DNA of 64,000 nt from Thermoleophilaceae bacterium. GTDB taxonomy: Bacteria; Actinomycetota; Thermoleophilia; Solirubrobacterales; Thermoleophilaceae. This document shows, in pieces, positions 1 to 64,000 of this stretch (position 1 is its first letter; each line of letters opens with the position of its first letter). A program made the translations under genes and the position numbers. The DNA is taken from assembly GCA_030447725.1 (NCBI GenBank), contig JAUJOQ010000001.1, forward strand, positions 519,422-583,421, read 5' to 3'. Below the pieces are notes generated by a model. It did no database searches. It saw only the letters and a list, made by a program, of their open reading frames with translations, and was not told the DNA's origin.

Positions 1-2
1 CT

Positions 3-293
3 CCGTTCGGGCGCCTCGTGGCCTACGGCAACTCCACCCGCGAGAAGGTGAGAGTCTCCAACGCGGCGCTGCTCAAGACGAGCCGGGCGGTGGTCGGCTT
101 CTGGCTCATGCACTGCCTCGAGCGCCGGGAGATGACCGAAGGGCCGCTGCGCGAGCTCTACGAGCGGGCGGCGCGGGGGCAGCTGACGCCGCATGTGGGG
201 GAGACTTACCCGATGAGCCAGGTAGCCCGAGCCCACGAGGATCTCACCGCGCGGCGCACCACCGGCAAGCTGCTGCTCGATCCCTCGCGCTGA
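3..293 (+). CDS. C-terminal part of a zinc-type/quinone oxidoreductase (MDR family), cut by the window edge
   Basis: The open frame enters from the left edge and ends in TGA at 291-293. The visible 96 residues start PFGRLVAYGN and end with VARAHEDLTARRTTGKLLLD, the usual ending of medium-chain dehydrogenase/quinone reductases, where an A-H-x-x-L helix precedes TGK(L/V)(L/V)L. These enzymes use NAD(P)H to reduce quinones or enones in the cytoplasm. The catalytic and nucleotide-binding N-terminal parts lie outside the window, so the substrate cannot be named. A GTG at 18 is only an internal codon of this frame. Confidence 0.8.
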   Translation, partial: PFGRLVAYGNSTREKVRVSNAALLKTSRAVVGFWLMHCLERREMTEGPLRELYERAARGQLTPHVGETYPMSQVARAHEDLTARRTTGKLLLDPSR

Positions 294-328
294 GTGGGCT
301 CGCCCGGGGGCGCTAGTCTCACTTCCCG

Positions 329-2062
329 ATGAAGACGTTCGCAGAGCTCGGGCTCTCCACGCCCCTCTTGGAAGCCCTGGAGCGCCTCGGCTACCAGCAG
401 CCGACACCGATCCAGGAGGAGACGATCCCCCTGTTGCTCGGCGGAAGCGATGTGATCGGCCAGGCCCAGACGGGCACGGGCAAGACCGCCGCCTTCGGTC
501 TGCCGATGCTCGAGTTCGTGGACCCCGGCGATCCGGAGGTGCAGGCTCTGGTGCTCACGCCCACGCGGGAGCTGTGCATCCAGGTGACCCAGGCGCTGCG
601 GGCATATGGCGAGCAGCGTGGGATCTCGGTCGTCGCCGTGTTCGGCGGCGCGCCGATTCGCGACCAGGCGTCTCGGCTCAAGGAGAACGCGCAGGTCGTC
701 GTCGGCACGGTCGGCCGGGTGATGGACATGATCGGCCGCCACTACCTCTTTCTCGACTCGGCCCGCTACGTGGTGCTCGACGAGGCCGACGAGATGCTCG
801 ACCTCGGATTTCTCGAGGATGTCGAGACGATCCTCGGGAGATGTCCCTCGGGCCGCCAGACGGCCCTCTTCTCCGCCACGATCCCGCGGGAGATCAGAGA
901 GCTGGCCGAGAAGCGCATGTACGAGCCCGTGACGGTCAAGGTCAAGGCGGCCACGCTCACGATCGACACGGTGGCCCAGTTCCACGTCGAGGTGTCCGAC
1001 AGGGACAAGCCCGAGAAGCTGGCCGAGGTGATCGCGGCCGAGTCACCCGAGCAGGCCATCATCTTCGCGCGCACGAAGATCGGGGTGGACCGGCTGGCGC
1101 GGCGCCTGGGCGACAAGGGCCTGCGCGTGAAGACGCTGCACGGCGACATGAGCCAGGGCTCGCGTGACGGCGTGATGATCGCCTTCAAGGGCGGGCGCGA
1201 GCGCCTGCTGGTCGCCACCGACGTCGCCGCCCGCGGTCTCGACATCGCCGGCGTCTCGCACATCGTGAACTACGACGTGCCCAACTCGCCCGACATCTAC
1301 GTGCATCGGATCGGGCGCACGGGCCGAGCCGGCGAGACCGGTCGAGCGATCACCTTCATCACGCCCAAGCAGCGCAGCGACCTCGAAGCGATCGAGCGCC
1401 ACGCCCAGACCGAGATCAAGGCGTGGGGCACCAACGGTGGTGCGCCGGCCAAGGGGCAGGAGCGCTCCGATCCCAGCTCGGCGGGAGGAGCGCAGCCGGA
1501 ACGTCAGGGGAGGAGCGCAGCCGGAACGTTGCCGGAGGAGCGCAGGCCGATCGTTGATCGGCCGAGCACCGCACGGATGGCTCTCCGGCGAGCACCGGAC
1601 CCTCCCTTCTCCGGCGAGCACCGCACCGGGGACTCTCCGGTCGAGGAGGCGCCGCTCGTGGAGGCGCCCGCGCCGGGCGGCGATACCCGGCCCGCCGACA
1701 CCGAGGAGAAGCCGTCCGAGCTCTCCGGGGCCCGACGGGACCCCGGGCGCCGCGAGGCCGGGCAGCGCGAGCCGCGCCAGACCCGCCGTCCGCGCCACAC
1801 CAAGCCGCGACGCGAGCTGCAGGGCGACACCGTCAAGCTGATCGTGGGCGCGGGGCGTCAGAAGGGCATCGAGCCCGCGGACGTGGTCGCTGCGATCGTG
1901 GACGGCTCGCACCTCGACGGCGAGGACGTTCGCAACGTCCGTGTGCTGGAGAGGTTCAGTTTCGTCGAGGTGCCCGCCGAGCGGGCGCAGGAGGTGGTCG
2001 ACCAGGTCACCGGAAACGAGGTCCGGGGCGTCGAGCTCCGGTTGGAGGTAGCCAAGCGATGA
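329..2062 (+). CDS. DEAD-box ATP-dependent RNA helicase with C-terminal DbpA-type RNA-binding domain
   Basis: 577 residues. Helicase core: Q-motif region PTPIQ (26-30), Walker A AQTGTGKT (46-53), PTREL, DEAD at 151-154, SAT, and motif VI HRIGRTGRAG near 326. Residues about 500-577 form a DbpA/CsdA-like RNA-binding domain (VKLIVGAGRQKGIEP...). It unwinds structured RNA in ribosome assembly or cold adaptation. Between the core and the RNA-binding domain is a low-complexity linker. About residues 387-438 of it are encoded by a repeat element that also occurs inside the hydrolase gene near 12.2 kb. The stop overlaps the next start by 4 bp (ATGA), so this is the first gene of a probable four-gene operon. 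Confidence 0.95.
   Translation: MKTFAELGLSTPLLEALERLGYQQPTPIQEETIPLLLGGSDVIGQAQTGTGKTAAFGLPMLEFVDPGDPEVQALVLTPTRELCIQVTQALRAYGEQRGISVVAVFGGAPIRDQASRLKENAQVVVGTVGRVMDMIGRHYLFLDSARYVVLDEADEMLDLGFLEDVETILGRCPSGRQTALFSATIPREIRELAEKRMYEPVTVKVKAATLTIDTVAQFHVEVSDRDKPEKLAEVIAAESPEQAIIFARTKIGVDRLARRLGDKGLRVKTLHGDMSQGSRDGVMIAFKGGRERLLVATDVAARGLDIAGVSHIVNYDVPNSPDIYVHRIGRTGRAGETGRAITFITPKQRSDLEAIERHAQTEIKAWGTNGGAPAKGQERSDPSSAGGAQPERQGRSAAGTLPEERRPIVDRPSTARMALRRAPDPPFSGEHRTGDSPVEEAPLVEAPAPGGDTRPADTEEKPSELSGARRDPGRREAGQREPRQTRRPRHTKPRRELQGDTVKLIVGAGRQKGIEPADVVAAIVDGSHLDGEDVRNVRVLERFSFVEVPAERAQEVVDQVTGNEVRGVELRLEVAKR
1487..1640 (+). repeat. In-frame repeat element A, copy 1 (inside the helicase gene)
   Basis: Three near-identical 18-mers lie at 1487-1504 and 1512-1529 (both GGAGCGCAGCCGGAACGT) and 1537-1554 (diverged). 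They are followed by two copies of a CCGGCGAGCACCG-type unit, the last at 1611-1640 with flanking CTCCGG. The element keeps the helicase frame open and encodes the linker segments GAQPER and SGEHRTGDSP. The same arrangement, in the same gene orientation, occurs at 12214-12304. Confidence 0.75.
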
Positions 2063-2523
2063 GCCAGGCCACACTGCACACCAACCACGGCCCGATCGTC
2101 GTCGAGCTGTTCGACGAGGACGCGCCCAAGACGGTCGAGAACTTCCGCAAGCTGTCCTCCGACGGCTACTACGACGGGCTCTCCTTTCACCGCATCATCA
2201 AGGACTTCATGATCCAGGGCGGCTGCCCGCAGGGCACAGGCACCGGCGGACCCGGGTACACGTTCGAGGACGAGATCAACGATCACAAGGTCGTCCGCGG
2301 CGCGCTGGCCATGGCCAACTCCGGCCCGGACACCAACGGATCCCAGTTCTTCGTCGTCACCACCGACGCCGCCCCGTGGCTCGACGGCAAGCACACCGTG
2401 TTCGGCGAGGTCACGTCCGGCATGGACGCGGTCGACGCGATCGAGGGCTTGCCGACGGGACGGGGCGACCGCCCCGAGGAGCCCGTGATCATCGAGCGCG
2501 TGGAGCTGGCCGACGCCGCCTAG
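2059..2523 (+). CDS. Cyclophilin-type peptidyl-prolyl cis-trans isomerase
   Basis: 154 residues, the normal size of a single-domain bacterial cyclophilin without a signal peptide, so cytoplasmic. Signature segments: FHRIIKDFMIQGG (catalytic Arg in FHR), GTGGPGYTFEDE, LAMANSGPDTNGSQFFV and the Trp-containing loop PWLDGKHTVFGEV. It catalyses proline isomerisation in protein folding. Its ATG overlaps the helicase stop (ATGA), which indicates translational coupling. Confidence 0.95.
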   Translation: MSQATLHTNHGPIVVELFDEDAPKTVENFRKLSSDGYYDGLSFHRIIKDFMIQGGCPQGTGTGGPGYTFEDEINDHKVVRGALAMANSGPDTNGSQFFVVTTDAAPWLDGKHTVFGEVTSGMDAVDAIEGLPTGRGDRPEEPVIIERVELADAA

Positions 2524-2524
2524 G

Positions 2525-2845
2525 GCCGCACCGCGGGTCGAGCTGCTCTGGTGGGAGGGCTGTCCCTCGACCGCCCGGGCGCTCGAGCTCGTGCGTGAGA
2601 CGCTGGCAGCCGAGGGCTTCGATCCCGAGGCGGTCGAGATGCGAGAGATGGAGACCGCCATGGACGCCGAGCGCGAACGCTTCGTGGGCTCGCCCACGAT
2701 CCGGATCGGCGGCGAAGAAGTGGCACCGGCGCAGGGCGAGCCAGCCGGGCTCACGTGCCGGATCTACCGCCTGCGCGACGGACGGATCTCGCCCACCCCG
2801 GATCCCGCCGACATCCGCGACGCCATCAGGAGGACCGCGCAATGA
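2525..2845 (+). CDS. Small thioredoxin-fold protein (CPS motif), start codon unclear
   Basis: The frame reads VELLWWEGCPSTARALELVRE followed by FVGSPTIRIGGEEV. This is a thioredoxin-like fold with one N-terminal Cys (GCPS) and the cis-Pro loop (SPTI). The conserved strand with the Cys lies upstream of the first canonical in-frame start (GTG 2591) and begins directly after the cyclophilin stop. The gene therefore uses a non-standard start (a CTG lies at about 2543) or has an indel at its 5' end. The 3' end overlaps the next gene by ATGA. It may be a thiol-based reductase or carrier; a redox role is inferred from the fold only. Confidence 0.6.
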   Translation, partial: AAPRVELLWWEGCPSTARALELVRETLAAEGFDPEAVEMREMETAMDAERERFVGSPTIRIGGEEVAPAQGEPAGLTCRIYRLRDGRISPTPDPADIRDAIRRTAQ

Positions 2846-3357
2846 ACCTCGGAGACACCGCCCCGCCCTTCGACCTGCCCGCCACCGACGGCACCACCCA
2901 GGGCCCCGGGGCGACGCCGACGGCGGTCGTTTTTACCTGCAACCACTGTCCCTACGCGCTGGCCTGGCATGACCGCCTGCTCGACGTCGCCCGTGACTAC
3001 TCCGCCCGCGGGGTGCACGTCCTGTTCGTCAACCCCAACGATGCCGAGAGCCATCCCCGCGACTCCTTCGACGCCATGAAGGCCCGGGTCGAGGCCGACG
3101 GCGGCTGGCCGGCCCCTTACCTGCGCGACGAGACGCAGGAGGTGGCGCGCGACTTCGGCGCCCGCACGACCCCTGACGTGTTCCTGCTCGACGAGGACGG
3201 CGTGCTGCGCTACCGCGGCGCGCCCGACGCGGACTACGACGACCCGTCGCAGAACGCCGTCTGGCTGCGCGGTGCGCTCGACGCGCTGCTCGAGGGCCGT
3301 GAGCCGGATCCTGCGCAGACAGAGCCGGTGGGCTGCAGCGTCAAGTGGTCGCGGTAG
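2842..3357 (+). CDS. Thioredoxin-family protein of the AhpC/TSA-like type
   Basis: 171 residues from ATG 2842, which overlaps the preceding stop. The N-terminus MNLGDTAPPFDLPATDG is the standard opening of peroxiredoxin/TlpA-like proteins. The active-site region is VVFTCNHCPYA (C-N-H-C), as in the thioredoxin-family proteins described as having a CxxC followed by Pro. Later motifs are LFVNPNDAE, TTPDVFLLDEDG and YRGAPDAD. It is probably a cytoplasmic thiol-disulfide reductase or peroxiredoxin-like protein. As last gene of the helicase-cyclophilin-thioredoxin group it suggests a folding and redox stress operon. Confidence 0.85.
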   Translation: MNLGDTAPPFDLPATDGTTQGPGATPTAVVFTCNHCPYALAWHDRLLDVARDYSARGVHVLFVNPNDAESHPRDSFDAMKARVEADGGWPAPYLRDETQEVARDFGARTTPDVFLLDEDGVLRYRGAPDADYDDPSQNAVWLRGALDALLEGREPDPAQTEPVGCSVKWSR

Positions 3358-3395
3358 CGGCACCGCGACCTCCCAGCGTGCGCGGGCTCTCGACG

Positions 3396-4711
3396 TCAGG
3401 TGCGGTCGGCTTCGGCGATCACGACGCGGTTTCGGCCGCTCGCTTTTGCCTCGTTCAGCGCGGCGTCGGCGCGGCCGACCAGCTCATCCCCGGTCTCGCC
3501 GCCGTCGAAGGCGGCGAGACCGGCCGAGCAGGTCTGTCCCCGCGGCGTGGAGGCGCGTATCCGCGCGAGGGCCGTCGCGGCCATCTCGATCGGCCAGCTG
3601 GACAGCAGCAGTGAGAACTCTTTCGCCGCCGTAGCGCTCGAGGATGTCGCCCGTGCGCAGCTGTGGGCGCCAGGTCTGGGAGATCTCGCCCAGCAGCCGG
3701 TCGCCCTCTTGATGGCCGTGAGTGTCGTTGTAGCGCTTGAAGTGGTCGAGATCGAGCATCGCGACGCATAGCGGCTGGCCGTGGCGGCGCGCAAGCGCGA
3801 GCTCGCGCTCGAGGCTCTGCTGCCAGGCGCGACGGTTGGGCAGGTCGGTCAGCTCGTCGGTGAGCGCGAGCCGCTCGAGCTTCGCAACCAGGCGTGAGCG
3901 CTCGTCGAGCAGGCCTATGAACCTACCCATCTGCGTGGCGGTCGTGGCGAGGATCTCGCGGGTGGCGTGATCCGGCTCTCCGGTCTCGACGCTGAAGAAC
4001 TCAATCGCGCCTCGGAATTTGTGATCGCTGACGATCGGGGCGCACAGCGAGGCGTGCAGACCGGCGCGTGCCGCCGCGTCTGATCGCGGAAAGCTCGGGT
4101 CGGCCGCCATGTCAGCCGTCCAGGCGGGCATCCGCTGGCCCATACGCGCCCCGGAAGCCGGACTCCCCGCGCAAGCTCGAGTCCTGGGGGGTGCTCTGCG
4201 CCTCGGCGCACGCGCTGGTGATCGCGTGTTGCGAACGCAACATGCGTTCGGAGAACCGGCGCTCGGAGATGTCATGCAAGAAGGCGCAAAAGCACGGAGC
4301 CGAGGGCTCGGGCTGACGAGTGATCGTCAGCTCGACCGGGAACTCACGGCCTGAGCGGTCGATTGCGCTGACCTCGATACGTTTGCCGAGCAGTGGTCCT
4401 TCGCCGGTGTCCAGATAGCGGCGCAGGCCAGCCCAGTGCGCGTCGCGAAGGCGCGCCGGGATGATCAGGTCGGCGAGCGCCAGCCCGACCGCCTCCTCGT
4501 GCGACCACCCGAACGTCCGCTGAGCTTGAGGGGTCCAGTCGATCACAAAGCCGCCCGCGTCCATCGCCACGAAAGCCTCGTGGGCATGGTCGATCACCGC
4601 CCACAGGTCGTCGATCGCGCCCTCGGCGAATTCGCGCAACCCTTCCCGCTCACCGGCAAAACAGCCCCTCCCCGCCGGCTGGCCTACTCCCTGGCCTAAA
4701 AGACGCTTCAT
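3396..4711 (-). pseudogene. Decayed PAS-GAF-GGDEF diguanylate cyclase
   Basis: Three reading frames together reconstruct one protein. A PAS domain (AHEAFVAMDAGGFVIDWTPQ...) is at about 4650-4270. A GAF remnant (GLPGRVWASG-like, then ADPSFPRSDAAARAGL) is at about 4190-3950. A GGDEF domain (LTDELTDLPNRRAW, MLDLDHFKRYND) follows. The GG(D/E)EF motif is split: the DNA gives RYGGE and then, one base out of phase, EEFSLLLS, caused by one extra A near 3627. The N-terminal half of the GAF domain is missing, so at least one deletion besides the frameshifts must be assumed. The intact ancestor would make c-di-GMP in response to a cytoplasmic signal. The likely start is ATG 4711. Confidence 0.8.
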
Positions 4712-4842
4712 CCGCCGACGATGGTAACCCGCCTCCTCGATCCATGCCTGACGCGTTCCGCGGCATGCTGGTCGCTGCGCAACAGTGTTGATCGCGCCGG
4801 CTCTACTCTCTCCCACCGAATGCGCATCGTCGGCAGCTTCGA

Positions 4843-5682
4843 GTGGTAGCGGTAGCCCTGGGGCTGGCCGCCAGCTTCTGCTGGGGGCTTGCCGACTTCA
4901 TCGGCGGGACCAAGAGCCGCACCCTTGACGTCCTGGCGGTGCTGGCGGTGTCCCAAGCTGTGGCGCTCGTGCTGCTTGCGGTGGTCGCGGTCGCCCGAGC
5001 CGAGGGACCGCCCGGGGTTGAGCCCGTGCTCTACGCGGCGGGCGCCGGGGCGGCGGGGGCGGCCGGCCTGGCCGCCCTCTACCGCGGTCTGGCCGTGGGC
5101 GCCATGGCGGTGGTGGCGCCCATCGCCGCGCTCGGCGCCGGTATTCCGGTGGTGGTCGGAGTTCTCACAGGCGACCGGCTCGCGGGCGTGCAGGTGGCGG
5201 GCATCCTGCTGGCCCTGACCGGCGTTGCCCTTGCCGCACGTGAGGAGGCGCCGGAGGACGGAGGGGTTCGGCTGGCCGTGGGCGTCGGGCTGGCGGCCAC
5301 GGCCGCACTCGGAATCGGCCTCTTCCTGGTGGGCATGGACGCCGCCGGCGAAAACGACGTGCTGTGGGCGCTGCTGGTCGCACGGCTCACGAGCGTGGTG
5401 CTCGTCGGCCTGGCGGCTCTGGCCACGCGCCCGGACCTGGCCGCCACCCGGCCGCACCTGAGCACCGTGGCCGCGATCGGGCTGCTCGATCTGGGAGCCA
5501 ACGCGCTGTTCACGCTCGCCTCCACCGAAGGCCTCGTCAGCGTGGCCTCGGTGTGCTCCTCGCTCTACCCGGTGGTAACGATCGTGCTCGCGGCGTCGCT
5601 TCTGGGCGAGCGTGTGCGTCCGGCTCGGAGCGCCGGCATCGCGCTGGTGATGCTCGGCGTGGTCGGAATCGCCGCGGGCTGA
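4843..5682 (+). CDS. EamA/DMT-family membrane transporter
   Basis: 279 residues, GTG start. About ten hydrophobic segments form two EamA halves. The first begins LGLAASFCWGLADFIGG, and the second ends with the typical SLYPVVTIVLAASLLGERV..SAGIALVMLGV. Members export metabolites or amino acids across the inner membrane; the substrate cannot be read from sequence. The gene is divergent from the decayed diguanylate cyclase and convergent with the next HAD gene. Confidence 0.9.
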   Translation: MVAVALGLAASFCWGLADFIGGTKSRTLDVLAVLAVSQAVALVLLAVVAVARAEGPPGVEPVLYAAGAGAAGAAGLAALYRGLAVGAMAVVAPIAALGAGIPVVVGVLTGDRLAGVQVAGILLALTGVALAAREEAPEDGGVRLAVGVGLAATAALGIGLFLVGMDAAGENDVLWALLVARLTSVVLVGLAALATRPDLAATRPHLSTVAAIGLLDLGANALFTLASTEGLVSVASVCSSLYPVVTIVLAASLLGERVRPARSAGIALVMLGVVGIAAG

Positions 5683-5688
5683 AGCGGG

Positions 5689-6384
5689 TCAACGCCACTC
5701 GAGCGCCGCCATCAACGCGGAGAGATTGGAGACGTCCTCGAGCACGGCGTGGGCGCCCGTCTCGCGCAGCTCGGCCGCCGAGTAGGGACCGCTTGCCACA
5801 GCCACCGCGCGGGCACCGGCCTCGCGCGCCGCGCGCACGTCGAGCGGCGTGTCGCCGATCAGCACCGTCTCGTGTGCCTCCACGCGCACGCCTCGCAGCC
5901 GCGCCGCCTTCTCGCGAGCGACCCGCACGAGATCTGAGCGGGCCACGTGAGGGTCGGATCCATAGCCGCCGATCTCCAGATCCACCAGCCGATCGAGGCC
6001 GAACGCGGCGAGCTTGAGTGCTGCATTGGTCTCGATGTTGCCGGTGAGCAGCGACTGGGTCATGTTCGGCCGTCTCGCCACCGCCTCGAGCGCCTCCCGG
6101 ACCCCGGGCATCGCGTGGCCCTCTTGGGCGATCCGCTCGCGGCGCGCCTCCAGGGCGCCGGCCAGCTCCTCGAACATCCGCCCCATGTGGGACTGTCCGT
6201 CGCTGACGCCGCCGCCCTCGAGCACCGCCATGGCGATCATGTGGTCGGTGCGCCCGGCCATGTTCACCTCGTCGATGGAGACCTCGCGACCGAACACCGC
6301 CGAGAACGCCTCGGCGAAGGCGTCGCGCCCGTGGCCGGCGGTGTGCACGAGCGTTCCGTCGATGTCCCACAGCACGAGCCGCAC
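5689..6384 (-). CDS. HAD-superfamily hydrolase (phosphoglycolate-phosphatase-like)
   Basis: 231 residues from GTG 6384. HAD motifs: LVLWDIDGTL (nucleophile and acid Asp), SLLTGNIE (motif II), the Lys region ARSDLVR, and VLIGDTPLDVRAA (motif IV). An alpha-helical cap lies between motifs I and II. It is a cytoplasmic phosphatase of small phosphorylated metabolites. The frame stays open upstream to 6537, but that part overlaps the start of the divergent coiled-coil gene, so the GTG next to the first beta strand was chosen. Confidence 0.85.
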   Translation of the reverse strand: MRLVLWDIDGTLVHTAGHGRDAFAEAFSAVFGREVSIDEVNMAGRTDHMIAMAVLEGGGVSDGQSHMGRMFEELAGALEARRERIAQEGHAMPGVREALEAVARRPNMTQSLLTGNIETNAALKLAAFGLDRLVDLEIGGYGSDPHVARSDLVRVAREKAARLRGVRVEAHETVLIGDTPLDVRAAREAGARAVAVASGPYSAAELRETGAHAVLEDVSNLSALMAALEWR

Positions 6385-6426
6385 CCCGTGAGTTTCGCGA
6401 TTCGGCTCACGGGAAGGATCCCGCTC

Positions 6427-6978
6427 GTGTTCGAAGCCCTCACCCTGCCGCCAAGGCTGGTGGCCCAGGCCGTGGAGGACCTGCACACGCTGGCCACCGG
6501 CCTGCGCGAGCTGACCGAGCCCCAGGGCGACCTTCATCGGCTCACCGAAGCCGCGCGCACGCTCCCGAAGGTCGAGGGCGAGCTGACTTCAGCGGTGAAG
6601 TCCCTGCAGGTCGACGTGGCCCGGGTGCTGGACGTCGTCCAGCCCCTCAACGACAGGATCGACGGGCTCAGCGAGAAGCTGGTCGGACTCGACGAGGATC
6701 TGAGGACCCTCGATCAGGACATTGCCGCCCTGGACAAGGACGTGGACGCCCTCGACGGCAACATGCAGGGCCTCGACAAGAACCTCGTCGGCCTCGACAA
6801 GAACCTCGTGGGCCTCGACAAGAACCTCGTGGGCCTCGACAAGAACCTCGTGGGCCTGGACAAGTCCCTCGACCGTTCGATGGCCGGCCTGAGCGCGCAG
6901 ATCACCACCCTCACCGACGAGGTGCAGGGCTTCCGCCAGGACCTCGCCGAGTTGCGCGACAAGATCCCGGGGCTCTAG
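6427..6978 (+). CDS. Heptad-repeat coiled-coil protein
   Basis: 183 residues, GTG start at 6427. After about 60 residues the sequence becomes heptads, beginning LDEDLRTLDQDIAALDKDVDALD and continuing as repeated GLDKNLV units, then DEVQGFRQDLAELRDK. This predicts a long, continuous parallel coiled coil without signal peptide or membrane segment. The N-terminal part (VFEALTLPPRLVAQAVEDL) resembles short phasin-like or polymer-associated helices only loosely. Function is unknown; a scaffold or surface-coating role is a guess. It lies between two HAD genes on the other strand. Confidence 0.75.
   Translation: MFEALTLPPRLVAQAVEDLHTLATGLRELTEPQGDLHRLTEAARTLPKVEGELTSAVKSLQVDVARVLDVVQPLNDRIDGLSEKLVGLDEDLRTLDQDIAALDKDVDALDGNMQGLDKNLVGLDKNLVGLDKNLVGLDKNLVGLDKSLDRSMAGLSAQITTLTDEVQGFRQDLAELRDKIPGL
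6769..6870 (+). repeat. 21-bp tandem repeat encoding heptads
   Basis: Four consecutive 21-bp units (6769-6789, 6790-6810, 6811-6831, 6832-6852) differ at very few bases and are followed by a diverged fifth. Each codes GLDKNLV. Units this similar at the DNA level suggest recent expansion by slippage, always in multiples of seven codons. Confidence 0.9.
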
Positions 6979-7586
6979 GTCCGGGAGAGCTCCACGCCCA
7001 GCAAGCCCTCGAGGCGGGGCAAGGTGGTGTCCGCGCCCCGATGCAGCACGGCGGTCATGCCCACGGCCTCGGCGCCCTCGCAGTTCTCGCGCAGATCGTC
7101 CACGAACACGCACTCTTCGGGCGGCAGCCCCGCGCGCTCGGCACCGAGCCGGTAGATCTCCGGCTGGGGCTTGTGGAGGCCCTCCTCTCCGGAGATCACC
7201 ACGGCGTCGAACAGCTCGGGGAACGTCGAGCGGTCGTAGCGGCCTTCGCCAAGGGAGTTGGAGATCAGACCCGTTCGCACTCCGGCCCTCTTCGCCGTGC
7301 GCACGGCGTCGACCATCGGCAGATCGGGGCGGATGCCGGCGAAGAGGCGGTCCACGAGGCCTTCGTTGTCGGACACGCCCAGCATGCCCGCAAGGCGCCG
7401 TGAGAACTCCGCCTCCTCCATCTGCCCGGTCTCCACCCGGCGCAGCTCGACACGCGCCTCGGGATCCGAGCGAAATAGCGTGACGAAGGCGTCCTCGGGC
7501 AGTCCCTCGGTGCGGCAGAACTGCCTGAAGGAGTCGAACACGTTCGAGGTGAGCACGCCACCGAAGTCGACGAGCAGCCCCTTCAC
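6975..7586 (-). CDS. HAD-IA family hydrolase
   Basis: 203 residues from GTG 7586, which overlaps the stop of the upstream kinase gene (GTGA). Motifs: LLVDFGGVLT (the second Asp is replaced by Gly-Val, as in many HAD-IA epoxide-hydrolase-like proteins), GLISNSLG, the Lys in GLHKPQPEIY, and CVFVDDLRENCEGA. It has a helical cap between residues about 20 and 90. It is probably a cytoplasmic phosphatase or dehalogenase-like hydrolase. Coupling with the APH-type kinase suggests both act on one metabolite. Confidence 0.9.
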   Translation of the reverse strand: MKGLLVDFGGVLTSNVFDSFRQFCRTEGLPEDAFVTLFRSDPEARVELRRVETGQMEEAEFSRRLAGMLGVSDNEGLVDRLFAGIRPDLPMVDAVRTAKRAGVRTGLISNSLGEGRYDRSTFPELFDAVVISGEEGLHKPQPEIYRLGAERAGLPPEECVFVDDLRENCEGAEAVGMTAVLHRGADTTLPRLEGLLGVELSRT

Positions 7587-8668
7587 GAGGCGTGCGCGAT
7601 CTCGCGCGCCTTCTCCGCCAGGGCGGGCACTCCCTCGTCGAAGATCGCCAGGAAGCTGTCGTCGCTGGCTCCCGCCAGGAAGCGCTTGTAGTTGCCCTCC
7701 ATGAACACCGCGGCCTTCCACAGCGCCAGCGCCTGATACCAGTGCAGCGCCGCCATGGAGCGCCCGCTGCGCTCCTCGTAGCGAGCGATCATCGCTTCAC
7801 GCGTGGGAAAGCCCTCCGCGCGGGTGACCGCCGACAGCGAGCTGAACATCGTGTCCGCGGGATCGTCTGGCGCCACCCAGGTGGCGGTGAGGTAGCCGAG
7901 ATCGGCCAGCGGATCGCCGATCGTCGCGAGCTCCCAGTCGAAGATGGACACCACCCGCCCCGGAGGCTCGGCCGCGACCATCACGTTGCCCAGGCGGTAG
8001 TCGCCGTGCACGATGGTGGAGCGGGGCGACTCGGGCAGGTTGGCGGCCAGCCAGTCGCCCACCTCCGCCACCACCGCCAGCTCGCGGGTCTTGTTGTGCT
8101 CCCATAGACCGTTGAAGCGCCGCAGCTGGCGCTCGAGGTAGCCGGTGGGCTTGCCGAAGCCCTCGAGCCCCGCGCCCTCCCAATCGACGGCGTGCACCTC
8201 GACCAGGGCATCCAGCAGCTCGTCGCCTATGCGCGCGCGGTCCTCGGCGGAGTCCAGGGCGCCCGGCATCTCTCCGGTGATCACGTGCCCCTGCACCTCC
8301 TGCATGACGTAGAAGGGCACGCCGAGCACCGACGCGTCATCGCAGGTGGCGAGCACCCGCGGGGTGCGGACGTGGGCGCCCTCGAGGGCGCTCAACAGAC
8401 GCGCCTCGCGCAGCACGTCGTGCGCCGATGGTGGAAGAGGGGGGCGCGGGGGACGGCGCAGAACGAACCGCTCGCTGCCGCGCTGGACAAGGTAGGTGAC
8501 GTTGGAGTGCCCTTCGCCGATGCGCTGGACGGCGATCGATCCCGAGCCCATGCCACGGGAGTCCAAGAACTCCTCGAGCGCTTCGCGCACCACCAGCGGC
8601 GCCACCTCCTGCTCGGCGGCCTGCTCGCGGCTGTCGACTATCTCCAGCGCGCCCATAGCGCCGCGCAT
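7583..8668 (-). CDS. APH-family phosphotransferase (ACAD10/11 N-domain type)
   Basis: 361 residues; Met1 or Met5 may be the start. Kinase-like fold with the catalytic loop STIVHGDYRLGNVMV (HGD..N) and metal-binding VVSIFDWELATIGDPLADLGYL. Followed by a helical C-lobe with a Trp-rich segment (LHWYQALALWKAAVFMEGNYKRFL), typical of the phosphotransferases related to the kinase domain of ACAD10/11. Those act in the metabolism of 4-hydroxy or other acyl-CoA compounds. An aminoglycoside substrate is unlikely. Translationally coupled to the HAD hydrolase downstream. Confidence 0.88.
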   Translation of the reverse strand: MRGAMGALEIVDSREQAAEQEVAPLVVREALEEFLDSRGMGSGSIAVQRIGEGHSNVTYLVQRGSERFVLRRPPRPPLPPSAHDVLREARLLSALEGAHVRTPRVLATCDDASVLGVPFYVMQEVQGHVITGEMPGALDSAEDRARIGDELLDALVEVHAVDWEGAGLEGFGKPTGYLERQLRRFNGLWEHNKTRELAVVAEVGDWLAANLPESPRSTIVHGDYRLGNVMVAAEPPGRVVSIFDWELATIGDPLADLGYLTATWVAPDDPADTMFSSLSAVTRAEGFPTREAMIARYEERSGRSMAALHWYQALALWKAAVFMEGNYKRFLAGASDDSFLAIFDEGVPALAEKAREIAHAS

Positions 8669-8749
8669 CCTTCCAGACAGCCGGATTGACGATCGGCACC
8701 GTGATCGGCTCGCATCATGAGATTTCCTTCCTCCGTGTCCTGGCCGGTC

Positions 8750-9012
8750 GGCGGCGCTCGCGGCACCCGGCGGCGTCGCGGCCGCACGTGGCGGATGGGC
8801 GCCGGGGGCGAGTCACACACGGTGACCACTCTCGGTCGGGTGCCCCAGCGCTTCGACTCCGGCGTGAAGGACACGGGCGAGACCTTTCGCTACGGCGCCA
8901 GCGGACTTGGCTGCCGCGCCCCGCCCCGGGGCGCTACAGGGTCTCGGTGACCGCCACCGATCGCGAGGGCAACCGGGCGCGGCCAGTGCGGACGGTTCTC
9001 AGGGTTCGCTAG
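8750..9012 (+). pseudogene. Remnant of a secreted cupredoxin-like/Ig-like protein
   Basis: No intact gene fits the 340 bases between the kinase and the RpiB-like gene. One frame has SHTVTTLG..RFDSGVKDTGETFRY, which looks like the HTVT...FDSG...G(E/D)xF(S/R)Y core of plastocyanin-like proteins. A second frame then gives GRYRVSVTATDREGNRARPVRTVLRVR and a stop, a common C-terminus of secreted proteins in this group. The two parts need a frameshift, and the copper-binding C-terminal loop is absent. I treat it as debris. Confidence 0.4.
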
Positions 9013-9446
9013 CGGATCTCCTCGACGTGGCGGATGTTGGCCACGTCGTCATGCTCGCTGCTCGGGCCTTCCTCGAACCAGCCGTCGAGGATCTCGGTGA
9101 GCAGCGCCTCGCTGGTGGTGCGCAGCGACAGCGCGAGCAGGTTGGCGTCGTTCCAGCGCCGCGCCCCGCGGGCGGTCTCGGCGTCGGCGCAGAGGGCGGC
9201 CCGCGCGCCCGGCACCTTGTTGGCGGCGATCGACGCTCCGGTACCGGTCCAGCAGCAGACGACCCCCTGGGCGGCGCGGCCCTCGGCCACGTCGCGCGCC
9301 GCGGCCTCGCTGGCCCAGGCCCAGTCGTCGCGCTCCTCTTCGGTGAGCGCTCCATGAAGCAGCGGCTCGTGGCCGCGGCGGCGCAGCTGCGCCACCACGG
9401 CGTCGGCCACTCCGGTGCGCTCGTCGGCGGCTACGGCGATCCGCAT
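9009..9446 (-). CDS. RpiB/LacAB-family sugar-phosphate isomerase-like protein
   Basis: 145 residues from ATG 9446 (the open frame extends further upstream but without similarity). MRIAVAADERTG, the segment CCWTGTGASIAANKVPGARAALC (the GTG-x-x-IAANK signature of RpiB) and ARRWNDANLLALS are all recognisable. RpiB interconverts ribose 5-phosphate and ribulose 5-phosphate. Rpe, the neighbouring enzyme of the pentose phosphate pathway, is also in this window (16.3 kb), but not in the same operon. The Cys-Cys-Trp before GTG deviates from the usual C-GTG spacing, so activity on another pentose or hexose phosphate is possible. Confidence 0.85.
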   Translation of the reverse strand: MRIAVAADERTGVADAVVAQLRRRGHEPLLHGALTEEERDDWAWASEAAARDVAEGRAAQGVVCCWTGTGASIAANKVPGARAALCADAETARGARRWNDANLLALSLRTTSEALLTEILDGWFEEGPSSEHDDVANIRHVEEIR

Positions 9447-9494
9447 CGCCGCCGAGGATACCCCGCCCGGGCTGTCTGGGCGTACCTTTTCCCG

Positions 9495-10343
9495 ATGCCC
9501 GAGCTGCCGGAGGTCGAGATAGCCGCGCGCCGTATCGGCCGCGCCGTGGCCGGGGCTCGGATCGAGTCCGCGCTGGCGCCCGGCATGGTGACCATGAAGA
9601 GCTTCGACCCGCCGGTAGATTCGCTCGCCGGCTCGACCATCGACGCGGTGGGCCGGCGCGGCAAGCTGTTCGTGGTCGAGGTCGGCGAGCTGGCGCTCGT
9701 GATCCACCTGATGTCCGCCGGGCGGCTGCAGCTGTTCGACAAGCGGGCTTCGTTGCGCGATCGCGCCTCGCGCCTGCTCCTGCGCCTCGATGACGGCCGC
9801 GAGCTGCGCCTGCGCGAGTTCGGCACCCAGCAGAGGGCCTGGGCCAAGCTGCTGCCCGCCGATGACGTGGACTCAGACGAGGCTGTGGCCACCCTCGGGC
9901 CGGAGGCCTGGCCCGCACCGGCGGCCCCCGAGCTGGCGGCGCTGCTGGACCAGCCCCGCCACCTGCACCCACTGCTGCGCGACCAGCGCACGATCGCCGG
10001 CATAGGGCGCTCGTGGGTCGACGAGATCATCTGGGAGGCCCGGCTTTCCCCCTTCAGGAAGGGATCGGAGCTCGACGGCGACGAGGTGGAGCGCCTGCGC
10101 GTGGCCATGGACGAGCGGTTGGGGGCAGCGCTCGAGCACTACGAGCAGGCGGTCGGGGACACGATTCCCGACAAGCTGCCTATGCCGCTGGCCGTGCACC
10201 GACGCGCAGGCGAGTCCTGCCCGCGCTGCGGCACGCGCATCGAGGCGATCCACTACCGCGACTACGTGCTCTGCTACTGCCCCGAGGAGCAGACGGGCGG
10301 CCGGGTGCTCAAGGACCGCCGCCTCTCGCGGCTGCTCAAGTAG
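9495..10343 (+). CDS. mutM: Formamidopyrimidine-DNA glycosylase (Fpg/MutM-like)
   Basis: 282 residues from ATG 9495. The N-terminus PELPEVE supplies the catalytic Pro2 and Glu3; LVIHLMSAGRLQ, the H2TH region IAGIGRSWVDEIIWEA and the C-terminal zinc-finger region follow. It excises oxidised purines and nicks the abasic site. The zinc finger is unusual: CPRCGTRIEAIHYRDYVLCYCPEEQ gives C-x2-C and C-x-C, and the last Cys of the normal CPxC pair is Glu. The ending GRVLKDRRLSRLLK is typical of actinobacterial Fpg-like proteins, among which some paralogues act as Nei-like enzymes. Confidence 0.9.
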   Translation: MPELPEVEIAARRIGRAVAGARIESALAPGMVTMKSFDPPVDSLAGSTIDAVGRRGKLFVVEVGELALVIHLMSAGRLQLFDKRASLRDRASRLLLRLDDGRELRLREFGTQQRAWAKLLPADDVDSDEAVATLGPEAWPAPAAPELAALLDQPRHLHPLLRDQRTIAGIGRSWVDEIIWEARLSPFRKGSELDGDEVERLRVAMDERLGAALEHYEQAVGDTIPDKLPMPLAVHRRAGESCPRCGTRIEAIHYRDYVLCYCPEEQTGGRVLKDRRLSRLLK

Positions 10344-10360
10344 GACGCGGCCCGGCCCTT

Positions 10361-11377
10361 ATGGTTCGCGCCGTGCTCCCCGCAGGTGCCGTCGGCGAGT
10401 CGTTTCGGTCGTTCTTCGATGCCGTCGACGACTTCTTCTCGGGCTTGGCGGAGGTGCAGCTGGGCTCGTTCACGATCGCGCTGCTGTGCTTCGGCGTCTA
10501 CCTGAGCCTTCGCGCTCGCGCCTCCTACAACATCCTCCGAGCGGCGTATCCCACGGAGTCCTTCCGCTACCGGGAGATCTGGGGCGCGTACTTCGCCGGC
10601 TATGGCTTCAACTCCGTGATCCCCGCCCGCGGTGGCGACGTGATCCGCCTGTTCTTGACCAAGACGTCGGTGCCCCACTCGAGCTACCCGGCCGTCGGCG
10701 CGGCCTCCGTGGTCGAGATCGGCTTCGACGTGGCGATGGGCGTATTGATCCTCTCCTTCGCCTTTACCCAGGGCGTATTCCCCAAGCCGCCCGACTTCGC
10801 CAGCCTCAACGCCTTCGACCTCTCCTATCTGGCCTCTCATCCGCGTTTCGCGCTCTTCTTGATCACCGCGCTCGGCGTGGCTGCGATGGTGGCCTTCGCC
10901 CTGCTCTCGGTGCGGGTCAAGGCGTTCTGGGCGCGGGTGCGCCAAGGGTTCACGATCCTCTTCGACCGCCGTCGCTACTTCCGCGAGGTCTTCGCCGTCC
11001 AGTTGGTGGGTTGGATGTTCCGCTTTGCCGCGTTCTGGTTCCTGCTCGAGGCGTTCAACGTCGGGGGCTCGGTGAAGAACGTGCTCCTGGTCCTCGGCGT
11101 CAATGCCGTCTCGGCCGCCGTGCCCTTCACCCCACAGGGCGCGGGCGTCGCGCAGGCGCTGCTGGCCAAGGTGTTCGCCGACACAGCTCCCGGCGCCACG
11201 GTCGCGGCCTACTCGGTCGGCCAGCAGATCGCGATCGCCGCCTTCACGTTGGCGGTTGGCTTCACCGCCCTGGTGTTCATCTTCAGGGTGCGCAGCTTCA
11301 AGGAGATCGTGCGCCGCGGCCGCGAGGACCGCGAGGCGGAGAAGGCCGCCTCCCGCGGCCCGGCGGAGGCGGTCTAG
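10361..11377 (+). CDS. Lysylphosphatidylglycerol synthase TM-region/flippase-like membrane protein (UPF0104)
   Basis: 338 residues, ATG 10361. Six to eight hydrophobic segments with the family's conserved SYNILRAAYPTE, YGFNSVIPARGGDVIRLFL and NAVSAAVPFTPQGAGVAQALLA. These match the transmembrane domain shared by MprF and stand-alone UPF0104 proteins, which move lipids or undecaprenyl-linked compounds across the membrane. The aminoacyl-transferase domain of MprF is absent. Positioned 17 bp after the glycosylase, on the same strand. Confidence 0.85.
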   Translation: MVRAVLPAGAVGESFRSFFDAVDDFFSGLAEVQLGSFTIALLCFGVYLSLRARASYNILRAAYPTESFRYREIWGAYFAGYGFNSVIPARGGDVIRLFLTKTSVPHSSYPAVGAASVVEIGFDVAMGVLILSFAFTQGVFPKPPDFASLNAFDLSYLASHPRFALFLITALGVAAMVAFALLSVRVKAFWARVRQGFTILFDRRRYFREVFAVQLVGWMFRFAAFWFLLEAFNVGGSVKNVLLVLGVNAVSAAVPFTPQGAGVAQALLAKVFADTAPGATVAAYSVGQQIAIAAFTLAVGFTALVFIFRVRSFKEIVRRGREDREAEKAASRGPAEAV

Positions 11378-11390
11378 TGCGCTAAGCGCT

Positions 11391-12401
11391 CTACGCGGCC
11401 GGCCAGCCGATCAGATTGCGCACTAGGAACTCGGTCTGGTCGATGACCGCGCGTTCGAACTGCGGCTCCGCGTAGATCGCGAAGTGCCCGATCGGATAGC
11501 GGATCAGCTCGGCGTTCGGTGAGCGCTCCGCGGCCCGCACGGCCGGAGCGGGAGGGGTCGTGCTGTCCTCTTCGGCGACGACGACCAACACGGGGCAGCG
11601 CAGCTTCGAGAGCTTGGAGTAAGGGCGATAGGCGCCCACATACAGACCCACCCGAGCGGCCACGCGGTTCTCCCATGTGCTCTCGGGAGGATCGATGGCG
11701 AGGAAGCCGGGCTCCGCCTCCGGGGCCGTCATCACCGCGGTCGAGCCGGGCGGCCCGACCGACGGGACATAGAGAGGCGCTCGCCCCGCCAGCCCGCGAA
11801 GACCGTCGCCGATCGCAGCAGCGGTGAGCCGCAAAGCGGCAGGGGCGCCGCCGGCTCGGATGGCGCTCAGGCCGTCGGTGAAGGGCACCTGCGAGACCAC
11901 CGCGGCCACGCGGTCGTCGCCTGCCGCTACCTGCACCACGTGCCCGCCGCTGAAGGACGTTCCCCACAGCGCAATCCGTGCGGCGTCGATTCCCTCGAAG
12001 CCGCGCGCGAAGCCGATGGCCGCTCTCCAGTCCGCCAGCTGCCGGCGGATGTCCAGCAGCTGGCGCGGATCGCCCGAGCTCGCGCCGAAGTGGCGGTAGT
12101 CGAACGCCAGCACGGCCAGTCCGGCGGCCGCGAAGCGCTCCGCGTAGGCATCGAGGCGCTGCTCGCGGACGGCAGAGAAGCCGTGCGCCATGACCACCAA
12201 CGGGGAGGAAAAGGGTGCGGTGCTCGCCGGAGATTCTCCGGTGCGGTGCTCGCCGGAACGACGTTCCGGCTGCACTCCTACCGAGACGTTCCGGCTGCGC
12301 TCCTTCCCTGGGGACTCGCTGCCCGGATGCCACAGCCAGGCTGCGCATGTCTCGCCGCCGGATTCGAAGGAGACCTCCGAGCGGGCGGGCAGCGGGGTCA
12401 G
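11391..12401 (-). CDS. Alpha/beta-hydrolase with an in-frame repeat insertion
   Basis: About 336 residues. Core: PLVVMAHGFSAVRE (oxyanion region), FDYRHFGASSGDPRQL, ALWGTSFSGGHVV (nucleophile Ser in GTSFSG), the late Asp in VVAEEDSTTP and the His in YPIGHFAIYAEP. It belongs to the dienelactone-hydrolase/peptidase-like group. Between WLWHPG and PLVVMAHGF about 30 extra residues are inserted, encoded by the repeat at 12214-12304. No canonical start lies close to the domain; an in-frame CTG at 12401 overlaps the stop of the upstream gene (CTGA), otherwise translation would begin far upstream inside that gene. The start is uncertain. Confidence 0.8.
   Translation of the reverse strand: MTPLPARSEVSFESGGETCAAWLWHPGSESPGKERSRNVSVGVQPERRSGEHRTGESPASTAPFSSPLVVMAHGFSAVREQRLDAYAERFAAAGLAVLAFDYRHFGASSGDPRQLLDIRRQLADWRAAIGFARGFEGIDAARIALWGTSFSGGHVVQVAAGDDRVAAVVSQVPFTDGLSAIRAGGAPAALRLTAAAIGDGLRGLAGRAPLYVPSVGPPGSTAVMTAPEAEPGFLAIDPPESTWENRVAARVGLYVGAYRPYSKLSKLRCPVLVVVAEEDSTTPPAPAVRAAERSPNAELIRYPIGHFAIYAEPQFERAVIDQTEFLVRNLIGWPAA
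12214..12304 (-). repeat. In-frame repeat element A, copy 2 (inside the hydrolase gene)
   Basis: On the minus strand two 18-mers GGAG(C/T)GCAGCCGGAACGT (12303-12286 and 12278-12261) are followed by two CCGGCGAGCACCGCACC units separated by a short CCGGAGAATCTCCGG palindrome. The sequence, unit order and orientation relative to the gene match copy 1 in the helicase. Translation gives GVQPERRSGEHRTGESP here and GAQPER...SGEHRTGDSP there, so both copies are even read in the same frame. Confidence 0.8.
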
Positions 12402-12676
12402 GTGCCGAAGCCCTCGCGGGCCTCGCGCACGAGCGCGACCGCCTCGGGGAAGAGCCGCGTCATCGCGCCGCGGATCTCTTCGGCCTGCTGGTCGGCATTG
12501 CCCTGGAGGTTGAGCCGATTGATGCCGGCCACCGTCATGTCCACGGCCAGCTTGATCGCGTTGTCGGCCCACGCAACCTTTTGCGCTCCCTGCATCTGCT
12601 CGGCCATCTCCTCCATCCGGCGTCGGAGCTCGTCCGGGTCGCCGAAGAGGCCGCCGAATGGATCGTCAGGTGCCAT
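12398..12676 (-). CDS. Small conserved-looking hypothetical protein
   Basis: 92 residues, ATG 12676. The sequence MAPDDPFGGLFGDPDELRRRMEEMAEQMQ is an acidic Gly/Pro start followed by amphipathic helices; no membrane segment, signal or cysteine is present. The size and the helical, Met/Gln-rich N-terminus resemble nucleoid-associated YbaB-like proteins, but I see no decisive motif. The stop overlaps the region where the hydrolase must start, so the two are probably cotranscribed. Confidence 0.7.
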   Translation of the reverse strand: MAPDDPFGGLFGDPDELRRRMEEMAEQMQGAQKVAWADNAIKLAVDMTVAGINRLNLQGNADQQAEEIRGAMTRLFPEAVALVREAREGFGT

Positions 12677-12763
12677 CGGTTGCTGAGTCTAGGGGGTGCT
12701 CTCAGCCGGCGCGCGGCGACCGGGGGGCCCGGCGGCAGCCGGTGGACTGTACCCTCGGGGGCG

Positions 12764-12940
12764 ATGGCGCCCCTCACCCCCGAACAGGTCCGCCGCCGCG
12801 AACGGGTGGAGGACCTGATCCGCCTGGCTGCCCCGGGGCTCACCCTGCTGCTGGCCGTGGGGGAGCGCATCTCCCGCCTGGTGGAGCCCGAGGATCACGA
12901 GTACTACCCGCCTCGTTCGAGCAGCGACCCGCGCCCGTAG
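12764..12940 (+). CDS. Short hypothetical protein with one hydrophobic segment
   Basis: 58 residues, ATG 12764. LIRLAAPGLTLLLAVGERISRLVEP is a short hydrophobic helix between charged ends, and the tail is EYYPPRSSSDPRP. The stop is 3 bp from the GTG of the following membrane protein gene. The tight spacing supports a real, cotranslated small gene. Function unknown. Confidence 0.6.
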   Translation: MAPLTPEQVRRRERVEDLIRLAAPGLTLLLAVGERISRLVEPEDHEYYPPRSSSDPRP

Positions 12941-12943
12941 CCG

Positions 12944-13798
12944 GTGACGGCAGCGTCGGAACAGCTCCGGTGGGAGGCCCGGTGGGCGAAGCCCGCCGCC
13001 TACGCGGCGTTTGCTTCCGCGTTCCTCACCGTCGCCGGGAACATCTACGCTGCCACCGCGCTCGAGTCGCGACCGGAGCCCGGAGACTCGAAGGGCTTCG
13101 CCGCCGCTCTGGCGTCGGAGTCGGGCGTGTTTGTCACGTCGTCGGTCATTCCGGCGCTCGGGGCGGCGTTGCTGCCACTCGCGCTGGTCTATCTGTATGG
13201 AGCGGTCAAGGCCCGCAGGCCGGAATTGCCCACGATCGCGCTGTATCTGGCGGTGGCCGGACCGCTTATCTACGCCATCGCCATCGTTCTGTCGCAGCTC
13301 GAGCGGATCGACAACGCCGAGCAGTTCGTTGCCTCCGGTTCTCAGGACGAAGGGCGCGCGGAGGAAGCGCTCCGCGACCAGAGCCCGCTTTCCGTCGCGG
13401 TCGGATTGTCCGGCGCCCTGTCGCTGGGGTTCGCGCTCGTCCTTCTGAACGTCAACGCGATGCGGGCCGGCATCGAGAGCCGGTTCATGGGGGTGATGGG
13501 GGTGGTCGTGGGCGCCCTTCCAGTCCTTTCCTCGCTTATACCCGTCATCAGCGCCAGCTTTGTGCAGCTCTTCTGGGTGACCGCCCTTGGCGCTTTGTTC
13601 CTCGGCAAGTGGCCCGGCGGCCGCGGCCCTGCCTGGGAGACCGGAGAGGCCACGCCCTGGCCCTCGGCTGCTGATCGCCGGCTCGAGCAGGCCGAAGCCC
13701 CCGCCGAGGCCGAAGCTCCCACGGAGGCCGCTCACCGCGACGAGCCTCGCCCGGCTGGCTCCACGTCCCAGAAGCGCAAGCGCAAACGCAAGCGTTAG
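12944..13798 (+). CDS. Hypothetical six-helix membrane protein
   Basis: 284 residues, GTG start. Around six hydrophobic segments (AAYAAFASAFLTVAGNIYA, VTSSVIPALGAALLPLALVYLYG, IALYLAVAGPLIYAIAIVL, VAVGLSGALSLGFALVLLN, MGVMGVVVGALPVLSSLIPVI, FVQLFWVTALGALFLG). They are followed by a cytoplasmic-looking tail rich in Ala/Glu and ending in alternating Lys and Arg. The architecture resembles uncharacterised DUF4386-like membrane proteins, but I cannot assign a family with certainty. Confidence 0.75.
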   Translation: MTAASEQLRWEARWAKPAAYAAFASAFLTVAGNIYAATALESRPEPGDSKGFAAALASESGVFVTSSVIPALGAALLPLALVYLYGAVKARRPELPTIALYLAVAGPLIYAIAIVLSQLERIDNAEQFVASGSQDEGRAEEALRDQSPLSVAVGLSGALSLGFALVLLNVNAMRAGIESRFMGVMGVVVGALPVLSSLIPVISASFVQLFWVTALGALFLGKWPGGRGPAWETGEATPWPSAADRRLEQAEAPAEAEAPTEAAHRDEPRPAGSTSQKRKRKRKR

Positions 13799-13830
13799 GC
13801 CGGGCGCAAGCCCGGCCGGCTCAGCCCGGC

Positions 13831-16218
13831 TCAGCCGAGCTTGGTGGCGCGCAGGTAGCGGCGCAGCAGTACGCGCCTCTTCTTCGCCAGCTCGCGGTCG
13901 ATGATCGCCACGTAGCGCACCTTCCCCGCCCGCACCACGTAGATCACCCGGCTGCGGCTGCGGCTGCGCCTGGGCGCCCGCACGATCCGCACCCCGGCAG
14001 CGAGGGTGCGCAGCCGCTTGCCGAAGCGCTTGCGCAGCGCGCGCACCGAGTCCCCGCGGCCGAGACCGCGGCGGGTGTGCCCGCCGGCGTTCGTGGCCGC
14101 CAGTCGCAGCTTCCCGCGCCTGTCGAACACCACCGCCACGCGGGCGTTGCCTGCACTGCGCACGCAGTAGCGGAAGACGCGCGTGCGCCTTGAGACGTTG
14201 CCGAGCGGGCGCGCGCGCGCCGCGGTCAGCGAGCGGCTCTGGCCCAGCCTGAGCCGGCCGATGCTGCGCGGGCCGATCTTCACGCGGCGGGCCAGGCAGC
14301 TGCTGGGCTCGAAGCCCGAGCCCGTGCCGGGAATCCGGCTGCCTCGGGCCGGGGCCGGCGGCGCGGGCAGGGTCACCTTGTAGACGTCGATCGCGCTGCG
14401 CCCGGCGCCGGCTCCGACGACGCCGTCTCCCGTCGCGCCGAAGTAGGTGAACGTGCCGTCGTCGTTGCGCTGCACCTTGAAGATGTGGGACACCCACTGG
14501 TTGGCGTTCTCGGGGATGAAGTAGCCGGCCTCCTTGAACTCGAAGCTGCCGTCGGCGTGTTCGACGAAGTCGACCACCTGTGTCCCCTGCGAGTACCAGC
14601 CCATGAATATGCGGTTCTGCCCCGGTATCTGCTGGAAGACGTGGGCGGTGCAGAAACTGCCCTGGGGCCGGGTGCGGATCCGCGCCCGGTAGATCGCCTT
14701 CTTGCCGTCGGGCGTGCGGGCGTAGGACTCAAACGCCTCCTCTGCGGTCTTCGGCACGGACTGCTTCAGGCGATCGACCGAGTAGGCGTGCAGTCCTCCG
14801 TTGCCCTGGCTGTTGTCGCCGGCCGGGCTGCAACTCGCCCCCGGCGGAACGACGCCGCCGCCGCGCTCGTCTGTCGCGATCAGGAACCTGCCGGATGCGG
14901 TGCGCTCGAGCTCGTGGTCGAAGTCGATGTCCTCGGTCGAGTCGAACGGCGCGACGGCCTCGTCTTGGGTGGCGACCCGGCCCTGGTGGAACGCGCTTCC
15001 CAGGTGCTTGATCCCGGCGAGCGAGGGTGAGCCGATCGTGATCCAGTTGGGAATCCGCAGATCCACGGCCTGCCCGTCCCTGGTGCCCGTGACGCAGTCG
15101 GTGACCTTGGCGCCCGTGCCGAACGCCACCGAGCTTGAGTCGCGTCGGGCGCAGGGCAAGGGCTCGCCGCGCAGCTTGTCGTCGGTGAAGTCCATGGGCG
15201 TGCCGTTGTCGTCGAATGCTCCGCCCATGTCGAAGACGATCCCGGCGTTGCCGCTGCCGCAGGTGAGGCGATCGTCGGGGTAGACCTCGAGCTCGTGGCA
15301 GCCGAAGACACCCTGGTCGGGCGCGTTGACGGTGTGGCCGCGCGCGATGGCCGCACTGGGATAGCGGAAGCGGAAGACCTCGGGCTTGCACAGGTCACGC
15401 TTGGCCATCGGATCGGTGCCCGGCGGGATGGTGCCCAGCGGGGCCTCGAGGCACGACTTCAGGTTCACGACCTCGAACCCGTCGAGGCTGTTCGGTTGAG
15501 CGGATGTCTCGTTGGCGCGCTTGCCCTCCGAGTCCACGCCGACGGCGTCGGAGGTCACCGAGTAGGCGATGTGCGGGCGCCTGGGATCGACGTTGACCGT
15601 GTGCGACTGGCCGATGTGGCTGGTCAGCCCGATCTCGACCGGGTTGGCAGGGTCGGTGACGTCGATGATCTCGAGACCGCCGCGCGGCGCGCCGGCGAGG
15701 CCGAGCTCGCCGTTGTCGTGGCAGCGCCCGGCGGCGTCGCTGGCGTCCAGCAGCAGCTGGGCGTCGGCGCGGTTGGCGTCGAGGACGTCGGTGTTGAGGA
15801 TCGCGTCGCCCTTCGGCGTTGCCTCCACGTCGTGCTGGAGGCCGGTCGCCGATGCCGCAACGCCGGCGCAGGAGGCGGAGGGATGTTGTGAGATCAGCTT
15901 CGGGTCGATCCCGCCCTTGTCGGTGAGCTGGGCGATCGACTGGCCGCCGCCGTTGGCCGAGGTGCCGAGCAGCCCGACCGAGACGTATGTCTCCCCTCCC
16001 CGGGTGAAGAAGTCCAGGTCGCTGTGCGGGTTGCCGGTCACGAGCGTGTCGAGCAGCTCCCACTTCGCGCCCGGGCCGCCCGAGTTGATGTTCGCGGTGG
16101 GCGGTGAGGCCGGTGCCGTGAAGCTCGGTGCCGGGTGGTCGAGCTCGTGGGCCACAGCGGCGGTCGGTAGAGCAATCATCACGGCCAGAGCGGCGACCAC
16201 GACAGATCTACGGCTCAT
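13831..16218 (-). CDS. Secreted LVIVD-type repeat protein
   Basis: 795 residues from ATG 16218. A Sec signal peptide (MSRRSVVVAALAVMIALPTAAVAHE) precedes a large beta-propeller-like region with the segment GGLEIIDVTDPANPVEIG, the signature of LVIVD repeats. It contains many Asp/Gly turns and several paired Cys. The last about 150 residues are Arg-rich (RRSRSRSRVIYVVRAGKVRYVAIIDREL) and look like a separate surface- or polymer-binding domain. It is extracellular; the ligand is unknown. Upstream ORF residues to 16266 lack signal-peptide character, hence the chosen start. Confidence 0.85.
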   Translation of the reverse strand: MSRRSVVVAALAVMIALPTAAVAHELDHPAPSFTAPASPPTANINSGGPGAKWELLDTLVTGNPHSDLDFFTRGGETYVSVGLLGTSANGGGQSIAQLTDKGGIDPKLISQHPSASCAGVAASATGLQHDVEATPKGDAILNTDVLDANRADAQLLLDASDAAGRCHDNGELGLAGAPRGGLEIIDVTDPANPVEIGLTSHIGQSHTVNVDPRRPHIAYSVTSDAVGVDSEGKRANETSAQPNSLDGFEVVNLKSCLEAPLGTIPPGTDPMAKRDLCKPEVFRFRYPSAAIARGHTVNAPDQGVFGCHELEVYPDDRLTCGSGNAGIVFDMGGAFDDNGTPMDFTDDKLRGEPLPCARRDSSSVAFGTGAKVTDCVTGTRDGQAVDLRIPNWITIGSPSLAGIKHLGSAFHQGRVATQDEAVAPFDSTEDIDFDHELERTASGRFLIATDERGGGVVPPGASCSPAGDNSQGNGGLHAYSVDRLKQSVPKTAEEAFESYARTPDGKKAIYRARIRTRPQGSFCTAHVFQQIPGQNRIFMGWYSQGTQVVDFVEHADGSFEFKEAGYFIPENANQWVSHIFKVQRNDDGTFTYFGATGDGVVGAGAGRSAIDVYKVTLPAPPAPARGSRIPGTGSGFEPSSCLARRVKIGPRSIGRLRLGQSRSLTAARARPLGNVSRRTRVFRYCVRSAGNARVAVVFDRRGKLRLAATNAGGHTRRGLGRGDSVRALRKRFGKRLRTLAAGVRIVRAPRRSRSRSRVIYVVRAGKVRYVAIIDRELAKKRRVLLRRYLRATKLG

Positions 16219-16299
16219 GCGGCGGCTCCTGCAAGTGTCCGGTGTCGACGTGACATGCTCTTGCAAACGCGCCGGGCGCCCATTCGTTGCGCCCAGGGC

Positions 16300-16977
16300 T
16301 CACGCGCCGGCGGCCGCCGCTATCTCCCGGTAGGCGGCAGCCACGTCCTCTGCGCCGTAGATCGACGAGCCCGCCACGAACAGGGTGGCACCAGCGTCGG
16401 CCGCGGATCCGGCGGTGGGCACATCGATGCCGCCGTCGACCTCTAGCGGGACATCGGATCCGATCCGCGCCCGCAGGTCTTCGATCCTGGCTTCTGAGCC
16501 GGGTATGTAGGGCTGACCGCCCCAGCCGGGGTTGACGGTCATGCAAAGCAGCAGGTCGAAGGCGCCGGCCAGAGAGTCGATCGCCGTGGTCGGGGTGCCG
16601 GGGTTGAGCGCCAACCCCGCCTTGCAGTCTGCCTCCCGCACGGCCTTGAGCGCGTAGTGGATGTGCGGCGTGGCCTCCACGTGCACCGAGATCGAGTCGG
16701 CGCCGGCCGCGGCGAACGCCTCCACGTGACGCTCGGGGCGCTCGATCATCAGGTGCACGTCGAGCCACCCGCCGGCGTCGTGCACCTGGTCGTGTAGGGC
16801 CGAGACCATCTGCGGGCCCATGGAGAGAGCGGGGACGAAGGCACCGTCCATCACGTCGATGTGGATCACGCGCGCGCCTGCCGTCATCACCTCCTCCACC
16901 TGCGCTCCCACGCGCGCGAAATCCGACGCGAGCACGGAGGGCGCCACCTGGCGGGTGTTGAGGAGGTCGTCTTGCAC
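16300..16977 (-). CDS. rpe: Ribulose-phosphate 3-epimerase
   Basis: 225 residues from GTG 16977. TIM-barrel family motifs are complete: APSVLASDFA, the metal/catalytic HIDVMDGAFVP, DVHLMIERPE, LALNPGTP, MTVNPGWGGQ, LEVDGGID and FVAGSSIYGAEDV. It interconverts ribulose and xylulose 5-phosphate in the pentose phosphate pathway. The frame runs open far upstream on this strand, antisense to the sulfatase-like gene, but similarity begins at VAPSV. Confidence 0.95.
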   Translation of the reverse strand: MQDDLLNTRQVAPSVLASDFARVGAQVEEVMTAGARVIHIDVMDGAFVPALSMGPQMVSALHDQVHDAGGWLDVHLMIERPERHVEAFAAAGADSISVHVEATPHIHYALKAVREADCKAGLALNPGTPTTAIDSLAGAFDLLLCMTVNPGWGGQPYIPGSEARIEDLRARIGSDVPLEVDGGIDVPTAGSAADAGATLFVAGSSIYGAEDVAAAYREIAAAAGA

Positions 16978-17043
16978 GCCGCGAAACTCTAGAGCCTCGG
17001 CGCGTGATGTGGGACGGGGCGCCGGGAAGATGCGAAAACGGCC

Positions 17044-18540
17044 TTGGCTATTCTCGGGCCCATCGAATCCTCCACGACGCGCCGGCGGTTCTTGCAGGCG
17101 GCGGGCGCGTCGGCGGCCGTCCTGGCGGCCGGCTGCGAGATGACGTCGACGCAAGCCGTCGACGACCAGCCGAACGTGGTCGTGATCGTGGTCGACAACC
17201 TGCGCGCCGACTACACCTTCGGCGACCTTGCCAAGACGCCCACCATGGACGCGCTCGCGCGCGAGGGTCTGAGCTTCACCCGCTGCTACCCGGAGGCGAT
17301 GCCCACGGTGCCGGCGCGCAAGTCGATCTTCAGCGGCCAGCGCGGCTTCCCGTTTCGCAACTGGCGCGACTATTCGGGCCTGATCGAGTCTCCGGGCTGG
17401 GAGCCGCTCGACAGCGTGCCGGACACCTTCACGAGCACACTGCGGCGAGCGGGCTACTGGACCGGCCTCGTGACAGACAATCCGTTCCTCGCCTTCTCCA
17501 AGCCCTACAGGCGCTTTCGAAACAGCTTCGACCACGTGGCCGTGCGCGGGGGCCAGGTCGCGGGGCTGTCCGGCGGCGTGCCCGAGCGGGCGATCCGCCA
17601 CTGGCTGCCGCGCACCCTCGACAACCCCAAGACGCGGCTGCGGATCCAGAGGTACCTCGCGAACGGCATCTACAACCCTAAGGAGGAGGGCCTGTGGGCC
17701 GAGCGGGTGTTCCGCGACGGCCTGAAGGCGATCGACCTGGCCGAGGTCAACAAGCCCTTCGCGCTGGTGGTCGACACCTTCGAGCCCCACGAGCCCTGGA
17801 CCCCGCCGCGCAAGTACATCGACATGTACGGCGACCCCGACTACCGCGGTCCCGAGCCAGGGATGATCCGCTACAACCCGGTCGAGAACTACCTGTCCGA
17901 CGCCGAGGCAGACGTGCTGATTCCCCGCATGAAGGCACTCTACGCGGCCGAGGTGACGATGACCGACTACTGGCTCGGCGTGTTCATGGATCGCCTGGTC
18001 GACCGCGATCTCGAGCGCGACACGATGTTCGTGCTGGTATCCGACCACGGAGTGTTCCTCGGCGAGCACGGGTTCACGGGCAAGAGCTCGGAGATGCTGT
18101 TCCCCGAGCTGATCCACGTGCCGCTGATCGTGGTGGACCCCAAGCGCCGCCGCGCGGGCGAGAAGAGCACCTACTTCGCCACGACCCACGACATCGGCCC
18201 CACGGTTCTGTCGATCGCGGGCGTCGAGGCGCCGGGGCGGATGGACGGCGTGGACCTGTCGAGCCTGTTCGACGGCAACCAGCCGTCCCCGAGGTCCTAT
18301 GCGTACGGCGGCTACAAGAACAGCTTCTTCCTGCGCACCGACCGCTGGGCTCTGTCGGGCATCAACGAACCCGCCGAGTTCAAGCTGTATGACCTGAAGT
18401 CGGATCCGGGAGAGACGCGCAACCTGGCGGGGCGCAACCCGCGCAAGGCGCGGCAGCTGTATGAGATCGTGAAGCGCAACGCCGGTGGCGAGCTGCCCTA
18501 CTACGAGGGCCTGCCGCACTCCACGCCGAGGAAGGCTTAG
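17044..18540 (+). CDS. Tat-exported, lipid-anchored sulfatase-fold enzyme with Thr at the nucleophile position
   Basis: 498 residues, TTG start. The N-terminus TTRRRFLQAAGASAAVLAAGC combines a twin-arginine motif with a lipobox (Cys31), so the folded protein is exported and anchored outside. Alkaline-phosphatase-superfamily features: VVVIVVDNLRADY, PTMDALAREGLSFTRCYPEA, LVSDHGVFLGEHGFTGK and FKLYDLKSDPGETRNLA near the end, as in sulfatases. The sulfatase motif (C/S)-x-P-x-R reads T-V-P-A-R with Thr88, so formylglycine cannot form. Thr nucleophiles occur in the phosphotransferase branches of the superfamily (LtaS, phosphoglycerol transferases). A phosphodiesterase or transferase function is therefore more likely than sulfatase. 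Confidence 0.85.
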   Translation: MAILGPIESSTTRRRFLQAAGASAAVLAAGCEMTSTQAVDDQPNVVVIVVDNLRADYTFGDLAKTPTMDALAREGLSFTRCYPEAMPTVPARKSIFSGQRGFPFRNWRDYSGLIESPGWEPLDSVPDTFTSTLRRAGYWTGLVTDNPFLAFSKPYRRFRNSFDHVAVRGGQVAGLSGGVPERAIRHWLPRTLDNPKTRLRIQRYLANGIYNPKEEGLWAERVFRDGLKAIDLAEVNKPFALVVDTFEPHEPWTPPRKYIDMYGDPDYRGPEPGMIRYNPVENYLSDAEADVLIPRMKALYAAEVTMTDYWLGVFMDRLVDRDLERDTMFVLVSDHGVFLGEHGFTGKSSEMLFPELIHVPLIVVDPKRRRAGEKSTYFATTHDIGPTVLSIAGVEAPGRMDGVDLSSLFDGNQPSPRSYAYGGYKNSFFLRTDRWALSGINEPAEFKLYDLKSDPGETRNLAGRNPRKARQLYEIVKRNAGGELPYYEGLPHSTPRKA

Positions 18541-18568
18541 GCAGGCTGTGGCCGGGAGGCGGGGCGCT

Positions 18569-18646
18569 TCAGACCTTGCGGTGCTGAGGAACCCACGATC
18601 CGTCGTCGGACCGCTCGAAATCGACGGGCCGGCAGCTTCGCTTCAT
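18569..18646 (-). other. 25-codon ORF matching the C-terminus of ThyX
   Basis: ATG 18646 to TGA: MKRSCRPVDFERSDDGSWVPQ then HRKV. The ThyX gene at 24.5 kb ends FQDFERSEDGSWVPQHRKV. The identity over about 18 residues at the very end of both suggests a copied thyX 3' end or a small gene family sharing this tail. It lies between the sulfatase-like gene and the secreted collagen-like gene. It may be only a fossil. Confidence 0.5.
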
Positions 18647-18668
18647 GGAGAGTCCTTTCGTCGAGAAA

Positions 18669-19232
18669 TCACGGCGCCACCTCGGCGCACTGCGCGACGG
18701 CGACGATGTTCCAGTTGCCGGTCGTCCCTGCAGCGTCCTCGGTCGCCCCTACCCTGACGCCGGAGTTGTCCGGGGTGGGCAGTACGTAGGTGGCCTGCAG
18801 GTGCTGCTCGACCGTGTTGCCGCCTGCGTTCAGGTTGTAGCCGGTCCCGACGACCTGCTTGCCCGCCGGGCACGACACCGTCGCGGTCTTGGGCGAGGTC
18901 GAATCGAACGGGAGGGAGAAGCCCAAGACCCGCTCCAGGCCGCTGATGCCGGGTAGCCCCTGGGGGCCCACCGCGCCTGTGGGTCCCGCCGCGCCCGTCG
19001 GGCCTGGCGGACCGGTGTCGCCCCTCCTGCCCCTGAGCGAGGCGGCCGTCTTCCTGTTGAGGTCCTTCGTAGCGATCGTGCGGTTCTTGATGTCTTTGCT
19101 TGCGACGGAGCCGTCCTTGATCTGCGCCGAGCCGATCGTCGCCGCGGCATAGCCGACGCCGCCGAGGGAAACGAACAGCGCGACGACGCTCAAGACCATC
19201 GCAGGCGATTGGCTTTGGATCCAACGGTGCAT
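18669..19232 (-). CDS. Secreted protein with short collagen-like segment
   Basis: 187 residues, ATG 19232. N-terminal membrane or signal segment SPAMVLSVVALFVSLGGVGYAAATI, then about 11-residue repeats of the pattern I-K-(D/N)-x-(S/T)-(I/V) (SAQIKDGSVASKDIKNRTIATKD). A Gly-X-Y stretch follows (GDTGPPGPTGAAGPTGAVGP) and then a 90-residue beta-rich domain with three Cys (SCPAGKQVVG, VAQCAEVAP). Three related proteins lie in this window. Export is likely; function unknown. Confidence 0.8.
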   Translation of the reverse strand: MHRWIQSQSPAMVLSVVALFVSLGGVGYAAATIGSAQIKDGSVASKDIKNRTIATKDLNRKTAASLRGRRGDTGPPGPTGAAGPTGAVGPQGLPGISGLERVLGFSLPFDSTSPKTATVSCPAGKQVVGTGYNLNAGGNTVEQHLQATYVLPTPDNSGVRVGATEDAAGTTGNWNIVAVAQCAEVAP

Positions 19233-19291
19233 TCTCCACTCCTTCTTGGTTGCAGCGGGCAGTAGCCGCCGATGGCGATGAGATCCACCGT

Positions 19292-19975
19292 CTACTGGTC
19301 GACGCAGAGGACGACGACGCTGAAGTTGTCCGCCGCGCCGTTGTCGTTGATCCTCGCCAGCCAGGAGTTGGTGGTATCCGGCGCCGGGAAGCTCTCGAGC
19401 AGATCCGTGGTAGCCGAGATATTGGCCGGTCCCCCAGAGAGCAACGTGTCCCCGGCGTCACACGCCTGACTGATCACGTTGGTGGCATCGCCCAAGCGGG
19501 TGCCTGGGCCCATCACGGACTCGCGTTTGTAGACAGTGCTGCCAAGGAAGGCCGCGGGCGCCTTGCCGCCCAGCAGACCGGCATTCGGGACGCTTCCGAG
19601 TGTCGACTCGTTGACATCGGTGCCGGTCAGGCTGTTATCGGCCACCTTTGAGCCGTTCACGGCGTTCGGGCCGATCGCTGGATTGGGGTAAGTGCCCGCC
19701 AGGTCGCCGCCGGCAGGCCCGGCGGGGTTGGCGCTGTCGGCCGAGCTCGCGCTGCGCACCTCACCCAGGCTCCGCTCGAGGATGTCCGTCCCTTTCAGGC
19801 TGTTGTTCTTGACGTCCGTGCCACGGATCGTGTTGTTCTTGATCTCGCGGCTGTTGATTGAGCCGGTCGCGACACCGTAGGACACGCCGCCCATCGAGAT
19901 GAACAACGCTAGGACGCTGACGACCATCGCAGGCGAAGGTCGCCGCGCGCGGATGTGCTTGTGGATGTGCTTCAA
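19292..19975 (-). CDS. Secreted 11-residue-repeat protein, paralogue 2
   Basis: 227 residues, TTG start whose codon overlaps the stop of the preceding frame (TTGA). N-terminus RPSPAMVVSVLALFISMGGVSYGVATG, then SREIKNNTIRGTDVKNNSLKGTDILERSL, a repeat pattern expected to form a regular solenoid or coiled stem. A Pro/Gly/Asn-rich region (DLAGTYPNPAIGPNAV) and a C-terminal beta domain with Cys pairs (QACDAGDTLLSG, VVVLCVDQ) follow. Homologous in its N-terminal half to the genes at 18.7 and 33.4 kb. Confidence 0.8.
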   Translation of the reverse strand: MKHIHKHIRARRPSPAMVVSVLALFISMGGVSYGVATGSINSREIKNNTIRGTDVKNNSLKGTDILERSLGEVRSASSADSANPAGPAGGDLAGTYPNPAIGPNAVNGSKVADNSLTGTDVNESTLGSVPNAGLLGGKAPAAFLGSTVYKRESVMGPGTRLGDATNVISQACDAGDTLLSGGPANISATTDLLESFPAPDTTNSWLARINDNGAADNFSVVVLCVDQ

Positions 19976-20482
19976 GGGGTCCTCCCTCTCGTGTGGTTTA
20001 CGGGTTCCCCGCCTGGCGGGGAGACACTGGGGCTGAGCGACTTCGCGTTCTCAAACGCCGCGGCGAGGCTCTTCGCGCCGGCTTTGGCGTTGGCCTCGAG
20101 CGTGAACGGCACGCCGCGCACGGTGACGGTGATCACCTGGGCGAGGCCGAGACGTCGCACGTCGATCGAGTCCACCTCCTCGACGGGCGCCGCGCCGGCC
20201 AGGTCTTTGACCTCGCCGCCGATCCCCATCCCGATCGGCGAGCCGATGCTCAGCGAGAGCAGTCGGTCCTGTGTGATCGCCAGCGCCATCGCTGGCAAGC
20301 TGAAAGCCCGCCTGCTCGCTGCCGGCCACAGCCTTCTGCTGCTGGTGGAGGCCGAGCTTTTTCGACCCGGCCATGGTCTGCGTCCAGCCGCGCGGTCTGG
20401 CGATGAAGGAGGCCTTGACCTCCTCGCCGTCGGCGAGGAACGGCTTCGCGCCCTCGGCGATCTTCTTCTCGTAAGCGCTCAT
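19972..20482 (-). pseudogene. Small protein gene with a frameshift
   Basis: The first frame (ATG 20482) reads MSAYEKKIAEGAKPFLADGEEVKASFIARPRGWTQTMAGSKK. After about 20300 the sense continues in another frame as LAITQDRLLSLSIGSPIGMGIGGEVKDLAGAAPVEEVDSIDVRRLGLAQVITVTVRGVPFTLEAN. Together they would be one protein of about 165 residues with a beta-rich, PH-like organisation (a membrane-associated sensor type is conceivable). One indel, genuine or technical, separates the halves. It overlaps the following secreted protein gene by 4 bp. Confidence 0.6.
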
Positions 20483-20625
20483 CGAGTCCTACCTCCTCGT
20501 CGCTTCACGGGCGCCACCTTCGTCGCCGCGGCTTCCCCCCGCCGTGCCGTGCATGCCGGGTCCCGGCGGCCTGCTAGAGCTCGGGAGGTCGGCCGGCCTG
20601 GCGTGCGTACGGATGGACCGCATCG

Positions 20626-21477
20626 TCATTGCCGTGTCCCGACGGCCAGTAGGTACTCCTTTTCGAAGCGCGCGCGGTCGGACGTGCCGCGGTTCCACTC
20701 GTCGCAGAAGCGGTTGAGCGCCTCGTCGAACTCAGCTTCGCGGCCGGTCTTGCGCGCGTTCGCCCGGGCGGCGATGGTCGGGCCGTACCGCGCCTTGAAG
20801 TGCTCGCCGTAGTCGCGGGGTCGCTCGAAGGCGGTGATCTCCAGCACGTCACGCTGGAGGGTGCGGAACTCCACGCGGTCGCCGAACAACTCGTGTACGT
20901 GCTCCTCGCTGCCCCACAGCGGCGGTGGTTGCCCGCCCGGGGGAGGCGGCGGGGCGAACGGGCCCATTGTTCGAAACAGCGCGCCGAGCATGCCCTCGGG
21001 GGTCCAGCTCACCAGCCCGATCGTGCCGCCCCGACGGCACACGCGCACGAGCTCGTCGGCCACGTCGCGGTGGTGGGGCGCGAACATCGCGCCGATCGAG
21101 GACATGACGACATCGAAGGACTCGTCGTCGAACGGCAGGTTCTCGGCGTCGGCCTCGACCCATTCCAGCTCGAGCCCTTGGGCCTCCGCGAGGCTACGGC
21201 CGGCCGCAAGCAGCTCGGGCGTCAGGTCGCTGGCGGTAACGCTCGCGCCGCGCTCGGCAGCGGGAATCGAAGCGTTGCCCGTGCCGGCGGCGACATCGAG
21301 GACATGCATCCCGGCGGCGATACCGCACGCCTCGACGAGCCGCGGTCCGAGCGGCAGAAGGAACGTCTCGACCATGGACGGGTAGTCGCCGGATGCCCAC
21401 ATCGCGCGATGGCGCGCCTTGAGCTCCGAGTTCGACGCGCTGGACGGCAGGGGTCCTCTCATGGAATGGGCGGTCAT
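20626..21477 (-). CDS. Class I SAM-dependent methyltransferase
   Basis: 283 residues, ATG 21477. Motif I VLDVAAGTGNASI, acidic loop VEADAENLPFDDESFDVV and the post-motif VRVCRRGGTIGLVSWTPEG match the ubiE/methyltransferase-11 type. It transfers a methyl group from S-adenosylmethionine to a small molecule; the C-terminal 100 residues define the acceptor and are not recognisable. It is divergently transcribed from the large LuxR regulator, with 86 bp between the starts, so the regulator may control it. Confidence 0.88.
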   Translation of the reverse strand: MTAHSMRGPLPSSASNSELKARHRAMWASGDYPSMVETFLLPLGPRLVEACGIAAGMHVLDVAAGTGNASIPAAERGASVTASDLTPELLAAGRSLAEAQGLELEWVEADAENLPFDDESFDVVMSSIGAMFAPHHRDVADELVRVCRRGGTIGLVSWTPEGMLGALFRTMGPFAPPPPPGGQPPPLWGSEEHVHELFGDRVEFRTLQRDVLEITAFERPRDYGEHFKARYGPTIAARANARKTGREAEFDEALNRFCDEWNRGTSDRARFEKEYLLAVGTRQ

Positions 21478-21563
21478 GCCGCCTACCCTGAGGGCCCACG
21501 TCGCCCACAACATCAGGGAAATCCCTGGACCTGCCAGGGGGTACACTGCCCGCGGCGATCGGC

Positions 21564-24443
21564 TTGGACACGGAAGCGCTTCACGGACGAGAACGTGAGA
21601 CGGCGGCCCTCGACCGCGCCCTGGATCTGCTCGAGGGCGGCGATCCGGGGCTCGTGTGCATCGCCGGTGAGCCCGGCATCGGGAAGACGAGCCTGCTGGA
21701 GATGCTCGGTGAGCGGGCGCGGGCACGCGGGATGCTGGTGCTGGGCGGCTCCGGCGCGGAATTCGAGCGCGGTGTGCCGTTCGGGGCCTTCGTGGACGCC
21801 CTGGACGACCACCTCGCGACCGTCGACCGGCGTTCGCTGAAGCCGGTCAACGAGGACGCCTTGGCCCGTCTCGCCGCGGTCCTGCCGTCGCTCTCTCCAC
21901 GGCCCGAGCCCGCGGGGCCCGGCATCGGAGATGAGCGCCACCGGACCCTCGTAGCGGTGCGGACCCTGCTCGAGGCGCTGGCCGCGTCCCGCCCGGTGGT
22001 CCTGGCGATCGACGACTTGCACTGGGTCGACGACAGTTCGCTCGAGCTGGTCTCACACCTCATCCGCCGCCGACCCCGGGCGCCGGTGCTGCTTGCGCTG
22101 GCCTACCGGCCGCTGCCGCTGGACAAGCGCGCCGGACCGGCGCGGGCCGCATTCATCGCCGCAGGTGCGGACGCTCTCATCGAACCAGGCCCCTTGTCTC
22201 GCAGCGACGCCGCGGCGCTGGTGGGCGATCGCGTCGACCGAGACGCGCTCGAGGCCCTCATGGCCGAGAGCGGTGGGAACCCGTTCTATCTCGAGCAGCT
22301 GACGAGGAGCGGTGCCAGCGTCACGCTGGGGGCAGCCGGGTCGGGGCTGGAGGTGCCGGCCGGCGTGGCCGGCTCACTGACGCGCGAGCTTGCCGAGCTG
22401 TCGGACTCCGAGCGAGCCGTGTGCCACGCCGCCGCGGTCGCCGGGGATCCATTCGAGCCGCAGCTTGTGGCGGCTGGCGCCGCCACAAGCGAGGAAGTGG
22501 CGCTCGCCGCGATCGATGCGCTCGCGCGCGAAGGGATCGTGCAACCGAGCGACGTGCCCCGGCGGTTTCGCTTTCGCCACCCGATCGTCCGGCGCGCGGC
22601 CTTCGAGTCCGCGGATCCGGGCGCGCGGCTTATGGCCCATGCCAGGATCGCCGAACTGCTCGAGCGCAGCGGCGCACCTGCGCTGCAGCGAGCGCACCAT
22701 GTCGAGGCCGCCGCGGCGCCGGGTGATGTCGATGCCGTCGCGCTGCTGGCCGACGCCGGACGCGCCGCGGCCGTGCGCGCGCCGGCGATCGCTGCGCGCT
22801 GGTATGCCGCGGCGCTGCGCTTGATGCCGGCCTCGACGGAGCCGGCCGAGCGGATCGGTCTGCTGGCGGCCATGGCCACCGCCCAGGGCTCGGCGGGCAT
22901 GCTGGAGCAGAGCCGCCAGACGCTTCTGGAGGTGCTCGACACGCTGCCGCCCGAGCTGGAGCCGATGCGCGCCAGGATTCTCCCGTTCCTGGCCGTCGTC
23001 GGTCACATGCTCGGCCGTCACGGGGAGGCCACTGCCCTTCTGCGCCGTGCGCTCGCGGACCTGGGAGACCCGCGGGACCCGAGGGCCGCCGAGCTGGGCA
23101 TCGAGACCGCGCTGGACTGCCTGTACGAGCCCGACTACGAGGCTATGTTGCGCTACGCGGCCGATGCCGACCGCGGGGCGCAGGCATCGGGCGAGCCGCC
23201 ACTCGAGGTCGCAGGAGCGGCGGTCTGCGCGCTTGCCCACTACAACGTAGGCGCGCTCGAGGTAGCTCTGGCCGAGTGCGATCGGGCCATCGCGCTGATG
23301 GCTCCACTCACCGACGGCGAGCTGGCCGGGCGACTGGAGGGAGTGCTGGCGGTCGCTTGGACCGCCATGTGCCTCGAACGCCACGCCGACTGCATCCTCG
23401 CCTCCGAACGTGGGCTCGTCATCTCCCACGCCACGGGTCAGCGGCACCTGATCGTGCCGCTCACCATCGCCCGCACCGTGGCCAGAACCTGGCAGGGCGA
23501 GCTGGTAGGGGCGGCCGCCGACGCGGACGACCTGGTCGAAGCCGCGCGCCTGTCCCGGGTGGATCAGTGGATCGCCTGGGCCCTGACCCTGCGCGGCTGG
23601 ATCGCGACTCTCGCCGGAGAGCTCGAGCTTGCCCTGGCATATGGCGAGGAGTCGCGAGCGATCGCGCGCGCCCAAGCGCGACCCAGCTATTTCGTCGCCC
23701 ATTCCGCTCTGCACCTCGCGGCGACCCAGCTGGAGGTGGGGCGAGCCGAGCGGTGCATCGACGACGTGGTCGCGGCCGCCGGCGGCCCGGAGCTGCCTAT
23801 CTGCGGGCAGCCGATGCGCCCGCATTACTACGAGATGCTCACGCGGGCATCCCTGATCCTCGGCCGGCTGGAGGACGCTCAGGGGTGGGCGGACCGGGCC
23901 CGCGAGGCCGCGGCCGGATCGCCGCTGGGCGGGCGCCGATGCGAGGCGGGCCTGGCCGAGGCCGCGGTGACGCTCGCCGGCGGCGAGGCGGAGCAGGCCG
24001 GAAGGCTCGCGCTCGCGGCGGCCCGGGATGCGGACTCGGCCGGCGACCGGGTGCTGGCGGCCCGCGCCCGGGTGCTGGCAGCACGAGCGCGCGCACAGCG
24101 GAGCCGGGGCGCGGCGATAGGGCTGCTCGAGGATGCGTGCGCGGAGTTCGAGGCCTGCGGGGCGATGGGCGGGCGCGCCGAAGCCGTACGTGAGCTCAGG
24201 CGCCTGGGCCGAAGGGTGGGTCGCGGCGGGCAGCGCGGGCGGGGCCTCGAAGGAGCCTCCGCGCTCAGCGGCCGCGAGCGGGAGGTGGCCCGACTCGTGA
24301 CCGAAGGACTTACAAATCGTGACGTGGCTGCCCGCCTCTACCTGTCGGAGAAGACGGTGGAGACGCACCTGGCGGCGGTCTTCCGCAAGCTGAACGTGCG
24401 CGGACGGGCGGCGATAGCTACGGCGCTGAGAGACGACGAGTAG
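21564..24443 (+). CDS. Large ATPase-LuxR transcriptional regulator (LAL family)
   Basis: 959 residues, TTG start. N-terminal LHGREREtaaLDRAL followed by Walker A GEPGIGKTS (35-43) and Walker B VVLAIDDLHWVDD. The middle is a tetratricopeptide-like region of about 500 residues. The C-terminus (about 895-955) is a LuxR helix-turn-helix: ALSGREREVARLVTEGLTNRDVAARLYLSEKTVETHL. Such regulators bind ATP and an inducer through the N-terminal and TPR parts and then activate promoters. The divergent methyltransferase is the obvious candidate target. Confidence 0.95.
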   Translation: MDTEALHGRERETAALDRALDLLEGGDPGLVCIAGEPGIGKTSLLEMLGERARARGMLVLGGSGAEFERGVPFGAFVDALDDHLATVDRRSLKPVNEDALARLAAVLPSLSPRPEPAGPGIGDERHRTLVAVRTLLEALAASRPVVLAIDDLHWVDDSSLELVSHLIRRRPRAPVLLALAYRPLPLDKRAGPARAAFIAAGADALIEPGPLSRSDAAALVGDRVDRDALEALMAESGGNPFYLEQLTRSGASVTLGAAGSGLEVPAGVAGSLTRELAELSDSERAVCHAAAVAGDPFEPQLVAAGAATSEEVALAAIDALAREGIVQPSDVPRRFRFRHPIVRRAAFESADPGARLMAHARIAELLERSGAPALQRAHHVEAAAAPGDVDAVALLADAGRAAAVRAPAIAARWYAAALRLMPASTEPAERIGLLAAMATAQGSAGMLEQSRQTLLEVLDTLPPELEPMRARILPFLAVVGHMLGRHGEATALLRRALADLGDPRDPRAAELGIETALDCLYEPDYEAMLRYAADADRGAQASGEPPLEVAGAAVCALAHYNVGALEVALAECDRAIALMAPLTDGELAGRLEGVLAVAWTAMCLERHADCILASERGLVISHATGQRHLIVPLTIARTVARTWQGELVGAAADADDLVEAARLSRVDQWIAWALTLRGWIATLAGELELALAYGEESRAIARAQARPSYFVAHSALHLAATQLEVGRAERCIDDVVAAAGGPELPICGQPMRPHYYEMLTRASLILGRLEDAQGWADRAREAAAGSPLGGRRCEAGLAEAAVTLAGGEAEQAGRLALAAARDADSAGDRVLAARARVLAARARAQRSRGAAIGLLEDACAEFEACGAMGGRAEAVRELRRLGRRVGRGGQRGRGLEGASALSGREREVARLVTEGLTNRDVAARLYLSEKTVETHLAAVFRKLNVRGRAAIATALRDDE

Positions 24444-24508
24444 ACGGCTCGCCCGCCGGCGCTCGGGCGCAGGCGACTTTGGCAGTCCGGTCTGTCGCCG
24501 TCAGTCCG

Positions 24509-25297
24509 TCAGACTTTTCGATGCTGAGGGACCCAGGAGCCGTCCTCCGATCGCTCGAAGTCCTGGAACAGGTTGGGCGCTTCGCGGCACGCGATCTGCG
24601 CGACTTCGTCGAATACGAGGCGCAGCTCCTCCTCCGCTCCCGGGGCGGTACGCATCTCGATGACGTGGCGGAGCGTGCGGACATTCGCGGTCCAGAGGAT
24701 GTCCGTGCTCAACCCGATCGGCGCCAGGCGGCGAAGCGCCGAGGTGATCTCCTTCTTGATCGCAAAAGGCACCCCCTCATCGTCGAGCCCGAGAGCGTCG
24801 GAGGCCGAGAGCTGAAACTCCTCCAGCTGCTCCACCAGGGTCAGGACCTCGTCGCGAATGGGCTCGAGAGCCGACGGAACCCGAAAGCCGATGTCGGTCA
24901 ACCGTACGTAGCGGAGGCTTTCCTGGCTGAACGCCGACCCTGCGCGGTGGCGGACGAGCTCGTGGGTGAACACGCGCGAGACGTTGTGGAAGGCAAAGGA
25001 GTAGTTCGCGTGCTCGAAGACGCTTCCGTGCGAGCTGCGAAGGAGGTTTCCGAAGTACTCGTCCTTCTCGGTACGAATGCGCGTGACGTTCGCGTTGAGC
25101 CCCGGTTCCCAGCTGCGATAGCACATACGCCCGCCGAACTCGACCAGCAGCTCGGCGTCAGCGTCGGATCCCCGTTCCTCTTCCAGTCGGCGTTCGAGCC
25201 AAGAAGCGCCGCCGACGCTCTCGAGATAGTTGCGCATCCCGTCGACGTCCACGGACGGTCTGGCGACTAGGAATACAGAGGGTGTGGTTTCCCGCAT
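24509..25297 (-). CDS. thyX: Flavin-dependent thymidylate synthase
   Basis: 262 residues from ATG 25297 (an ATG at 25354 in the same frame is also possible). The ThyX signature RHRxxSxxxxSxRY is present as RHRAGSAFSQESLRY at 116-130, with HGSVFEHANYSF and SSHGS before it. It makes dTMP from dUMP with methylene-tetrahydrofolate and FADH2. The last residues DFERSEDGSWVPQHRKV reappear as a 25-codon ORF at 18.6 kb. Confidence 0.95.
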   Translation of the reverse strand: MRETTPSVFLVARPSVDVDGMRNYLESVGGASWLERRLEEERGSDADAELLVEFGGRMCYRSWEPGLNANVTRIRTEKDEYFGNLLRSSHGSVFEHANYSFAFHNVSRVFTHELVRHRAGSAFSQESLRYVRLTDIGFRVPSALEPIRDEVLTLVEQLEEFQLSASDALGLDDEGVPFAIKKEITSALRRLAPIGLSTDILWTANVRTLRHVIEMRTAPGAEEELRLVFDEVAQIACREAPNLFQDFERSEDGSWVPQHRKV

Positions 25298-25388
25298 GGC
25301 GGACGGATTGGCGTCGGTATGGGGCAGTGTCGTCGTTGGGTTCATCGCAGGCAAGTCGCGGCATGGTGTACGAAGCGCCGGACGTACT

Positions 25389-25826
25389 TCAGGACCCCGA
25401 TGCTTTCTCCGCCATCTCGACGCCCTTGAGGGCCTGCCGCTTGCTGGCGAGCATGTCCCACTGGCTCAACTCGCCCTCGAAGAACGTGCAGACGAACCAG
25501 AAGCGCTCCTCGGTGGATTCGCCGCTGTCGGTACGTCGCCCCCGCTGGCGGATCTCGGCCACGACGCTGTGCTCGCGGCTGATCAGCTCCCCGACCGTCA
25601 ACTCGAGCTCCTCGAAGGGCGCGGTCCACTCGCCCCAGGCCATGAGCATTCCGGCGGGGCCGATGTAGGCCTTGGGATCGGGGAGAGGGGCTATCCGGTG
25701 AGTCCGCACCTCCATGCGGACGTCCTGGAGAGCCGCGTGGAAGTCACCGCGGCCGAAGGCCTCGAAGATCCGTCTGACTCGCTCCTCGTTGTCCTGCGCC
25801 ATCGCACCGCCCAGTATCTCGCTCAT
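25389..25826 (-). CDS. SnoaL/NTF2-like protein
   Basis: 145 residues, ATG 25826. ERVRRIFEAFGRGDFHAALQ... and YIGPAGMLMAWGEWTAPFEELELTVGELI fit the cone-shaped alpha+beta barrel of SnoaL-like ketosteroid-isomerase folds. FWFVCTFFEGELSQWDMLASKRQAL is the last helix-strand part. These proteins bind or isomerise small hydrophobic ligands, or serve as dimerisation domains; no ligand is indicated. Stand-alone gene 92 bp from thyX. Confidence 0.8.
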   Translation of the reverse strand: MSEILGGAMAQDNEERVRRIFEAFGRGDFHAALQDVRMEVRTHRIAPLPDPKAYIGPAGMLMAWGEWTAPFEELELTVGELISREHSVVAEIRQRGRRTDSGESTEERFWFVCTFFEGELSQWDMLASKRQALKGVEMAEKASGS

Positions 25827-25879
25827 CGAAGAGCCAGGAGCGTGTCATGGGGCAATGGGGCCCCGCGCCTTGGAAGAGG

Positions 25880-27541
25880 TTAGGCCAGCTGGTGAGAGAA
25901 CACGCACTCCAGCCTCGGCTCGGCATGGCCTTCGGAGCCGTCGCTGTCGGGCACGGCCTTGTCGATCTCGAAGCTCATCCGCCGCCCGTCCACATTCAGG
26001 ATGGCCACCTGGTTGTCGAACCAGGGAGCGTCGCCGACCATGCGCCAGCGCACAGGCTCTGAGTCCACGCCCGCGGCGAGGGAGAGCGCCCGGCCCACCG
26101 CGTAGCCGAAGTCCGAGACGGCGGCCCGGATCACCCGGCGTTCCTTGGCGTCCAGCGGGTTGCGCAGCGGTGAGCACACCGCCTGGTACACGTTGCTCTG
26201 CACGCCCGAGCCACGCCGGAAGGCCACCTCGCTCAGGTAGGCGTGGTGCACGTCTCCGGAGAGGGTCACGATCGACGCCGGCGGCTCGCCGCGCTCACCC
26301 GCACCCACCGAGCGCTGCAGCTCGGCCAGCCGGTCGAAGGAGTCGTTGAAGGCGCCCCAGTGCTCTAGGTCGAGGCCCTGGCGGATCTTCTCGCCCACCT
26401 TCGCCGCCAGCCCGCCCCAGGCCCCGCCGCATACGGCCTCGTTCCAGGCCTCGAGGTGGTGCATCCCGGGTGAGAGCAGCCACGGCAGCGAGGTTGCCAG
26501 CAGCAGGTGGTCGAAGTCGCCACCGACCTTCTCCTCGATCCAGCTCCACTCGTCCTCGTCGAGCATGGAGCGCTTGCCCTCCTCCAGCACGCGACCGCAA
26601 CGGGAGTCGATCACCACCAGCCGGGTGTCGCCGAGGTCTCGATAGTAGCTCCAGCGGGTGCCCTGGACCTCCCTGTCGGCGCGCAGGGCGAACTCGCGCA
26701 GGACCGGCCCGCCGTCCTCGACCTCTCTGACCCTGTCCAGCAGGTCCAGCTGCTCCTGCTCGTCCGGGCTGAGGTTGCCCAGGTGCTGATAGACCCAATA
26801 CGACATCAGCGCCCCGACGATGTGCTCGTCCCACCAATCGGTCTTGCGCGCCTCGTCCAGCCACGCCTGCGACGTGTTCCAGTCGTCGTGCACGTCGTGG
26901 TCGTCGAAGATCATCGCCGTCGACACCGTCGAGAACAGCCACCGGATCACGGGCTCGCTCCACGACTCGCGGTAGAGGCGGGTGTACTCCTCGAAGTCGA
27001 GCGCCAGCGGGCCAGGCTCTTGATCCATGTCGCGACGCGAGCGCACGAACTCCTCGGTGCGGGGCGACACCTCGTCGGCGTACACCTGATCTCCCAGGAG
27101 CAGGAGCAGGTCGGGCCACTGGTCGACAGGCTGGTGGCGCATCCGCAGAGCGAGGCCCCGCAGCGCGTCGAGCTCGCGGCCGCGGTCGTCCTCGTCCTTG
27201 GGGAGGGTGTACGGCGGCTCGTTGGGCACCGACACCCGGCACGACCCGAAGGCGATCTGCAGCGCCTCCTTCTTGGGATAGGTGCGAAACCGGCTGGGCG
27301 GGAACTCCGAGTCCTCGAGCGGCCACCGGCGCTCGCCGTCGAGCTCGACGGTGTACTTGTATACCTCTCCGCACTCGAGATCCTCCACGCGCAAGAGCCC
27401 GAAGTGATGACCCTCGACACAGAAGGTTCGGGCGCTGGTGGAGAGCACGGTGACCTCGCAGGCGCTGTCCGTCTCCATCCAGAAGACGGCGCATTTCTCT
27501 CCGACGTAGCGAAGCAGTGGTCCCAGGATCAGTTCGGCCAT
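25880..27541 (-). CDS. PhoD-like metallophosphatase
   Basis: 553 residues, ATG 27541. The N-terminal about 100 residues form a fibronectin-like beta domain (VTVLSTSARTFCVEGHHFG). The PhoD catalytic region follows: IAFGSCRVS, LLLLLGDQVYADE (metal Asp), AMIFDDHDVHDDWN and VTLSGDVHHAY. The protein lacks an evident signal peptide, whereas classical PhoD is Tat-exported, so a cytoplasmic phosphodiesterase is possible. It hydrolyses phosphomono- or diesters using Ca/Fe-type metal centres in known members. Confidence 0.88.
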   Translation of the reverse strand: MAELILGPLLRYVGEKCAVFWMETDSACEVTVLSTSARTFCVEGHHFGLLRVEDLECGEVYKYTVELDGERRWPLEDSEFPPSRFRTYPKKEALQIAFGSCRVSVPNEPPYTLPKDEDDRGRELDALRGLALRMRHQPVDQWPDLLLLLGDQVYADEVSPRTEEFVRSRRDMDQEPGPLALDFEEYTRLYRESWSEPVIRWLFSTVSTAMIFDDHDVHDDWNTSQAWLDEARKTDWWDEHIVGALMSYWVYQHLGNLSPDEQEQLDLLDRVREVEDGGPVLREFALRADREVQGTRWSYYRDLGDTRLVVIDSRCGRVLEEGKRSMLDEDEWSWIEEKVGGDFDHLLLATSLPWLLSPGMHHLEAWNEAVCGGAWGGLAAKVGEKIRQGLDLEHWGAFNDSFDRLAELQRSVGAGERGEPPASIVTLSGDVHHAYLSEVAFRRGSGVQSNVYQAVCSPLRNPLDAKERRVIRAAVSDFGYAVGRALSLAAGVDSEPVRWRMVGDAPWFDNQVAILNVDGRRMSFEIDKAVPDSDGSEGHAEPRLECVFSHQLA

Positions 27542-27620
27542 TGCCTATTCCTACCGGATGCGGGCACAGATTGCGCTCGGTAGTCCGTCGAGAGGCCAAG
27601 GCGGAGTAGCGTTTGGGGCG

Positions 27621-28990
27621 ATGTCACACTGCGAGGAGCTGCTTGTCCGGGTCGGGCGCGGCCTTCACGCGGCCCTGCCCCGCCCTTCGCGGCATCCGAT
27701 CAAGGCGCTGGACGCGAAGGGAATGGAGCTGGCCTCCAGCGACGCCGAGTTGCGCGCAGCGTTGTTTCGGCTGGTCGACGTGACGCCGGCCTGCCGCTCG
27801 CACGACGACCTGGCCCGACACCTGACCGAGTACCTCAAGGAGGTCGACGAGCGTCCGCAGGCGCTACAGGCGGCCATGCGGGTGGCCCACACCGCACCGG
27901 GCCGGGCGGCGCTCGGAGCCGCCGCCGCAACCGGGGTGCGCCACATGGCTCACCGTTTCATCGTCGGCGAGTCGCCGCAGGCGGCCCTCGGCGTGCTCGA
28001 AGGCCTGTGGAAGGAGGGGTCGGCGTGCTCGGTCGACCTGTTAGGAGAGGCCACCTTCACCTCGGAGGAGGCCGACCGCTACGCCGCTCGCTGCGAGGAG
28101 GCCCTCGAGGTGCTCAGCGCGGCGGCCCGCTCATGGCCGCAGCGGCCTTTGCTCGAAGCCGACTCTGCGGGGCCCCTGCCGAGGGTCAACCTGTCGGTGA
28201 AGGTGTCGGCGCTCACGCCGCTGATGCGCCCCGAGGCTCCGCACGTGGGGCGCGACGACGCCGCGCAGCGGCTGCGGCCGCTGCTGCGCCGCGCCCGGGA
28301 TCTCGGCGCGCATCTACACATCGACATGGAGTCCCTAGATGCACTGGAGACCACCGAGGAGCTGGTCTTCGATCTCCTCGGCGAACCCGAGTTCGGCGAC
28401 GGGCCGTCCGCGGGGGTTGTGCTGCAGGCATACCTGCGCGACTCAGGGCGACAACTCGACCGGATGCTGGAATGGGCTCGTGCGAGCGAGCGGCGCCCGC
28501 CGCTGACGGTCCGGCTGGTCAAGGGCGCCTACTGGGACCACGAGGTGGTCGAGGCCCGCCAGCACGGCTGGGCGCCACCGGTGTTCGAGGTCAAGGCGGA
28601 GTCCGACCGCAACTTCGAGGAGCTGACGCGGCGGCTCTTGGATGAACGCCTGACGAAGGATTCGGCAGGGAAGCCGGATCCTTGGCATCCTCTCCTTCGT
28701 GTGGCGATCGCCTCCCACAACATCCGCTCGCTGGCCTCTGCCATCGCCCACAACCGGGCCTCCGGGGGCGAGGACCACGACCTCGAGCTGCAGGTGTTGC
28801 GGGGGCTCGGTGACGAGCTGGGGGTCGCGATAGCCGCCTCCGGGCTGCGCGTGCGCTCCTACTGCCCGGTGGGCGACCTGGTGGCGGGGATGGCATATCT
28901 GGTGCGGCGCCTGCTCGAGAACACGTCCAACGACTCGTTCCTGGGAGAGCAGCAGCGCGGGGCGTCGATCGACGAGCTGCTGGCCGCGCC

Positions 28991-28994
<4 letters not shown>
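27621..28994 (+). CDS. Proline dehydrogenase
   Basis: 457 residues, ATG 27621. PRODH barrel motifs: NLSVKVSALTP, LHIDMESLDALE, GVVLQAYLRDS, VRLVKGAYWDHEV, VAIASHNIRSLA and SYCPVGDLVAGMAYLVRRLLENTSN (the YxxRR(L/I)xEN substrate loop). It oxidises L-proline to P5C with FAD, passing electrons to quinone. A segment of about 15 residues near 345-360 (KDSAGKPDPWHP) interrupts the normal LLDER...RVAIASHN stretch and is encoded by a repeat-like insertion. The stop overlaps the P5C dehydrogenase GTG (GTGA). Confidence 0.93.
28656..28703 (+). repeat. In-frame palindromic repeat element B, copy 1 (in proline dehydrogenase)
   Basis: The motif GGATTCGGC-AGGGAA-GCCGGATCC is a 9-bp inverted repeat with a 6-base loop, followed by TTGGCATCC. 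The second copy at the start of the next gene reads GGATGAGGC-AGGGAT-GCCGAATCC. Both begin with AAG and keep the host frame open, giving KDSAGKPDP here and KDEAGMPNP there. Confidence 0.6.
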
Positions 28995-30606
<1,612 letters not shown>

Positions 30607-30610
<4 letters not shown>

Positions 30611-31089
30611 GCGAGCACCGCGCCCTTTCCGAACTGCCTTTCGTGGACGAGCACGCGCTCGCGATCGATGCGCCGCCGGAACGGGTGTGGGAGGCGCTGC
30701 TCGCTTCGGTGCCCCTGGGGTTCGAGGGCCGGGTCTCCGAGGGCTTGGCCGGGGTCCTCGGCTGTGAGCATCCTCGGTCGGGAGGGCGACGGCCACTCGA
30801 GCCGGGGTCGACCTTTCCGGGTTTCGCGGTGGCCGCGGCGGAGCGTCCGCTGCGGCTTTCACTGGAGGGCCGGCACCGTTTCTCCAGCTACCGGCTCGAC
30901 TTCGCCCTCGATGACCTCGGCGATGCCCGCACGCGCCTACGCGCGAGCACGTGGGCGGCCTTTCCCGGACATCACGGACGGGCCTACCGATCCGCGGTGA
31001 TCGGCACGGGCGGGCATGTGGTGGCGGTGCGGCGCATGCTCGCCGCAGTCGCACGGCGTGCGTGTCGCGAGGCCCGCGCGCTCACGTAG
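30607..31089 (+). CDS. SRPBCC-like hypothetical protein of the proline operon
   Basis: 160 residues; the GTG overlaps the P5C dehydrogenase stop (GTGA). The line VDEHALAIDAPPERVWEALLASVP is the start of START/SRPBCC ligand-binding folds. LSLEGRHRFSSYRLDFALDDLGDARTRLRASTWAAFPG continues the beta sheet, and a final helix follows. The fold binds hydrophobic small ligands in known members. The coupled position suggests a role linked to proline catabolism, but none is known to me. Confidence 0.75.
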
Positions 31090-31103
31090 CGAGGGCGCCC
31101 GGA

Positions 31104-32624
31104 CTACTGCGCGCTCGCCTCGGCCTGGGTCCCGGAGGGCACCTCGATCTCGCGCTTGAGGATCTTGCCGGTCGGCCCTTTGGGCAGCTCGTCGAGAAAC
31201 CACACGTGGCGGGGGTACTTGTAGGCCGCCACCTGGTCCTTCGCATAGGCCTTGAGGTCGTCGGCGCTCAGCTCCTCGCCCTCCTTAAGCACCACCGCCG
31301 CGCCCACCTCCTCGCCGAGCTCGTCGTCCTTCACGCCCACGACCGCCGCCTCCTGGATCGCCGGGTGCTCGTAGAGCACCTCCTCGATCTCGCGCGGGTA
31401 GACGTTGTAGCCGCCGCGGATGATCAGGTCCTTCTTGCGGTCGACGATGAAGAAGTAGCCGTCCTCGTCCACCTTGGCCATGTCGCCCGAGTAGAACCAG
31501 CCGTCCTTGATGGCCTCCTTCGTGGCGTCGTCACGGTTCCAGTAGCCCTTCATGATGTTGTGGCCCTTGATGACGATCTCGCCGACCTCGCCCTGGTCGA
31601 CCTCGTTGCCGTCGTCGTCGACCACCTTCATCTCCACACCCTTGATCGCCGTACCGATCGAGCCGGCCTTGTTCTCCTTGTCGGGGTGGTTGAACGAAGC
31701 TACCGGGGAGGTCTCCGACAGGCCATAGCCCTCGAGCACCTTGCAGCCGAACTTCTCCTCGAACTTGCGCATCACCTCCTCGGGCATCGCCGAGCCGCCG
31801 GACATGCACAGGCGCAGCGTCGACGTGTCGGCCGAGTCCGCGCTCTCGCAGGCCAGCATCGCGTTGTACATCGTGGGGACGCCCTGGAAGAGGGTGACCT
31901 TGTCGCGCGCGATTATCTCCAGCGCCTTATCCGGATCGAAGCGGGGGATCATCGAGATCATCGCGCGGCCGTGAATGCCGGCGTTCAGGGTGCAGGTCTG
32001 CCCGAACGAGTGAAACAGCGGCAGCGCACCGAGCAGGCGGTCGTCGTCGGTGATCTCGCCCAGCTCGTCGGCCGCCACGGTGCAGTTTCTGAGCAGGTTC
32101 GAGTGGGTGAGCTCGGCGCCCTTGGGCTTGCCGGTGGTGCCCGAGGTGTAGAGGATCACCGCGGTGTCCTCGCCGTCGCGCGCGGCCAGGTCGTGGTCGG
32201 GCTCGGCGTCGGCCAGCAACTTCTCGAACTCGCCCGGCTTCACCAGGATGCACTCAGCGCCCGCGTCCTCGGCGCCCTTCTCGGCGGCCTCGGCGAAGTC
32301 GCCCCAGGCGATCAGCAGCTTGGCGCCCGGATCCTCGAGGTAGAAGCCCACCTCGCGGCCCTTGAGCAGCACGTTCATCGGCACGACCACCGCGCCGGCG
32401 CGCAGCACGCCGTAGTAGGCGATCGGGAAGTAGGGGACGTTGGGAAGCATCACGCCGACCCGGTCGCCGGCCTGGACGCCCTTCGCCTTGAGCAGCCCGG
32501 CCATGCGGGCGCTGCCCTCGTTGAGCAGCCCGTAGGAGACCTCGGTGTCATCGAGCTTGATCGCGATGTCGTCCGCGCTCTGCTCGGCTGCCGTGGTCAG
32601 GATCTTGGCCAGGTTGTCGCTCAT
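31104..32624 (-). CDS. AMP-forming acyl-CoA synthetase
   Basis: 506 residues from ATG 32624, chosen because GGAG lies about 7 bases before it; a GTG two codons earlier is the alternative. ANL-superfamily motifs: AVILYTSGTTGKPKGAELTH (P-loop), GYGLSETSPV, GWFYSGDMAKVDEDGYFFIVDRKKDLIIRGGYNVYPREIEE and the catalytic Lys in LPKGPTGKILKREI. It activates a carboxylic acid, most likely a medium or long fatty acid, to its CoA ester via an acyl-adenylate. Single gene, convergent with the proline operon. Confidence 0.93.
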   Translation of the reverse strand: MSDNLAKILTTAAEQSADDIAIKLDDTEVSYGLLNEGSARMAGLLKAKGVQAGDRVGVMLPNVPYFPIAYYGVLRAGAVVVPMNVLLKGREVGFYLEDPGAKLLIAWGDFAEAAEKGAEDAGAECILVKPGEFEKLLADAEPDHDLAARDGEDTAVILYTSGTTGKPKGAELTHSNLLRNCTVAADELGEITDDDRLLGALPLFHSFGQTCTLNAGIHGRAMISMIPRFDPDKALEIIARDKVTLFQGVPTMYNAMLACESADSADTSTLRLCMSGGSAMPEEVMRKFEEKFGCKVLEGYGLSETSPVASFNHPDKENKAGSIGTAIKGVEMKVVDDDGNEVDQGEVGEIVIKGHNIMKGYWNRDDATKEAIKDGWFYSGDMAKVDEDGYFFIVDRKKDLIIRGGYNVYPREIEEVLYEHPAIQEAAVVGVKDDELGEEVGAAVVLKEGEELSADDLKAYAKDQVAAYKYPRHVWFLDELPKGPTGKILKREIEVPSGTQAEASAQ

Positions 32625-32700
32625 CTGCACTCCTTAAGTTGACGCTACGTGAGCACATACCCGCTTTGGTCCAGCCCAAGCACCGTGCGATGCTGCCGCG

Positions 32701-33393
32701 GTGACCGGGACGTTCCTCAACGTCGGCACCGTGCTGGCCGGCACGGTGCTCGGGACGCTTGCGGGCAGCCGCCTGCCCGACGGCATCCGGCAGCGCGTGC
32801 TGGCGGGCCTCGGGCTCGTCACGCTCGTGATCGGCATCGAGAGCGCACTGGCGTGGCGGGACACCAACCCGCTGTACGTGCTCGGAGGTGTGCTGCTCGG
32901 CGGAATCACGGGCGAGGCGATCGGCATCGAGCGCCGGCTGGAGGCCTTTGGAGACCGCATTCAGACTGCTGTCTCCCGGGGCGGGCCCTCGCGCGTCTCG
33001 GAGGGGTTCGTGACCGCCAGCCTGCTCTTCTGCGTCGGACCGCTCACCGTGCTCGGCTCGATCGAGGACGGTCTGACGGATCAGTACACGCAGCTGGCCA
33101 CGAAGGCGGTGCTCGACGGGTTCGCGTCGATCGCCCTGGCCGCGGCGCTCGGGTGGGGCGTGGGCATAGCCGCGGTCAGCGTCCTGGTGATCCAGGGCGC
33201 GATCACACTTGGCGCAGAGGCGTTCGACTCGGTGTTGAGGGGGGAGGCCCTCGCTGTGCTCACGAGCGCCGGCGGGATCCTGATCATCGGGATCTCGCTG
33301 AAGCTGCTCGATGTGAAGGAAGTGAAGGTGGGCAACTTCCTGCCGGCGCTCGTCTTCGCTCCGGCGACCTACGCAGTGGCGTCGCTGCTGTGA
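32701..33393 (+). CDS. DUF554 family membrane protein
   Basis: 230 residues, GTG start. TFLNVGTVLAGTVLGTLAGSRLPDGIRQRVLAGLGLVTLVIGIE is the characteristic opening, and about seven hydrophobic helices follow (FVTASLLFCVGPLTVLGSIEDGL is a family hallmark). DUF554 proteins are probable transporters of unknown substrate. A strong hairpin follows the stop. Confidence 0.9.
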   Translation: MTGTFLNVGTVLAGTVLGTLAGSRLPDGIRQRVLAGLGLVTLVIGIESALAWRDTNPLYVLGGVLLGGITGEAIGIERRLEAFGDRIQTAVSRGGPSRVSEGFVTASLLFCVGPLTVLGSIEDGLTDQYTQLATKAVLDGFASIALAAALGWGVGIAAVSVLVIQGAITLGAEAFDSVLRGEALAVLTSAGGILIIGISLKLLDVKEVKVGNFLPALVFAPATYAVASLL

Positions 33394-33417
33394 GGAGGCG
33401 CCCGTAGGCGCCTCCTC
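33392..33417. terminator. Hairpin terminator between convergent genes
   Basis: An 11-bp perfect stem (33392-33402 pairing with 33407-33417) with a CGTA loop, overlapping the stop of the DUF554 gene and 17 bp from the end of the opposite gene. No long T run follows on the plus strand, as is common in GC-rich actinobacteria. It would serve both directions. Confidence 0.75.
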
Positions 33418-33434
33418 CTTCCAGGCTCGGCTTC

Positions 33435-34100
33435 CTACTCGGTCACCTCGACGTAGAAACGACGCGTTTGCGACGCCACGTCGGTGTTGTCCGCCAGTGA
33501 GCGCACCACCAGCACGTTGTCGACGTTCGTGCCGGTGGGCACGCAGTTGATCGCCGCCGTGTTGCAGCGCCCGACGGCGACGTCGCCGGCGAAAGCCGGG
33601 TCTGCGTCAGGGCTACCGGTGCGGTTGAGGCGGTTCTGAATCGCCGTGGTGGCGATCAGTCCATGGCCGACCAGGGACGAGCCGGCGTCGATGTAGATGT
33701 TGGGGTTGGTGGCCGGCTGGCCGTTGATCCCCGGCTTTGACATCACTGTGAAGCCCCCCGACTGCTCCTCGATGTCGCCGTTCTCGTTCACGAGCGCCCA
33801 GCGCACGGAGCTGGCGGAGATCTTTCCGATCTTGTCGAGCTCGAGCACCTGTTCCTTCACGGCGTTGCCGCCCACGCGCTCGATCTTGATGTCGGTGCCG
33901 TCGAGCGAGCGACGCCTGACCTCGGACTCGGTGATGGAGTTCGCCCGGATGTCCTGGGCGCGGAGGGTGTTGTCCTTGATCTCGCGGCTGTCGATCGATC
34001 CGGTGGCCACGGCGTAGGAGACGCCGCCCATCGACGCGAACAGTGCGATGCAGGCGATTACGAGGGCCGGTGACGGCCGGGAGCTGAAGATGCGCTTCAC
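33435..34100 (-). CDS. Secreted 11-residue-repeat protein, paralogue 3
   Basis: 221 residues, GTG start. SRPSPALVIACIALFASMGGVSYAVATGSIDSREIKDNTLRAQDIRANSITESEV copies the layout of the 19.3 kb protein almost word for word in the first 50 residues. The remaining part differs: a long beta domain with a Cys pair (VGRCNTAAINCVP) and ending in RRFYVEVTE. The shared N-terminus may be a common export and stalk module with exchangeable heads. Confidence 0.8.
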   Translation of the reverse strand: MKRIFSSRPSPALVIACIALFASMGGVSYAVATGSIDSREIKDNTLRAQDIRANSITESEVRRRSLDGTDIKIERVGGNAVKEQVLELDKIGKISASSVRWALVNENGDIEEQSGGFTVMSKPGINGQPATNPNIYIDAGSSLVGHGLIATTAIQNRLNRTGSPDADPAFAGDVAVGRCNTAAINCVPTGTNVDNVLVVRSLADNTDVASQTRRFYVEVTE

Positions 34101-34176
34101 TTGGAGTCGCTTTCTGTCGGGTGCGGTTGGAAGGGGTTTCGCATGGCGGGACCCGTTTGGTTCAGGCGCGCGGACG

Positions 34177-35370
34177 TCAGCCGAGCAGCGAGGCGAACAC
34201 GTCGTCGACCTGTTGCCAGCCGATGCTCATCAAGAACTGCGAGTTGCGCCCGTATGACTTGGCGCCGAGGATGAAGAAGCCGGGCTCGGGATTGAGCAAG
34301 GTCTCGGGGCCGTGGCTGGTCTGGGCCAGGCAGTCGCCACCCCCGCCGGCCAGCAGCGTGGCGGCCAGCTTCATCGGCCCGCACGTGGCGTAGCACTCGT
34401 GGACCTGAAGCTGGCGGTATAGGGAGTGGTCGCCCACTCCGCCGTTCAGCGCCAGGATGCGGTCGACCTCCACCCGCTCCACGCTTCCGTCGCGCAGGGA
34501 GACGGCGATCCGCCCGCCGCTGGGCTGCAGCGCCTCTGTCACCCGCCCGGGGCGCACCTCCACCGCCGCCGAGTGGCCGCGCTGCAAATCCTCTGAGGCG
34601 CGGTTGAGCGAGGCTCGCTCGGGCAGGGGGTCGCCTTGCACCTTGCCCCAGTCGGGCCGCGGGCGGCGCACCGCCCAGATCACCTTGGTTCCGGGCGCAT
34701 GCCGGGCGAACTCGGCGAGCGCGCGGGCGGCGGTCTGTGCGGAGTGCCCGGAGCCGGTGAGAAGGACGGTGCGTCCCGCCCACTGGGAATGCTCCACGTC
34801 GAGCTGGGGCAGGAAGCGCTCGATGCGGTCCTCGAATGCGCGTTCGCCGGGAGCATCGATGCCGCCGTCGCCGAGCCGGTTGGGGTGGCCGTAGGTGCCC
34901 GAGCAGTCGATCACGGCGTCGGCGTGCTCGATCGACTCTGAACCGTCCGGCCCGGCGACCAGCAGCCGGAACCGCCGAGCCGCACGCTCGCTGGAGCCGA
35001 TCGCCTCGTGCTTGAGCAAGCCCTCCCGTCCCACTGCCCGCACTTTCGTGGCGAGGCGTACGCGGCCCACGAGCGCCGGGCCGGCTGCGAGCGGCTCGAT
35101 CAGACGCTCTACCAGCTCGTCTCCGGTCGGGAGCCCGCTGCCGTCGGGGGCTTGGACCCCGAGCGCCGCGCGGGCGCGATCGGACACGTTCATCTCCCAG
35201 GGGGTGAACAGGCGCACCTGCCCCCAGCGGCGCACGTAGCCGCCGGGCGAGGCGGCAGCCTCGTACACGGTGAAGTCCAGGCCGCGCTCGGCCGCGGCGA
35301 GCGCGGCTTCCAGGCCGATAGGGCCGGCTCCGATGATGGCGACTCGCCTGGGGGTTCGGATCTCTCCCAT
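34177..35370 (-). CDS. FAD-dependent oxidoreductase (flavin monooxygenase-like)
   Basis: 397 residues from ATG 35370 (or 35391). Two Rossmann motifs are visible: RVAIIGAGPIGLEAALAAAERG for FAD and VLLTGSGHSAQTAARAL for NAD(P)H. Between them are VIDCSGTYGHPNRLG and KVIWAVRRPRPDWG. The C-terminus ILALNGGVGDHSLYRQLQ...GPETLLNPEPGFFILGAKSYGRNSQFLMSIG resembles thioredoxin-reductase/FMO hybrids. The substrate is unknown. Divergent from the MPE-radical SAM gene with about 55 bp between starts. Confidence 0.88.
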   Translation of the reverse strand: MGEIRTPRRVAIIGAGPIGLEAALAAAERGLDFTVYEAAASPGGYVRRWGQVRLFTPWEMNVSDRARAALGVQAPDGSGLPTGDELVERLIEPLAAGPALVGRVRLATKVRAVGREGLLKHEAIGSSERAARRFRLLVAGPDGSESIEHADAVIDCSGTYGHPNRLGDGGIDAPGERAFEDRIERFLPQLDVEHSQWAGRTVLLTGSGHSAQTAARALAEFARHAPGTKVIWAVRRPRPDWGKVQGDPLPERASLNRASEDLQRGHSAAVEVRPGRVTEALQPSGGRIAVSLRDGSVERVEVDRILALNGGVGDHSLYRQLQVHECYATCGPMKLAATLLAGGGGDCLAQTSHGPETLLNPEPGFFILGAKSYGRNSQFLMSIGWQQVDDVFASLLG

Positions 35371-35425
35371 GGTTCGTCCTTCTGTTCGCACCCCAGCGGC
35401 GAACGGATCCTAAACTGATCGCACG

Positions 35426-37114
35426 GTGCGCATCGCGGCCTTTGGAGGCGCATACGCCAATCCCTACGCCCTCCGCGCGATGCTCGATGACGCGCGCGTC
35501 CGCGGCTGTGAGCGGATCCTCAACCTGGGAGACCTCGGCGGCTTCGGCGCCGAGTGCGACGCGGTCTGGCCGCTGCTGGAGGAGTTCGGAGTCGAGTCGA
35601 TCGCCGGCAACTACGACATCGCCATCGGGCGCGGGGACGAGGACTGCGGCTGCGGCTACTCATCCGAGCGCGACAACGAGTTCGCCCAGCTGATGTACGA
35701 CCACACGCGCGCGAACACGGGCGTCGCGTTCGCCGCCTGGATGCGCGGGCTGCCGGGCGAGCTGCGTGAGGAGATCGACGGGGTGGACGTGCATGCGGTG
35801 CACGGATCGCCGCTGGCGGTCAACGACTTCCTGTGGGAGTCGCTCGCGGACGACGAGCTGGGCCTGCGCGTACGCGAATCGGGCGCCGGCGTGCTCCTGT
35901 GCACCCACACCGGCATCCCCTGGCAGCGGGAGCTGGACGGCACGCTGGTGGTCAACGTCGGTGCCGTCGGACGCCCCGCCAACGACGGCCGGCGCGAGAC
36001 CTGGTACGCGGTCCTCGACCTCCACGACGGCGTGGCGCGCGCCCGGCTGGCGCCCGTCTCCTACGACTGGCGCGCTCAGGCGGCGTCGATGCGCACGGCC
36101 GGGCTGCCGGAGGCTTTCGTCGAGACGATCGAGTCGGGCTGGTGGACCACCTGCCTGGAGGTCGTGCCTCCAAGGGAGCGTGCGCGCGGCCGCTACCAGA
36201 TGTACCGCGATGCGGTGCCGGCCGGCTTCGCCGCCGGCGACGGTGCGGGCTGGGCGGATGCCCCGGCGTACGAGGACCGCGGCCTGCCGGTGGTCTCGAT
36301 GTTCGGCACCGACGCCTTCCCGGCGCGGCTGTGGATCTACTCGAACTTTCACTGCAACCTGGCCTGTGGCTACTGCGTGGTGGCGTCCTCGCCGCGGGCG
36401 CGCAGGCGCGAGATCGCGGCGGATCGCTTCCGAGCGCTCGTCGACGAGGCCCTCGAGGAGGGCTTCCGCGAGCTGTACGTGACCGGAGGGGAGCCGTTCG
36501 TGCACCCGCAGATCGTCGACATGCTCGAGTACGCGAGCGCGCGGCTCCCGACCGTGGTGCTCACCAACGCGATGCTCTTCACCGGCCGCCGGGCCGGCGA
36601 GCTGGAGCGCCTGGCGGGGTGCGAGCGGCTGGTGCTGCAGAGCTCGGTGGACGGTGCGCGCCCCGAGACGCACGACCGCTGGCGCGGCGCGGGATCGTGG
36701 GCGCGTGCGATGGAGGGCATCCGCTTCGCCCGCGACCTGGGGCTGCCGCTGCGCGTCGCCATGACCGAGACGCCGGAGAACCGCGGCGAGGTCTCACAGC
36801 TCGGGGATCTGCTTGCCGGCTTCGGGATCGAGGGCAGCGACTTCGCGGTGCGCCCGCTGGTGCAGCGCGGGTTCGCCGAGGGGCTGGACGCCGGCATCGA
36901 GATCTCCGAGGGCGTGATGGCGCCCGAGCTGACGGTGACCGCCGACGGCGCGCACTGGCACCCGGTGGGAGGCGACATCGAGTCGAGTCCGGACTTCGTG
37001 GTGGCGCGCGGCGAGGTTGCGCTCGCCGACGCCAAGCGGGCGGTGATCGAGCGTTTTCTGGAGCTGCGTCTGGAGGACGGCACCCTGCCCGCCGCGTTTC
37101 GCTGTGCGGTTTGA
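35426..37114 (+). CDS. Metallophosphoesterase-radical SAM fusion protein
   Basis: 562 residues, GTG start. Residues 1-about 225 follow the YfcE/DR1281-like phosphoesterase plan: LNLGDLGGFG (motif II), GNYD (III), VHGSP (IV), CTHTGIPW (V) and VVNVGAVGRPANDGR. The first metal motif D-x-H, which should open the fold, reads FGGAYANP, so one metal ligand set is missing. Residues about 300-520 are a radical SAM domain: CNLACGYC with Cys310, 314 and 317 for the 4Fe-4S cluster, then VTGGEPFVHP and LTNAMLF. No SPASM-type Cys cluster is visible. The reaction is unknown. Its stop overlaps the TTG of the GT2 gene. Confidence 0.88.
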   Translation: MRIAAFGGAYANPYALRAMLDDARVRGCERILNLGDLGGFGAECDAVWPLLEEFGVESIAGNYDIAIGRGDEDCGCGYSSERDNEFAQLMYDHTRANTGVAFAAWMRGLPGELREEIDGVDVHAVHGSPLAVNDFLWESLADDELGLRVRESGAGVLLCTHTGIPWQRELDGTLVVNVGAVGRPANDGRRETWYAVLDLHDGVARARLAPVSYDWRAQAASMRTAGLPEAFVETIESGWWTTCLEVVPPRERARGRYQMYRDAVPAGFAAGDGAGWADAPAYEDRGLPVVSMFGTDAFPARLWIYSNFHCNLACGYCVVASSPRARRREIAADRFRALVDEALEEGFRELYVTGGEPFVHPQIVDMLEYASARLPTVVLTNAMLFTGRRAGELERLAGCERLVLQSSVDGARPETHDRWRGAGSWARAMEGIRFARDLGLPLRVAMTETPENRGEVSQLGDLLAGFGIEGSDFAVRPLVQRGFAEGLDAGIEISEGVMAPELTVTADGAHWHPVGGDIESSPDFVVARGEVALADAKRAVIERFLELRLEDGTLPAAFRCAV

Positions 37115-37803
37115 GCCCCGGCGGGCCGCTCGTCTCGGTGATCGTCCCGACCCTCGACGAGGAGAGGGCCCTTCCGGGTCTGCTCGACCACGTCGACTCC
37201 CTTCCCGGGCGGTGGGAGGTGCTGGTGGCCGACGGCGGCTCACGCGACGCCACCGTCGACATCGCGGTGGGACGCGACGTGCGCGTCGTGCATGCGTCGG
37301 GAGGCCGCCCCCGACAGCTCAACGACGCAGCCCGAGAGGCGGGCGGCGAGTTGCTGCTGTTCCTCCACGCCGACTCGCGGCTGCCGGCCGGCGCGTACGC
37401 GTCGCTGACCTCGGCGACCACCGACCACGGAATCGCCGGTGGGAACTTCGCCCTGCGCTTCGATGGGGAGGACGGCTTCGCGCGCCTGCTCACGGCCGCC
37501 TATGCGTTCCAGCGGCGGTTGGGCTTCTACTACGGCGATTCATCGGTGTGGGTCAGGCGCGAGGTGTTCGAGCGCCTCGGCGGCTACCGCGACCTCGAGA
37601 TCATGGACGACTACGACTTCGTCCGCCGGCTGGAGGCCGGTCATCGAACGGCGTGCCTGCCAGGACCGGCGCGGACGAGCGATCGCCGCTGGCGACGCGC
37701 CGGCCTGGCGCGCACTCTGTTCTCGTGGTGGGCGATCCGCCTGCTGTACGTGGTCGGCCTGCCGCCGTCGCGGCTCGCACGGCTCTACCGGCGGGTGCGG
37801 TGA
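37111..37803 (+). CDS. Family 2 glycosyltransferase of the TIGR04283 type
   Basis: 230 residues, TTG start overlapping the previous stop (TTGA). LVSVIVPTLDEERALPGLLDHV, VLVADGGSRDATVDIA, the ASGGRPRQLNDAA segment and LLLFLHADSRLP are the features of the TIGR04283 group, named after the glycosyltransferase of some arsenosugar clusters. EIMDDYDFVRRLEAG supplies the late acidic motif. It transfers a sugar from a nucleotide donor to an unknown acceptor, possibly the product of the coupled radical SAM protein. Confidence 0.9.
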   Translation: MSPGGPLVSVIVPTLDEERALPGLLDHVDSLPGRWEVLVADGGSRDATVDIAVGRDVRVVHASGGRPRQLNDAAREAGGELLLFLHADSRLPAGAYASLTSATTDHGIAGGNFALRFDGEDGFARLLTAAYAFQRRLGFYYGDSSVWVRREVFERLGGYRDLEIMDDYDFVRRLEAGHRTACLPGPARTSDRRWRRAGLARTLFSWWAIRLLYVVGLPPSRLARLYRRVR

Positions 37804-38023
37804 GCGCCCGAGTCGAGGCACCCGGGAGTGCGCGTCGAGAACGCTGCCGATTACCCGCAGTCCATCGACACGGTCGCACAACGGCATTGGGCGGCCTGGG
37901 GTCATTGTGACCCCGACGGTTCGCTGGAGGGTTGGACCGCGAGGCTGCGAAGCCAGGCAAACCGCGATCGCGTACCGATGACTTTCCTATTGCACGAGGC
38001 TGTCGGGAAAAGGGGACGGAGGT

Positions 38024-38084
38024 GGGGCTGGAAGAGCGCCTGCTTTGCAAGCAGGAGGTCGCCGGTTCGAGCCGGCTGGCTCTA
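38024..38084 (+). tRNA. tRNA-Ala(TGC) relic lacking the 5' half of the D-arm
   Basis: The anticodon arm is intact: stem CCTGC/GCAGG (38039-38043, 38051-38055) with loop TTTGCAA and anticodon TGC at 38046-38048. The T-arm GCCGG-TTCGAG-CCGGC has a six-base loop, one short of normal. Acceptor strands GGGGCTG and TGGCTCT can pair only with several G-T wobbles. Between acceptor and anticodon only GGAAGAGC remains, so the 5' D-stem is deleted. A functional tRNA is unlikely. It marks the left side of the accessory region and may be a remnant of an integrase target site. Confidence 0.6.
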
Positions 38085-38263
38085 TAGATGACCACCGGCG
38101 CGACCAAGCCCACCGACGTTTCCAACAGGAGAGTGCGTCACGGGGAAGGAACACTCCGCGCCGCCCGGGGCCGCTCTGCGGGCGAAGCTATTGTAGCTCG
38201 CGGGGGAACCGTTGTCCGCCGGGTCCGGCCGGAGCAGGCTCGATCGACCTGTAGGCAGGCGCG

Positions 38264-38313
38264 ATGCCGACTCCCCAAACACGCCACGATGCCGACTCCC
38301 CAAACACGCTACG
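38264..38313 (+). repeat. 25-bp tandem duplication over the cyclase start codon
   Basis: ATGCCGACTCCCCAAACACG occurs at 38264 and again at 38289, with one mismatch in the remaining bases of the 25-bp unit. Because 25 is not a multiple of three, the first ATG is out of frame with the gene and opens a 136-codon decoy frame; the second ATG is the true start. Confidence 0.85.
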
Positions 38314-39779
38314 CGAAGAGCGGCGATGTCAACGTCGCCTACCAGGTATTGGGCGAGGGCCCACTCGACCTCGTCTACGTGTGGGGCTGGCTCTCGCACC
38401 TCGACCTCCAATGGACCGAGCCGACGGTCGCGAGCTTCCTGCAGCGGTTGGCCAGCTTCTCCAGGCTGATCATGTTCGACAAGCGCGGCACGGGGCTGTC
38501 GGACCCGGTGGGAGCCGCTCCCACCTTCGAGGAGCGGATGGACGATATCCGGGCGGTGATGGACGCCGTCGGCTCGGAGCGGGCGGCGCTGTTGGGCTTC
38601 TCCGAGGGGTCGGCGCTCAGCTGCCTCTTCGCCGCCAGTTACCCCGAGCGCACCACCGGGCTGATCCTCTATGACAGCTTCGTGGTGGGACTGGACATAG
38701 AGGACGCCCCACGGGACCTCACGAGAGGAGTGCACGCTTTGGAGGTCCGCGAGACGATCGAGCGCTGGGGCGAGGGGGAGACGATGCGATGGGTCGCGCC
38801 GTCGGTCGCCGAGAGCGGCGTGGAGAAGCGCTTCTGGGGCATGTTCGAGCGGGCCTCGATGAGCCCGGGCATGGCGCTGTCGCTGTGGGAGGCGATCCAG
38901 CAGGTCGACGTTCGGGACGTGATGCCAATGATCAGGGTGCCGACGCTCGTGCTCCACCATGCCCACTCGTCGATCCCGGCTGCAAACGGAAGGTTGACGG
39001 CGGAGCTGATTCCCGGCGCGCGCTACGTCGAGCTTCCCGGTCGGGACCACCTGCCCGGTGCGGGCGATCCGGAGGCGATCGCCGGCGAGATCGAGGAGTT
39101 TGTCACCGGGACGCGCGCCGGCGGCCGTCCGGACCGGGTGCTCGCGACCGTGCTGTTCACGGACATCGTCGATTCCACTCGCCGTGCGTCAGGGCTTGGC
39201 GACAGCGCCTGGCGGCAGCTGCGGGAGCGCCACGACGCGCTCGTGCGCTCGCAGCTCGAGCGCTTCCGCGGCCGCGAGGTGAAGCAGACCGGCGATGGCT
39301 TCCTCGCACGCTTCGACGGCCCCGCTCGGGCGATCCGCTGCGCCTGCTCGATCGGTGAGGAGGCGCGTGAGCTCGGCATCGAGATCAGGTCCGGTCTTCA
39401 CACCGGCGAGTGCGAGCTGATCGGCGACGACCTCGGCGGCGTCGCCGTTCACGTCGCAGCGCGAGTAGGCGCCATGGCGCAGGCGGGTGAGGTGCTCGTC
39501 TCCGGAACGGTCAAGGACCTGGTTCTGGGCTCTGGGATCGACCTCGCCGACCGCGGCGTTCACGAGCTCAAGGGCGTCCCCGGCCAATGGCAGCTGTTCG
39601 CGGTCGCAGGCCACGACGGTCCACCACCGAGCGCCGCTGCGAAGTCAGCGGGGTCTGCCGACGGGCTCGGTCTCAGCGACCGGGCCGGACTGCGTCTCGC
39701 TCGATGGGCTCCCGGGCTTACACGAGCCGGTACGCGGGCGCTGCGGCGTGGGCGGGCGCGGACTAGACGATCGGGCTGA
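38289..39779 (+). CDS. Alpha/beta-hydrolase fused to class III adenylate/guanylate cyclase (1)
   Basis: 496 residues from ATG 38289. Residues 1-about 275: hydrolase with IMFDKRGTGLSD, the nucleophile elbow LLGFSEGSAL, and the late His in LPGRDHLPG. Residues about 285-450: cyclase homology domain with VLFTDIVDSTRRA (metal Asp), VKQTGDGFLARFDGPARAI and GLHTGECELIGDDLGG, ending with ADRGVHELKGVPGQWQLFAV. Such fusions make cAMP or cGMP in a ligand-dependent way or combine two cytoplasmic activities. A basic tail follows. A close paralogue lies at 62.2 kb. Confidence 0.93.
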   Translation: MPTPQTRYAKSGDVNVAYQVLGEGPLDLVYVWGWLSHLDLQWTEPTVASFLQRLASFSRLIMFDKRGTGLSDPVGAAPTFEERMDDIRAVMDAVGSERAALLGFSEGSALSCLFAASYPERTTGLILYDSFVVGLDIEDAPRDLTRGVHALEVRETIERWGEGETMRWVAPSVAESGVEKRFWGMFERASMSPGMALSLWEAIQQVDVRDVMPMIRVPTLVLHHAHSSIPAANGRLTAELIPGARYVELPGRDHLPGAGDPEAIAGEIEEFVTGTRAGGRPDRVLATVLFTDIVDSTRRASGLGDSAWRQLRERHDALVRSQLERFRGREVKQTGDGFLARFDGPARAIRCACSIGEEARELGIEIRSGLHTGECELIGDDLGGVAVHVAARVGAMAQAGEVLVSGTVKDLVLGSGIDLADRGVHELKGVPGQWQLFAVAGHDGPPPSAAAKSAGSADGLGLSDRAGLRLARWAPGLTRAGTRALRRGRARTRRSG

Positions 39780-39849
39780 CCGGTACCTGCAAGAGGCCGC
39801 AGGATCATCGTCTCCGGGACACGCGCTGAACTCTCTTGAGGTAAGAGTT

Positions 39850-39872
39850 CCGCCCCCTTGCCGAGGGGGCGG
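39850..39872 (+). terminator. Possible terminator after the cyclase gene
   Basis: CCGCCCCC (39850-39857) pairs with GGGGGCGG (39865-39872) around a 7-base loop, 70 bp after the stop. No T run follows, so this is a weak call. Confidence 0.4.
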
Positions 39873-40369
39873 ACCGGTCCAGGTTCTCGCCGCCAAGGGG
39901 CGCCTCTCACGAAGGAGCTCCTGAGCGGAAGCGGGTGTCAGCGGGTGGTGTACACGCCGAAGGAAACTTCCCCGACGTCATGCGCATGCGGTGTCCCGTA
40001 AGACCAGTCCGCTGCAGATTCCCGTGGGCGGGGGCTATACGAAACGGCGAGACCGACCAAAACGGACCCTCGCCAGGCGGATTAGCGACGCCGGGCTCCT
40101 CTTGACGAAACCAGTTGCCGTGGTGCCTCCAGTTCCCCTTATCGGATCCGGCGTCGGCGCCAAGGAGTAGCGCGGGAGCTCGTGATCCCTTCTCGCCGCG
40201 AGCGATACAGGACGCCGCCGTCGATGGCACGACCGCTTCGTGGCCAAGGCAGTCGTCTTCCGGAAAGCGATCGCGTGATCGCCTGGCCGGGGGGACGAGT
40301 CGTCCGCGGGGGCGGCGTTGTCATGACTGTCTTCTTGCCTCGTCGGGCGTTGCCTTTTCCCGTACGGCG
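39873..40369. other. Gap without recognisable gene
   Basis: About 500 bases between the cyclase terminator and the RTX-like remnant. The short frames here have no domain-like sequence, and composition resembles the surrounding GC-rich DNA. I see no RNA gene, repeat or mobile element in it. Confidence 0.5.
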
Positions 40370-40556
40370 ACCCCTTCAGTGAGCTGGACGGACGCGACCG
40401 GGTCAACGCGGGCGGCGGCAACGGCCGCATCTTCGCCGCGGCCCGCGGCCGGATCAAGTGCTGATCGGGTCGCGATGTGGCCCGCGTGGACGCCTGGGAT
40501 CGGGTGTCCCGGACTGCGAGGTCGTGATCGTCTCGCGCCCCCGGGGACGCCGCTAG
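40370..40556 (+). pseudogene. Possible C-terminal remnant of an RTX/hemolysin-type calcium-binding protein
   Basis: One frame reads YGDPFSELDGRDRVNAGGGNGRI followed by a stop after RIKC. With one base shift the end reads RDCEVVIVSRPRGRR and stop. The G-G-x-G-N-x-R-I pattern and the D-C-E ending recall secreted nonapeptide-repeat proteins common in this group. Too short and broken to be sure. Confidence 0.3.
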
Positions 40557-40590
40557 GCAAGGCGGACCTGCGCTCAGCCGGCCCGGTGCC

Positions 40591-41669
40591 TCAGTCGCCG
40601 GGCCGGCGCGTGAGTGCGCGCAGCAGGCCGCCCATGCCGCCTTCTCGGTGCGCCACGTGCTGGAGGCCGGCTCCGCCTCCCTGACCGGCCAGCGCTGTCA
40701 GGCCCTCGAGCTCTTCCGCGCATCCCAGCGCCCGCGCCACCGGGCGCGCGAGCTCCAGCGCCTCGTCGAGCAGGTCGGCCACCGGCCGCAGCCGCCCGGC
40801 TGCGCCGGGCAGCATGGCCGCCACCCCCGCCCGGGCGGCCTTGAACGACGCCTCGTCGAGGATCTCGGGCGCCGGTCCCGCCACCGGCTCGGCCTGCGCT
40901 TCGTGGCGGGCCAGCGACTGCACGGCGGCCACCAGGGCGGCGGTGTGCTCGGGCCGCGCCTGCACGTCCAGGGCGCGCAGCTCCACGGTGCCCAGCCGCG
41001 GGTGGGGGCGCAGCTTCCACCAGTGGAAGGTGTAGTCGGGCACCTCGGCCACGGCGGTCAGCGCCTCGGTGGACTTCTCGAAGTCTCCGAAGCTGGCGAA
41101 CGCGCGCGGGGCTCCCGACCGCGCCCACGCGCGAAGGGTGATCTCGCGCGCGGAGGCGAGGCCCGTGTCGCGGCCGTGGCGAAACGGCGAGTTCGCGCCC
41201 AACGCCTCGAGCAGGGGGGGTGGCGGCGCAGCCCGTTGAAGACCCGGATGGCCGTCTCGGGGTCCGGCACGCCCACGTGCACGTGCAGGGCCGAAACCGG
41301 CGTGGCCACGGCGTCGCCCAAGAGCGAGCTGATCAGCTGGTAGCGCTCCTTGTTGCTGACCTGCGCCTCACCCTCCTGGGCGCTCGGGTGAGTGCCCGAG
41401 CGCAGCAGGCCCACGCCCGCGTCGAGCACGGCACGCTCGAGCTCGCCGAGCTGTCCCATCGCATCGGCCACCGTCTCGCACACCCCGCTGATCAGCTCGA
41501 CCTGGCAGGCCAGCACCTCTCCTTCGACCTCGCCGGCGTCCGGAGCGTCGAGGCGGTCGAGCACGGCGGCCGAGTCGTTGAGCAGCGCCCCAGTGGCGGG
41601 CGCCACCAGGCACAGCTCCTCCTCGACGCCGAGGGAGAAGGGCTCGCCGGTGCCGAAGGAGTGCTCCAC
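40591..41669 (-). pseudogene. Carboxylate-amine ligase / glutamate-cysteine ligase (YbdK-like), frameshifted at a G7 run
   Basis: The first frame (ATG 41669) has FSLGVEEELCLVAPATG, VELISGVCETVADAM, LRSGTHPSAQEGE, RYQLISSLLGD and ALHVHVGVPDPETAIRVFNGLRRHPP. It then leaves phase at the run of seven G (41214-41220). With eight G the sense continues as LLEALGANSPFRHGRDTGLASAREI...YTFHWWKLRPHPRLGTVELRALDVQ. The complete protein would be about 360 residues and would make gamma-glutamylcysteine or a related amide. The break may be an ordinary homopolymer sequencing error, so the gene could be intact in the cell. Confidence 0.85.
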
Positions 41670-41679
41670 CGGCGTGATC

Positions 41680-42285
41680 CTAGGCGCGCCGGGCCCGCAC
41701 CGCCCTGTACTCGATCGGCTCGCCGCTCATCGCCCTGCGGTGTACGAAGCGCTCGCAGTGCAGCTCTTCGAGCCCCCGTCGCGCACCGCTCCCGCCAGGT
41801 AGCGCCCGTAGGGTCCACCCGCGGCGTCGCCCAGGTCCTCGGCGCTCGTGGCCTCGAGCCACGTGCCGGGCGCGAACGCGCTCCAGCCGGCGTCGAAGGC
41901 CTCGACCGGTACGTGCGACAGCCCCCGGCGCAGGCCAGCGCGTTGAGGCCGTGCTCCTCCACCAGGCCGGCAACCAGCCCGGGCTCGCCGACGTCGCCGA
42001 CCACGTACTCGGTGTAGGCCCCGGGGCGGTCGCGCAGCGCCGCGTCGTGCGCCTCGGGGATCAGGTCGATCCCCACCAGCACCGACACGCCGCCCGCCAG
42101 CAACGGGTCGGCGGACAGGCCGTTGCCGGCCGCCAGGTCGAGCGCGCACCGCACGCGGCTGCACCCCCGGGGGCCGCCAGGAGCAGCTCGGCCACCTTGT
42201 CCGGCGACGCGTACTCCAGTCGCCGCAGCACCTCGTCGTAGTGGCGGCCCGCGGTAGGCCGCCCCACAGGAACAGTCGCGGCCAT
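41680..42285 (-). pseudogene. SAM methyltransferase-like gene with several frameshifts
   Basis: Four pieces in changing frames join up: MAATVPVGRPTAGRHYDEV..LRRLEYASPDKVAELLLAAP; CALDLAAGNGLSADPLLAGGVSVLVGIDLIPEAHDAALRDRPGAYTEYVVGDV (motifs I and II of a class I methyltransferase); VEAFDAGWSAFAPGTWLEATSAEDLG; and LEELHCERFVHRRAMSGEPIEYRAV. At least three indels are needed. It ends 11 bp before the ligase gene start, so the two formed an operon. Confidence 0.7.
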
Positions 42286-42495
42286 TAGCGAGCGCTCGGA
42301 GCTGCCGCTGCCTACGCTTGCCGCGATCGCAAGCAGCGAAGAATCACGCTGCCGCCGCCAAGGCAGATGACCGCTTTGGCCACAAAGCAGTCGCCGCGCC
42401 GCCTCAGCCTCGCGTGACTGCTTCCGGCGCCCAGCGATGCGGCGAACCCGTTCTCAGTTAGCCGAGCGACGGACCCGCCGCAGAGTCTCGATCGA

Positions 42496-43118
42496 TTAGC
42501 CGGGCAGCCCTGCGCTGGCTGGCATCATCGGGGCTCGTCTGGCGTGGACGGCGTTGATGATCTCCGCGCTGGCTATCCCTTGCAGGTAGATAGAGGTGAC
42601 GCGCAGGTTGGCGTGCCCGAGCTGGCGCTGGATCACGCGCACGAGCCATCTCGACCGCGTGCGCGTGCCGGAGCTGGTGCCGGCCGCGAGGCTGGATGCC
42701 GGTGCCGTCCACGGCTGGATCGATCACGCAGAAGAGCGGCCCGACCGGCATCGAGCGTCGCCGATCAAGCCAGGGTCGGAGCCGCTCCCAACCCCAGTCG
42801 TCCATCCCAACCTCGCGCCTGCGTCCTCCCTTGCCTTCGCGGACGAGCATCGCGCCGCGCGCCGGCGCGAGATCACCCTCGTGCAGAGCGAGCGCTTCAG
42901 CGATCCGCAACCCGGCGCCCCCAGAGCACGGTGATCAGCCCCCGTGCTCTGTCGCCGTGGATGCCTTGCCCGGCCTGGCACATTACGGCGACGATCTCCT
43001 CGACACGCGGCGGGTCGGCGGGGTAGCTCATCCCCTTGTTCCCCGGCGCGCGCCCCTCGGCGGTGGTGGCCGGCGAGCGGCGCCGACCCGCCACATCGAT
43101 ACTGGAAAGCAACGACAT
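42496..43118 (-). pseudogene. Tyrosine recombinase (phage-type integrase), degraded
   Basis: Start ATG 43118: MSLLSSIDVAGRRRSPATTAE, then YPADPPRVEEIVAVMCQAGQG and, after a shift, RIAEALALHEGDLAPARGAMLVREGKGGRRREVGMDDW. Then GPLFCVID, the catalytic box HQLRHAHAVEMA, and after another shift VIQRQLGHANLRVTSIYLQGI with the nucleophile Tyr. The region between FCVID and HQLRH is shortened. This matches a stand-alone integrase type found on actinobacterial elements. It is the clearest mobile-element marker in the window and lies 4 kb from the tRNA relic. Confidence 0.8.
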
Positions 43119-43432
43119 CGATCCTCCCTCGTAGAACAGCGAACCCACAGCCGGTGCCGCAGCCCCGCCCCATCCGGATGCGGCGGGATCTTGCCGCGCG
43201 ATCGGTGAGCGCCGTCGATCACGCGAGGCTGAGACGACGGCGCGACTGCTTTGTGATGCGTCGAGGCCTGCCTGCTTTGCGCAAAGCGATCTGAGATGAG
43301 GTGCTCGCAGTCGCGCTCGCATGGGACGCCCTTGGTGTCGTCGGATTCGACGGCCTTGTGCCCGACCGGGTTGGCGCGGCCTTGCGGCGCGCTCCTATTG
43401 GGGCGGTGCCGACCGTCTGCGACACTCGGGCG

Positions 43433-46018
43433 ATGCCGGGTTCGGTGGTCGGACGGGAGGCCGAGCAGGCGGCGGTCGACTCGCTGCTCGCTGACGCGCG
43501 CGAGGGCCTGCAGTTGTTAGCGCTCGAGGGTGAGCCGGGGATCGGCAAGACGACGGCGCGCCTGTCGAGCGGCTCGGCCGAGTCGCGCCTCTCGTTCACG
43601 GGCTTGCTGATCTTTTGGCGCCGGTCGAATCGGAGACGCGCCGGGCCCGCAGCGGCGCGGTCTGGAAGTTGCGCCCGGAGGCGGCGGGTGGCGCGCCACC
43701 CGCGCACGATCGGGACTGCCGTTGTGTCGCTTCTCAGAACCCTGTCCGCCGCTTCGCCGGTGCTCTTCGGCGCTCGATGATCTCCAGTGGCTCGATCGCC
43801 CGACCGCGCGCGTTGGAGTTCGCGCTGCGCCGCGTTGAGGATCGCCACCGCCCGTGTCGGCGGGAAAGGGAGTCGAGCGCTGCTCACGGCGCGTCGCGCG
43901 CTCTACGAGGTCGTGAAGGAGCAGCTCGGTCAGGCGCTTACCCGGCCGCTCCTTGGCGGCATCGGCCAGGCGTCGGGGGCAACCCGTTTTATGCCCTCGA
44001 GGCCGTGCGCTGAGAACAGGGCCGCTTGCCTCCGGCGAGGCGCTGCCGATTCCGGAGGACATGCGCGGCGTGGCCCGGCGGCTTCGCCGTCTGCCCAAGG
44101 GGACCCGCGATGAGCTCCTCAGGGCGCGCCCGCCGACCGCAGGTCTCTCTGAGCTCGAGCCGGCGCTGGATGCCGGCATCGTGCGGATCGACGAAGACGG
44201 CGGCGTCGAGTTCTCGCACGCGCTCTTCGCCGGCGCCGCGGCGGGCCGCGAGCGTCGCCGCGAGCTACACGGCGAGCTGGCAGAATCGATATTGAGGAGC
44301 GCGCGAGGCACCTGGCGCTCGCGAGCGATGACCCGGATGAGCGCGTCGCCGCCCTCATCGAGCAGGGGGCCGATCTGGCGCACCGCCGGGGGGCGCCGGA
44401 GGTTGCGGCCGAACTTGCCGAACAGGCGTTACGGCGCACCCCGACGGGCGCGGTCGAGGTCAGGGGGGGACGGTGCCTGCGCGCGGCAGGTCACCATTTC
44501 AAGGCCGGAGACCAACGTCGCGGACGTGCGCTGGCCGAAGAGATCATCGCCGCCTCGGCTTCGGGTCCGATCCGCGCGCGCGCGCTGCAGCTGCTTGGCG
44601 AGGAGCGCGGCATGATCGAGGGGCCGGCGGCCGCCGTTCCGTTGTTCGAAGAGGCGCTCGGGTGCATCGGCGACGACCCTGCCCTGGCGGCGCAGCTCGA
44701 GACTGCGCTGGGGCTACTGGCGGGAGCGCAGATGGACGCCGTCGGCGCCCTGCGTCACCTCGACCGTGCGGTCGAGCTCGCGGAGCAGGCGGGAGATAGG
44801 GCGGTGCTCGCGGAGGCGCTCTCCACGAGGACTCTGGCGCGGCTCGTGGAGGGGCGGGGCGCCGACGAGGCGTCGCTCGAGCGCGCACTGGCGCTCGAGG
44901 ATCCCGAGCACGAGGTAGCGTTTCAGTTGAGCCCGTCGTTGCACGCCGCCCAGTTCTACGAGTTCACGGGACGCCTCGACCGGGCGCGCGAGCTGCTCGT
45001 AGGGTTGCGCGAGCAGATCCTCGCCCGAGGCGAGGAAGGCGCCCTGCCGTACGTCCTCGCGCACCTCGCCGCAACGATGTGGCTGTCGGGCGAGTTCGAG
45101 GCGGGGGAGCGCGAGGCGGGCGATGCGCTTCGCGCCGCCGCGCTGACCGGCCACGAAATCTCCTGCGCGCTTGCGCTCGCCGCGCGCGCTGCCACGCGGG
45201 CGGTTCGCGGAAACGATGGCGGGTCACGGGCCGACGCGGAGGAGGCGCTGTCGATCTCGGAGCGAATCGGCTGGGCGCCGGGGATCTGCCAGGCGCGCTG
45301 GGCACAGGCGCTTCTTGCGCTGTCGCAGGGAGACGCGCAGGCGGCTGCCACGGCGGTCGATCCCGTCGTCGCTTCGGTCGAGCAGCTCGGCGTCTACGAG
45401 TGGCCGTACGCGTTGTTCGTGCCGGATGCAATCGAGGCCTTCGTCGCTACAGGCGACATGGAGCGAGCGACCCGGCTCACTGACGCCCTGGGCGACTGGG
45501 GGCGAGCGCATGACCGCCCGTGGGCGCTTGCCCTGTCGGGGCGCTCGCGCGCGTTGCTGGAGGCGGCGGCAGGCAACCTCGAGTGCGCCCACGACCATGT
45601 CGAGCGCGCGCTGGTCGCGCACGAGCGTCTACCGATGCCGTTCGAGCTTGCGCGAACGCTGCTCCTGCAGGGACAGCTGCAGCGTCGCCGCGGAGAGCGG
45701 CGGGCGGCGCGCGAGTCGCTCGAGCGGGCACTCGCGCTATTCGAGCAGCTCGGGGCGCCGCTGTGGGCCGAGAAGGCGCGCGCGGAAACGCGCAGGATCG
45801 GGGTGCGTCGCGCCCCCATGGAGCTGACCGAGAACGAACAGTTGGTCGCCCAACTCGCGGCGGAGGGAATGACCAACCGCGAGATCGCGACGCAGATGTT
45901 CATCAGCCGCAGGACGGTGGAGGCGAACCTCGCACGCGCCTACCGCAAGCTCGGAATCCGCAGCCGGGCGGAGCTTGGCGCCACGATGGCGGCTCACGCG
46001 AGCACGACAGGCTCCTAG
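43433..46018 (+). pseudogene. ATPase-LuxR regulator with a broken N-terminal half
   Basis: ATG 43433: MPGSVVGREAEQAAVDSLLADAREG...LEGEPGIGKTT (Walker A). Beyond about 43560 the ATPase domain can be followed only by changing frames several times (LADLLAPVE-like, VVSLLRTLSAASPVLF, LEFALRRVEDR). From about 44590 a single frame gives the TPR region and the complete LuxR helix-turn-helix: ELTENEQLVAQLAAEGMTNREIATQMFISRRTVEANLARAYRKLG. The ancestor was of the same family as the regulator at 21.6 kb. The intact 3' part could still be translated from an internal start, giving a TPR-HTH protein without ATPase. Confidence 0.8.
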
Positions 46019-46100
46019 AACGCCGGCTGGGCCTCGCCCCGCCATTTCATGTGGAGATGACCGATGCGGAAGGCGGGCGCTCGCGCGTAGCGTCTCGCCC

Positions 46101-46457
46101 ATGGCAAACCCGGCGATCGCAGCGCCCCGCCGGACCTACCTGGTCGAGCATTACCTGGTCGGCGCGGGGGCCGAGGAGCTCACGCGCTCCGCGACGCGCC
46201 TGCGCGACACCGTCGCGCAAATGCAGCGCGAGGGCACAGAGATCGGGTATGTGAGCGCGACGGTTGTCCCCGCCGACGACTACTTCGCCTCCGTGCTCGA
46301 GGCGCCGACCGAGCACCTCGCGCGGGAGGCACTCACACGCGCCGACATCGCGTTCGAACGGATCTCAACGGCGGTCCAGGTCACCCGGTCCGATGAGCGG
46401 GAAGGCGCGCCACTCAGCCGTAGGAACGAGCCACCAAACCACCAAGAGCCCTGGTGA
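46101..46457 (+). CDS. DUF4242-like small protein
   Basis: 118 residues, ATG 46101. RRTYLVEHYLVGAGAEELTRSATRLRDTVAQMQREGTEIGYVSATVVPADDYFASVLEAPTEHLAREALTRADIAFERI has the ferredoxin-like alpha+beta order of DUF4242/nickel-superoxide-stress-type proteins. The frame is clean and the ATG is followed directly by the domain, so it is probably an intact gene in spite of its decayed neighbours. Role unknown. Confidence 0.75.
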   Translation: MANPAIAAPRRTYLVEHYLVGAGAEELTRSATRLRDTVAQMQREGTEIGYVSATVVPADDYFASVLEAPTEHLAREALTRADIAFERISTAVQVTRSDEREGAPLSRRNEPPNHQEPW

Positions 46458-46569
46458 GACCCCGCTTCACTTCGACCCATCCTCGCAACAGCCGCGGCGT
46501 TGACTGCGGTGGACTAAGAAGACGAAGGTGCCTAGATCTCAACGGACTGCTAGCCGCGAAGGAGGAGTG

Positions 46570-46857
46570 ATGTACGCACGTGTAGCGACTTTTGAGGGTG
46601 TCGAGCCAGACCAGGTCGATCTGGCCGTCGAGCGCATGGGCCAGGAGGCCGGCCCCCCTCCCGGCGTACCGGGCAAGCGCTTCATGATGCTCGCCGACAA
46701 GAACAACCGGAAGACGATGGCGATCGGCTTCTTTGAGACCGAGGAGGACCTGCACACCGGCGACGCGGCGCTCAACACGATGGACCCCCCGACGACCGGT
46801 ATGGGACGCCGTACGTCGGTGGAGTTCTACGAGGTCGCAGTCGAGCTAGGCGTCTGA
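46570..46857 (+). CDS. ABM-like (antibiotic biosynthesis monooxygenase fold) small protein
   Basis: 95 residues, ATG 46570 just after a GGAGGAG ribosome binding site (46561-46567). The pattern MYARVATFEGVEPDQVDLAVERMGQEAGP...GKRFMMLADKNNRKTMAIGFFETEEDLHTGDAALNTM...SVEFYEVAVEL is that of dimeric alpha+beta barrel proteins. These bind haem or small aromatic compounds, or have unknown roles. Short intact gene. Confidence 0.8.
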   Translation: MYARVATFEGVEPDQVDLAVERMGQEAGPPPGVPGKRFMMLADKNNRKTMAIGFFETEEDLHTGDAALNTMDPPTTGMGRRTSVEFYEVAVELGV

Positions 46858-46910
46858 GTCGACCGGCCCTCGACTTGGCAAATGAGCAAGCAGCCAACTA
46901 GGAGGGGAAG

Positions 46911-47432
46911 ATGGGTATGAAGCGCTGGACGGTTACCGTATTGCTCGCCTGCGCGGCGATGACCGCACTGACCGCGTGCGGAGACAGCGACGACGGCGGG
47001 AAGCTCGAAAAGAAGTCATTCAAGATCACCGAGCGGTCAAGCGACGACTTCAGCTTCTCCGACAACCCGCCGAAGACCAAGCTGGGCAACCGGGGACCGG
47101 AGAAGTTCTCGCCAGGCGACCAGCTCGGGTTCCGCAGCGACCTGATCCGCGCCGGCAAAGACGTCGGTGACCTCTTCGCACAGTGCACGGTCATCAGCGG
47201 AGAGTCCTTCATGGACGCGGGCGGCGACTGCACCGGCGTATACAAGCTCGCCGAAGGCTCGCTGTCGGGCCAGGTCGGCGGCAAGCCCTTGTTTGGCGAG
47301 GAGACCACCACCGGCATCATCACAGGCGGCACCGGCGACTACCTGGGCGCTTCGGGCACGTTCTCCTCACCCAACAACGAAGACCAGGGCAACACCGTGA
47401 CCACCGTGACGATCTACGTTCCGAAGGACTGA
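46911..47432 (+). CDS. Lipoprotein with allene-oxide-cyclase/dirigent-like barrel
   Basis: 173 residues, ATG 46911 after AGGAGGGGAAG. The N-terminus MKRWTVTVLLACAAMTALTAC is a lipoprotein signal with lipobox LTAC; the mature part starts CGDSDDGG. GDQLGFRSDLIRAGKDVGDLFAQCTVISGE, DCTGVYKLAEGSLSGQ and TGIITGGTGDYLGASGTFSS follow the eight-stranded barrel of allene-oxide-cyclase-like proteins. It is anchored on the outer face of the membrane. Ligand unknown. Confidence 0.82.
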   Translation: MGMKRWTVTVLLACAAMTALTACGDSDDGGKLEKKSFKITERSSDDFSFSDNPPKTKLGNRGPEKFSPGDQLGFRSDLIRAGKDVGDLFAQCTVISGESFMDAGGDCTGVYKLAEGSLSGQVGGKPLFGEETTTGIITGGTGDYLGASGTFSSPNNEDQGNTVTTVTIYVPKD

Positions 47433-47680
47433 CGTCGGGCACTCGCCCTCTCGCGGCAATGCTCGCTGCGCGTTAAGCCATCTCGAAGGCAAGTGCTTTA
47501 GCTTGGCCCTGCGAGCTCGTGCTATTGCCCGGCGCGAGAGCGATCCGCGCTCGCTGTCCGACCTCGCGATCAGGCGTTGGCCCCGCAAACTAACGAGCAC
47601 CTTCGGCACCTCGAGTTCCGGGGCCGTGTGAGAGTGCTGTCACTGTCAGAGTCGTCGTGGGTTTGGGGCTACCGCCACGA

Positions 47681-48021
47681 CTATTCCACCGGCTGGGTGG
47701 TGTGGTCGGCGTCGCCGGGCGAGTAGATGAGCAGGCCTCGCAACGATTCCGTGATGTGCGCGGTGTGTTCGACGCCTCGCGGCACGAAGACGAAGCTGCC
47801 CGGGCCCGCCACGACCTCGCGGTCTCGGAAGATGAAAGTCATCTCGCCTCACCGATGTAGAACCCCTCGTCCGTGTGCGGATGGATGTGCATCGGTGGGC
47901 CTTGGCCAGCCGGGGCCCGACCCACCATCACTCGGTAGGCCCCGCTCGTGAGGTCATCGCCGATCAGATCGGGCTCCCCGTCGTGGTCGAAGACGAAGGT
48001 TGCCCCACAGATGGTCTCCAT
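47681..48021 (-). pseudogene. Cupin-domain protein with one frameshift
   Basis: From ATG 48021: METICGATFVFDHDGEPDLIGDDLTSGAYRVMVGRAPAGQGPPMHIHPHTDEGFYIGE (cupin motif 1 with HIHPHTDE). After about 47850 the frame changes and gives MTFIFRDREVVAGPGSFVFVPRGVEHTAHITE (motif 2), ending LIYSPGDADHTTQPVE and stop. One missing base near 47852 explains it. Cupins of this size bind a metal through the His/Glu set and act as small-molecule dioxygenases or isomerases. Confidence 0.75.
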
Positions 48022-48507
48022 GGAGCGGAGCCTAACCGGCGACATGATCGCGATTCCCGCGCCCTTCCTTTTCGACGACCCCGGCACTCTCGAGACCATC
48101 CGGGGGCCTCGTCTAGCTTCGCTTTGGCAGAAAGCAGTAGGGGGCGCCCGTTCGGGCGAACGACTGCTTACGGCGCAGCGCTATAACGCGGTGCGCAAGT
48201 ACCGGGGCGTAGCTTCACGTCCCGCGGCTCTGCCTGCCTCGGAGGGCGCGTTTCCAGTAGCGCTGAACGGGACGCGGCGCCGACCTTCTCGGTGCTGGCG
48301 AGCAGTGTCGGTGGCGCGGCAGGCGAGTGGGCGTTAGGGCGGCTTTCTCGCCGTCACCGGCGGTCAGCCGCGTCCGGGTGCGCCCGTGACGCCGAGAAGA
48401 AGAGGTCGGCTGCGGGGCAGGTCGGCTTTCCGGTAAGTTTTGGACTGCGCAACTCGCCAAACGGGCACGGGTTACTTGCCAGCCACACCCCCAGCCCAAG
48501 GAGACAC
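48022..48507. other. Gap with no gene recognised
   Basis: About 485 bases upstream of two divergent genes. It holds TTTTCGACGA at 48068 (shared with short repeats in the 58-62 kb region) and a GCGCCCGTTCGGGCG-type palindrome near 48146. No coding similarity is seen. Confidence 0.4.
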
Positions 48508-48987
48508 ATGCGAAGCCTGATGACCCTCCTGATCGCCGTGAGCACCCTGGCGGTATCGCTCCCCGCAGAGGCGTCGGCACGCAAGAATCCCTATACCGCC
48601 AAGGGACTCTGCGGACCGACCTTTTCCGTCATCGACCGCAAGCGGCTGTACGACGTCAGCCCTATCGACGGCAGGCGCTACCACCTATCCACGCTAGTCC
48701 TGCTCTACAGCAGCGCGACCGGGCAGAACTGCGCGGTGAACATGAAGCGCCGTCGGATCGACAAGCCCGACAACCTGCACATCTCGATCATCACGCGCCC
48801 GCGCACCGCCGAGAACTCAGACGGCGACGTCAGGCATAATCTGGGCTTCTTCGCGGGCCCAGTCAAGGTGTACGCGCGCGACAAGTGCGTCCAGTGGTGG
48901 GGCGGGACGTTCCAGAAGCACCGCAAGCACCACACGACTGTCGAGCTCTTCAGCGGGTTTCGCAGCGGCTGGGTGCACTGCCGCTGA
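48508..48987 (+). CDS. Small secreted protein, unknown function
   Basis: 159 residues, ATG 48508 after AAGGAG. Signal peptide MRSLMTLLIAVSTLAVSLPAEASA; the mature part of about 135 residues has four Cys (GLCGPTF, NCAVN, DKCVQWW, VHCR), which probably make disulfides. It is rich in His/Lys/Arg. TFSVIDRKRLYDVSPIDGRRYHLSTLVLLYSSATGQNCAV is typical of compact beta proteins. No family recognised. Confidence 0.7.
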   Translation: MRSLMTLLIAVSTLAVSLPAEASARKNPYTAKGLCGPTFSVIDRKRLYDVSPIDGRRYHLSTLVLLYSSATGQNCAVNMKRRRIDKPDNLHISIITRPRTAENSDGDVRHNLGFFAGPVKVYARDKCVQWWGGTFQKHRKHHTTVELFSGFRSGWVHCR

Positions 48988-48995
48988 TTCCTCAC

Positions 48996-49212
48996 TCAGT
49001 TTCCGGCGTAAGCCAGGTGGGTCGGCTCGATGCCGCGCGCTGCGGCCTGCTGGGCGATCAGGATCGTGTTCCTAGCGCTATAGCGATGAAGCACAGCGCG
49101 CGTGCGCAACCAGCGCCTCACCCCTCCGAGGTCAACAGCGCCCGCCAGCGCCCGCTCGAGCTCCTGGCGCTGGGCGCGGCGGCGCTGCTCCCGCTCGGCT
49201 CGCTCAGCTGCC
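48996..49212 (-). pseudogene. Truncated ArdC-type N-terminal domain, fragment 1
   Basis: On the minus strand EREQRRRAQRQELERALAGA is followed, after a one-base shift, by RRWLRTRAVLHRYSARNTILIAQQAAARGIEPTHLAYAG and a stop. The same features occur in the longer copy at 56.5-57.0 kb (RRWLTTRATLHAYSPRNTLLIAHQAFARGMAPTHVAGF). This copy is cut off at the point where the other continues, so it is a fragment of an anti-restriction gene. Confidence 0.7.
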
Positions 49213-49330
49213 TTCGCCCTGCGCGCTCATCGCAGCCGCTCCCCCGGCGCGACCAGGCAGCCGGCGTCGAGACCTCGCCGGGGGCGGAGACAACCAGGAT
49301 GGTCAGGTGGCGGTGTCGGTCACACGGTGA

Positions 49331-49594
49331 TCAGAACCAGCCCTGCATTGGGGCGTAGCCGAGCCGCTTGGCCTTGGCGAGGTAGTCGTCGATGAGGGCC
49401 TGGAGCTCGTTCATCTTGGTGAGTCCTTCTTCGACGAGGTAGGCGCGCCCGCCGCCTCTCTTGGGCCGGTCGGTGATCCGTACGATCCCGTCGACGCGCT
49501 GGCCGATCAGTTGGCGTTGGCCTTCGTCGCAGTCGTAGGTGGCGAGGACTTTGGCCTGGCCGGTGGTGTGCTCGGTGGTGGCGGTTGCGCTCAT
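49331..49594 (-). CDS. Small hypothetical protein of the accessory region
   Basis: 87 residues, ATG 49594 with AAGGAGG upstream. MSATATTEHTTGQAKVLATYDCDEGQRQLIGQRVDGIVRITDRPKRGGGRAYLVEEGLTKMNELQALIDDYLAKAKRLG has one Cys, a beta-rich first half and a helical end. It looks like short accessory proteins of actinobacterial conjugative elements, but no motif decides it. Confidence 0.6.
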   Translation of the reverse strand: MSATATTEHTTGQAKVLATYDCDEGQRQLIGQRVDGIVRITDRPKRGGGRAYLVEEGLTKMNELQALIDDYLAKAKRLGYAPMQGWF

Positions 49595-49985
49595 GGTGTG
49601 GCCTCCTTGGTGGTTGGACGCTTGATGGGCGCCATCCACGGCCGCATAGGGCCGGTGCGGAACCCGAGCCGTAGGTGAGGGCCCGTCAGGGAGGCCCGCC
49701 CCGTCAGGGGCCGGCGTAGCCGGCGCCCAGCGCGGCCTTGAAGCACCCGGCCGCGGCCGTAGGGTGCCCCCAGCAAGTGGCCGGGCGCCGGGGAGGCCGC
49801 GACGAGACGTGCCGGCACTGCGGGGCTCTTGTGGTCCCCAGTGCTGTGCGATTTCACGGCGGGTGACGAGCCGGCCGGCGGCGGTGCTCGCGTATCGCGG
49901 CGTCCACGTTGGTCGGCGTTGAGGGCGCTGGCGGCCCCGCCGCGGCGGGGCTAGGATGGTGGACGAGACTCCATCGCCTGTTGTG
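49595..49985. other. Gap without recognisable gene
   Basis: 390 bases upstream of the small gene and downstream of the 50.0 kb gene. GC-rich with GGCGG and CCGGC clusters; I see no coding, RNA or repeat signal. Confidence 0.4.
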
Positions 49986-50360
49986 TTAGTGGTTGTTGAG
50001 CAGCCGGTCCTCGAGGGCGTCCTCGTAGGCGATCAGCGCGTCGAGCGAGCTCTCGCGCTCGGGGTCGTAGCCACAGTCTCGGCGCAGCTGCTGCAGTGTG
50101 CCCGCCGCGGCGTGGCCGCCCGCGCGGAAGGCGGCGAACGGGTTGGTGGCCGTGAGCTGGCCACGCAGTTCGCTGCGCAGCTCGACGGCGGCACGGCGCA
50201 GGTCGACGCGCCCGCAGGCCAGTTCGCCCGGGAGGGCACGACTGGCCGCGTGGGTGGCGGCGAGCGCCTCGACGAGCGCGTTGACGCGGGCGGCGCGGGC
50301 GTCCTCCCATTGGCCGGCGGACAGGCGCTGCAGGGTGTTGTAGTCGGTTCTGTCGGCCAT
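49986..50360 (-). CDS. Hypothetical helical protein
   Basis: 124 residues, ATG 50360 (MADRTDYNTLQRLSAGQWEDARAARVNALVEALAATHAASRALPGELACGRVDLRRAAVELRSELRGQ...). Nearly all alpha-helical, no signal or membrane segment. The clean frame in a decayed neighbourhood supports a real gene. It could be a regulator or partner of element genes; this is a guess. Confidence 0.6.
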   Translation of the reverse strand: MADRTDYNTLQRLSAGQWEDARAARVNALVEALAATHAASRALPGELACGRVDLRRAAVELRSELRGQLTATNPFAAFRAGGHAAAGTLQQLRRDCGYDPERESSLDALIAYEDALEDRLLNNH

Positions 50361-50589
50361 GGTGTTCAGCTCCTCGGTTCGCCGTCGCCGGTCTTCCAGG
50401 TGGCGGTAACTGGCGACATGCGGATATGCGAAGCGCCGGAATAGGCGCCCGATGCCTGGTCCGGTTCATGGTCTCGCGTGAGGCAGGGTGGACGCCGCTG
50501 ACACCCAGGAGCCGGCCGCTGGGCGAAGCGTCGCCCGGAGGGCGACGCGGAGCGCTGTCGCCGCGCGCTCGCACGGGCGATGCCTTGCC

Positions 50590-51108
50590 TCAGCAGGGGC
50601 GGCCGAGGGGAACCCGGCGGCGAATCTGGGGTCTGTCGCCAGCCTTCACGACCAGTGTCGCGCAGCGCGGACGGTCGATCACCAGTCCCCCTGGCCACCC
50701 GGTAGGCGTTGCCGGGCAGGACGTGAAGCGAACCACCCGGTCCGCTGCACTCACCCCTCTCGCATTGACCCGGTCCTGAGTCTCCAGCGAGTAGACCAAG
50801 CCCACTCGACCACGCAACGGCCTGGAGACCGACAGCGTCGCCCCGGCTCTTGCGGGTAGCGCCACGGGCACCTTGTAGCCGTGGCTGTTAAAGGCATCCG
50901 GTCGGCGCGACGCGACGTTGCGCGCCCCCCTGAGGATGAGCAGGTCGAGCACTATGTCGCTCTTTGCCCCCAGCCTCATCGCAGGACCACCGGTCGCACA
51001 GGTCGCTTTGGCCACGTCCGCAGAGCGCTCACCAGAGGGTGGCTTGGCATCGCCGGAGTCGGCCTCATCCAAGCGAGAAAGCACGAGAAAGGCAGCCACA
51101 GCGACCAC
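50590..51108 (-). CDS. Membrane-anchored or secreted hypothetical protein
   Basis: About 172 residues from GTG 51108; the hydrophobic start VAVAAFLVLSRLDEAD suggests an anchor. The sense may begin earlier, since an upstream frame MLMSLRGAGTLVA leads into it with one base shift. The mature part has Cys in ATCATGG, TSCPATP and RCATLVV and beta-rich stretches (KVPVALPARAGATLSVSRPLRGRVGLVYSLE). The combination of a signal, a substrate-free beta domain and a Cys pair resembles the two broken genes upstream (51.2-53.2 kb). Confidence 0.6.
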   Translation of the reverse strand: MVAVAAFLVLSRLDEADSGDAKPPSGERSADVAKATCATGGPAMRLGAKSDIVLDLLILRGARNVASRRPDAFNSHGYKVPVALPARAGATLSVSRPLRGRVGLVYSLETQDRVNARGVSAADRVVRFTSCPATPTGWPGGLVIDRPRCATLVVKAGDRPQIRRRVPLGRPC

Positions 51109-51168
51109 GGCAACGCGACAAGCGTGCCCGCCCCACGCAGACTCATCAACATTGCCGCTCCGAGGCGG

Positions 51169-52124
51169 TCAGTGGGCCCCGCTCACGACGCGAACGACGC
51201 GGCCGTCCGCCGAGCGCCACACCATGCGATCCGCGAAGGCGTCTGTCGGCGCTCGGGGCACCGTGAACGAGACCACGTTGTCCTGAACCGGCACCGTCAC
51301 CTCCACCCTTCGCGGATAGCGCTTTGGCTTGCGCCCGGAGCCGGGGGGCTTGGGGCGGGGGGCTGGGAACCTTGGATGCGTCGCGACCGAACGTCGAGGT
51401 CACCGTCGCCACCCCGTCGGGAATCAGCCCGTCGACACGCGAACGCCGAGCGGCTCCCCGGATGGAGGACGCCGAGAAGAGCCCGTTGCGCCGGATCTCA
51501 CGCGCGCCCGAGCCTCCGCCCCGCCGCCCGCGCGATCCTCGAAAACCGACAGGTCGAAAAGAAACACACCCTCCTGTGGCCCGCGAGCCTGCCTGCGCCT
51601 TTCGCTGTGCAATAGCCGCCTCCCGATCCGCACCGCAAACCGGCGAAACCCGGCCGGACGGCCTCGAAGCAGGCGCTCGAAGCGGCGTTGCAACTCGGCC
51701 CTGCAGCGTTCGGGCCTCGCCCTGGTCGGGTCCACGTCGCGCGCGACGAACACCACGAAGCGCCTGCCGCTCGCGCTCGTCGCGACACGGATGAAGCGCC
51801 GGTAGACACCCTGGCTGATCGCAAACGGGATTCCCTGCGCGACGCCAGCTGCTCCTCCTCGCCGGACTGGGGGCGACGAAGGACACCGACCGTCGATAGG
51901 AGCTCCTCGCTCGGGGCCCCGTCGGAGAAGCTCGGCTCGCGTCGCGGGGTGAACGTCCGGCACGCCCGGTCGCGCTGCACCTGGCGGTCCGCTTGAAAGA
52001 AGAGCTTGAACGTCAGCCGCTGGGATGCCCGCTCTCGCTTCGGTGGCGCGGCGGCAGCGCCAACCGTCGCGCTCAGCGACAAGATCACCAGAACGCACAG
52101 CAACGAGGGCCAAGACTTGCCCAT
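51169..52124 (-). pseudogene. Frameshifted secreted protein
   Basis: ATG 52124: MGKSWPSLLCVLVILSLSATVGAAAA (signal peptide), then RLTFKLFFQADRQVQRDRACRTFTP and LLSTVGVLRRPQSGEEEQLA. With a shift it continues QGIPFAISQGVYRRFIRVATSASGRRFVVFVARDVDPTRARPERCRAELQRRF. After a further shift the end is VTVPVQDNVVSFTVPRAPTDAFADRMVWRSADGRVVRVVSGAH and stop. At least two indels are required. No known family. Confidence 0.65.
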
Positions 52125-52229
52125 CCTCGGAGCGTAATGCCTGGCCCCGAGGAGACGCGCCACCGATCGACCGCGCCGGCTTCACAAGCCAGCCCTGCGA
52201 CCGTTTACCGAACTCGTGCGACCAGGGTC

Positions 52230-53166
52230 TTAAGAGCCGACTTCCGAAGCCGTCCGTCCTTGGCCGCAGCGCCGGAAAGCTCGGGGAATGCCCTCGACGG
52301 TCACATCGATACCGACCGTTCCCCGGCGATCCAGGGGGACCGGGAGGGTGATCGTGCGCCGGCCCCCGTCGCGGCGGGCGAGGTCGGCGTGCACCAGGGC
52401 GCGGTTAGCCCTGACCTCCGCCGAGCCGATCATGCCTCCGGGGTATTGGGCGACGAAGCGGACGGTGTTTGGTCGTCCAACCCGGGCGGGGGCGGTGAGG
52501 CGAAGATTTGCTGACGCGGGGTCGGCCGTGGCAGATGCGTCCCTCGCCGATCGGGCCTGCGAAGCCCTCGGGGTAGCCCACGCCGACCAGGTGGCCCTTA
52601 GCGTCGCGAGCCTGGGCGCTGACAGCGCGCGAGTTGGGAGGCACCTCGCCGAGATAGGCCCCGAACGGCTTCTCGACGCCGATCGCCCGCAGCAAGTCCC
52701 GGTTTCGCACGATCACCAGAGCCGCACGGCTCGCGCGCATCTTGCCGCGCAGCTCGTAGCGCATCGTCACCCGCTTGACGAAGCCTCTGGTGGCACCGGT
52801 GACCGTCGCGGGCCGGCCCGCTGCTCGGCTCACACCCGTGGCATCGATAGCGCCGCCGCCCCGGACCCGGTCGCTGCCGCAGCCGCTGCTCTCACCAGAC
52901 TCCGGGTAGTGCACGTCGAGGCACAGCGAGCCGCGCTTCGAGCGACCGAGCCGGTAGCCGACAAGGTCGAAGTCTCGTCCGCTCGGCAGGCGTCCGCAGC
53001 CGATCACGATCGGTGGCTTGCGGTAGCGCAGCGAGCCCTCGGGTGGGCGCTCGCTGTAGGGAGGCCCCGGGGCCTGCCCAAGCCGACAACGGTCGCTTGA
53101 CGGTGCCTCTCGCGGTGGACGCTCCGGGGCGTCGGCCGCCAGCGCAACCGCCCCTGCGGCGACCAC
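52230..53166 (-). pseudogene. Frameshifted secreted beta-rich protein
   Basis: From about GTG 53166: VVAAGAVALAADAPERPP (short signal), then SLRYRKPPIVIGCGRLPSGRDFDLVGYRLGRSKRGSLCLDVHYPESGESSGCG and FVKRVTMRYELRGKMRASRAALVIVRN. After about 52510 the sense moves to another frame: IGSAEVRANRALVHADLARRDGGRRTITLPVPLDRRGTVGIDVTVEGIPRAF. Same general plan as the two genes downstream. These three may have arisen by tandem duplication. Confidence 0.6.
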
Positions 53167-53316
53167 GGCCAGTGCGGAGGCGACATCGGAAAAGTCACCC
53201 TCGCGCGCACAACAGCAACGGTAGTGCCCCGCCCTTGCGATGGGAAGAGGCATCCGCCCCGGCTACCGACCCGCAGGCGAGCCCGCGGATCGCCGCAGGC
53301 CCTTGGGGGAGTCCCG

Positions 53317-54026
53317 TCAGGGTCTGTTGCGCAGGGCGACGTAGTCGGCGTAGGTGGTCCCGGCGGCGCGGACCCATTGCGCCGCCCGGCCTTGGTGGAT
53401 GCCGATGCGCTCGGCGAGGATCGGGGCCGGGAGGCTAGCCGCGAGCGCGAGCAACGCCGCTTGGCGTCCGCCGCGGCTGGTGATGCCGTAGGGCTTGAGC
53501 CGGTCGCGTAGCCGCTCGGCGGTGATGTGGGTGCCTTGTTTGCGGCCGGCGAGCAGCCATCCGTCGCCACCGGTGGCGGCGCGGCGCTGGTCTCGAAGGG
53601 AGATCGTGAGAGAGCTGAGCGGGTCGGGGAGCGTCACGGCGCCGCGCGCGAGGGTGATCGCGATCTGCCCGTCGGCAGTGGTGGTGATGTCGCTGGTCTT
53701 GAGGGTGGCGGTGCGGGTCAGCGGTTGCGCGTAGAGCAGCAGCAGACAGCCGGCAAGGCGGTCGCGCGGGTCGGCGCGAGTGTCGTGCAGCAGGCGGCGC
53801 AGCACGTCAAAGCGCTCAGTATCGGGTAGCGCTGCGGCCCGCGCGCCGGCCGTGTGCCAGGCGACGTGCAGCGGGTCGATGGCGTCGCCGCGGGCGAGCC
53901 AGCGCAGGAACAGCCGGACGCGCCGGCGGGTGGTAGCGCCCTGCGCGATCCAGGCATCGACGAGGTCTTGGCGCAGGTCGGAGAGTTCGAGCTGTCGCGG
54001 TCGGCGACGAGGATGGTGTCGGCCAT
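53317..54026 (-). pseudogene. Integrase-like/XerD-N-type protein with a frameshift near the start
   Basis: After MADTILVAD the frame changes, giving QLELSDLRQDLVDAWIAQGATTRRRVRLFLRWLARGDAIDPLHVAW...FDVLRRLLHDTRADPRDRLAGCLLLLYAQPLTRTATLKTSDI. The C-terminus reads GGRQAALLALAASLPAPILAERIGIHQGRAAQWVRAAGTTYADYVALR. The arrangement with an N-terminal helical DNA-binding part is seen in site-specific recombinase-like proteins of actinobacterial elements, but the R-H-R-Y catalytic residues cannot be found. Probably an element-borne DNA-binding protein. Confidence 0.6.
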
Positions 54027-54109
54027 GTTCTTTTCCCTCCTGGAGGGCTTGGGCCCCGCCCGCTGCGGGGCCTGTGGCCGCCTCTGGCGCACCCGTCAGG
54101 GTGCGATCA

Positions 54110-54483
54110 TCAGAGCCGACCAGCGCCCCGCCGCGGCGGGTGTGTCCAGCCGTGCTCGTCGCGGCAGGCGGTCAGCTCGCGGCGGTGGATCGCGACTTGG
54201 TCGATTGGGGCGGCGAAGTGCTCGGCGAGCTCGTGGTCGGGCCATCGGGCGCGGGCGAGGAACTCGCCGGTGGGCATCAGCAAGCAGCGCGCGAAGTCGT
54301 GCGCGTCGGCGCTGCGGTAGGGGCCGCGGTGGTGGCCCTCGGCGATCTCGGTCGCATACACCGCCAGCGCCGCGACGAAGCGCCGGCGCGGGTGGTCTCG
54401 AGCACCTCGATCGCCTCGCAAAATACGACAAGCTCGCCGTCGGTCGCGCCGACGACTTGGCCGTCGAAGTAGAGGATCGCCAT
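54110..54483 (-). pseudogene. ImmA/IrrE-like protein, frameshifted
   Basis: ATG 54483: MAILYFDGQVVGATDGELVVFCEAIEVLE, then with one base shift RFVAALAVYATEIAEGHH, DAHDFARCLLMPTGEFLARARWPDHELAEHFAAPIDQVAIHRRELTAC. The part from DFARCLLMP to the end follows the C-terminal pattern of ImmA/IrrE metallopeptidases, but the HExxH motif is missing, so peptidase activity would be lost. ImmA proteins cleave element repressors. Confidence 0.5.
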
Positions 54484-54631
54484 GCCCTATGAAGGCCTCA
54501 GCAGCCAGGATTCGCCCCCTCCGAGGTCGAATGGGCGCATGTCCTGGTAGCGGGCCGCCGGCCGGGCAAAGTTGTTGGTGGCGACCGACGGTGGCCCCCG
54601 GGGGCCCAACGGCAGCGCTGCGGCCGGGCGC

Positions 54632-54879
54632 TCAACGCGCCCAGCCGCGGCTGCGAAACCAGTCGGCGTGGCTGTCAAACCACGCCTCGACCTCCACGTC
54701 GAGGGGGGGGGCACTACGCGATCGAAGCCGTGTAGGCCCTTCTCGCGCGCACGCTCCGCCGGCTCGCGGTCCTCGCGGACACGGATCACGACGCTGGCGT
54801 CGCCGTATGCCGACCCGAACAGCGCCGTGAAGAACCTGAACGCCCCGTCGGGGAAGCGAAAGGTGCGCGGGGTGTTCAT
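54632..54879 (-). pseudogene. Small hypothetical protein frameshifted at a G9 run
   Basis: ATG 54879 after AGGAGGCGCT: MNTPRTFRFPDGAFRFFTALFGSAYGDASVVIRVREDREPAERAREKGLHGFDRVV, then leaves phase at nine G (54703-54711). In the other frame the end is PPLDVEVEAWFDSHADWFRSRGWAR and stop. Total about 82 residues. Homopolymer length alone decides whether it is intact. Confidence 0.6.
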
Positions 54880-55143
54880 CAGCGCCTCCTGGTGGTCGAG
54901 TGACTCCACGACCGTGCTTTGGCGAGGCGTGTAAGGCGTCCGTCACTCGTCGCAGGTGAGGGCACCCCCTCCGGGGGTTGACGGGCGCTGGTCGCCCGCA
55001 CGCTGGGCGTCGAGCGGAGCACCTGGTCTGAGACTTCTCGTCTACGCACAGCACGAAAGCGGCGTCGGGAGGGCAGGTAGAGCCCGACGATGTCGCAGGT
55101 CTTGTCGCTGAACTGCGGGTCGGGCGAGAGCTAGAGTGAGAGC

Positions 55144-55713
55144 GTGGGCCCGCTGATGGTCGCCTTCGTCGGCGGAAACGTTGGATCTTGGGTGGTTTGT
55201 CGCCTCGAGACGGTGGTTGGGGCGCCGCTCGAGGCGGTGTCGAGGGTCGAGATCGTCGAGGGAAGGGCGACGAGTGGCCTCGACCGCAGACCGGCATGGA
55301 CCCTGCGCGGCGTCACGAGCAACGAACGCTATGTCTACCGAAGCGAGCGCGACGCTTTGGCGGCGAAGCAGGAGCCGCTTGGCCGTGAGACGTCCACGCG
55401 AGCCGCGCTCATCCCGATCACGAAGTCGGAGGCCTGGTGGGAGCTGCCGCAGGACGACCGCCGCCGGATCTTCGAGGACAGCTCGCACCACGTCGCGACC
55501 GGACTCGAGTACCTCCCGGCAGTCGCTCGCCGGCTGCACCACGGCCGTGACCTGGGAGAAATCTTCGACTTCCTGACCTGGTTTGAGTTCGCCCCCGAGC
55601 ACGCAGACGCCTTCGAGGAGCTCGTCGATCGCCTACGCGAGACGGAGGAATGGGCCTACGTCGAGCGCGAGATCGACATCCGGCTCTTCCGCGATTCGGC
55701 TCGACGTGGCTAG
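55144..55713 (+). CDS. Chlorite-dismutase family haem protein
   Basis: 189 residues, GTG start. RAALIPITKSEAWWELPQDDRRRIFEDSSHHVATGLEYLPAVARRLHHGRDLGEIFDFLTWFEFAPEHADAFEELVDRLRETEEWAYVEREIDIRL matches the core of the short (clade 2) Cld-like group, with the candidate proximal His in ARRLHHGRDLG. True chlorite dismutases have a distal Arg that cannot be placed here; the family also contains coproheme decarboxylase and proteins of unknown role. One of few clean genes in this region. The N-terminal 50 residues are less conserved. Confidence 0.82.
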   Translation: MGPLMVAFVGGNVGSWVVCRLETVVGAPLEAVSRVEIVEGRATSGLDRRPAWTLRGVTSNERYVYRSERDALAAKQEPLGRETSTRAALIPITKSEAWWELPQDDRRRIFEDSSHHVATGLEYLPAVARRLHHGRDLGEIFDFLTWFEFAPEHADAFEELVDRLRETEEWAYVEREIDIRLFRDSARRG

Positions 55714-55722
55714 GCTAGGGGC

Positions 55723-56052
55723 CTATCCACATACGCGGATGGTTGATGTTCGGCACGGGTTGTCTTGCTCGACGATTACCTGGACGTCAAGGTTGTTGCA
55801 GACGGTGAGCGCGTAGCCGACGCCGCGGGTGTTTGCGATCGGGTCGATCGCCCCGGCCTGCTGCAGGCGTTGGCGCAGCCGCCAGGCGTGCGTCGACGGT
55901 GCGGGTTCGCACCTGTTGTGGGTCGTGGCCCCACAGCTCGCGCAGCAGCTCGTGCTTGGTGTAGCCGCGCCCGGGCTGCTCGGAGAGCTGGGCCAGCAGC
56001 CGCCACTCCACTGGGGCTCTGAGGGGCCGCTAGCGTTTCGGAGTAGAGCGTT
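55723..56052 (-). pseudogene. OmpR/PhoB-type winged-helix fragment, frameshifted
   Basis: One frame reads VEWRLLAQLSEQPGRGYTKHELLRELWGHDPQQVRTRTVDA, and the next reads HAWRLRQRLQQAGAIDPIANTRGVGYALTVCNNLDVQVIVEQDNP. Together these are the recognition helix and wing of a PhoB-like effector domain (K-E-L-L-x-x-V-W, R-x-R-L-x, N-x-R-G-V-G-Y). A receiver domain is not present. Stand-alone winged helices of this kind are common on mobile elements. Confidence 0.65.
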
Positions 56053-56179
56053 TTGATCGGAACGCGAGTGAGGTTGCCGTGCACCGCTCGCGCCACGTGG
56101 GCTGAGGCTGCGATCCATGCGTCTGCGACGCCAGAAACCAAGCGGCCAGATGGGGCGGCTGTAGATGTCGAAGATCGCC

Positions 56180-56410
56180 GCATCGTTATAACCGGGCGGC
56201 TCGTCAGGGTCTATGTCCGGGTCAAGCCCACCCATCCTGGCCGAGCTCGCGGTAGCTGTAGCCGGCGACCTTGCCGGCGAGCAGGCGCCGTTGGCGCTCC
56301 GGTAGCGCGGCGAGCGCTTCGAGCGCCTCGATCGCCGCGGCGCGTAGCTCGCCGGCGCGCTCATCGCTGCCGGCGAGCGTCTGGGCGGGCCCGCGGACCC
56401 GGGAGCGCAG
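56180..56410 (-). pseudogene. Sigma-70 region-4-like fragment with an in-frame stop
   Basis: One frame reads RVRGPAQTLAGSDERAGELRAAAIEALEALAALPERQRRLLAGKVAGYSYREL, the pattern of sigma region 4 (LPxRQR...GxSYxEIA). With a one-base shift MGGLTRT is followed by TAG where YTNVNRHL-type sequence is expected. Upstream it runs into the ArdC remnant. Only a fossil. Confidence 0.5.
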
Positions 56411-56419
56411 CAGCCCGAG

Positions 56420-57011
56420 CAGCCGGGGCTGCAGCGGTGAGTACCTCGATCTGGCGCTGCTTGCGCCGGCACAGGCCCTTCGCCTGGCCCGGCAGCTCGG
56501 CGGTCCAGATCACCCGGTAGCCGAGCCCGCGCGCGAGCGCCTCGAGGATCAGGCCGATGTGCGAGTTGCCTTCGATCTCCCCGAGCGACGGCGGTGTGAG
56601 CGGCGCCGGCTCGACATCCGGGAGCGGGTAGGTCTGGGAGGTGTCGAAGACCGCCGCGGTGCGAAGATCGTCTTTCGCTCGTTGCGCTCGCCGTTGTCGG
56701 TGTGGGCTTTGACGCGCATCGGCGCCCAGATCGTCAGGCCCCGCTCGCCCTTGCGCACGCAGTGCCTGAGCTTGAGCCAGGCCCGAAAGCCGGCCACATG
56801 CGTCGGCGCCATGCCGCGCGCGAAGGCCTGGTGGGCGATCAGCAGCGTGTTCCGGGGGCTGTAGGCATGAAGCGTTGCTCTGGTGGTCAGCCAGCGCCTC
56901 CAGCCCTCCGAGGACAGCAGCGCCGAGAGGGCGTCCTCGAGCTGCCTGCGCTGCGCCTGACGGCGCTGTTCGCGTTCGGTGTCGGTGAGCGGTTTGGTGT
57001 TGCGGGCCATC
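56420..57011 (-). pseudogene. ArdC-type anti-restriction protein, frameshifted (fragment 2)
   Basis: ATG 57011: MARNTKPLTDTEREQRRQAQRRQLEDALSALLSSEGWRRWLTTRATLHAYSPRNTLLIAHQAFARGMAPTHVAGFRAWLKLRHCVRKGERGLTIWAP is the ArdC N-terminal ssDNA-binding domain. Past 56665 the sense continues one base shifted as TAAVFDTSQTYPLPDVEPAPLTPPSLGEIEGNSHIGLILEALARGLGYRV. The metallopeptidase half is missing or unrecognisable. ArdC protects incoming conjugative DNA from host restriction, which supports a conjugative origin of this segment. Confidence 0.75.
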
Positions 57012-57041
57012 GGGCCCTCCTTTGTCAGAGGCGGCGTGCTA

Positions 57042-57555
57042 GCCGTGCTCGCGCGCGGTGCGTTCTTTGCGCTCGAGTGGTGTGACCTTGTTCTGCAGCG
57101 CCGCGGCGAGCGCCGGCGCCGCATCGCGGCGAGCGAGCTCGCGGCCGCGAACGAGGTCGACGACGTGCCATGAGTCGAGCGGCGATCGATGCGCACGGTT
57201 TCGCCGCCGAGCGTGGCTCGCGCTGTCCAGTAGCGCCCCGACGGGTCGCGCTCGAGTTTGGTGATCCGCAGCCCTCCAAGGGCGCGTGCGCTCACGCGCA
57301 CCGCCCCACGGCGTGCGCGTGGAGGAGGTCGGCGCGGCCGAGATACCAGCAGCGCCCGTCGGCCTCGAGCGTGTGCTCATAGCAGCGCCCGAGGGTGCGG
57401 TCGGCGGTTTGCACGTAGCAGCAGCCGGGCGCGAGGTGGCAGCGGACGGCGACTGAGAGCAGCTCGCCGTCCTCGGCGGTCAGGCGCAGGATCGAGTCGA
57501 TCGCCTGCAGCGACAGCTCGCGATCGGCGAGCGCGACCAGGTCGTGATGTCGGTG
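57042..57555 (-). pseudogene. Hypothetical element gene upstream of ardC, frameshifted
   Basis: HDLVALADRELSLQAIDSILRLTAEDGELLSVAVRCHLAPGCCYVQTADRTLGRCYEHTLEADGRCWYLGRADLLHAHAVG continues after a shift as VSARALGGLRITKLERDPSGRYWTARATLGGETVRIDRRS, and then, shifted again, WHVVDLVRGRELARRDAAPALAAALQNKVTPLERKERTAREHG. Several Cys and His occur, but no clear zinc motif. No family recognised. The exact start cannot be fixed. Confidence 0.45.
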
Positions 57556-57597
57556 GGCGCTTGCGCGGGCACCAGTTGGTGCCGTAGCGTTTTCGGC

Positions 57598-57828
57598 ATG
57601 GCTCTTGACGGCGCGCAGCTCTGTGGCGGACCGCATGATGGCGAGCGAGTCGTTCATCCGCCCGCCGCTCCGCTTCCCGAGGACCTCGTGGCCATCAGCT
57701 TTAGCGACGGCGCACAGTACGCCCGCACGAGCGAGGAGCTAGCCGAGGGCAGTGGCGAGACCGTGGTCCTGTTCCGCTACGACCCTGACGGGGCGCTGGC
57801 CCGCCAAGCCAAGCTGGCTTTCGGCTGA
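57598..57828 (+). CDS. Small hypothetical protein
   Basis: 76 residues, ATG 57598. MALDGAQLCGGPHDGERVVHPPAAPLPEDLVAISFSDGAQYARTSEELAEGSGETVVLFRYDPDGALARQAKLAFG has the CGGPHDGE opening seen in small proteins encoded near phage or element genes of actinobacteria, with a beta-sheet end. Clean frame. Function unknown. Confidence 0.55.
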   Translation: MALDGAQLCGGPHDGERVVHPPAAPLPEDLVAISFSDGAQYARTSEELAEGSGETVVLFRYDPDGALARQAKLAFG

Positions 57829-57889
57829 GCCGCGCGCCAGCCCCGACTGACGCTCCTGCTTCTCGACGCACCTCGGCAGCGTGGGTCGT

Positions 57890-58076
57890 GGGCGAAGGAG
57901 TACTGGATGGGGACTGTATCCTCGGCGTGAGGGCGACGACGCGGAGTGACGACCGCGGAGCCCTTCGTCTGACCCTCGTGACCGGGTCCTAAGGAGGCCG
58001 CTTCGGCGGTGAAGTGCGGTGGCACCGCGGGGACGCCTCCCGCCCGCACAGGTAGGGCGACTGTGTGAAGGAGGTG
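57890..58076 (+). promoter_or_regulatory. T-box leader (tRNA-sensing riboswitch) upstream of an aspartyl-tRNA synthetase remnant
   Basis: GTGCGGTGGCACCGCGGG (58014-58031) contains the T-box core GGTGGNACCGCG. An upstream stem with a central GTGACGA segment (about 57940-57950) could carry the Asp specifier GAC. The element is followed by GAAGGAGG (58067-58074) and ATG 58084. No terminator-like T run is present, and CGCCTCC at 58034-58040 could pair with GGAGG, which points to translational control as in other actinobacterial T-boxes. Confidence 0.7.
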
Positions 58077-58083
58077 AATCCGG

Positions 58084-58227
58084 ATGCGAGTTCTTTCGAG
58101 CGAGCTTGCCGCGCACGTGGGCGAGCGAGTGACACTGGCGGGGTGGGTGCATGCCAACCGCGAGCTTGGCGCGGTCTCTTTTGTGGTTATCCGCGACCGA
58201 TGCGGGATCGCCCAGGTGGTGCTCAGC
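58084..58227 (+). pseudogene. aspS: N-terminal fragment of aspartyl-tRNA synthetase (archaeal/non-discriminating type)
   Basis: [48 protein letters not shown] is the OB-fold anticodon-binding domain of AspRS/AsnRS. After about 48 codons similarity ends abruptly; the continuing frame GRCRTPRT... makes no sense. The remaining catalytic 380-odd residues are absent, so a full copy must exist elsewhere in the genome. The strong Shine-Dalgarno and the T-box remain in place. Confidence 0.75.
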
Positions 58228-58351
58228 GCCGCCACACCGCAGTTCGGCTCGGCGTTCCGTGCACGAGAACAACGGGGGGGCCGTTGCCGAACACCTCGAA
58301 CGCGATCTCGCCCCACGACGTCTCTGCGCGCTGCGTTAGGGGGAGCGTCAC
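58223..58351 (-). pseudogene. N-terminal fragment of an alpha/beta-hydrolase, joined head-on to aspS
   Basis: GTG 58351: [42 protein letters not shown] and stop. This is the first strand pair and oxyanion loop (HGTPS) of a haloalkane-dehalogenase-like hydrolase; nucleophile and His are missing. The break point lies exactly where the AspRS fragment ends on the other strand, so a single rearrangement truncated both. Confidence 0.65.
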
Positions 58352-58489
58352 CCACGCAACCTACTGCGACCGATCGTTGGAGGTCAGTGGCGCGCCGGGG
58401 ACCGTGCGACGCCTCCCGCTTTTCGACGAAACCGCCTGACGTGTAGGCGCTGCCGTTTCGGTTGTGTTCGGTCGGTAGCTTTGCGGCCG

Positions 58490-59074
58490 ATGCGGATCGA
58501 TCATGTCATCTACGCCGCCGCCGACCTCGAGGTGGCAGCGGCTGAGATCGAGGCGCAGCTCGGCTTGGCGGCAGTGGCGGGGGGACGCCACGAAGGGTTG
58601 GGCACCCACAACCGGATCGTGCCTCTGGGGGGCGGTTATCTGGAGTTGCTTGCCGTCGCCGATCCGGATGAGGCGGCGCGCTCTCTTTTCGGCAGCGCGT
58701 TGCTCGCCCACTTGGAGCGCCACGGTGACGGGCTCGCGGGCTGGGCCGTGGCGGTAGAGGACGTGGCGCAGGTTGCTGCGCGGTTGGGGACATCCATCAG
58801 CACGATTGCGCGACAGGGGCTAAGAGCAGAGCTGTCGGGGCTGGCCGAAGCGCTACGCGAGCCCTTCTTGCCCTTTTTTCTGAGTCGTGACCCCGGAGTG
58901 CTGGATCCAGGCGCGGGCGGTGAGGCCGGCGGCATCACGTGGATCGAGGTCGTCGGTGATGCCACGCGGCTTGAGCAGTGGCTCCACGGTGCCCAGCTGC
59001 CCGTGAGAACCGTGGATGGAACGCCCGGCATCCGGGCAGTCGGCATCGGCGAGAACGAATTACGGACGGGGTAG
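58490..59074 (+). CDS. Glyoxalase-3-like (VOC fold) protein
   Basis: 194 residues, ATG 58490. MRIDHVIYAAADLEVAAAEIEAQLGLAAVAGGRHEGLGTHNRIVPLGGGYLELLAVAD is the standard opening of the Glyoxalase_3 family. GDGLAGWAVAVEDVAQVAARLG starts the second beta-alpha half. Metal-ligand candidates are His5, His33 or His40 and Glu52. It is a cytoplasmic metal-dependent lyase or dioxygenase-like protein of unknown substrate. Confidence 0.85.
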   Translation: MRIDHVIYAAADLEVAAAEIEAQLGLAAVAGGRHEGLGTHNRIVPLGGGYLELLAVADPDEAARSLFGSALLAHLERHGDGLAGWAVAVEDVAQVAARLGTSISTIARQGLRAELSGLAEALREPFLPFFLSRDPGVLDPGAGGEAGGITWIEVVGDATRLEQWLHGAQLPVRTVDGTPGIRAVGIGENELRTG

Positions 59075-59281
59075 AGCCCCCGAGGAGCCGCTCGGCCCCA
59101 AACTCCAAGGCGCACACCCCGCTCTTCGACGAGAGCGGCAGCGGCGACGAGGTGTTGACGCGCTTGACCGCTCGCCCACGGCCACTGGGATGCAAGACGA
59201 TGTAACTTGATTTGCGCAAGGCGGCCCCAAACCGGCGGTCACGCGCTTGCGCTCGATGAACGCTCGAAGGACGGCCCCTAG

Positions 59282-60262
59282 GTGACCAACGTCTCGCTCG
59301 CCGTCGGCGTGGGCCTTATCTGTGCGCTGCTATCCGCGCTCGGAACGAATTTCGCCTTCCTGCTCAAGCACAAGGGGGCGCTCGCCGCTCCCGACGTCGA
59401 CATGCGCCATCCGCTGCGCAGCGCTATCGATCTCTTTCGATCCAAGTGGTGGAGCGTCGGCTGGGGCGTAGCGGCGGTGGCGTTCGCGCTGCACGTGGCG
59501 GCGCTCACGCTCGCTCCGATCTCGATCGGTCAGGCGGTGCTCGCGGGAGGCCTCGTCTTCCTGGCGGTGCTCGCCGAGCGCTTCTTCGGCTTTGAGCTGG
59601 GCCGTCGCCAGTGGCTCGGGATCAGCTTGGTGGCGATCTCGCTCGCGCTGCTGACGCTGACCGGCGGCGGTGGAGGCGGAGGAGCGCACTCCGGGTACTC
59701 GCTCGCGGGGATGATCGTCTTCGAGGGCATCGCCGTCTGCATCGGCCTGCTGCTCGTTCTCTGCCACCTGATCGAGCGCATCCCGGGCCAGCGCGGCGTG
59801 CTGCTTGGCATCGCGGCCGGGCTCGGGTTCGGGATCTCAGACGTGGCGATAAAGGCGCTCTCGGGCGACCTCGAGGGCGGGCCCGGCGGCCTCCTCAGTC
59901 CGTGGAGCGTGGTCATCGTCACGGCGGCTGTCTTCTCGTTCTATGCATCCGCTCGCAGCCTCCAGATCGGCGACGGCGTCGCGGTGATCGCCGTCACCTC
60001 GGTCGCTGCGAACCTGTCCACGATCGTCGCCGGGCTGGCGGTCTTCGGAGACCGGCTCGGCGACGACGCGCTCGTGGTAGGCGTGCGCCTCGCGGCGTTC
60101 GCGCTGATCCTGGTAGGGGCGGCGCTAATCCCAGCGCCCGTTCGCGCCGGCGACACGCTCGAGCAGTCAGCCTTGGAGCCCGAGGCGCCAACGGCGACCC
60201 CTGCCCGGCACCGAATTCCCGAAGCCGAGGGAAGCCCGCAGACCGCCGCCCGCCTGCAGTAG
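59282..60262 (+). CDS. DMT-superfamily transporter (EamA/NIPA-like)
   Basis: 326 residues, GTG start. Nine or ten hydrophobic helices: VGVGLICALLSALGTNFAFLLKHKGA, then VGWGVAAVAFALHVAALTLAPISIGQAVLAGGLVFLAVLAERFFGFELGRRQWLGISLVAISLALL. The last pair is SVAANLSTIVAGLAVFGDRLG...LAAFALILVGAAL. The pattern ALHVAALxxAPIxxxQAVLAxGL(V/L)F is that of the magnesium-transporter-like DMT subgroup. The C-terminal 40 residues are polar and cytoplasmic. Confidence 0.85.
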   Translation: MTNVSLAVGVGLICALLSALGTNFAFLLKHKGALAAPDVDMRHPLRSAIDLFRSKWWSVGWGVAAVAFALHVAALTLAPISIGQAVLAGGLVFLAVLAERFFGFELGRRQWLGISLVAISLALLTLTGGGGGGGAHSGYSLAGMIVFEGIAVCIGLLLVLCHLIERIPGQRGVLLGIAAGLGFGISDVAIKALSGDLEGGPGGLLSPWSVVIVTAAVFSFYASARSLQIGDGVAVIAVTSVAANLSTIVAGLAVFGDRLGDDALVVGVRLAAFALILVGAALIPAPVRAGDTLEQSALEPEAPTATPARHRIPEAEGSPQTAARLQ

Positions 60263-60316
60263 CGCAGTCACCGGCTCCTATGGGTCCGGTGGAATCCGGT
60301 CGCGACGGAACTACAG

Positions 60317-60387
60317 CCTCTCGACGAGAGGGGGAGCGAAAAGCCAGCTTGCCGCTGGTGCTCAATAGGGGGAGCGAGCGGCTACCA
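60317..60387 (+). repeat. Dispersed repeat C, copy 1
   Basis: TCTCGACGAGAGGGGGAGCG is followed by GCC-rich spacer sequence and GGGGGAGCGAGCGGC. It aligns over about 70 bases with 61013-61086. It lies between the convergent DMT and GNAT genes. The core also appears in short form at 59121, 61708 and 48066. Confidence 0.6.
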
Positions 60388-60388
60388 A

Positions 60389-60891
60389 CTAGGGAACTGA
60401 GACCGCAGCCCGGGCGGGAAGGGCGTACACCCAGCGTGGTCCTTGCCCGTCGGCGTACTCCAGGGTCCGGCGCATTCCACTGTGCTCCAGAACGCGGCAA
60501 GACGCTGGGCTCGGCGGGCGAATGCTGGCGAAAAGGAGATCGACGCCGATGTTGGCGACGCCCCACGCCACCACCTTCGCGGCGGCCTCCTTTGCCAGGC
60601 ACCGCCCCCGATACGGGCGGCGATGGCATATCCGAGCGCGACTCCGAGGTCGTGGCTTCGCCACCCGCAGAAGCCGACCAGAGTTCCGGCCTCCCGGGTG
60701 CGACATCCCCAGTAGCTGTAGCCGTGCTGATGCTCGCCCCACCTGCGAATCCACTCCCGGTTCTGCTCATCCGATTCCATCAGAAGGTCCTCCGCGGCGG
60801 TGGCGTCTGCGATGTCGCGGAAGGTGAGCGGCTGAATGACCAGCCGCTCGGTCGTCAGCAGGGGGGAAGCGTTGCGCGCACCTTGCCCCAT
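60389..60891 (-). pseudogene. GNAT acetyltransferase with one frameshift
   Basis: From ATG 60891: MGQGARNASPLLTTERLVIQPLTFRDIAD...WGCRTREAGTLVGFCGWRSHDLGVALGYAIAA. The frame changes near 60610 and continues YRGRCLAKEAAAKVVAWGVANIGVDLLFASIRPPSPASCRVLEHSGMRRTLEYADGQGPRWVYAL. It belongs to the RimJ/RimL type that acetylates N-terminal or side-chain amines with acetyl-CoA. The A-box (GRGLAxEA) is split by the indel. Confidence 0.75.
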
Positions 60892-61012
60892 GCACCGACT
60901 CTTCCAGGTCGACCAAGCCGACGACCCGAGGGGCGGCCTGTATGGCCGCTATCGGCACGACCAGCCCATGATCGAGGGCGCGCGGTCGAGTCGGACGCGG
61001 ACCAAGACCGCG

Positions 61013-61086
61013 CCTCCTTTTCGACGCAAGGAGGAGCGAGAACACGGCTGCCGCTCGTGCCCAGAGGGAGCAGCGAGGGCCGCTGA
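61013..61086 (+). repeat. Dispersed repeat C, copy 2
   Basis: CCTTTTCGACGCAAGGAGGA followed by GCGAG, ACGGCTGCCGCTCGTGCCCA and GGGAGCAGCGAGGGC. Same order of blocks as copy 1. Located between two GNAT genes. Confidence 0.6.
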
Positions 61087-61176
61087 CCCGCTCGCTCTGG
61101 CAACCACGCGAAAGCGGAAGCGTCGCAACGCGGTTATCACGGGCTAGCTGGCTGCCGCGCGAGTCACACTCGGGTT

Positions 61177-61640
61177 GTGATTCTCGAGACTGCGCGCCTC
61201 CTTCTACGCCCTCTCGCGATCGCTGATATCGACGAGTTCGTCGCGCTCCACGACGATGGCGAAGTCACGCGCTTTATCCAGCGGCTCGACCGGCCTGCGG
61301 CCGAGGAGCGCCTCCAGTTCATTGAACGCGAGTGGCTCGAGCGCGGCCACGGCATGAGCGGGCCTGAGTACTGGGGACAGTTCGATGAAATCGAGGTCGG
61401 CTGGGTGCTGCGTCGGGACGCCTGGGGGCACGGATACGCGACCGAGGCCACGCGGGCCTGTCTGAACTGGAGGTTTGCCTCGCTGGAAGGGCCGTACTTC
61501 CCCGCGATGATCCATCCCTAAAACGAGGCATCGGTCCAGCTGGGCGGCCGCTTGGGATGTCACGTCTTCCCGCGACTTCTGCTTTGGGGACCCAGTGGTC
61601 GTCTTCTCGCTTAACCGCGGCGACTGGTGGATCACTCAGC
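61177..61640 (+). pseudogene. GNAT acetyltransferase with premature stop and frameshift
   Basis: GTG 61177: VILETARLLLRPLAIADIDEFVALHDDGEVTRFIQRLDRPAAEERLQFIEREWLERGHGM...EIEVGWVLRRDAWGHGYATEATRACLNWRF reaches MIHP and a TAA at 61519-61521. The codons after the stop still read NEASVQLGGRLG, where GNAT proteins have PxNxxSxxVxE(K/R)LG, and a further shift gives FGDPVVVFSLNRGDW. So the stop interrupts the gene about 40 residues early. The codon looks like GAA changed to TAA. Confidence 0.75.
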
Positions 61641-61655
61641 GAGCCTAGGCTCGCT
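61638..61655. other. Perfect 18-bp palindrome after the GNAT pseudogene
   Basis: AGCGAGCCTAGGCTCGCT is its own complement. It follows the probable original end of the acetyltransferase. It may be a terminator hairpin without loop or a protein-binding site; no T run is present. Confidence 0.4.
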
Positions 61656-61725
61656 CCCGCTTCGCGATCAGGAGTGGCGCCACCCACGTTCCGGCGCTGC
61701 TGTTTTCGACGCAAGCGGGAGCGCA

Positions 61726-61900
61726 TCAGCGGTGCGCTGTGCCGCTCAGCCAGCTCAGCACGTCCTCGGCGAGTAGAGCCTTAGCCGTCGGCGTCGCGCT
61801 CGCCGGTGGTGGGCGCTCGAGCAGAAGCTGGAAGTACTCGGCGAGCAATTCGCCGGGCAGGGCATCGACCTTCTCGCGGATCGCATCCGGTGTGTCGGCG
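61726..61900 (-). pseudogene. C-terminal fragment of an unknown gene
   Basis: A minus-strand frame reads DTPDAIREKVDALPGELLAEYFQLLLERPPPASATPTAKALLAEDVLSWLSGTAHR and stop. It has the look of a real protein end (charged helix, aromatic turns) but no start nearby and no family I can name. Could be a leftover of a gene removed by a deletion. Confidence 0.3.
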
Positions 61901-62222
61901 ATCCGGATGGCGGCCGACGCCGGCTGACTTCATCGAGGCGGCGCGATCACGGAGGGAGATACCTGGTCCGCCCGCTGGGATCCGCCTCAACGGGTAGCCA
62001 GAGCGCACCTGTCGGCGGAAACGCGATTCCCACGGCTACCGAGGCGCCGAGCCAAAGGAGCCAGAACAGGACGAGGGAGGTCCGACTCTCTCTCATGCGG
62101 CCTGGGCAGCCCCGAGTAGCTCGGTGACCGCTTCGATGTCTGATGTCTTTGAAGGCTCAACACCCGCTTGCATCATCTAGCCGCTTCTGGCTGTGGAGCC
62201 TGCACCGGGGTACTCTCGCGCG
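61901..62222. other. Upstream region of the second cyclase gene, no gene seen
   Basis: About 320 bases without a coherent frame. A short hydrophobic minus-strand stretch is present near 62030-62090. No promoter can be assigned with confidence. Confidence 0.35.
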
Positions 62223-63560
62223 GTGCAACCGAAGACCCGCTACGCCCGCAACGGTGAGGTGAGCCTCGCCTACCAGGTCTTCGGGGAGGGAGGGCTTGAT
62301 TTGGTGTTGGTCACCGGATGGGTGACTCCGATGGATTCGTTCTGGGAGGAGCCCCGCCACGCTGAGTTCAATGAGCGGCTGGCCTCGTTTGCGCGAGTCA
62401 TCTGGATGGACAAACGCGGGACAGGCCTGTCCGACCGAGTCTCACTGGACCGCCTCCCGACGCTCGAGGAGCGGATGGACGACGTTCGCGCGGTCATGGA
62501 CGCCGCGGGCTCTGAGCGCGCGGCGTTGTTCGGCTTGTCTGAGGGCTCGCCCCTGTGCGCCCTCTTCGCCGCCACCCATCCAGAGCGCACGGCTGCCTTC
62601 GTCTCCTACGGCGGCTTCCCCAGGCAGATCTACGACGAGGACTTTGAGTGGATGGCCGACCGGGAGGCGCTCGAGGACTTCGCTGAGGGGTTGCGCGAGG
62701 CCTGGGAGGACATCGGGGGCCTGTTGGAGCTCTGGGCGCCCAGTGCCGCCGACGAGCCCGGCGCCAAGGAGCGTTTCGGGCGTGGGTGGCAGCGCGGTGC
62801 GAGCCCCGCCGCGGCGGGCGCGTGGCTTGAGATGTCGATGGACGCCGATGTCCGCGACATCCTTCCGGCCATCCGCGTGCCGACGCTCGTCCTCCACAGA
62901 GTCGAGGACATGATCATTCCGTCGGAGTGCGCCAGGTACATGGAGCGGCGGATCCCCGGTGCCCGCCTCGTCGAGCTGCCAGGCGTGGATCATCTCTGGT
63001 GGTATGGCGATCACGACGCCCTGCTTGATGAGGTGGAGGAATTCCTCACCGGGGCGCGGCGAGCGCCCGAACCCGATCGGATTCTGGCAACGGTGCTGTT
63101 CACGGACATCGTTGGCTCGACATCGCGGGCGGCGGGCCTAGGCGACCGGAAATGGCGAAAGCTCGTCGAGCGACACGACGAAATCGTGCGGTCGGAGCTC
63201 CAGCGCTACCGCGGCGAGGAGATCAAGACGATGGGCGACGGCTTCCTCGCCACGTTTGACGGCCCGGCTCGCGCGATCCGGTGCGCGTGCGCAATACGCG
63301 ACGCCATCGACACTATCGGCCTGCAGCTGCGTGCGGGGCTCCATACCGGCGAGTGTGAGCGGATGGACGGCGACATCGGCGGAATCGCGGTCGCGATCGG
63401 AGCGCGAGTCGCCGCGATCGCCGGATCCGGCGAAGTCCTGGTCTCGAGCACCGTCAAGGACCTGGTTGCCGGGTCTGGGATCAGCTTCGAGGACCGCGGC
63501 ATGCAGGTCCTCAAGGGAGTACCGGACGAGTGGCGCTTGTTCGCCGTCGCTGCTCTGTAG
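62223..63560 (+). CDS. Alpha/beta-hydrolase fused to class III nucleotidyl cyclase (2)
   Basis: 445 residues, GTG 62223. Hydrolase half: TRYARNGEVSLAYQVFGEGGLDLVLVTGW, VIWMDKRGTGLSDRVSL, nucleophile elbow ALFGLSEGSPLC and late LPGVDHLWWYGDHDALL. Cyclase half from about 293: VLFTDIVGSTSRAAGLGDRKW (metal Asp), IKTMGDGFLATFDGPARAIRCACAIRDAI and GLHTGECERMDGDIGGIAVAIGARVAAIA, ending DRGMQVLKGVPDEWRLFAVAAL. Colinear with the protein at 38.3 kb over its whole length, but without that protein's basic tail. Confidence 0.93.
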   Translation: MQPKTRYARNGEVSLAYQVFGEGGLDLVLVTGWVTPMDSFWEEPRHAEFNERLASFARVIWMDKRGTGLSDRVSLDRLPTLEERMDDVRAVMDAAGSERAALFGLSEGSPLCALFAATHPERTAAFVSYGGFPRQIYDEDFEWMADREALEDFAEGLREAWEDIGGLLELWAPSAADEPGAKERFGRGWQRGASPAAAGAWLEMSMDADVRDILPAIRVPTLVLHRVEDMIIPSECARYMERRIPGARLVELPGVDHLWWYGDHDALLDEVEEFLTGARRAPEPDRILATVLFTDIVGSTSRAAGLGDRKWRKLVERHDEIVRSELQRYRGEEIKTMGDGFLATFDGPARAIRCACAIRDAIDTIGLQLRAGLHTGECERMDGDIGGIAVAIGARVAAIAGSGEVLVSSTVKDLVAGSGISFEDRGMQVLKGVPDEWRLFAVAAL

Positions 63561-63651
63561 CCTGACAAGACCGTCGGCCAGGCCGTGCGCCTCTGTCGTT
63601 GGTGGACGAATCCGGCCGCGCTTAGCAGGTGGCGTGCCCACTGTTCCCCCC

Positions 63652-63667
63652 GGGGGGGGGGGGGGGG
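63652..63667 (+). repeat. Homopolymer run of 16 G
   Basis: C6 followed directly by G16. This is the longest homopolymer in the window. It lies between the cyclase gene and a TPR coding stretch. Length in the actual genome is uncertain because such runs are poorly read. Confidence 0.8.
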
Positions 63668-63670
63668 ACG

Positions 63671-64000
63671 CGCACCGGCGCCGAAGCCAGGAGGCCTCCG
63701 GCTGCGCACGCTATTCACTACGAGGCCGCGATCAACGCCAACAACCTCGCGGCGGTGCAGTACCGACGCGGGGGCATCGACGACGCCGAGAAACTGTCGC
63801 TAAGAGCGCTCGCTGTCAAGGAAGAGCTCCCTCGGTGCCGACCAACCCCTGAGCTTGGTGCGACGGTCGTCAATCTCGGTGTGGTGGCCGCGGGGCGGGG
63901 CAAGGAACGAGCGGCGCGCGCGCACGCTTTGAGCGGGCCCCTCGAACTGCTCGGAGACGACGTGAGCGGCGATCATCCTGTGCACCGTGCGGCCACCCAG
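63671..64000 (+). CDS. Partial TPR-repeat protein running off the right edge
   Basis: The frame from the G run to the end reads HYEAAINANNLAAVQYRRGGIDDAEKLSLRALAVKEEL...ELGATVVNLGVVA. This is the kinesin-light-chain type TPR (NNLAxxYxxxGxxxxAExLxxRALxIxEKxLGxDHPxxAxxLNNLA). In place of the expected LGADHPELG the DNA reads PRCRPTPELG, explained by two compensating indels. The start is not visible; it would be upstream, across the G run. In actinobacteria such repeats occur in regulators with ATPase domains, but no such domain is in this window. Confidence 0.55.

What the first reader, a model, noticed from the sequence alone, without database searches (positions are those of the whole stretch)
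35426..37803. Metallophosphoesterase-radical SAM fusion with a missing first metal motif, coupled to a GT2 glycosyltransferase
One chain joins a YfcE/DR1281-like phosphoesterase (GD, GNYD, HGSP and CTHTG motifs retained) to a radical SAM domain with C310-x3-C-x2-C. The D-x-H motif that normally opens a phosphoesterase is FGGAYAN here, so a two-metal site is doubtful and the domain may bind rather than cleave a phosphate. The stop overlaps the TTG of a TIGR04283-type glycosyltransferase, and a flavin monooxygenase-like gene is divergent. This layout suggests a small pathway: radical modification of a phosphorylated or nucleotide-like substrate followed by glycosylation. I know of no characterised pathway with this fusion. 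TIGR04283 enzymes occur in arsenosugar clusters, but ArsM and the ArsS-type radical SAM are absent here.
Basis: partly seen in the sequence, partly recalled or inferred. Interest (0 to 1): 0.75.

Follow-up and report, generated by a model that had tools for sequence, protein, structure and literature searches.

The report
Fused arsenate-reductase-like radical SAM enzyme
A bacterial gene joins a domain related to an arsenic-reducing enzyme to a radical enzyme, and across many soil bacteria it sits among genes for making sugar compounds of arsenic, so it is probably the missing carbon-arsenic bond maker of that pathway, though no one has tested it.

Summary
ORF 35426-37114 (562 aa) fuses a metallophosphoesterase (MPE) fold to a CxxxCxxC radical SAM domain. 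At least 92 full-length fusions are conserved in Actinobacteria, including Streptomyces. The reading changes. In all of them metal site 1 is replaced by G8/Y10/G163, metal site 2 is intact, and Cys74/Cys76 are invariant. Those two cysteines are the catalytic pair reported for Car1, an MPE-fold arsenate reductase. Intact stand-alone relatives lie in ars operons, one of them in this genome. Fusion operons add ArsM, an MTAP-like nucleoside phosphorylase, TIGR04282, TIGR04283 and a VTT protein. Bona fide ArsS loci combine TIGR04283, ArsS and the same phosphorylase type. No fusion genome checked has a true ArsS. A split version (separate degenerate MPE and radical SAM genes, with TIGR04282 and a TIGR04283-like glycosyltransferase) occurs on a Roseomonas plasmid. 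Most likely the fusion replaces ArsS in an arsenosugar-type pathway: the Car1-like domain reduces or holds the arsenical, and the radical SAM domain forms the C-As bond. Chemistry, substrate and product are untested. A second, lipid-synthase-like radical SAM gene tracks the fusion in its own class but not in others.

The parts
35426..37114 (+). MPE/Car1-like + radical SAM fusion (FUS), 562 aa, GTG start
   Evidence: 92 full-length homologues
35426..36160 (+). N-terminal metallophosphoesterase-fold (Car1-type) domain, residues ~1-245
   Evidence: Metallophos_2; Foldseek 3rqz, SapH 3qfm, 1nnw with TMt ~0.8; 31% identity to an ars-operon MPE
35447..35455 (+). G8-x-Y10 in place of the D-x-H ligands of metal site 1
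   Evidence: 89 of 89 alignable fusions; D-x-H present in 11 ars-operon MPEs
35645..35653 (+). C74-G-C76, equivalent of the Car1 Cys74/Cys76 redox pair
   Evidence: 92/92 fusions; same residue numbers as the Paraclostridium ars MPE; role in Car1 reported in PMC12124457
35900..35914 (+). C159-T-H161-T-G163: first His (metal site 2) kept, second His (metal site 1) replaced by Gly
   Evidence: 92/92 fusions
36320..37111 (+). C-terminal radical SAM domain (residues 299-562), related to but below cut-off of the Rv1681 family NF049973
36353..36376 (+). CxxxCxxC radical SAM cluster motif C310/C314/C317
   Evidence: 92/92 fusions
37111..37803 (+). TIGR04283 family glycosyltransferase (GT83), translationally coupled
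   Evidence: 208.6 bits vs cut-off 182; within 12 kb of 69 of 83 distinct fusion loci
34177..35370 (-). FAD/NAD(P) flavoprotein of a family found with 39 of 83 fusion loci

Best explanation
The fusion is the carbon-arsenic bond-forming enzyme of an arsenosugar-type (organoarsenical glycoside) pathway and takes the place of ArsS. Its N-terminal domain is a Car1-type domain: an MPE fold that has lost metal site 1 (hence phosphoesterase activity) but keeps metal site 2 and the Cys74/Cys76 redox pair. It would reduce or hold the pentavalent arsenical as the trivalent, thiol-bound form. The attached radical SAM domain would then transfer a SAM-derived group, most likely 5'-deoxyadenosyl as in ArsS, to arsenic. 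Downstream an MTAP-like phosphorylase would release adenine, and TIGR04282/TIGR04283 enzymes would build the glycoside. Shown here: architecture, residue pattern, homology to ars-operon MPEs, and shared gene neighbourhood with ArsS and ArsM. Inferred: reduction by this domain, the group transferred, the arsenical used, and the final product.
For: (1) Closest intact stand-alone MPE relatives lie in ars operons with ArsR, ArsM, ArsB/ACR3 and ArsC; one is in this genome at C1:410594 beside an ArsM at C1:413224. (2) C74/C76 invariant in 92/92 fusions, aligned residue for residue with a Paraclostridium ars MPE. PMC12124457 reports a Paraclostridium ars-operon MPE as ~40% identical to the As(V) reductase Car1, with its essential Cys74/Cys76. 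(3) Bona fide ArsS loci read GT83 > ArsS > MTAP-like phosphorylase (L145-L148); fusion loci read MTAP > GT82 > GT83 > FUS, or MFS > FUS > GT82 > GT83 with MerA-like, MTAP and VTT (L181). Fusion-operon and ArsS-operon phosphorylases group together against canonical MTAP, 100/100. (4) 0 of 14 genomes checked (12 with the fusion, one with its radical SAM half alone, one with only a stand-alone relative) carry an ArsS above cut-off, and the fusion itself is usually the best ArsS-model hit. (5) An ArsM-type methyltransferase lies near 18 of 83 distinct loci, in Streptomyces, Pseudonocardia and the PhnDEC-type loci; the representative tested matches solved ArsM structures at E 4e-113. (6) The Roseomonas plasmid has the split version: degenerate MPE with the same G/Y/G and C/C pattern, radical SAM, GT82 and a TIGR04283-like GT. 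(7) Rubrobacter-like genomes have fusion, GT82, GT83 and MTAP without the second radical SAM, so the fusion can be the only one.
Against: No experiment. 'Arsenosugar' in TIGR04282/04283 is a database name. ArsM is adjacent in only 18/83 loci and not in the window; the window's genome has neither TIGR04282 nor the fusion-type MTAP at E<=1e-12. One clade pairs the fusion with a PhnDEC transporter and no GT83, so phosphonate or another oxyanion remains possible. In Car1 both metals are said to matter for hydrolysis (own knowledge, paper not held), so reductase activity after losing site 1 is unproven. The radical SAM half is nearer the uncharacterised Rv1681 family than ArsS and lacks ArsS's C-terminal cysteines. 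L046 has the radical SAM half without the MPE half.
Confidence: 0.55

Rival explanations
1. The MPE-like domain is a non-redox binding or docking module (as in Vps29, where a degenerate MPE fold serves as a scaffold) that holds an arsenical or oxyanion for the radical SAM domain; the pathway is organoarsenical but the domain does not reduce.
For: Metal site 1 lost in all fusions; Vps29 appears among structural matches; one genome does without the domain (L046).
Against: C74/C76, the Car1 redox pair, and all site-2 ligands are invariant in 92/92, which a pure scaffold would not require.
Confidence: 0.2
2. The enzyme acts on a phosphonate or another oxyanion-derived compound; arsenic genes are neighbours because of shared uptake and detoxification, not because arsenic is the substrate.
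For: A clade pairs the fusion with PhnD/PhnE/PhnC; stand-alone Rv1681-type relatives also follow PhnD and acyl-CoA dehydrogenase genes in mycobacteria.
Against: ArsM follows PhnDEC in several of those same loci (L065, L075, L124); Car1-type ancestry and the ArsS-like partner set.
Confidence: 0.13
3. One reading: radical modification of a phosphorylated or nucleotide-like substrate held by a degenerate phosphoesterase, followed by glycosylation.
For: Structural neighbours include the Ap4A hydrolase SapH.
Against: Sequence relatives are ars-operon proteins with the Cys pair; no nucleotide-specific partner genes apart from the phosphorylase, which also occurs in ArsS operons.
Confidence: 0.07
4. 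The fusion is a peptide (RiPP) maturase.
For: Radical SAM half resembles SkfB and SuiB structurally.
Against: No conserved small precursor gene across 83 distinct loci; partner set is methyltransferase, phosphorylase and sugar enzymes.
Confidence: 0.03

Closest known systems
ArsS (TIGR04167), arsenosugar biosynthesis radical SAM enzyme
   Same: Radical SAM core; same gene partners (TIGR04283, MTAP-like phosphorylase, and in some loci TIGR04282 and VTT)
   Different: Below the ArsS model cut-off; adds an N-terminal MPE/Car1-like domain; lacks the C-terminal cysteine region of ArsS
Car1-type metallophosphoesterase arsenate reductase (ars operons)
   Same: MPE fold, Cys74/Cys76 in the same positions, ars context of the closest intact relatives
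   Different: Metal site 1 (D-x-H and second His) replaced by G/Y/G; fused to radical SAM; glycosyltransferase operon
Rv1681/MoeX family radical SAM proteins (NF049973)
   Same: C-terminal half aligns over profile 71-326 with 277 bits
   Different: Below cut-off 380; members lack the MPE half; different partners (acyl-CoA dehydrogenase, PhnD)
ArsL of arsinothricin biosynthesis
   Same: Radical SAM enzyme that makes a C-As bond, next to ArsM (PMC8552651)
   Different: Transfers 3-amino-3-carboxypropyl; different operon (arsQML)
Bisenarsan (bsn) pathway of Streptomyces
   Same: Organoarsenic secondary metabolism in actinomycetes (PMC12159101)
   Different: Contains no SAM-dependent enzymes; unrelated gene set

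Membership tests
Dinuclear calcineurin-like phosphoesterase (YfcE/Metallophos_2) | Metallophos_2 domain | tested here: met
   41.6 bits vs 27
Dinuclear calcineurin-like phosphoesterase (YfcE/Metallophos_2) | Both metal sites present (D-x-H, GD, GNxx, H, GHxH) | tested here: not met
   Site 1 ligands G8/Y10/G163; site 2 ligands D36/N62/H126/H161 kept
Car1-type MPE arsenate reductase | Cys74 and Cys76 | tested here: met
   92/92 fusions; importance reported in PMC12124457
Car1-type MPE arsenate reductase | Intact dinuclear metal site | tested here: not met
Car1-type MPE arsenate reductase | As(V) reductase activity | not testable with these tools
   needs enzyme assay
ArsS (TIGR04167) | Score above the NCBI equivalog cut-off (300 bits) | tested here: not met
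   43.5 bits; 0 of 14 genomes above cut-off
ArsS-type pathway (works like) | Co-located TIGR04283, MTAP-like phosphorylase and ArsM | tested here: met
   Met across homologous loci; in the window itself only TIGR04283, with ArsM elsewhere in the genome
Rv1681 family (NF049973) | Score above cut-off 380 bits | tested here: not met
   276.8 bits
TIGR04283 glycosyltransferase (downstream gene) | Score above cut-off 182 bits | tested here: met
   208.6 bits
Radical SAM superfamily | CxxxCxxC motif and domain hit | tested here: met

The most novel reading that the evidence does not exclude
A self-contained arsenical reductase/radical SAM enzyme: one chain reduces a pentavalent arsenical at an MPE-derived thiol site and passes the trivalent arsenic to a radical SAM site for C-As bond formation. 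It would define a widespread, undescribed route to organoarsenical glycosides, possibly lipids via the co-occurring tetraether-synthase-like radical SAM protein, in Actinobacteria including Streptomyces.
Probability: 0.4. Interest if true: 0.88.

Novelty: new variant of a known kind. Interest (0 to 1): 0.74.

Why it matters
It would show that arsenosugar-type chemistry, known from cyanobacteria and algae through ArsS, is widespread in soil Actinobacteria through a different enzyme. It would explain a puzzling degenerate phosphoesterase domain as a redox domain, and give Streptomyces an organoarsenical pathway distinct from bisenarsan. It also gives a testable lead for the uncharacterised Rv1681 (MoeX) family of mycobacteria, whose radical SAM domain is the closest named relative.

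Tried and rejected
Recalled idea that the domain is an intact or phosphate-binding esterase: rejected on the residue table. Idea that the second radical SAM protein (rS2) is the obligatory partner: 13/13 fusion-bearing genomes in the class against 3/186 others, but 0/3 in Rubrobacter-like genomes with full-length fusions, so it is an accessory. CDP-alcohol phosphatidyltransferase as a core gene: near only 13/83 loci, and in this genome it lies in a housekeeping region, so not core. MTAP-like genes are not exclusive to fusion operons: related copies sit in a housekeeping locus of genomes with and without the fusion. RiPP maturase: no precursor gene. PDB profile search with rS2 gave nothing by sequence; by fold it matches GDGT-MAS/Tes. 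Car1 paper (PMC11309893) and the M. tuberculosis record AL123456 are not held. Asking for relatives of the Roseomonas record was not possible. Plasmid search with the Roseomonas MPE found only itself.

Full report
Observation. The ORF 35426-37114 (+), 562 aa, exists as described. Pfam finds Metallophos_2 (residues 1-201) and Radical_SAM (309-446) in one chain. The stop overlaps the TTG of a TIGR04283 glycosyltransferase, which scores 208.6 bits against a cut-off of 182. A flavoprotein gene diverges from 35370. The best curated name for the radical SAM half is the Rv1681 family NF049973, aligned 299-561 to 71-326, at 277 bits, below its cut-off of 380.

The fusion is conserved. A search of 199 genomes of the class gave twelve more full-length fusions at 57-73% identity. 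The genome-contig scan gave 80 named loci in Solirubrobacterales and other Thermoleophilia, Streptomyces, Pseudonocardia, Catenulispora, Frankiales and others.

What is missing and what is kept. Over 92 full-length fusions the three ligands private to metal site 1 are replaced by the same residues every time: G8 and Y10 (89 of 89 where the N-terminus could be aligned) and G163 (92 of 92). The ligands of metal site 2, D36, N62, H126 and H161, are invariant, as are C74, C76, C159, C243 and the radical SAM triad (alignments). The Rubrobacter-like fusions show the same pattern. This is a specific, conserved remodelling, not decay. AlphaFold gives a good model for both halves (mean pLDDT 85.7); their mutual orientation is uncertain (pTM 0.58). 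Foldseek places the first half with 3rqz, SapH and 1nnw and the second with SkfB, DesII, SuiB and BlsE.

The arsenic link. The intact stand-alone relatives of the first half keep D-x-H and GHxH, share the DCGC motif in 10 of the 11 compared, and lie in ars operons. In Thermoleophilia genomes, including this one, they lie next to ArsM, ArsR and an aquaporin. On plasmids the public annotation gives ArsR-MPE-arsM, ArsR-MPE-GNAT-arsB-arsC, ArsR-arsB-MPE-MPE and ArsR-arsN2-ArsM-MPE-arsB. PMC12124457 reports that such an ars-operon metallophosphoesterase in Paraclostridium is about 40% identical to Car1, an As(V) reductase of Rufibacter tibetensis, and has its essential Cys74 and Cys76. A Paraclostridium plasmid MPE aligned here with the window protein puts C74 and C76 at exactly the same residue numbers. 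The Car1 paper itself is not held. From my own knowledge of its abstract, Car1 is a dinuclear MPE coupled to thioredoxin in which Cys74 attacks arsenate and Cys76 resolves. A Car1-type domain that loses metal site 1 and keeps the Cys pair is more readily read as a redox or arsenic-binding domain than as a phosphoesterase.

The neighbourhood. In 83 distinct loci the fusion lies within 12 kb of TIGR04283 (69), a second radical SAM gene rS2 (50), a MerA-like flavoprotein (46), the window's flavoprotein family (39), TIGR04282 (38), an MTAP-like phosphorylase (34), an ArsM-type methyltransferase (18), VTT (17), MauE (17) and PhnD (8). Many loci are truncated contigs, so these are minima, and the 18 ArsM loci are mostly Streptomyces. 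The Streptomyces ArsM tested is a full-length ArsM by homology to solved ArsM structures (E 4e-113). As a small control, none of 15 loci fetched around MTAP genes in genomes of the same class showed ArsM.

Comparison with ArsS. Loci with a true ArsS (above the TIGR04167 cut-off) in the same phylum read GT83 > ArsS > MTAP-like phosphorylase, with VTT upstream in one and TIGR04282 in another. Fusion loci read MTAP > GT82 > GT83 > FUS, or MFS > FUS > GT82 > GT83 with MerA-like, MTAP and VTT in the Rubrobacter-like genome. The phylogeny of the phosphorylases puts fusion-operon and ArsS-operon enzymes on one side and canonical MTAP on the other with full support, though only six canonical sequences were sampled. 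None of 14 genomes checked has an ArsS above cut-off; 12 carry the fusion, one its radical SAM half alone and one only a stand-alone relative, and the fusion itself is usually the best ArsS-model hit. The simplest reading is that the fusion occupies the position of ArsS.

The split version. Roseomonas haemaphysalidis plasmid p546-1 carries separate genes: a degenerate MPE with the same G/Y/G and C/C pattern, a short radical SAM homologous to the fusion's, a long one homologous to rS2, PhnDEC, MauE, MerA-like, VTT, TIGR04282 and a TIGR04283-like GT. The degenerate MPE and the radical SAM are therefore coupled even when not fused. In a tree the Roseomonas MPE groups with the fusion domains against the ars-operon ones (100/99), with a warning about its long branch. 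In one Thermoleophilia genome the radical SAM half stands without the MPE half but with the same partners (L046), so the domain can be lost.

The second radical SAM protein. In the class sample all 13 genomes with the fusion, or with its radical SAM half as in G175, also have rS2, against 3 of 186 others (Fisher 7e-18, not corrected for relatedness). This genome has it at C1:593698, 72% identical, about 37 kb downstream of the fusion. The three Rubrobacter-like genomes have the fusion but no rS2, so rS2 is an added step. Its predicted fold (pLDDT 85.8, pTM 0.87) is nearest to the tetraether lipid synthase GDGT-MAS (7tol, E 2.5e-11), which hints at a lipid substrate; this is speculative.

Proposed mechanism. 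Shown: gene architecture, residue pattern, homology, and neighbourhood shared with ArsM, with ArsS partners and with ars operons. Inferred: the N-domain takes a pentavalent arsenical (arsenate or a methylated arsenical) and reduces it, or at least holds it as a thiolate, via C74/C76 near the site-2 metal. The radical SAM domain adds a SAM-derived group, most likely 5'-deoxyadenosyl, to trivalent arsenic. The MTAP-like enzyme removes adenine, and the TIGR04282/04283 enzymes complete a glycoside. In the window genome the local set is reduced to fusion, GT83 and flavoprotein, with ArsM, rS2 and a MerA-like gene elsewhere in the genome.

Known pathways. ArsS and ArsL are the radical SAM routes to C-As bonds described in the papers read here, and bisenarsan uses none. 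I found no paper in the searchable library that describes this fusion; most subscription papers are not in that library.

Noticed in passing
L171/L176 (NZ_CP061178.1, Roseomonas haemaphysalidis plasmid p546-1): Complete split version of the system (degenerate MPE, two radical SAM genes, PhnDEC, TIGR04282, TIGR04283-like GT) on an alphaproteobacterial plasmid.
   Followed up: yes
G000:C1:593698-595077 (outside the window): Second radical SAM protein (rS2) whose predicted fold is closest to the archaeal tetraether lipid synthase GDGT-MAS; an uncharacterised actinobacterial family with no Pfam hit above cut-off.
   Followed up: partly
L170 (Mycolicibacterium vanbaalenii plasmid) and L178 (G336): Rv1681-type radical SAM genes directly follow PhnD-like and acyl-CoA dehydrogenase genes; the Mycolicibacterium locus also shares a glutaredoxin and an MFS gene with fusion loci. 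The name 'MoeX, molybdopterin' for Rv1681 looks doubtful.
   Followed up: partly
L065, L069, L073, L075, L076, L082, L124, L131: Clade in which the fusion is followed by PhnD-PhnE-PhnC and in several loci ArsM, without TIGR04283.
   Followed up: partly
L046 (G175:C116): Radical SAM half alone (280 aa) with the usual partners; the MPE half is absent from the locus and no match to it passed E 1e-20 in that genome.
   Followed up: partly
window 38024-38085 (+): Looks like the 3' two-thirds of an Ala-type tRNA (TGC anticodon loop, T arm); ARAGORN calls no gene. Possibly an attachment-site remnant.
   Followed up: no
window 40591-41669 (-): Two overlapping ORFs in different frames look like one carboxylate-amine ligase (glutamate-cysteine ligase-like) gene broken by a frameshift, or a sequencing error.
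   Followed up: no
window 38289-39779 and 62223-63560: Two proteins with similar alpha/beta-hydrolase starts; the first is fused to an adenylate/guanylate cyclase domain.
   Followed up: no
window 18669-19199, 19292-19927, 33435-34100 (-): Three similar small secreted or membrane proteins (VALFxSxGGVxYA start, repeated DIKxNxI-type segments).
   Followed up: no
L157-L165: In Solirubrobacterales a relative of the fusion-operon phosphorylase sits in a conserved housekeeping locus (ksgA, ispE, glmU, prs), sometimes beside a TIGR04282-like gene, also in genomes without the fusion.
   Followed up: partly
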